Shown here: in pieces, positions 1-22,936 of the stretch
How the letters are laid out: each line of letters begins with the position of its first letter
Numbering within the stretch: the stretch's first letter is position 1
Assembly: GCA_023132135.1 (NCBI GenBank)
Contig: JAGLYR010000057.1
Span: forward strand, 1 to 22,936
DNA: 22,936 nucleotides
Reading direction: 5' to 3'
Source: Candidatus Eiseniibacteriota bacterium
GTDB taxonomy: Bacteria > Arandabacterota > Arandabacteria > JAGLYR01
Translations under genes and position numbers: made by a program
Notes under the pieces: model-generated
Seen by the model: only the letters and a program-made list of their open reading frames with translations
Told to the model about the DNA's origin: nothing
Database searches by the model: none

Positions 1-569
1 TAGGTGATGTCGAAGAAGCTGTCCACGGCAAAATCGCCGCTCGGAAGCTGATAGAGGTTGGTATGCCCGGGGCCCGGCAGACCGAAGTCGGTCCCCGCGA
101 CGATCCTGAGCATGTCGAAGTCCGGGTCCCCGACCATCTCACCCTCGAGCCGGAACAGATCCGCATCAAAAGACTGAACCGGGTCTCCGGGGTTTCGGGG
201 CCCGAAGTGCATCTCCCCCACCACCGGCAGGAAGATAGTACGGAAGAAACCCGTCAGGTCTCCGGTGCCGACGAGTTCCCACTCAAACACGGCCTCGAAA
301 TGGGCGACTTCCCCACCCATCGTCCCACCGGGGAAGTTCGCCAGATTTACGAACTGCGACAGCGGACCGTGAAGCTCGATGGTCGTTCCTGGAGGAAGAC
401 CATCGATGATCATCATCGGCTCCCACGGATTGTCGTAGGGACACTGGGCCGGCAGCGTGACCGTTCCCGTGCCGTTGTCCGGAGTGATGCAGCACTCGGC
501 CAGGGCCGTTCCGGACCCAAGAGCGATGTAGAGCAATGACGCCAGCAACACACACATGCTTCGCTTCAT
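1..569 (-). CDS. Secreted protein, N-terminal 189 residues (runs off left edge)
   Basis: The frame stays open from an ATG at 569 to the window edge, so only the N-terminal 189 residues are visible. The protein starts with MKRSMCVLLASLLYIALGSG and has a likely signal peptidase I site after ALA, just before ECC. The mature part is rich in Gly, Pro and acidic residues, with phrases such as MIIDGLPPGTTIELHG, GPRNPGDPVQSF and LPSGDFAVDSFFDIT. It looks like a beta-rich extracellular protein without catalytic motifs. A GGGAGAG run about 9 bases upstream can act as ribosome binding site, and a TTGAAA-17-TATAAT promoter lies about 100 bases upstream. I have an impression of similar secreted proteins in Planctomycetes-like genomes but cannot name a family. 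Function is unknown. It is divergent from the subtilase gene. Confidence 0.8.
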   Translation of the reverse strand, partial: MKRSMCVLLASLLYIALGSGTALAECCITPDNGTGTVTLPAQCPYDNPWEPMMIIDGLPPGTTIELHGPLSQFVNLANFPGGTMGGEVAHFEAVFEWELVGTGDLTGFFRTIFLPVVGEMHFGPRNPGDPVQSFDADLFRLEGEMVGDPDFDMLRIVAGTDFGLPGPGHTNLYQLPSGDFAVDSFFDIT

Positions 570-670
570 GGCAGGGTCTCTCCCGTTGCGGCCCGTCCGG
601 GCCGTGGCTCCCGTAGACTTCTCCGTGACCCGCTCCTTGCGGATCGCCCGGAAATACTATCTCACTGTGG

Positions 671-699
671 ATTATACCATATCGGGAGCCCGATTTCAA
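671..699 (-). promoter_or_regulatory. Sigma70-like promoter with a dyad in its spacer
   Basis: On the minus strand TTGAAA (694-699) is separated by exactly 17 bases from a perfect TATAAT (671-676). This points at the secreted-protein gene starting at 569 and gives a leader of about 95 bases. The spacer contains the 14-base palindrome ATCGGGAGCCCGAT (681-694), overlapping the -35 edge. That position suits an operator for a repressor or a spacer-binding activator. The promoter is read directly from consensus match; the operator role is inferred. Confidence 0.65.
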
Positions 700-767
700 G
701 GACGCAGCGCTGTCATAGACCTACAGCAACTAGCTTGGGTTATTCAGGCTATGATGGAGACTGTTAT

Positions 768-821
768 GGATCTGCGAGAATCTCGTGCGCAATACTTGAT
801 GAAAATGGACGACTGTCCCAC
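768..821 (-). repeat. Dispersed repeat, copy A
   Basis: A 54-base stretch that, read on the minus strand, matches 6524-6577 at 49 of 54 positions. The shared core includes CATTTTCATCAAGTATT and the near-perfect palindrome CGAGATTCTCG. Both copies start with GTGGGACAG, the inverted-repeat end of the element at 6526-6714. Copy A has no visible matching second end, so it may be a partial copy. The adjacent TGGGTTATTCAGG (736-748) recurs at 22915-22927. Confidence 0.85.
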
Positions 822-912
822 TGGGGGTCGGGACAACGGCGTGACCGGGGGAATGCTCTCCGTGATCGGGCTGCGTGCGATTCCGGAATCGCCGCCAGCC
901 CCGAAATCGCCG

Positions 913-940
913 TTGACATCCGCGTAGCATGTGGTATGAA
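913..940 (+). promoter_or_regulatory. Sigma70-like promoter for the subtilase gene
   Basis: TTGACA (913-918) followed after 16 bases by TATGAA (935-940). It lies about 110 bases upstream of the ATG at 1049 and faces it, giving a leader of about 100 bases. The -35 is a perfect match and the -10 matches 4 of 6 positions. No other promoter of this quality is visible between the divergent genes on this strand. Confidence 0.55.
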
Positions 941-1048
941 ATAGACAAGCATCAGGAGAGACCCCACACCTCCATAATCGCCGCTTCACCGCGACCGGGT
1001 TTCTTCGTTGGCCTTAGCGTAGAGGCTTCCTTCCGCCGGAGGTGCCCC

Positions 1049-4000
1049 ATGTCCGCGTCCAAGCTCGCCGTTGTCACCGCTGTTCTCTTTGCTGTCTGCC
1101 CCCCCCGATTTCCTTAGCCGGCAGCAATCCTGACGCGAAACTCGCCATGCATGTTGTTGCCTCAGACGAGTACCTCTACTGTCCGGACCTCACTCCCGTC
1201 GCATGTGATTCCATCAACGTGGACGTGTCCATCGCCGAGATTCTCGCCGCCAATGGCTACGGCTACGTTGCCTTCGTCGCCTACGACGTCCAAGGCATCA
1301 CCGGCGCCGAGTTCGCCGTCACCGGTTGGCCCACAGGCCGCGGCGCGCCCGCTCTCAGCGGTCCATACTGGTGCCCCGATGACGCGCTCACGCTCGGCAA
1401 TCACCTCGACGGCGGAGGGATCACCAGTTTCCCCTGCGAGCAGGCTTCAGAGAACGGAATCGTGCTCATTGGCTACTGCTCGTTCGGGCCCCTTGACGAA
1501 GAGGACTTGCCGATTACGCTGGAGTACGAAGCCAGCTCGTTCTCGTATCCGCAGGATCCCCATAACTACGTGCTTGACTGCACCGTGGAGTACAGGGAGG
1601 ACCCTGCTATTGCTTTCAGCGGCTGTACGATCGGCGGGGTGTCCGATGATTCGCTCGCGTGTTCAGACGGAGACGCACTCCTATTGGGAGGGATCGCACC
1701 CGCGCTCGCGTCGGGGAATCAGACTGTCACTGTCGAGATCTCGGGATCTGGATTCGGGGCTGCGACCGTGTTCTCGCTCAGGCGGTCGGACGGTACAATT
1801 ATACCCGCCAACCTTGGGCAGACGGTAGAAGAGAACACCGCTTTCTGTTCGTTCAGTCTGGCTCGCGGCGACACAGGCGTGTGGAACCTCGTGGCGGAGT
1901 CCGGGGGCAGCGTCGGGCTTCTGGAGGCCGGTTTCGAGGTTGAAGGGTCTGCGAGCGACGAAGACGCAGGCTTGTGGCCCGGGAGTGTGATTGTGCACTT
2001 CCGCCACGGCGCAATCGATTTGGGCGGTTCCAGGGACACCGCCGACCGAGAGGACATTGCCTACATGGCGCCTGCCGTCGAATCCTTGGTAGACAGCCTT
2101 GAGGTCTTCCGGGTGGAGAAGGTTTTCAAGGAGAGCGTCCCCTACGACACGCTTGCCACTGCCCGCAACGGGAACCTGGTCCGCGTCGAGGATGTGTCTC
2201 AGTTCTACTGGCTGCACTGTCCGGAGGAGACAGACATTCTGGCCGCGGTGAGGACGTTTCGTGGCTTGCCGGAAGTGATCTATGCCGAGTCCAACTACAG
2301 ATACTCCCTCGCGGCCGTACCGAATGACCAGTACGTCTCGGTGGTGCCGAAGCAGTGGGGTCTGCACAACACCGGGCAGCACGGGGGGACACCCAACGCG
2401 GACATTGATGCCCTTGCGGCGTGGACTATCGAGACTGGCCTGCAGACGGTCCGGATCTTCATCAACGACACGGGTGTGGATCACTTCCACCCGGACCTCG
2501 GGGCTGCCTATGGACCTGGCCACAAGGTTGCCGGGGGGTACAACTTCTACAACCCCGGGGGATTGCCGACAGATGCCCGGGGTCATGGGACGAAGGTCGC
2601 AGGAATTGCCGGGGCTCTCACAAACAACAGATGCAACGGCGGTGGCTGCGGGCAGGTGTACCATGGGGGCGCCGCGGGTGTCGCCGGGGGCTGGGGCAAC
2701 GAAGAGGGAACCGGGCCGATCGGATGTGCGTTGTACGCAGTGAAGGTGTTCCCAGATGTTGGAGAGTCCGACGCGGCCACGATCGCGGCGGGACTGGACT
2801 ACGCGCGAAGCCACGGTGCGTCCGTCGTGAACATGAGCTATGAATCGTCCACGCAGGCGTACGTCGAACAGGTTGCGGTACACAACTGTGCCCAAGTGGG
2901 CATTGTTCTCGTAGCGGCCATGGGTAACTGTTACCAGCTGGGCGGATGCTACGATGGGTCCCAACAGGAGGGCCGCGCCCGATTCCCTGCGCGGTATCTC
3001 TGGGACGTTGTGAGTGTCGGCGCGACGGATCGGGACGACCATAGAGTGTGGCAGGATGCCCCCGACTTCGCACCCGGAGACGATCTGTGGTCCTCGAGGG
3101 TTGGAAGCCACATCGACGTCGTCGCTCCGAGTCTCAAGCACTGGACCACCTGGCCGAACAGCGACTGCGGGAAATTCGGGGGAACATCGGCAGCGGCGCC
3201 ATTCGTCTCCGGGATTGCGGCGCTCGTTCTGAGCTACTGCGACAGAATCTCGGAGCCCAATTGCCCTATGAATGTGGACGACGTCGCTGCGTTCCTTACG
3301 ATTTCCGCTGACGAGAAGGACGAGGACCCGATCTATGGCTATTGTCCGGGTTGGGATCCTTACACCGGGGCCGGCCGTGTGAATGCCTTCAAGGCCCTGT
3401 ATCTCTGTGATGAACCGAACGGTTTCGATCAGATTTCCCGAGACCAAGTCGTTGGAGGGACGGGGACCGAAACCGGCTGGGGATTCTGGTGGGCAGACCC
3501 GCCCGACTTGATCTACTTCCGGCGGTATCGGGTGACCAGAACAGTGAGTTTTGCCTTCAGCGACACCCCGAGCGTGTGGGGTGACAATCGCGACGCCACG
3601 GTCGGAACCATCCCCTTCCCGTTGACCGGTCAGATGTTGAGCTGGAAGTACTGCAGAGTCGTGCCGAACTCGGTGACCCCCACGCAAGCACAGCTCGAGA
3701 CCTATGTCTACGAGGGCTTCGACTTCGATTCAACCCCGATAGGCTGGTTCCCCACGGATCCTGCCCACGTCGTTTTCGGGTACAGTGTCATGCCACCTCC
3801 GGTTTGGACGCAGGGGAGCGTAGCGAGTGAGATGGGCCGAGGAGCCGAAACAGGGCTGTCGCAGAACTATCCCAATCCATTCAATCCTGCGACATTGTTG
3901 GTATACTCCACTAGGGAGCCTTGTCACGTGCGGGTAACCATCTACGACGTCCTTGGGCGGGAAGTGATCCGGCTCGTGGACGAACGCAAGATCCCCGGAG

Positions 4001-4122
4001 AGTACTCCGTCTCGTGGGACGGGCGGGACAGGCGGGGCCGGACGGTTGCCGGCGGCGTGTATTTCTGTAGGATGGAGGCGGGTGACTCTTCGGAGATTCG
4101 AAAGATGGTGCTCGCGCGGTAG
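1049..4122 (+). CDS. Secreted subtilisin-like serine protease (S8) with FlgD-like C-terminal sorting domain; signal peptide frameshifted
   Basis: An exported protease of about 1020 residues. The start is the ATG at 1049, which has a strong GGAGG (1038-1042) six bases upstream and encodes MSASKLAVVTAVLFAVC, a signal peptide. That frame stops at 1115 because the C8 tract at 1099-1106 is one C short (or two too many); after it the long frame, also open from a GTG at 1042, continues to 4122. Numbering from 1042, the subtilase triad is Asp476 (NDTGVDHFHPDL), His515 (RGHGTKVAGIAG) and Ser716 (GGTSAAAPFVSGIAALV), with oxyanion Asn629. The PNDQYVSVVPKQWGLHNTGQ segment before the domain is typical of such proteases, and residues ~325-420 resemble a propeptide. 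The end (~940-1026) has SQNYPNPFNPATLLVYS and a FlgD-like Ig fold finishing in RKMVLAR, as in type-IX-like secretion signals. It probably degrades extracellular protein. Whether it is expressed depends on the C tract. Confidence 0.85.
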
Positions 4123-4198
4123 CATCGGATGCCCAGAGGCTGCTGGGAATCGGCATGCTTTGGGAACCTTTGTGCGCGGTAGGATGTGATAACTTGTC

Positions 4199-4227
4199 GC
4201 GCGGTCTCGCCCGAAGGAAGACCGCGC
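4199..4227 (+). promoter_or_regulatory. Perfect 9-bp hairpin ahead of the first PD40 lipoprotein
   Basis: GCGCGGTCT (4199-4207) and AGACCGCGC (4219-4227) form a perfect 9-bp stem with an 11-base loop. The hairpin lies 77 bases after the subtilase stop and 9 bases before the AAGGGGG ribosome binding site (4237-4243) of the next gene. No T-run follows, so it is not a classical terminator. It could reduce read-through or act as a structured leader. Confidence 0.5.
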
Positions 4228-4251
4228 AGAGAATTGAAGGGGGTAATCAGC

Positions 4252-5316
4252 ATGGTTCCCGATGGCTATGGACCACAGGCGCGACTCGAGCGCCGGGCGG
4301 ACGTCCGCTGTACAGTTGCGGCTGACATGCGCCGCCGCCAGCGGCGCGCAACCGCCTTGCTCATGATGGCGCTCTTCCTGGCGGGTTGCTCGCACCATGA
4401 GACAGCGAACCCCGCGTACTACTATATCGATCCCGACCCCACCTTTCCCTCGGCGCTGGACTATGGCCCTACGTGGTCACCGGATGGTCAGTACATCGCG
4501 TACCATCATCTCACCACTTGCGGAAACCACTACGTGGAGGGGGTGGACGGCACCTACGTCACCTGCGTGGACGGGACCGGCCGGAGGCTGCTTGTGCCCT
4601 ACGGACTCGATCCAGATTGGTCTCCGAGCGGCCATGCAATCGTCTATTCCTGCGGGTCTGGCTCCTGTATCTACGATCTCGTGACAGGGAGCATGAAGGT
4701 CGTGTTTGGATCCTCCGGGATGCACCGGCCCGATTGGTCCCCCGACGGGCAGAAAATCGCTTTCGCAAGGACGGTGTGCTGTCCTTCCGGAATTCACATC
4801 TCCAACCAGGTCACGGGGCAGACAACCTGGCTTGCGCCGGGCTACTCACCAGATTGGTCGCCGGACGGCAGGTACCTCGTTTTTGTCCATGATTGTAATG
4901 TCTGGTCGGTGAGTACCGAAGACTCAACCCGACGGAAGATCACAGCGTACCGCTGTGGGGAACATGCCGTCCAGACCCCACACTGGCACTCTGGCGGTGA
5001 GCGGATCGTCTTCGAGCGAGACTGGAAGATCTGGTGTATTGACGCGGATGGTTCCAACCTGCAACTCCTCGGGGAGGGGCGGTCCCCGGCGTGGTCCCCG
5101 GACGGGGAGACAATCGCCTTTGCGGCGCGCTCTGAGGCCCTGGGCGACACCGTGAAGCAGAGGATCTGGATCATGAACGCCGACGGGAGCCAGCAGCGCC
5201 AAGTCACTTTTCCGGATGCCATGACTTCGGGGTCTGTCCGACAGCCGAATCCGCCGTCGGGCCGACCAGTAATGGCAACTGGGGACTGGTGGCCGGGGTC
5301 TCCCTCGGATCAGTGA
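4252..5316 (+). CDS. PD40/TolB-like beta-propeller lipoprotein, copy 1
   Basis: A predicted lipoprotein of 354 residues. The start at ATG 4252 is chosen because AAGGGGG sits eight bases upstream; a second ATG at 4327 would give a shorter signal peptide but has no such site. An Arg-rich n-region and a hydrophobic stretch (ALLMMALFLAGC) end in a lipobox with Cys46 as the lipidated residue. The mature part has six PD40 blades recognisable by WSPDG-type motifs: TWSPDGQYIAYHH, DWSPSGHAIVYSC, DWSPDGQKIAFAR, DWSPDGRYLVFVH, HWHSGGERIVFER and AWSPDGETIAFAA. Cysteines are unusually frequent (TTCGNHY, YSCGSGSC, TVCCPSG), suggesting disulphides outside the cytoplasm. Such propellers usually bind proteins or glycans; none of the Tol partners is here, so the role is unknown. 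It is a tandem paralogue of the next gene. Confidence 0.85.
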   Translation: MVPDGYGPQARLERRADVRCTVAADMRRRQRRATALLMMALFLAGCSHHETANPAYYYIDPDPTFPSALDYGPTWSPDGQYIAYHHLTTCGNHYVEGVDGTYVTCVDGTGRRLLVPYGLDPDWSPSGHAIVYSCGSGSCIYDLVTGSMKVVFGSSGMHRPDWSPDGQKIAFARTVCCPSGIHISNQVTGQTTWLAPGYSPDWSPDGRYLVFVHDCNVWSVSTEDSTRRKITAYRCGEHAVQTPHWHSGGERIVFERDWKIWCIDADGSNLQLLGEGRSPAWSPDGETIAFAARSEALGDTVKQRIWIMNADGSQQRQVTFPDAMTSGSVRQPNPPSGRPVMATGDWWPGSPSDQ

Positions 5317-5560
5317 GGAGCAGATCCCTCCAATCGATGGCCAGCCGGAACGGTTGTTTCTCCCCTGCAAGTGGATCCTTACCCCTGGTTGACTCACGTC
5401 ATGGGGGTAGGCCGGAAGGACAACCCGTGCTATCCTAGCCATGCGGCATCCCTCGTTCCCGCCTTGGCGGTAGCATTGAACGGTGTCACAGCAACAAGAC
5501 AGCAGGACAAGACCGTTGAGCAGAAGACAGACCAGCAAACCTCGGCAAGGTCGAGAAAGC
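5317..5560. other. Intergenic stretch between the paralogues
   Basis: This 244-base gap contains no convincing gene. TACCCC and GGGGTA arms around 5380-5413 could pair, and TTGACT occurs near 5389 but without a good -10 at proper distance. An open frame from a GTG at 5483 joins the next gene, but it has no ribosome binding site and encodes a basic, non-signal-like stretch. Confidence 0.5.
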
Positions 5561-6556
5561 ATGGGGCGGCACGCGGGAACAATCACGGAAGTATCAAATC
5601 CGAAGGATAGGCCGGTCCTACGGCATAGGGTGTGCTTGTGCGCAGTGTTCCTGTCAGCTTGGCTGGTTTGTGGTTGTTCAGACAGCAAGCAACACAACGA
5701 GCCGATCACAGGGATCGATCCCAGCTGTGAGGGTCATTCGGCCGTCGAGTATGCTCCCGCATGGTCGCCGGATGGAGAGTTTGTCGCCTACAATCACATC
5801 ACCACCTGTGGAACCTACTACGTTGAGGGAGTGGACGGCATCTACGTGATCCGCGCGGACGGTACGGACCGGCGGCTGCTCGTACCTTTCGGCTGGGACC
5901 CCGACTGGTCTCCAGATGGCAGCCAGATTGCTTACTCGTACGGGGCGGCAACCTGCACATATCATCTTGAGACCGATAGTGTCGGTGTCATCTTCTCGAG
6001 TCTGGGCCTGCACTGGCCGGATTGGTCGCCCGATGGAAACAAGATCGCCCTTGCAAGAGTGACGTGCTGTCCGTGGGGAGTGTGTGTCTCGAATCGAATC
6101 ACCAGGATAAAGACCTGGCTTGGACCCGGGCTCGAGCCGGATTGGTCTCCCGACGGTAGCGAACTCGTTTGCTGTTACGCCGGAGTTTGCATCGTAAGCT
6201 CAGACGGGTCAAGCCGTCGCCAGGTCACGAGCAACAATCCTAGGACCCCCACGACACTCAGCCCCCACTGGCGCCCGGACGGCAGCTCCATCATCTTCGA
6301 GCGAGAATGGAAGGTCTGGATCGTCGATACAGATGGATCCAACCTGAGATCCCTCGGAGACGGCCGCAGCCCTGCCTGGTCTCCCGACGGGGAGCTGATC
6401 GTTTTCGCGTGGCACTCGGAGATCGGGGCCGATACCGTCAGCCAGCGGATATGGCTCATGAATGCTGATGGGACAAATCGCCACCAGCTGACCTTCCCAG
6501 ATACAACCAAGACTCTGACCCCGGTGGGACAGCCACCCATTTTCATCAAGTATTAA
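5561..6556 (+). CDS. PD40/TolB-like beta-propeller lipoprotein, copy 2, with a 3' end supplied by a repeat
   Basis: A lipoprotein of 331 residues counted from ATG 5561. The frame is open further upstream to a GTG at 5483, but the later ATG keeps the signal peptide short and has a weak AAGG at 5547-5550. The hydrophobic segment CLCAVFLSAWLVCGC ends in a lipobox. Blades follow the same order as in copy 1 (AWSPDGEFVAYNH, DWSPDGSQIAYSY, DWSPDGNKIALAR, DWSPDGSELVCCY, HWRPDGSSIIFER, AWSPDGELIVFAW), and shared phrases such as TTCGTYYVEGVDGIYV show a tandem duplication. Homology continues to LTFPD; after that the paralogues diverge. The final residues GQPPIFIKY and the TAA are encoded inside the dispersed repeat starting at 6524, so an insertion has replaced the original C-terminus. 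Function is probably as for copy 1, unknown in detail. Confidence 0.85.
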   Translation: MGRHAGTITEVSNPKDRPVLRHRVCLCAVFLSAWLVCGCSDSKQHNEPITGIDPSCEGHSAVEYAPAWSPDGEFVAYNHITTCGTYYVEGVDGIYVIRADGTDRRLLVPFGWDPDWSPDGSQIAYSYGAATCTYHLETDSVGVIFSSLGLHWPDWSPDGNKIALARVTCCPWGVCVSNRITRIKTWLGPGLEPDWSPDGSELVCCYAGVCIVSSDGSSRRQVTSNNPRTPTTLSPHWRPDGSSIIFEREWKVWIVDTDGSNLRSLGDGRSPAWSPDGELIVFAWHSEIGADTVSQRIWLMNADGTNRHQLTFPDTTKTLTPVGQPPIFIKY

Positions 6557-6714
6557 GCACGAGATTCTCGCAGATCCGTGTATTTGCCTGCAGGCCAAGC
6601 AGATTCAAATGAGAGCACGAGCCTTGGCAGCCGCGGCACCTCGGGCGCTTGGCACCTCAACGGGTTGTAGTTCAATAGATCGCGGAATACCTCAACAAAA
6701 TAGGTGGCTGTCCC
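6526..6714. mobile_element. 189-bp non-coding element with 18-bp terminal inverted repeats (repeat copy B)
   Basis: GGGACAGCCACCCATTTT (6526-6543) is answered by AAAATAGGTGGCTGTCCC (6697-6714), complementary at 17 of 18 positions. The left part (6524-6577) is the same repeat as 768-821 and includes the palindrome CGAGATTCTCG. There is no room for a transposase, so this behaves like a MITE or a REP-type element moved by an enzyme encoded elsewhere; a RAYT (Y1 transposase) is a reasonable guess. No target duplication is evident. It overlaps the 3' end of the second PD40 gene. Confidence 0.75.
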
Positions 6715-6785
6715 TGTGGGCCCTAACACTTCTCCGACACTCTCGAGTTAGACAGATTGAAAGCGTCCCCTTTGTCTGTGAGTCT

Positions 6786-7517
6786 TCACAAACCACCAAC
6801 GGGCACATGTCTCCACTCAATGCTTCCAACCCGCCCCGGCAACAGCTTTCGCATCTGGGAGATGGCAATGGCGATCTCCTCCGCGGCCTCCTGGTACTCG
6901 CATGCCACACGTTCACGCAGGATCGGCAGCGAAGGAAGCTTCACTTGGTCCGACATCACAGTGGTGCCGTCCGGCAGGGAATGCGCGAGGCCGCCAGGGC
7001 AAAAAGTAAGTGCCGTCAGGTCTGATCCAGTAGGAATCCCGTAGTGCTATTCAAAGTAAGCTGCTCGTCGCAATGATGTATCGTCCTTCACCGGCTCGAA
7101 CATGGCGATATGAGCGACGGTTTTGTTCCGAAGTGTCCTGAGATCAGCAATTATGCCGCTTGCCGGCCGCACAGTCTTCTGGAAGTTGGGGTCGGGGTAT
7201 GCAAGTTCCCGGGCAGGAGAACAGCAGTACTCCCGGATGCCGCTCAGGCAAGTCCAGCCTGCCAGCGTAAAGATCGTGAATGTGAAGAGGTGGCGCACAA
7301 AGACGAGGTCGAGGCGATCGGGCCCCCGGAGCTCATCCATATCCTTCCCTCTCGCGACCGCGAGCCAATCATCAGCGCAACCATCCCCGATTGCTGCACA
7401 ATCCTCAAGCCTGAGGAGAGCAGTCCCGGGAATATATGAGACTGTGCGATTCGCATCGTCAGTCCTTGAGAATCCGCCTGCCTTCCTGAGAGGTGTGAGG
7501 GCATCAATCAGAGTCAC
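6786..7517 (-). pseudogene. HEPN-like gene interrupted by an in-frame TAG
   Basis: Read on the minus strand, a GTG start at 7517 (GAGG seven bases upstream) gives 156 residues to a TAG at 7047-7049. The same frame then continues uninterrupted for 86 further codons to a TGA at 6786-6788. The downstream part reads as natural protein, from HYGIPTGSDLTALTFCPG to an amphipathic helix (ILRERVACEYQEAAEEIA). The simplest explanation is a CAG-to-TAG nonsense change in a gene of about 242 codons. Residues 127-137 (RTLRNKTVAHI) fit the HEPN RNase motif R-polar-x(3-4)-H. An alternative is that a 56-residue protein restarts at the ATG in GTGATGTCGGACC, but no ribosome binding site is seen. The gene lies downstream of the other decayed defence genes. 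The HEPN assignment rests on one motif and is tentative. Confidence 0.5.
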
Positions 7518-7753
7518 GCGCGTACCTCGTATATGGCCAGTGGTGAGTCGGGGAAATCGTGACGTTGCCTAGCGCGACGCGCCGTATCTGGTTGGACCCG
7601 CGTATTGGGCACGCGCCAATTCTGCAACAAGATCTTCCTACCCCGTTTGGATCTCAAGAATCTGGCATACAACACCGATTTCTGAGACCGCCGAGGTTCG
7701 AAATCAGTGCTGCGTCCCCAGTCCACCGATACTTGCCCAGACAGTCCGCAGGC
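7518..7753. other. Stretch without a supportable gene
   Basis: The only open frame (7514-7726, minus) encodes a low-information, Arg-rich peptide containing NTRVQPDTARRARQ, which resembles the tails generated where dispersed palindromic or integron-type sequences are translated. It ends in GTGA overlapping the GTG at 7517, which may be chance. CGCGT and ACGCG around 7603-7619 can form a small hairpin. I see no gene I would stand behind here. Confidence 0.45.
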
Positions 7754-8131
7754 TCATTGTCGATCTCCGATGCTAGCACCAAAGGGTCCTCCGGGTGGCT
7801 GGAACAGGCTTTCAATGTGCGACTGGAGATCGATGAACAGGAAACCTAGATTCCTAAGTTCCACCGGGTGATCCTCTCCAAAACCGCAGGTGCAGATGTA
7901 GGTGCCTTGGCGTTTCAGAGCTTCGAGGGCAGGCACTTGATCCGTATCGTCAGACACCAGTACCACGGTTTCACAGATGCGGGCCATCTCGAGCATCTTC
8001 ACGGCAACTGCGACGTCCACACCCTTTTCCTTCTCACTCTTGGCCCTCAGGCAGACCGGATGAACTGTAACAGCGTTTTCACGGCGAAAGCGGTCCAGCA
8101 GGATCCGGAGTTGATTGAAAGGGGCGACTTT
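7754..8131 (-). pseudogene. C-terminal remnant of a NYN/PIN-like nuclease
   Basis: On the minus strand the frame from the edge of the palindromic element at 8132 to the stop at 7754 encodes ~125 residues without a proper start. It reads as the second half of a NYN (LabA/DUF88-like) domain: LRILLDRFRRENAVTVHPVC, then KEKGVDVAVAVKMLEMA with the conserved Asp, then VVLVSDDTDQVPALEALKRQG with the acidic SDD-T-D motif, and a short tail. NYN domains are metal-dependent RNases of the PIN fold. The N-terminal half with the first catalytic Asp is missing, so the protein cannot be complete. An internal GTG at 8020 could still yield an 88-residue fragment. Loss coincides exactly with the inserted element. 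Family assignment is fairly secure; activity is unlikely. Confidence 0.7.
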
Positions 8132-8250
8132 AGGGGACGTAGTTAGCTTTATTAGCTTATTGTGCGTCTTTTCGGCACCATCTGTCCATATCTTGGATCG
8201 GTGGTGCCTGGTGACAGCCCAATAAGCTAATAAAGCTAACTACGTCCCCT
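8132..8250. mobile_element. 119-bp palindromic element with 31-bp perfect inverted repeats
   Basis: The arms 8132-8162 and 8220-8250 are exact reverse complements over 31 bases, beginning AGGGGACGTAG and ending CTACGTCCCCT. The 57-base centre contains a second nested pair, GGCACCA (8174-8180) and TGGTGCC (8202-8208). It carries no gene. It is flanked by gene fragments from two different families, a NYN nuclease on one side and an ATPase on the other. Its form fits a MITE or a RAYT-type palindromic unit; which family is inferred only. Confidence 0.85.
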
Positions 8251-8391
8251 CCCCCTCCCCTCTCCCTCCCCGAAGGACAACTTCCCGGAACCATTATCTC
8301 CGTAGACGACCATCGACTTGCAGTCCGGTTTGAGCGAAACCGGATCGGCGGCTCCGCGAAACCAAGACAGCTGGATAGCTTTGATCCTCAT
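8236..8391 (-). pseudogene. SMC/RecF-like ATPase, 5' fragment ending after Walker A
   Basis: The ATG at 8391 overlaps the stop of the preceding 70-residue gene (ATGA), a sign of translational coupling. It encodes MRIKAIQLSWFRGAADPVSL and then SMVVYGDNGSGKLSF, the typical N-terminus of AAA_23/RecF/SMC-type ATPases whose Walker A is usually GxNGxGKSS(F/L). After this the frame runs through a G-rich tract (GEGEGRGRGRS) and stops at 8236 inside the palindromic element. Only 51 codons remain of a protein normally many hundreds of residues long; the Walker A Ser/Thr is also changed to Leu. It is therefore dead. Its former partners are the intact upstream 70-residue and HEPN-like genes. Confidence 0.75.
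8246..8271. repeat. Pyrimidine-rich tract (G-rich on the minus strand)
   Basis: A 26-base run of C and T with several CCCC and CCC blocks directly beside the palindromic element, at the point where ATPase homology ends. The minus strand has at least four G-runs and could form a G-quadruplex. Such a tract may mark a recombination or replication-slippage breakpoint. Confidence 0.55.
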
Positions 8392-8600
8392 TGCTTCGTC
8401 TCCAACTTGGGCGGGGGAGGGACCATGTCAGAAATAAGCGCCGCCGCAACGCTTGTGAGCTCTGTCGGGCGGAGCTGCCGCTCGCTGAGTTGCCCGTTCA
8501 GCAGCTCCTCGATCCGGGCAGAAACTGCCTCGGTTACAGAGGCATGAAGCTTCCGGGCTTCCGTTATTCGGGCTGCGGCCCAGTGCGCGTCATTCGACAT
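8388..8600 (-). CDS. 70-residue protein coupled to the truncated ATPase
   Basis: The ATG at 8600 has GGAG seven to eight bases upstream, so I prefer it over the longer frame that begins at 8666. The product, starting MSNDAHWAAARITEARKLHA, is mostly alpha-helical by composition, with an Ala/Glu/Leu-rich central stretch (VTEAVSARIEELLNGQLSER) and a Pro-rich tail (VPPPPKLETKQ). It has no signal peptide, membrane segment or recognisable catalytic motif. Its stop overlaps the ATPase ATG by four bases, and an HEPN-like gene precedes it by 145 bases. That layout suggests a small accessory or regulatory subunit of an ATPase complex. I do not recognise a family; the gene itself appears intact. Confidence 0.65.
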   Translation of the reverse strand: MSNDAHWAAARITEARKLHASVTEAVSARIEELLNGQLSERQLRPTELTSVAAALISDMVPPPPKLETKQ

Positions 8601-8745
8601 TCTGGGTCTCCATGGGAAAGATATCGACGCGTCGGGCACGACTCGACATGTCATCGCGCCACGCAACGACGTGTTTCGACATCAGCTTGTTCGCCGCGGC
8701 TGAGCCGCACCGGCGGAAGTGGTAATTTTGCATCCTGATAGTCAC

Positions 8746-9486
8746 CTATTCACTTCTCAAGAGGAAAGATCTACACTGCTTGCGATAGTGTGCCAGCCCC
8801 TCGGCAGCCACAATTCGCGCGGCTTTCGCTAAATTCCGCAGTTCCTCCGCCGCATCGCTCATGTCCCCCGCAGTGCCCTCGTCAACCGTGGCCGCAAGTT
8901 GACGCAGTCTGTGGGCTTTGGCCTCCACTGTCCCGTCGGGAATCCAGCCGACAATCGCAAGGACACTCTCCCTGAACTCAGAGCGCTGCTCCGGAGTCCC
9001 CGGGAAATCGTTGACGTATGACCAATAGTAACGAACGAACTCGCTATGCAGATAGTGTACCCAGAACACCGACCGTTCGGATTCTTCGAGGAGCTGCATG
9101 AACTTGGGCACGATCAGGTTCGGTTGATAGTGAAACACGCTGTTCCGGTATCGGCGGAGCATGCCAACAAGGTCCGACTGCCGAACCAGCGACTGATCAA
9201 TGATTGGGTCGTGCAGATCGGCCTCCCGCCATCCATCAAGGACGACGTACTCGGAGGCATACCACTGCGACAAGAGCGCAAAGAAATGCCACCAGTCCTG
9301 CCATTCCTCTTTCAGACGCGATCCGCCCGCGTAGTGGTCCAAGTGCCGGCGCGCGAGATCGGCCCAGAACAGATGCCTGGCCCAGGCGAGAATTGTCTCC
9401 TGTTTCTCAAGCGTCCACATGTCTCGCATCAGCCGCCGAACTACTGGCAAAAGGTCCGAGAGGCAGCGCGCTCGGCGTGCTATCAC
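8746..9486 (-). CDS. HEPN-like protein of a defence-type operon
   Basis: Up to 246 residues from the GTG at 9486, which has GAGGG six bases upstream; ATGs at 9429 and 9420 (the latter giving MWTLEKQETILAWARHLF) are also plausible and look more natural as protein starts. The sequence is helical and rich in Trp and Tyr. Around residues 110-121 it reads LRRYRNSVFHYQ, matching the HEPN RNase motif R-N-x3-H (Arg114, His119). HEPN proteins are RNases or RNA-binding toxins frequent in abortive-infection systems. The helix arrangement before the motif (QDWWHFFALLSQWYASEYVVLDGW) suits the two-helix HEPN core. It precedes the 70-residue gene and the broken ATPase on the same strand, so it may be the effector of that module. 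The assignment rests on motif and context, not on a full family match. Confidence 0.65.
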   Translation of the reverse strand: MIARRARCLSDLLPVVRRLMRDMWTLEKQETILAWARHLFWADLARRHLDHYAGGSRLKEEWQDWWHFFALLSQWYASEYVVLDGWREADLHDPIIDQSLVRQSDLVGMLRRYRNSVFHYQPNLIVPKFMQLLEESERSVFWVHYLHSEFVRYYWSYVNDFPGTPEQRSEFRESVLAIVGWIPDGTVEAKAHRLRQLAATVDEGTAGDMSDAAEELRNLAKAARIVAAEGLAHYRKQCRSFLLRSE

Positions 9487-9786
9487 TCGTCGCCCTCAAT
9501 GCCGTTGTTGGCTTTCTCCCTTTCAATCACGCGGCTTCCCAGTAACAGGATACACATTCTTCGGTATCCAGAGTTGGCGATACCGGATTCCCGCCATCGC
9601 GGCCCCGCAGTCACCTCGTAGCTGATTTCCTCAGCCCTTCCACACGCTCTCCAGCTTCAACTCCAATAACTTCTCCAGAATCTCCTCATTCGTCATGTCT
9701 GGCAACCATGTGTACTATGGGCACATGTCACCACCTGTGCCAGCGGTCGATGGTCCGACTTGGAGAGTGACCCGCGCCGTTCACCC
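9487..9786. other. Gap downstream of the RM gene; repeat-like, no firm gene
   Basis: On the minus strand a 21-codon frame (MTNEEILEKLLELKLESVWK, stop about 9630) resembles the start of IstB-type ATPases (pattern LEKL-x-x-LKL) but ends at once, so it could be an IS21 scrap or a chance peptide. Next to it, 9555-9605 (GGTATCCAGAG, then GGATTCCCGCCATCGCGG) resembles common dispersed intergenic palindromes. No full gene is supported. Confidence 0.35.
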
Positions 9787-12700
9787 CTACCCCTCCCCCT
9801 CCACAATCCTGATTTCCTCATCCGTAAGCCCGTAGAGTTCATAGACGAGCTGGTCGATTTGCTTGTCGGTGGCGTCGATCTTGCGCTCGCGGGCCGCTTT
9901 CGCGGCTGGAGCTGAGTTCCCAGCTGACGATTCATGAAGATCCAGCATCCTGCGAACCAGCGACACCAACCTGTCGTGGAGTTCCTGGTCCTTTCGGCTC
10001 GTCGGATCCGGCAACATGAGAGGTAGTCGCTCAATGTACTGGCGACTGTATGCGTAGTAGCCACCTCGAAACCGGCTGCTTATACATTTCAGGTAGTAGT
10101 CGACCAACCGTGAATTGAGCAACCCAAGCACGTACTCATACCCCACAGCACATCCGCTCTTCAGTATGATACCGTATCCACCTCCACCCCCTCCCCCCGA
10201 ACCAACAAAATACGCTTTGCCCTCGGCGTCAAGAGCATAGCATGCACCCGCAGCTATCGAAGGGACGAGGATCTTGCGCTTTGAGAACAGCGTGACACTC
10301 TTGGGATATACGTAGCCATACCACCCCGAATGCTTCATCTTTCCCCGTTCTCTGCCTCGCAACGTTTCTCGGTTTTCAAGCAAGTACTCCCATGCCAACG
10401 GGAATTTCTTCTGATACGCACTGGGAGGAATTAAGGTGACCTTCCCTGTTTTGGTTGTGGCAACCGGGTCGTAGGGAAAGAGGATTCGCTTCGAGGGACC
10501 AGCGGAGTACCGGCGAATGTCAAGCGATCCCTTGCATAGAGGCGGGACTGCCTCGGATTCAAGGAGATGTTCCTTGCCGGTAGCCTTCGAGGCGACTCTA
10601 ATGCGGCCTCGGCTTTCTAGTCCGAGAGGTTCCAAGATGTAGACGGGATCACTACTCGTTACGAGACCTTGGAATACATGCTCTGCGATATCGGCAAGCC
10701 TCGTGGGCGCCTTCCCAAGTCTGTGGAAGATCTCCGCTCCCTTCCCCACGACGAAGTTCCACTCGCTCTCATCGACCGACTTCAAAGGAACGTCGCCCGC
10801 TGTCGCCCTCCCGGTTGCTCTCCACTGACCTAGGTCATCGACTCTGAAAAACTGACAGTTTTGGCCAGGAGTCTTTGCCAGAAACAGCAGGCAAGTGTAC
10901 GTCGACGCACCTGCAAACACCTGTTGATCTCCGAAATGCACCACCTCTGCCAGATGCTGGCCCTTAGAGATCATTGAACGCAGAGCACCGCCGTACTTCG
11001 CAGTGAAGAACTTGTGGGGCAGGATCATCCCAAAACAACCCTGCTTATTCAATAGGGCTAGACCGCGCTCAACAAAAACGACATAGATGTCATAGTTACC
11101 CTTGGCCGCCGAGAGGTAACCTTCCTTGTAGAGATCAACCTCAACCGGAGCCCACTCTCTCATTGTCTGTATCCTGATATACGGCGGATTGCCAATGACC
11201 GCGTCAAACCCACCGCGCTTCATGATGTCCGCGAACTCTCTCTTCCAATCGAAGGGATTGATTCGCTTCCACTCTTCGTCGGTGATGAGGCCGAGGTCCC
11301 CCTGTTTCTGGAAATCGGGCTCGATGAGGGAGTTTCCGCACTTGATGTTGTTCCCAAGGTCCGGAAGAGCCCGCTCGCGCCAGAGGGCGAGCTGGCGCTG
11401 GAGGGTGTCCTGGTTCTCACCTTCGAGAACTTTAAGTAGAAGGCTGAGCTTCGTGACCTCGACGGCCTGGGAATCGATGTCTACGCCGTAGATGTTCGCC
11501 AGGAGGATTCGCTTCTTCTCCTTCGTCGTGAGCAACCACTGTCCTCCGGGCCCCTGATAGATCGGCATCTGAGGCTTCGGTCCGGGGACCATGGCGCGGA
11601 GATTCTTCGCCGGGATCTTGCCCTTGGCGTCGATGGTGCTGAGCAGATTCTTCTGGTACCAGTCCCGGTGGAAGTCGAGGAGCCACTGGTAGGCGCCGAG
11701 GAGGAAGGACCCCGATCCGCAGGCAGGATCGAGAATGCGAAGATCAGTAATCTCCTTGGGTGTCTTGCCCTCGCAGAGCTTGCCGACGGTGTGCTTGACG
11801 ATGTAATCGACGATGTAGGTCGGCGTGTAGTAGACGCCGCCCGCTTTCCTGACCTCGGGCTTCTCCTCCACTTTCGCCTGATGGGAGGGAGTCAGCCGAA
11901 TGACCTTCCCCAGGAACTGTTCATAGACATGGCCCAGGATATCCGCGCCGAGCACCGAGAACTCATAAGGGCACTCCGGATAGTAGAGCCCCTTGAAGAT
12001 CGTCTTCAGAACCTTGTCATCCACCTTCACCTTCGGGGTGAACTCATCCCGCCTGAAATCGAAGAGCCCCGAGTTGTACTTGTCGTCTGCAGCGTGGAAG
12101 ATCTCGAACAGTCTCTTGTACGTCCTGACTCCGTTCAGGAGCGCTTGAAGCCGGCCGTAGTCCTCGATCCCCCGATCCTCGCACATCCGGAGGAAGATGA
12201 TCCGATCGATGGTCCTCTGGACGGCGAAGTTGAGTTCTTCCAGGGTGAGCCGTGGATTTCGGAGCGCCATGTTCCGGGCAAGGGCGACCCGCCAGCTCTC
12301 GATTTCCTTGAGAAACTCCGCGTCGACCTCTTGCGTGCCGCGCTTCCGGCCTTTCTCCGCGTACTTGTCGAAGGAGCCTTGAAGGACGGCCGCCTTGCCG
12401 AAAACCTCGGCGATCTCGTCCAGACGATCGGGGTATTCGTTGTAGGTGATGTACTGAATTCGGCCGGTGCTGACCTTATCCCTGAGTTTGGGTCGGACCC
12501 GGCAGTCGTAGACAGCGAACTCCTCGAAGTCGCTCAAGATGGAGAGAGGAAGCTTGGCGCTCCACCCATAGCGGCGCAATTGATAGGCCGCGCTCGGCTC
12601 GTCCTTCACGCTCACGGAGGGTTTCTTCGCTTCAAGGAAGAACTTGCGGACGCCACCGACGCGGAAGCAGTAGTCCGGGGCCTTCGTAGCTCCCCCGATT

Positions 12701-12906
12701 TTGATGGCGTCCTCGTGCACGACCTCCTTGTACTGCTCCGCCCAGCCTTGCCGGTTGTAGAGATCCCAGCCAAGCGCCTCGAAGAACGGATCGATGAACT
12801 CCCGCCGGAGGGATGCTTCCTTGTAGCCGGGTCGCTTGTACGCCTCCAGGTTCCGGTCGAACCGCTCGACCAGCTCCTCGATCTTCGCCCGGGTGTCTTC
12901 CGCCAT
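9787..12906 (-). CDS. Type IIG-like restriction-modification enzyme (fused nuclease, N6-adenine methyltransferase and specificity domain)
   Basis: A single chain of 1039 residues from ATG 12906, preceded by GGGGGA five bases upstream; the longer frame from 13017 overlaps the Yip1 gene and lacks support. Order of parts: an N-terminal PD-ExK nuclease (Pro77-Asp78 in APDYCF, Glu92 and Lys94 in FLEAKK), a helical linker (~200-360), an Eco57I-like adenine-N6 methyltransferase with motif I DPACGSGSF (~391-400) and motif IV NPPY (~572), and a C-terminal TaqI-type target-recognition region with repeated hydrophobic strands (LLNSRLVDYYLKCIS, YIERLPLMLP). Size and order match type IIG/IIL enzymes that need no partner genes. 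A run of eight glycines (VGSGGGGGGGYG region, ~10170-10200) is unusual but lies in a loop-like region. All key residues are present, so it should be functional. It probably methylates adenine and cuts unmethylated foreign DNA. The recognition site cannot be read. Confidence 0.93.
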   Translation of the reverse strand: MAEDTRAKIEELVERFDRNLEAYKRPGYKEASLRREFIDPFFEALGWDLYNRQGWAEQYKEVVHEDAIKIGGATKAPDYCFRVGGVRKFFLEAKKPSVSVKDEPSAAYQLRRYGWSAKLPLSILSDFEEFAVYDCRVRPKLRDKVSTGRIQYITYNEYPDRLDEIAEVFGKAAVLQGSFDKYAEKGRKRGTQEVDAEFLKEIESWRVALARNMALRNPRLTLEELNFAVQRTIDRIIFLRMCEDRGIEDYGRLQALLNGVRTYKRLFEIFHAADDKYNSGLFDFRRDEFTPKVKVDDKVLKTIFKGLYYPECPYEFSVLGADILGHVYEQFLGKVIRLTPSHQAKVEEKPEVRKAGGVYYTPTYIVDYIVKHTVGKLCEGKTPKEITDLRILDPACGSGSFLLGAYQWLLDFHRDWYQKNLLSTIDAKGKIPAKNLRAMVPGPKPQMPIYQGPGGQWLLTTKEKKRILLANIYGVDIDSQAVEVTKLSLLLKVLEGENQDTLQRQLALWRERALPDLGNNIKCGNSLIEPDFQKQGDLGLITDEEWKRINPFDWKREFADIMKRGGFDAVIGNPPYIRIQTMREWAPVEVDLYKEGYLSAAKGNYDIYVVFVERGLALLNKQGCFGMILPHKFFTAKYGGALRSMISKGQHLAEVVHFGDQQVFAGASTYTCLLFLAKTPGQNCQFFRVDDLGQWRATGRATAGDVPLKSVDESEWNFVVGKGAEIFHRLGKAPTRLADIAEHVFQGLVTSSDPVYILEPLGLESRGRIRVASKATGKEHLLESEAVPPLCKGSLDIRRYSAGPSKRILFPYDPVATTKTGKVTLIPPSAYQKKFPLAWEYLLENRETLRGRERGKMKHSGWYGYVYPKSVTLFSKRKILVPSIAAGACYALDAEGKAYFVGSGGGGGGGYGIILKSGCAVGYEYVLGLLNSRLVDYYLKCISSRFRGGYYAYSRQYIERLPLMLPDPTSRKDQELHDRLVSLVRRMLDLHESSAGNSAPAAKAARERKIDATDKQIDQLVYELYGLTDEEIRIVEGEG

Positions 12907-12956
12907 GCTGTCCCCCGATCCCCCTTGCCGCCGCACGCTCCTCACCTCTTCTCCAG

Positions 12957-13481
12957 CTACACCCCCCGCCCCAACAGTGCGAACATCAAACCGAAGATGA
13001 GCGCCTGGACAACCCATCCAATGACACAGACTCCCACCGCGCGGAGTGTGCTGGTGTAGTCCAGGGCCTGCCGCACGGCAATCACCATGGCGGCCAGCAT
13101 CCAGACCGAGGCCAAGAAGAAGACGATTCCTCCCAAAAGCGGAATAATGCCCAGGATACGAATCATCCCAGGAGCGCTGGCAAAACCTATGGTGCGCAGC
13201 AGTTCCCCGTGATCCGCACGGGTTTGCGGCTCCGGCAAGAGCCTGGTCCCGATGACGTAGGTCAGATACGCCCAGACATACCAGCTGATGAGAGCGGTGA
13301 TGGTTCCGACAACCATGCCTCCGAAACCCCGTCCTCCGATCGTTGCCACCCCGGCGGCGAGGCTGGACAGTACTACCACGAGCATCGCCTGGCCGAGGGC
13401 GGACTTGTCCGCCTCGACTTCCTCGTATACACCGACATCCAGCTTGGCCGCTCGAATCACGCGATCTTTGAAATCACTCAT
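12957..13481 (-). CDS. Yip1-family integral membrane protein
   Basis: A protein of 174 residues starting at ATG 13481, where GGAGGGGG lies immediately upstream; the longer frame to 13574 has no site. The N-terminus (MSDFKDRVIRAAKLDVGVYE) is cytosolic, followed by about five hydrophobic segments: AMLVVVLSSLAAGVATIG, GMVVGTITALISWYVWAYL, MIRILGIIPLLGGIVFFLAS, WMLAAMVIAVRQAL and VGVCVIGWVVQALIFGLMFALL. The sequence WYVWAYLTYVIGTRL and the following AxGxFA-like stretch (GFASAPGMIRILG) are typical of bacterial Yip1/YIP1-like domains. Their biochemical role in bacteria is not established. The stop lies 50 bases before the RM start on the same strand, so the two may share a transcript, but no functional link is evident. 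Confidence 0.8.
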   Translation of the reverse strand: MSDFKDRVIRAAKLDVGVYEEVEADKSALGQAMLVVVLSSLAAGVATIGGRGFGGMVVGTITALISWYVWAYLTYVIGTRLLPEPQTRADHGELLRTIGFASAPGMIRILGIIPLLGGIVFFLASVWMLAAMVIAVRQALDYTSTLRAVGVCVIGWVVQALIFGLMFALLGRGV

Positions 13482-13545
13482 TTCCCCCTCCGAAACCCGC
13501 ACCTCTGCGAGTGAATCCGTTGCCCCGTAGTGAAACTCCGGGGAA

Positions 13546-13574
13546 ATACTACACCGGGCATCTGAAGAACACAA
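13546..13574 (-). promoter_or_regulatory. Possible promoter for the Yip1 / RM genes
   Basis: TTGTGT (13569-13574) and TAGTAT (13546-13551) are separated by 17 bases on the minus strand, about 65 bases ahead of the ATG at 13481. The -35 matches three and the -10 four of six consensus positions, so this is only a candidate. No better pair is visible in the divergent region. Confidence 0.35.
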
Positions 13575-13693
13575 CCCCTCTCGGTTTCCGGTCCCCCTGG
13601 TCCATTTTCAACACCGTGTCGCCGGAACCGCAGCAGAAAATTGGTGAGAAACGCGGGCTACGCGTGTACTATGTCCTCAGAATGGAGGGAATC

Positions 13694-15874
13694 ATGCGAA
13701 AAGCGTCAGCCGAAGTTGCGCAAAAAATATTCCTGGTTGGAGTGTCCGCCCTGTTGCTCGCAGCATCTTCAGTCGGGGCATCGGAGGGTGAAGAGAAGGT
13801 CAAGAACGGAGATCTCTTCCGGTACGCCCCTGCCCCGCGGGTGTCTCAAGTCGATGTGTACCACGGGGTCGAGGTTGCAGATCCATACCGGTGGCTGGAG
13901 GAACTGGACTCCGAGCAGACAGCCGAGTGGGTCGAAGCGCAGAATGAAATCTCGAGACCCTACCTGGAGAGCATTCCTCAGCGTACCGCCATCAAGGAAC
14001 GGGTGACAGAGCTGTGGGACTACGAGCGCTATGGCCTGCCCTTTACGGAAGGTGGCAGGTATTTCTTCACCCGCAACAGTGGGCTGCAGGACCAGAGTGT
14101 TCTCTACGCGGCCGAGTCGCTCGGGGAGAAGCCGCGTATTCTGATCGATCCGAATACCTTCAGTGAGGATGCGACGATTGCGCTCGCCTCCTACTCGGTG
14201 AGCCCGAATGGGCGGCTCATCGCCTACGCGGTGTCGGACGGTGGCTCCGACTGGAAAACATGGAAGATCCGCGACGTTGGGACCGGCGAGGATCTCCCGG
14301 ACCATCTCGGTTTCACCAAGTTCTCGGATGTGTCCTGGACACGGAACAGCGCGGAGTTCTACTACAGTCGTTATCCGCAAGGCGCGGATGGCAAAGCGGA
14401 CGCCTCCGCAGGTGTGTCCATCTATCATCATACGGTGGGAGATGAACAGGTCACAGACCCACTGGTTTACTCAATTCCTGGTGAATCCGGGCAGGATCCA
14501 TACGGAACCGTGACTGAAGACGGGAGATACCTGACCATATCAGTATTCAAGGGATACACCGCCAACGCTTTCTACTACAAGGAAATGGGAACTCCGGACT
14601 CTCCGGTAGTCCGCATGCTCGACAACTGGGATGCCTGGTATGATTTCCTGGGCAACGATGGGACGCTGTTCTACTTCCGGACAAACCGCGACGCGCCTCT
14701 CTGGAAGGTAATCGCAATTGACGTTGACACCCCCGAGTCTCCGAACTGGCGTGATGTCGTCCCCGAAGCAGAGGAGACCCTTCGGAGTGCAACTTACGTG
14801 GGTGACCGATTTGTGGCCCAATACTTGAAGGATGCCCATGCTCTCGTGAGGGTGTTCGATTCCCAAGGTGTTCTCACGCGTGAGATCGATCTCCCCGGAC
14901 TGGGCAGTGTGTCCGGCTTTGGTGGGCACGCGGATGATCCGGAGACATTCTACTCCTTTGCCAGCTTCACGAAGCCACGAGCGATATTCCGGTACGACGT
15001 CCACACAGGTGAAACCCGCCCCCTGTCGGAGATAATCACAAGCCAGCCGGACGCCGGGATCGACCCGGAGGTCTACGATACCAGACAGGTTTTCTATACG
15101 AGCAAAGACGGAACAAGGGTGCCGATGTTCATCATACACCGGAAGGGAATTGAGTTGGACGGCCGGAACCCGACTTTGCTGTACGGGTATGGCGGATTCA
15201 ATGCTTCGCTTACACCGCGCTACCGCGTCTCGTGGGCGGTGTGGATGGAGATGGGCGGGATAGTGGCAGTCCCCAATCTCCGCGGTGGGGGCGAGTACGG
15301 TGAGGAGTGGCACGAGGCTGGAACGAAGCTCAGGAAACAGAATGTGTTCGATGATTTCATTGCCGCTGCGGAGTGGTTGATCGAGAACAGGTACACTTCG
15401 ACTCCCAGGCTGGCAATCATGGGAGCAAGCAACGGCGGTCTGTTGGCGGCGGCGGTAATGGTACAGCGGCCCGATCTGTTTGGGGCAGTGCTTCCCGATG
15501 TGGGAGTGCTCGACATGTTGCGGTATCACACGCCGTGTGCAAATGCCCGCCAGTGGTCCAGCGACTACGGGCTAAGCGAAAACGAAGATGAATTCCACGC
15601 GCTGTTTGCCTATTCGCCTTACCACAACGTGAAAGCGGGAACTTGCTATCCTCCGACCCTTGTCACGACTGCGGACCATGATGACCGGGTGGTCCCCTGG
15701 CACAGCTTCAAGTTCGGAGCCGAGCTACAGTACGCCCAGGGATGTGAGAACCCTGTCCTGGTCCGTGTGGAGACGCGCGCCGGTCACGGCGCCGGGATGC
15801 CAACGTGGATGCGGATTGAAAGCATTGCCGACCGGTGGGCGTTCCTGGCGCGGACATTCGAAATGGCACACTAG
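13694..15874 (+). CDS. Exported prolyl oligopeptidase (S9A)
   Basis: A 726-residue serine peptidase that cleaves short peptides after proline, here probably in the periplasm. The ATG at 13694 has GGAGGG four bases upstream and starts a signal peptide (MRKASAEVAQKIFLVGVSAL...) with likely cleavage after VGA; the longer frame from 13511 is not used. The N-terminal part carries the family signature YHGVEVADPYRWLEELDS, followed by a seven-bladed propeller (~90-450). The C-terminal alpha/beta-hydrolase has catalytic Ser579 (GASNGGLL), Asp664 (ADHDDRVVPWHSFKF) and His698 (RAGHGAG). Supporting family blocks are FYTSKDGTRVPMFI, LYGYGGFNASLTPRY and NLRGGGEYGEEWHEAG. Length and residues are normal for the family. 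It is the only plus-strand gene in its neighbourhood, divergent from Yip1 and convergent with the MinD-like gene. Confidence 0.95.
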   Translation: MRKASAEVAQKIFLVGVSALLLAASSVGASEGEEKVKNGDLFRYAPAPRVSQVDVYHGVEVADPYRWLEELDSEQTAEWVEAQNEISRPYLESIPQRTAIKERVTELWDYERYGLPFTEGGRYFFTRNSGLQDQSVLYAAESLGEKPRILIDPNTFSEDATIALASYSVSPNGRLIAYAVSDGGSDWKTWKIRDVGTGEDLPDHLGFTKFSDVSWTRNSAEFYYSRYPQGADGKADASAGVSIYHHTVGDEQVTDPLVYSIPGESGQDPYGTVTEDGRYLTISVFKGYTANAFYYKEMGTPDSPVVRMLDNWDAWYDFLGNDGTLFYFRTNRDAPLWKVIAIDVDTPESPNWRDVVPEAEETLRSATYVGDRFVAQYLKDAHALVRVFDSQGVLTREIDLPGLGSVSGFGGHADDPETFYSFASFTKPRAIFRYDVHTGETRPLSEIITSQPDAGIDPEVYDTRQVFYTSKDGTRVPMFIIHRKGIELDGRNPTLLYGYGGFNASLTPRYRVSWAVWMEMGGIVAVPNLRGGGEYGEEWHEAGTKLRKQNVFDDFIAAAEWLIENRYTSTPRLAIMGASNGGLLAAAVMVQRPDLFGAVLPDVGVLDMLRYHTPCANARQWSSDYGLSENEDEFHALFAYSPYHNVKAGTCYPPTLVTTADHDDRVVPWHSFKFGAELQYAQGCENPVLVRVETRAGHGAGMPTWMRIESIADRWAFLARTFEMAH

Positions 15875-15919
15875 CCTGGACTATGCACAAATCCGGGAGG
15901 ATTTGTACACAGTCCAGGC
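15874..15919. terminator. Bidirectional terminator-like hairpin
   Basis: An imperfect palindrome beginning at the last base of the peptidase stop codon. GCCTGGACT and AGTCCAGGC form the outer stem, ACAAATCC and GGATTTGT the inner one, around a short GGGA loop. There is no clear T-run. The convergent arrangement of flanking genes suits a shared terminator. Confidence 0.6.
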
Positions 15920-15922
15920 AGA

Positions 15923-16014
15923 GCAATAGAGAATAGATCCCGGACAGGAGCATCATAGAAACACCTTCACACTTCTCTATTGCGGTCTATTTTCTATTGT
16001 CTATTCTCCTGTCC
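15923..16014. repeat. Nested inverted repeats and TCTATT direct repeats between convergent genes
   Basis: GCAATAGAGAA (15923-15933) is the exact complement of TTCTCTATTGC (15973-15983), and GGACAGGAG (15942-15950) of CTCCTGTCC (16006-16014). The hexamer TCTATT occurs four times at 15976, 15986, 15993 and 16000. The stretch is more AT-rich than its surroundings. It may add to termination for the minus-strand gene or be the remains of a small palindromic element. Confidence 0.55.
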
Positions 16015-16023
16015 TAATCCAAG

Positions 16024-17859
16024 CTAGAAATCTGCACTGCGTTGCGGCGCCGATAGCTCCCTCCGGAGTTCCTGCCATATCTTTCTTATCGCCTCCTCGG
16101 CGCCGCCCTTGCAGTACTCCACGACCGTCTTGCCGGCCATCAGAGCGTCGTTCACATTGTGATCAAAGGGAATGCGGCCGATGACGCGTGATCCGCTCTG
16201 CGCCGACATCTCCTCGATGCGGCGGACCTGCTCGGCATTGAGATCGGCTTTGTTGATCACCACAACCGCCGGAACTCGAAAATGCCGGCTGAGCTTCAGC
16301 ACCCGGTCCATATCGTGGACGCCCGAGACGGTCGGCTCCGTGACAATGACAACCAGATCAGTTCCTGTGACCGATGCTATTACCGGGCAACCCGTTCCCG
16401 GAGGCCCATCGCCCAGGATGAGCTCCTGTTTCAACTCCCTGGCAAGCTCGGCAGCGCGATTCCTCACCCTGGTGATGAGACGCCCCGAGTTCTCTTCCGC
16501 AATGCCCAATTTCGCATGCACCATTGGTCCGCAATCGGTATGTGATACGTACCAGCGTCCGGTCATGCTCTCCTCTGTGCGAATTGCGTTCACAGGACAA
16601 ACCAGAGGGCATAGCCCGCATCCTTCGCATGCCAGTGGTTCGATGCGGTATGTAACGTCCGTTTTGGCATTTGCGGGACCATCCTTTTCAATGGCAGCGA
16701 AATGGCATGCCTCCGCACATTCGCCGCATCCCGTACACTCGTCAGGCTCAATTGTTGCCTTCGTACCACCGCTGAAATCGTGTACTTCATAGACCCTGGG
16801 CACCAGGAGAAGATGAAGATCGGCCGCGTCCACATCGTTGTCTGCGAGGACCTGCTGCTTTGCCAAATGTGCCAACGATGCGACAACCGTGGTCTTTCCT
16901 GTTCCGCCCTTGCCGCTGATGACTGTGATCTCCTTGTAGTCCTGCGCTGAGCCCACAGGAAATGGCGGCCGTTCTCCCTTTTCCAGTTCGAGAAGTTCCT
17001 CCGCAGGCACAGCCACTACTTTCGCGGCAAGATTGTCATAGATGGCCAGCAGATTCTCGCGCAGCTCAGGGAACTGTTCCACAAGGATTTGCCCGCTGGA
17101 GTACGCCTCCGCATATTCCCTCTTGAACGGAATCCGGCCTGCTATCGGCAGGCCGATCTGTGCCGCGTAATCTGCGATCATCTTGTCTTCACCGTCGGAA
17201 CGATTGACAATGATCGCTGTGGGCACCCCCAGTTTGAGTGTCAACCCGACAGCGAGCTTCAAATCGTTGAGACCAAAAGGAGTGGGTTCGGTAACGAGAA
17301 GCGCCACGTCAGCGCCCCCTACAGCCTCCACCACGGGACAGGCCGTGCCCGGTGAAGCGTCGATGATGTTGAGGGACCGCGGATCCGCATATTGCTTCAC
17401 GGCCCGAACAACGATAGGGGCAAGCGCTTCACCGATGTTCAGAAGACCATGAGCGAAGAAGAAAGGCTTATGGTCTGTTGCCGCCTGAACGGTTCCGATC
17501 GGCGTGGGACGCTCCGTCAGGGCTCCCTCGGGACATACATAGGAACAGACTCCGCACGAGTGGCAAAGCTCGTTGAAAATCAGCACCTTCCCCTTGACCA
17601 CGGCTATGGCGTTATAGTTGCATGCTTCACCGCACTTGCCGCAACCCGTGCACCTGGTCTCGTCCCAAACGGGCTTGAGTACTGTAACGGCCTTCTCCTC
17701 AGTAAAGCGAGGCTGAACAAACAAGTGGCCATTCGGTTCTTCCACATCGCAATCCAGCAGCCGCACGTTTTCCCCGCGACAGGCCAGAGCATGCACCAGG
17801 TTCACCGCGAATGTCGTTTTTCCGGTGCCTCCCTTTCCGCTGGCGACAGTGATAACCAT
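16024..17859 (-). CDS. Fused double MinD/Mrp-type ATPase, each half with a 2x[4Fe-4S] ferredoxin insert
   Basis: A 611-residue protein starting at ATG 17859, with GGAGG nine bases upstream. It consists of two complete copies of the MinD-superfamily ferredoxin ATPase (COG1149-type). Half one: deviant Walker A GKGGTGKTT at 8-16, cysteine clusters CTGCGKCGEAC (~69) and CHSCGVCSYVC (~98), then IIDASPGTACPV and VTEPTPFGLNDL. Half two: Walker A at ~315-323, CTGCGECAEAC (~373) and CEGCGLCPLVC (~411), then LGDGPPGTGCPV and VTEPTVSGVHDM. In most genomes these are two adjacent genes, so the fusion is notable. Such proteins are related to the nitrogenase iron protein and to Mrp/Nbp35 scaffolds. A role in Fe-S cluster handling or electron transfer is likely, the substrate unknown. 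It follows the OsmC-like gene by 25 bases, clearly in one operon. Confidence 0.93.
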   Translation of the reverse strand: MVITVASGKGGTGKTTFAVNLVHALACRGENVRLLDCDVEEPNGHLFVQPRFTEEKAVTVLKPVWDETRCTGCGKCGEACNYNAIAVVKGKVLIFNELCHSCGVCSYVCPEGALTERPTPIGTVQAATDHKPFFFAHGLLNIGEALAPIVVRAVKQYADPRSLNIIDASPGTACPVVEAVGGADVALLVTEPTPFGLNDLKLAVGLTLKLGVPTAIIVNRSDGEDKMIADYAAQIGLPIAGRIPFKREYAEAYSSGQILVEQFPELRENLLAIYDNLAAKVVAVPAEELLELEKGERPPFPVGSAQDYKEITVISGKGGTGKTTVVASLAHLAKQQVLADNDVDAADLHLLLVPRVYEVHDFSGGTKATIEPDECTGCGECAEACHFAAIEKDGPANAKTDVTYRIEPLACEGCGLCPLVCPVNAIRTEESMTGRWYVSHTDCGPMVHAKLGIAEENSGRLITRVRNRAAELARELKQELILGDGPPGTGCPVIASVTGTDLVVIVTEPTVSGVHDMDRVLKLSRHFRVPAVVVINKADLNAEQVRRIEEMSAQSGSRVIGRIPFDHNVNDALMAGKTVVEYCKGGAEEAIRKIWQELRRELSAPQRSADF

Positions 17860-17884
17860 TCTTTTGTACCTCCTGGTCAGGTTG

Positions 17885-18352
17885 CTACTCTCCACTCGTA
17901 CCAACTACATCCACTACAGGCTCCAAGCTTATTCTCGAACGCAAAGACTGGGAGACCAGGCATCGTTTCTCGGCACCATCCATGGCGCGCAGTGCCTTCG
18001 CTTTCATCCCGTCCGACTCAACGGAAAGCCTGGCACGGACAGTGATACTGCTGAACATCAATTTCCCATCCACCATCTCCACTGTCCCTTCTGCTTGGCT
18101 CTCGTAGGACAGGAACCTCACCTCGCGCTTCTCTGCGATTGCCAGAAACGTCATCATGATACACGAGTTTACCGAAGCAACGAGCATGTCTTCCGGGCTC
18201 CAGATACCCTCGTGCCCATTGAACTCCGGCGGCGTAGCTACATCGACATCGGGTTTGCCCTCAGATTCGAGTCGCCCGCGCTTGTCCTCTGCCCATTTGA
18301 CATTCACCCGGTACTGGAATCTCTTCGGGCTCACATTCGGCAGGTGGACCAT
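17885..18352 (-). CDS. OsmC-family peroxiredoxin-like protein
   Basis: A 155-residue protein from ATG 18352, with GAGGAG eight bases upstream. It shows the OsmC fold in order: an N-terminal strand (FQYRVNVKWAEDKRGRLES), the signature PPEFNGHEGIWSPEDMLVAS, and the long helix with Cys64 (VNSCIMMTFLAIAEK), followed by the second half with Cys131 (AEKRCLVSQSL). OsmC/Ohr proteins reduce organic hydroperoxides with this cysteine pair. Here both are present, although spacing and length fit the OsmC-like subgroup rather than Ohr. It is cytosolic. A strong promoter lies upstream and the Fe-S-type ATPase directly downstream, which suggests joint expression under redox stress; that link is inferred. Confidence 0.88.
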   Translation of the reverse strand: MVHLPNVSPKRFQYRVNVKWAEDKRGRLESEGKPDVDVATPPEFNGHEGIWSPEDMLVASVNSCIMMTFLAIAEKREVRFLSYESQAEGTVEMVDGKLMFSSITVRARLSVESDGMKAKALRAMDGAEKRCLVSQSLRSRISLEPVVDVVGTSGE

Positions 18353-18432
18353 TGACCTGACTCCTCAGAAATGAAGCATCGACTACGCTCAACCCGGCAC
18401 TCGCAGATATTGAGCCCTTCGACTATGTAGCC

Positions 18433-18460
18433 AATATATGAACCAGGCATTCCATGTCAA
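18433..18460 (-). promoter_or_regulatory. Strong sigma70-like promoter for the OsmC / MinD operon
   Basis: On the minus strand TTGACA (18455-18460) and TATATT (18433-18438) are 16 bases apart, a perfect -35 and a five-of-six -10. The leader to ATG 18352 is about 75 bases. No obvious operator dyad overlaps it. Confidence 0.65.
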
Positions 18461-18469
18461 CACCAGATT

Positions 18470-18515
18470 GGCCCCCTCGCCGTCTGGCCCTCTCGCCCTC
18501 GCTCCCTCGCCTTGG
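18470..18515 (+). repeat. CCCTCGCC-type pyrimidine-rich tract
   Basis: A run of imperfect units of the kind CCCTCGCC and CCCTCTCGCC in the divergent region. A similar tract lies at 22043-22083 between rnhB and yraN. The other strand carries regularly spaced GGG runs, so quadruplex formation is possible. No gene occupies it. Confidence 0.5.
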
Positions 18516-18529
18516 CTCTATCCCCCCGC

Positions 18530-18558
18530 TTGACACTCACTCGCGTCACTGATAGGTT
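18530..18558 (+). promoter_or_regulatory. Candidate promoter giving a leaderless mRNA
   Basis: TTGACA (18530-18535) and TAGGTT (18553-18558) have a 17-base spacer. The ATG at 18566 comes only seven bases after the -10, so transcription would begin at or next to the start codon. No Shine-Dalgarno sequence is visible, which agrees with leaderless translation. Confidence 0.45.
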
Positions 18559-18565
18559 TCCATCC

Positions 18566-19444
18566 ATGGATCTGGGGCTCTCACTCGGCGCGTTTCATGA
18601 CTTCACTCTGGACGAGGCACTGGAAATCTGCCGGCGTCTCGCGGATCGATTCCATCTCACGGCCGTCGAAATCAACCTTCAGGCGCGTCCGGGGCCGGAT
18701 ATGGACTGGCTTCGGGACGTTCCCGAGGACAAACTGCGGACTTTCGCCGCTCCATTCCGTCACCGCGGCGCTCATCTTCCCTTTGTCGACCTCAACCTCA
18801 TTTCCACCAACACCGGGATCCGCGATGAATCCCTGAGACAGACCCAACGGGCCATCGAGGTTGCAGGACGGATGGGGTTGACCTACGTCGTCGTGCATGC
18901 CAGCGGCTTTCGCCCCTCCTTCCCGTGGGAAAAGGAACGACCTCTCTGGCTGGACATCTTCCGGCAAGTGGGAGAATGGTCCGGCGCGAACGGTATGGTG
19001 CTCTGCATCGAGAACGGAGCGCGCCTGGTCCGGCTTGACCGATTGCTGGAGATCATCGAGGCGCTGGATGCGGATCGCACCCGTCTCTGCATCGACGTCG
19101 GCCACGCCTACCAGCGCCTGTGGGGTCCGCGATCCATCGCCGCCCGCATTCTTCCCCGCCTCGACAGGATCTGGAACGGGGCCTTCCGAATCGAGAAGTT
19201 CATGCCCTTCGAGCGGTATGGTTCTCTGGCCGCCTTCGTCCGGGAAGCCGGCCCATGGATCCATCATTTCCACCTGCACGACCGCAAGGGGCAGACCGAC
19301 CACATTGGTCTCGGGGAAGGCGCTATTGACCTTGAGCCCCTCGCACCGCACCTGGCAGAGAAGCCCGTGATCCTCGAGATTCCGAGAACCTCGGAGGAGG
19401 CTTTCGCAAAGCAGATTGAGCGCGCTCTGGAGCTGGTATCGTAG
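18566..19444 (+). CDS. Sugar-phosphate isomerase/epimerase-like TIM barrel (AP endonuclease family 2 fold)
   Basis: A 292-residue cytosolic protein from ATG 18566; the frame continues upstream to 18512 but only through the low-complexity tract. It has the xylose-isomerase-like TIM barrel pattern with metal ligands on successive strands: Glu149 (LCIENGA), Asp177 and His180 (CIDVGHA), a His cluster at 233-238 (WIHHFHLHD), His246 and Glu251 (DHIGLGEGAID), and Glu271 (VILEIPR). This family includes sugar isomerases, inosose dehydratase-like enzymes and endonuclease IV; the sequence favours isomerase/epimerase over DNA repair because the nine-ligand zinc pattern of endonuclease IV is not complete. 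The substrate cannot be told. It stands alone on this strand, flanked by a divergent promoter region and by terminator-like hairpins. Confidence 0.85.
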   Translation: MDLGLSLGAFHDFTLDEALEICRRLADRFHLTAVEINLQARPGPDMDWLRDVPEDKLRTFAAPFRHRGAHLPFVDLNLISTNTGIRDESLRQTQRAIEVAGRMGLTYVVVHASGFRPSFPWEKERPLWLDIFRQVGEWSGANGMVLCIENGARLVRLDRLLEIIEALDADRTRLCIDVGHAYQRLWGPRSIAARILPRLDRIWNGAFRIEKFMPFERYGSLAAFVREAGPWIHHFHLHDRKGQTDHIGLGEGAIDLEPLAPHLAEKPVILEIPRTSEEAFAKQIERALELVS

Positions 19445-19489
19445 GGGCGACCCGGTGGCTGGAGGATGGTTGTTCGTGTTCTTCCTTCC

Positions 19490-19546
19490 CCCCGGGTTCC
19501 ACTTCGTTGCACCCGGGGCTAGCATTGAGCCGCCCCCTCCGGGGGC
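19490..19546. terminator. Two GC-rich hairpins between convergent genes
   Basis: CCCCGGGT (19490-19497) pairs with ACCCGGGG (19511-19518), and GCCCCC (19532-19537) pairs with GGGGGC (19541-19546) over a three-base loop. They lie between the isomerase stop and the histidine kinase stop, the expected place for terminators of both. No T-run is present, so termination efficiency is uncertain. Confidence 0.5.
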
Positions 19547-19581
19547 TTCAACCCCTCCAAAGACTGCCCAGTGAGCATGGA

Positions 19582-20496
19582 CTATTTCTGCTCGCGCGGG
19601 AGCGTCACCAGGAACACGGTCCCCTTCCCCTCTGCGCTTTCCACTTCGATACTCCCACCATGGTTCTTCGCTATGCGGCAGCAGACGGCCAGCCCGAACC
19701 CGCGCGCACCTTTCTTGCTGCTGAACCGGGGCTCGAAGATCTGCCGGACTATTTCCGGTGGGATACCAGGCCCCTCGTCCTGAACGGTGATCTCAACTAC
19801 ATTCTCTCGCTCAACATACCGGGTCGAGACAACGACCTGTCCTGGCTGGCGTCCCATGGCATCCACCGCATTCTTGAGCAGATTCAGCATCACTTGCTCC
19901 ATCTGCCCTCCGTCTGCCTCGATCGCGGGCAGATTCTCGTCCAGCACAGCGAGGAACCGGATCCCGAGGCTGGATGCCGCGGGCTCCAGGAAGTGGATAA
20001 CTCTGGCCGCCACATCGTTGATCCTGCATGCGCAGATCTCGGTCTTCTGAGATGAGAAGTCCATCAGGCCCTTCGATAGCCGCTCCATCCGGTCCGCGTG
20101 ATCGAGAATGATGATCGCCGCCTTCCGGGCCACATCCATCTGATTCCTCTCCATGGCAACGGGTATCATCTCTGCTCGTCCCCTCATCACAGCGAGGTAG
20201 TTCTTCAGCTCGTGACCAATCTCCGCAGCCATCTGCCCCATGGCCGCGTTTCTCTCCGAGAGGAGCATCTGTTCCTGGACATCCCGCAGCTGCTTGTTTG
20301 CCAACTCCAGTGAACGGGCGCGCCGCACAACCTCACCGTAGGCTGTCGACGCCTCTTGCCTGGCCGCCCCAAGCGCGTGATCCAGCTGGACGTACACTTC
20401 CTCCAGCTCGGCGAGCAGCTGCTCGTTCTCGTGCTGCAGCCGGTCCAGCTCGGAGCGCGTCTTCCGCCCGGATCGCGTGAGGAAACTTAAGGGCAA
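19582..20496 (-). CDS. Soluble sensor-type histidine kinase with N-terminal coiled coil
   Basis: I place the start at the TTG at 20496, which has GAGAGGG five bases upstream and follows the TPR gene stop by 139 bases; the open frame further upstream only shadows that gene. The resulting 304-residue kinase has no membrane segment. Residues 12-80 form a coiled coil (SELDRLQHENEQLLAELEEV, LELANKQLRDVQEQMLLSE). The HisKA box has His95 in IGHELKNYLAVM, and the ATPase domain shows N box NLLKNAVDAMG (205), G1 DEGPGIP (240), F box FEPRFSSKKG (254) and G2 GFGLA (266). All are intact. No response regulator is in the window. Input probably comes through the coiled coil from a partner, possibly the TPR lipoprotein or the small membrane protein encoded just upstream. 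Family assignment is firm; the start is fairly so. Confidence 0.9.
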   Translation of the reverse strand: MPLSFLTRSGRKTRSELDRLQHENEQLLAELEEVYVQLDHALGAARQEASTAYGEVVRRARSLELANKQLRDVQEQMLLSERNAAMGQMAAEIGHELKNYLAVMRGRAEMIPVAMERNQMDVARKAAIIILDHADRMERLSKGLMDFSSQKTEICACRINDVAARVIHFLEPAASSLGIRFLAVLDENLPAIEADGGQMEQVMLNLLKNAVDAMGRQPGQVVVSTRYVERENVVEITVQDEGPGIPPEIVRQIFEPRFSSKKGARGFGLAVCCRIAKNHGGSIEVESAEGKGTVFLVTLPREQK

Positions 20497-20635
20497 GGGA
20501 ATCCCTCTCGAAGTTAGAGGTAGAACTCCATGTTCAGGATCGGCAAGTCCTGGCAGTATCTTGATGGGGGACGGGATCTGGGGTAAAGGTGTGGTGCGGC
20601 AAGAGGGATTGCCGGGCCGAGCCCGGCGCCCACAC
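20497..20635. other. Spacer between TPR and kinase genes
   Basis: This 139-base spacer has no gene. It contains a GC-rich inverted pair, GCCGGGC and GCCCGGC, at about 20610-20626, just after the TPR stop. That could attenuate read-through into the kinase gene and thus set its level relative to the TPR protein. Confidence 0.4.
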
Positions 20636-21493
20636 TTACTGCTGCCTTGTGCGGTCGATGTTCTTCCGGACGGAGTCGGCAAAGGCCCCCTTGGGAAGAA
20701 CCTCCAGCGCTTTCTCCCACTGCTGGACGGCCCCGCCGGGATCCCCGATGTCCTTGAGCACTGCGCCAAGACTCAGCCGGGCAGCGGCCAGGTTGGGATC
20801 GATTTCCAAGGCTTGCCGGTAGTAGTAAATGGCGGAGTCCGGCGCGTCGCCGGCGGCGAACGCGTTGGCCAGACCCACGATCACGATGGGTACTCCCGGA
20901 CTCAGCTCCAGCGCCCTCCGGTGAGCCGCCAGCGCCGCCTCCTGCATTCCTTCTACGACATACAGCTCACCCAGTTTGTGGTAGGCCATGGTGTAATCCG
21001 GCTGGAGCTCGATGGCTTTCGAGTAGTACTGCATTGCCTGGGGACGATCCCCGATCTGGAAGAAGAGATTGCCCATGCTGTGATACGCCATAGCCAGATC
21101 AGGATCCTGGAGGAGTGCACGCCTGTAGCTGAGCAAGGCTTCACCGAACTGCCCCTTGGCTTTCAGTGCATTGCCCAGGTTGTAGTGGGCCATGGCGTAG
21201 CTGGTGTCAGAGAGAACAGCGTGCCGGAACTCCGCAATGGCGGCATCCATGAGCCCCCGTCCGCCATAGATGATACCCAGCGCGTTGTGGGCGCGTGTAT
21301 GCCTGGGGTTGTGACGGATGGCCTTCCGGTACTCCAGGATAGCCTGGTCGTGCCGACCCGCGACCGCCAGCCTCTCGCCCTCTCTGAAGTGCTTCTCGTC
21401 CCGCCCGCACCCCATGCACATGGCTATCATGATAGCGGCCATTGTCGCCAGCATCACGATCTTGACTCCGCGTCCGTCTCTGTTCCTTTTCAT
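20636..21493 (-). CDS. TPR-repeat lipoprotein
   Basis: A 285-residue protein from ATG 21493 (AGGA 11 bases upstream, weak). A short basic start and a hydrophobic segment (KIVMLATMAAIMIAMCMGCG) end in an imperfect lipobox with Cys29 as likely anchor. From about residue 35 to 270 the chain consists of seven TPR units, each with the pattern W/A-x-L-G-x-Y/F ... A-x-x-x-Y-x-x-A-L-x-x-x-P, for example AHNALGIIYGGRGLMDAAIAEFRHAV, AHYNLGNALKAKGQFGEALLSYRRAL and AYHKLGELYVVEGMQEAALAAHRRAL. TPR lipoproteins hold together envelope complexes. The gene lies 7 bases after the 42-residue membrane protein gene and upstream of the kinase gene, in one probable operon. Which partner it binds is unknown. Confidence 0.9.
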   Translation of the reverse strand: MKRNRDGRGVKIVMLATMAAIMIAMCMGCGRDEKHFREGERLAVAGRHDQAILEYRKAIRHNPRHTRAHNALGIIYGGRGLMDAAIAEFRHAVLSDTSYAMAHYNLGNALKAKGQFGEALLSYRRALLQDPDLAMAYHSMGNLFFQIGDRPQAMQYYSKAIELQPDYTMAYHKLGELYVVEGMQEAALAAHRRALELSPGVPIVIVGLANAFAAGDAPDSAIYYYRQALEIDPNLAAARLSLGAVLKDIGDPGGAVQQWEKALEVLPKGAFADSVRKNIDRTRQQ

Positions 21494-21500
21494 GTCATGA

Positions 21501-21629
21501 TCATCCTGTAGTTGTTCGCCTTTTTCGCCACTCCCGAATCCTGTCTGTGACCAGAACTACCCCAACCATGAGCACCACGAGTGCGTTCACGCCGAGGATC
21601 AAGAGTCCGATGGTAATTAGAAGTTCCAC
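21501..21629 (-). CDS. 42-residue single-span membrane protein
   Basis: A small gene starting at GTG 21629, with GGAG six bases upstream, and ending in TGA at 21501-21503, seven bases before the TPR lipoprotein start. The product begins MELLITIGLLILGVNALVVL, continues through one hydrophobic helix of about 26 residues and ends with a strongly basic tail (DRIREWRKRRTTTG). By the positive-inside rule the tail is cytosolic. The close spacing to both neighbours and the clear membrane/basic-tail design argue for a real gene. It could anchor or signal between the TPR lipoprotein outside and the kinase inside. No family is recognised. Confidence 0.6.
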   Translation of the reverse strand: MELLITIGLLILGVNALVVLMVGVVLVTDRIREWRKRRTTTG

Positions 21630-21644
21630 TCCAGGCTCCGGCGA

Positions 21645-22028
21645 TTACACGACAAAGCGTTTCTCGATCCAGAACGCGTCTTGGATGTGATCGATGAACC
21701 AGCCGCTGGAATCAGGTGCTTCCATCAGGGCCAACACGTCGAACCGGCAGTCCGTTCCTTCAAGCCCCCGCACCCGGAGGTAGTGAGCCGCCACCCGGGC
21801 AATCTGGCTCTGCTTTCTCTGGTCCACGGCGCGCTCCGGAGAACCGAATTTCTCGCCTCTGCGAGCCTTGACTTCAATGAAGATAAGCACGCCCCGGTGC
21901 TGCGCAATCACATCAATCTCGGCCCGATGCCAGCGGTAGTTCCTCTCGATAATCCGGTATCCCCTTGCTTCCAGGTGGCGGACTGCTGCCTCTTCCCCTC
22001 TTCGTCCCATCTCGACCGTACTTGCCAC
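21645..22028 (-). CDS. yraN: YraN-family endonuclease-like protein (UPF0102)
   Basis: A 127-residue protein from GTG 22028, with GGAGG about nine bases upstream; an ATG at 22010 is an alternative. The longer frame to 22346 lies within rnhB and is not used. It shows the YraN/UPF0102 pattern: MGRRGEEAAVRHLEARGYRI, then RNYRWHRAEIDVIA with Glu37 and Asp39, then VLIFIEVKARRGEKFG with Glu52 and Lys54, and the later VDQRKQSQIARVAAHYL helix. This is a PD-(D/E)xK-type nuclease fold; the precise role is unknown, though links to recombination have been proposed. The gene follows rnhB by 61 bases, a conserved neighbourhood in many bacteria. Confidence 0.93.
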   Translation of the reverse strand: MASTVEMGRRGEEAAVRHLEARGYRIIERNYRWHRAEIDVIAQHRGVLIFIEVKARRGEKFGSPERAVDQRKQSQIARVAAHYLRVRGLEGTDCRFDVLALMEAPDSSGWFIDHIQDAFWIEKRFVV

Positions 22029-22089
22029 CCTATTTTCCCTCCCCACTCCCCCACGCCCTTGCCCTCTCGCCCTCTCGCGCCCTCGCAGT
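22029..22089 (-). other. rnhB-yraN spacer with a pyrimidine-rich tract
   Basis: This spacer is almost wholly C/T on the plus strand and includes CCCTCTCGCCCTCTCGC, similar to the tract at 18470-18515. On the transcribed strand it gives GAGGGCGAGAGGG-like RNA just ahead of the yraN start. The G-rich leader could fold into a quadruplex and affect yraN translation. Confidence 0.5.
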
Positions 22090-22866
22090 CTACGCCCCGC
22101 AGAAAGTGCGTCTGTGGATGGGGCACAGCCCCAGCCGCGCAATAGCTTCCCGGTGTGCCTCGGTGCCGTATCCCTTGTGCCGGCTGAACTCGTACCCCGG
22201 GTACTTCCGGTCCAGCACAACCATGATGCGGTCCCGCACGACCTTCGCCACCACGGAAGCGGCTGCGATGGAGAGGGACTGTTGATCTCCACGACAGATT
22301 CCCATCTGGCGGAGAGAAAGTCCGGGAATGCGCTCCCCGTCAACAAACACTATGTCCGGATCGCAACCTAACCGCCCAAGGGCCTTGCGCATTGCCATGA
22401 ACGTCGCTTGCCGGATGTTCTCTCGATCAACCACATCCTGCCAGACCATTCCCACGCCCATGGCCCTGCACTTCGACAGGATCTCAGCAAAAAGCACTTC
22501 TCTCCGAGCCGGGCTCAGGCGTTTGGAGTCGTCCACGCCGGGCAGATCGACGTTCCGGTCCACCACGACAGCCGCCGCCACTACAGGGCCGGCCAGAGGG
22601 CCCCGTCCCACCTCATCCACTCCGGCCACGATCCCCACGCCCCGGTTCCACTGAGCCTCCTCAAGCCGGAGCATCTGTTGCATGTGCTCTCGCTCGGCTT
22701 GGGCTTTTGCCCGGAGGAACTGCACCCTCTTGCCCAAAGCTCGAACACCGGCACGCCGATCGGCAAGAAGCGCCCCGAGGAACGCGTCATCGGGCGCCCA
22801 GCCAAGCCGTTCCAACGTGCGGCGCGCTGTAGCCACAGTGAATAGTTCTCTGAGCGCCTCAGCCAT
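22090..22866 (-). CDS. rnhB: Ribonuclease HII
   Basis: A 258-residue enzyme from ATG 22866, with AGGTGG four bases upstream. It removes RNA from RNA-DNA hybrids and single ribonucleotides from DNA. The catalytic core shows AGVDEVGRGPLAGPV (Asp84, Glu85), VDDSKRLSPARRE, FVDGERIPG (Asp176), GDQQSLSIAAASVVAKVVRD (Asp194) and KGYGTEAHREAI near the C-terminus. About 75 residues precede the core, an extension rich in Arg and Leu with helix-forming sequence, similar in length to the one in some Firmicutes RNases HII. All catalytic residues are present. It leads the run with yraN, as in many genomes. Confidence 0.96.
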   Translation of the reverse strand: MAEALRELFTVATARRTLERLGWAPDDAFLGALLADRRAGVRALGKRVQFLRAKAQAEREHMQQMLRLEEAQWNRGVGIVAGVDEVGRGPLAGPVVAAAVVVDRNVDLPGVDDSKRLSPARREVLFAEILSKCRAMGVGMVWQDVVDRENIRQATFMAMRKALGRLGCDPDIVFVDGERIPGLSLRQMGICRGDQQSLSIAAASVVAKVVRDRIMVVLDRKYPGYEFSRHKGYGTEAHREAIARLGLCPIHRRTFCGA

Positions 22867-22936
22867 CAGACCACCTGGTGAGCAATGCGGGCATCAATCA
22901 CCCGGGTTATCGCCTGGGTTATTCAGGAATCCCGTC
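22867..22936. other. Upstream of rnhB, with repeat end
   Basis: The 70 bases to the right edge carry the rnhB ribosome binding site. They also contain GGGTTAT twice (22904-22910 and 22916-22922); the second lies in TGGGTTATTCAGG (22915-22927), which is identical to 736-748. A dispersed-repeat copy may begin here and continue past the edge. Confidence 0.4.

Follow-up and report, generated by a model that had tools for sequence, protein, structure and literature searches.

The tempting three-gene operon of the window (the whole stretch of 22,936 nucleotides analysed here) is probably made of two independent defence modules that adjoin, one intact and one dead. The first-pass annotation had read an HEPN-like protein, a 70-residue protein and a broken SMC-like ATPase as one possible undescribed defence module. 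This reading held in part: the small protein and the ATPase form a pair that recurs in other genomes, often among defence genes, while the HEPN-like gene was no fixed third member.

The order and coordinates of the three minus-strand open reading frames (HEPN-like protein, small protein, ATPase start) were found in the ORF list as initially placed. The type IIG restriction-modification (RM) neighbour was confirmed (887.7 bits in PADLOC) upstream of the HEPN-like gene and on the same strand. The span first delimited (8236-9486) stops short of the repeat (8132-8250) and of the NYN gene truncated beyond the break (to 7754). The features are, in the order of transcription:

9787-13017, minus strand: type IIG RM enzyme (PADLOC REase_MTase_IIG, E 2.7e-267; PF07669, HSDR_N, TaqI_C)
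8746-9486, minus strand: HEPN-like protein, ORF of 246 aa with GTG start and RN-x3-H motif (RYRNSVFHYQ); intact
8388-8600, minus strand: small helical protein, ATPase partner, 70 aa (leave-out HMM, E 3.6e-18); intact ORF
8272-8391, minus strand: ATPase 5' remnant, codons 1-40 of a Rad50-like gene of ~785 codons (WFRGAADP..., Walker A GDNGSGKL)
8132-8250, no strand: palindromic repeat of 119 nt, with 34-nt arms 97% complementary
7754-8125, minus strand: 3' part of a NYN-domain (PIN-like) gene (PF01936, E 1.5e-9; the alignment opens at profile position 54 of 145)

The coupling first attributed to the 70-residue gene was found on one side only: the ATPase start (8391) overlaps the stop of the small gene by 4 nt (ATGA, 8388-8391), whereas 145 nt separate the small gene from the stop of the HEPN-like gene. 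Other reading frames were also observed in the window. A short one (9632-9697, minus strand, MTNEEILEKLLELKLESVWKG) lies between the RM and HEPN-like genes; we take it to resemble the N-terminus of IS21 IstB proteins, and it is possibly an insertion-sequence remnant. Beyond the NYN remnant, an ORF of 156 aa (7047-7517, minus strand) without any family match carries RNKTVAH (R-N-x4-H) and, from this motif, is possibly another, unrelated HEPN-like protein. Two adjoining ORFs on the plus strand (4186-6556) contain regularly spaced repeats coding for PDWSPDG (PD40-like beta-propeller repeats).

The 70-residue protein is a member of a conserved family: a profile made from 13 small proteins, from which the window copy was left out, matched 8388-8600 and nothing else in the window, and the best pairwise match of the window protein reached 41% over 59 residues (Acidobacteria). 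The small protein had no significant match in Pfam, NCBIfam, PADLOC 2023 or PHROGs, and neither this protein nor the truncated ATPase, used as single sequence or in a small alignment, gave any pattern match in viral contigs. A DNA pattern for the ATPase N-terminus (WFRGA...GxNG[ST]GK), run as search handle over 84,980 genomes, detected 14 places, of which 13 encoded real ATPases; the remaining one (L042) was rejected, not being a real ATPase. The 13 hosts belonged to Acidobacteria, Nitrospirales, Phycisphaeraceae, Microvirga, Roseomonas, Desulfobacteraceae, Dehalococcoidia, Eisenbacteria, Patescibacteria, Bathyarchaeota and one unclassified bacterium. In all 13 intact loci, an ORF of 65-84 residues (homologue or counterpart of the small protein) ended at or beside the ATPase start. 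The pair (core family hereafter) is widespread across bacteria and archaea, and at the same time sparse, with about 1 copy per 300-400 genomes in phyla chosen for holding one. No further core copies were obtained at E 1e-20, beyond the seed genomes, in 294 Planctomycetota, 347 Acidobacteriota, 295 Nitrospirota and 398 Pseudomonadota genomes.

Intact core ATPases encompassed ~780-785 residues, with a WFRGAA N-terminus, a CPACG hook, the signature LTLSEGYRNSLGL, the Walker B LDDVV and, at the C-terminus, a region of ~175 residues; their sequences matched SMC_N, AAA_13 (PF13166), AAA_15 and Rad50. A HEPN fold is predicted for the C-terminal domain. The model of this region displayed a pLDDT of 80, and HEPN domains were ranked first by structural comparison (1o3u with Z 8.7, sacsin, MntA-HepT and Csm6), with middling Z; Foldseek alone gave no significant match for this domain. 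Its motif, approximately [GA]-N-x-x-S-H, showed an invariant His and no Arg of Rx4-6H in the eight aligned domains, and HEPN variants without this Arg occur in some families (PMC3710099). The C-terminus ends in a CxxC...CxC zinc ribbon.

A sister ATPase family was represented by nine copies (about 78-102 bits) in the phylum surveys and a tenth in a seed genome. Eight of these 10 places displayed the order GIY-YIG-like protein (~155 aa), small protein (57-70 aa) and ATPase, one place being divergent and one lacking it; the GIY-YIG assignment comes from weak Pfam scores and visible motifs. Sister ATPases from L087-L095 (~806 aa) shared with the core family the same C-terminal region, with N-x3-H and zinc ribbon. 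No named system was returned by PADLOC for core or sister loci, LmuB being the best ATPase match. A design with effector, small protein and ATPase does exist in the sister family, but without the HEPN-like protein of the window, and the sister set (L087-L095) is a better candidate than the window for an undescribed three-gene system. It can tentatively be proposed, as a possibility still rather doubtful, that core and sister families together make up a class of hook-ATPase defence systems not yet described. In such a class, an adaptor of ~60-80 residues would link a DNA-sensing ATPase to interchangeable nucleases, and the remains in the window would belong to a decayed member, with the adjoining HEPN-like protein perhaps as its former effector.

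When the small proteins were compared by hhalign, the core, sister and Bacteroidota families showed no link (probability under 2%); homology among them is therefore not claimed, and the agreement is limited to place and size. On Hymenobacter and Fibrella plasmids (L030, L032 and L036), a protein of 79-81 aa overlaps an ATPase of ~790 aa, whose C-terminal region carries RNEVGAHF, the His being preceded by an Arg that is missing from the core family. On pHTIA of Halorhabdus tiamatea (L035, 4805-7469), a 68-aa protein overlaps a Rad50-like ATPase of 822 aa, between pglX and pglZ of a BREX-5 locus.

The RN-x3-H motif announced for the HEPN-like protein is indeed present in the window, as RNSVFH, and alignment with relatives places the true start of the gene probably at the ATG at 9429 or 9420. 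The protein had no significant match in Pfam, NCBIfam, PADLOC 2023 or PHROGs, and pattern scans with the single sequence or a small alignment gave no match in viral contigs or genome contigs. One weak match, on a Gemmatirosa plasmid (L002), was obtained by tblastn against plasmids and phages, and a two-sequence profile (window and Gemmatirosa) then recovered four clear relatives (L103-L106) and one marginal match from 396 Acidobacteriota genomes. The profile of five relatives, window copy left out, matched the window protein with E 2e-32. The HEPN superfamily is defined by Rx4-6H with a polar residue after the R (PMC3710099); R[N/H]x3H was kept in all six family members, the window protein included, within a conserved block (LRRYRNSVFHYQ in the window), and a C-terminal extension was common to three of the six. 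The single-sequence model was all-helical but unusable (pLDDT 41), so the fold is assigned from motif and helix content. By analogy, the protein is most likely a metal-independent RNase. RM genes were found near three of the six family members: in the window, in L103, where a DNA methylase gene (PF01555) immediately precedes the HEPN-like gene, and in L104, where an MmeI-like enzyme is encoded four genes away. On the Gemmatirosa plasmid, the relative is part of a series of short ORFs; the recurring repeats on their flanks (coding for NESLQL and LEFSCEGAG) resemble integron attC sites.

The HEPN-like gene and the pair were apart in every other place examined, which argues against the HEPN-like protein as third member. 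No relative of the HEPN-like family was found at E<=1e-3 in the 13 pair-bearing genomes, the leave-window-out profile matched at no pair locus, and the gene was absent from all 23 small/ATPase places outside the window. The small protein was absent from the four other HEPN-like neighbourhoods scanned (L103-L106), that of Gemmatirosa being covered by ORF listing alone. Because the HEPN-like gene occurs in 0 of 23 pair places and the small protein in 0 of four HEPN-like places, HEPN/small/ATPase is not a recurring module; since both families occur separately elsewhere, the HEPN-like gene and the pair are best seen as separate modules adjoining here. The first-pass annotation had named small-protein homologues without HEPN neighbours as evidence against the module, and this is what was observed as far as the upstream HEPN-like gene is concerned. 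Intact versions, which according to that annotation had to be sought elsewhere, were found as 13 small/ATPase loci, none with this HEPN-like gene.

A true three-gene system, in which the HEPN-like RNase would be the effector upstream of the small protein as GIY-YIG is in the sister family and LmuA in Lamassu, appears unlikely. Strand and order are the same as in the eight GIY-YIG sister loci and in LmuA-LmuC-LmuB (PMC10586767), and some core loci have other genes in the place before the small gene (a Mrr_cat gene directly upstream of the pair in L045, a CoiA nuclease gene in L079). However, the HEPN-like gene is uncoupled, with its gap of 145 nt, and its family is found near RM genes in three of six places, is absent from all other pair loci, and was without the pair in the other family places scanned. 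In core loci, the gene upstream of the small gene varies and lies on the opposite strand in five of 10, and therefore the pair stands alone.

It was judged improbable that the pair represents a divergent form of Lamassu (ABC-3C) in which the small protein would be LmuC and the ATPase LmuB, although each of the five intact ATPases tested had a LmuB model (PDLC03859 or PDLC03865) as its best match in PADLOC (E 1e-21 to 1e-30). As in Lamassu (PMC10586767), the ATPase has a CPxCG zinc hook and is SMC/Rad50-like, and the gene of the small protein lies directly upstream of it. The core ATPase is nonetheless longer (~785 aa vs ~650 for LmuB), with two extra C-terminal domains, the predicted HEPN fold and the zinc ribbon. 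Its second Walker-B acid is D, with LDD(V/I)V in all six aligned relatives (the window copy is without this part), and not the Q that usually replaces Glu in LmuB (PMC10586767). The small protein has no recognisable relationship to LmuC and matches no family in Pfam, NCBIfam or PADLOC; the core family is also without conserved LmuA effector, no LmuA-like gene being upstream in the five of 10 loci with an opposite-strand gene.

As the first-pass annotation held, the ATPase of the window is broken. Its 40 authentic codons read MRIKAIQLSWFRGAADPVSLKPDCKSMVVYGDNGSGKLSF and are followed by G-rich DNA and the palindrome, the ORF staying open in non-homologous DNA as far as 8236. Directly behind GSGK (GTGK in one), 12 of 12 relatives carry S (S38), and the window copy carries L. 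When a profile of six intact ATPases was searched against the whole 3.4-Mb genome, the window fragment was the sole match (model residues 1-42, E 7e-15), and the remaining ~745 codons were found in no other contig of the assembly. The ATPase remnant stops at the repeat, beyond which lies the NYN remnant, a gene whose 5' part is missing at the repeat. Ends related to this repeat occur at about 27 listed places of the genome. In two other copies (L006, L008), such ends stand opposite each other with 210-260 nt between them, which suggests a MITE-like element with GGGACGTAGTTAGC ends, the window copy being a short form.

The simplest reading is that the ATPase gene decayed, everything after codon 40 being lost together with the front of the NYN gene, and the small/ATPase system cannot work in the window. 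Since the assembly is fragmented (345 contigs, 96% complete) and the break is located at a repeat with many copies, a wrong join keeps some small probability: the gene would be unbroken in the organism, the contig misjoined at the palindrome and the rest of the gene unassembled. This is quite improbable, as no other contig carries the remaining codons and the part that was kept is already altered at the invariant Walker-A serine.

Neighbouring genes, taken as raw counts without background rate, suggest that the intact small/ATPase pair is a defence system. In L077 the neighbours include genes for an OLD nuclease and a type I RM system; L086 has a Gabija-like pair of OLD and UvrD together with a type I R gene, L084 has NYN and Mrr_cat genes, and the Mrr_cat gene of L045 also counts among these defence neighbours. 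Genes of AbiV-type HEPN proteins were located downstream of two of the 13 intact pairs (L078, L081). A DNA-repair or housekeeping set of the SbcC/Rad50 kind without defence role has little probability: Rad50/SbcC profiles were among the good matches, but the distribution is very sparse and scattered, several neighbours belong to defence islands, and no SbcD-like nuclease was recognised beside the pair.

With two adjoining modules as the preferred reading, the following functioning can be proposed. The intact module would comprise the type IIG RM enzyme, then the single-gene HEPN-family protein, a putative latent RNase that would be released when restriction fails and serve as a second line of defence. 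This role is put forward by analogy with RM-linked HEPN proteins, proposed as back-up to restriction (PMC3710099), and with PrrC, which is kept silent by the type I RM enzyme linked to it (PMC2610378). The module that is dead here would comprise the ~70-aa helical protein, translationally coupled to a Rad50/LmuB/RloC-type ABC ATPase of ~780 aa. The architecture of the intact ATPase suggests that it probably acts as a sensor of DNA that is foreign or damaged; through the small protein, a putative adaptor, it would then switch on its own predicted HEPN-like domain or a separate effector, which in the sister family would be the separately encoded GIY-YIG protein. In the window, the ATPase gene would have been mutated in Walker A and cut after codon 40 at the repeat, with loss of ~745 codons and of the 5' part of the NYN gene.

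Should the pair prove to be a defence system, it would extend the Rad50/Lamassu/RloC theme by a compact version present in both bacteria and archaea, in which the ATPase has a predicted HEPN-fold domain and a coupled helper protein of ~70 residues. The small/ATPase family and its GIY-YIG sister are worth following, rather than the HEPN/small/ATPase set itself, and the sister GIY-YIG/small/ATPase operons offer an intact, directly testable three-gene set.

The closest named relatives of the pair are LmuB of Lamassu and RloC. Apparently no named system fits, in line with the first-pass annotation, which could match the three-gene order to none; an earlier description is possible, most likely in the classification of ABC ATPases (Krishnan et al. 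2020). As in RloC and PrrC, the core ATPase matches PF13166 (AAA_13) and unites in one chain a hook ABC ATPase and a C-terminal HEPN fold, here predicted. Unlike RloC, its C-terminal domain lost the Arg of Rx4-6H (N-x3-H being mostly kept) and is followed by an extra zinc ribbon, and a small partner gene is present in every intact locus examined, whereas RloC is described as a single protein (PMC2610378). The Dnd/CxC systems with an ABC ATPase and DndE also combine a DndD-like hook ATPase with small partners and variable nucleases (PMC10853773), but no Dnd genes were recognised near the pair, this comparison being made by description. The HEPN-like family of the window resembles the RM-linked HEPN RNases (surveyed in PMC3710099) in its R-N/H-x3-H motif and its nearness to RM genes. 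It differs from them in matching no curated HEPN family and in having its own core, VVxxGWxELxLxDxxID...LRRYRNxxFHYQ, with a C-terminal extension.
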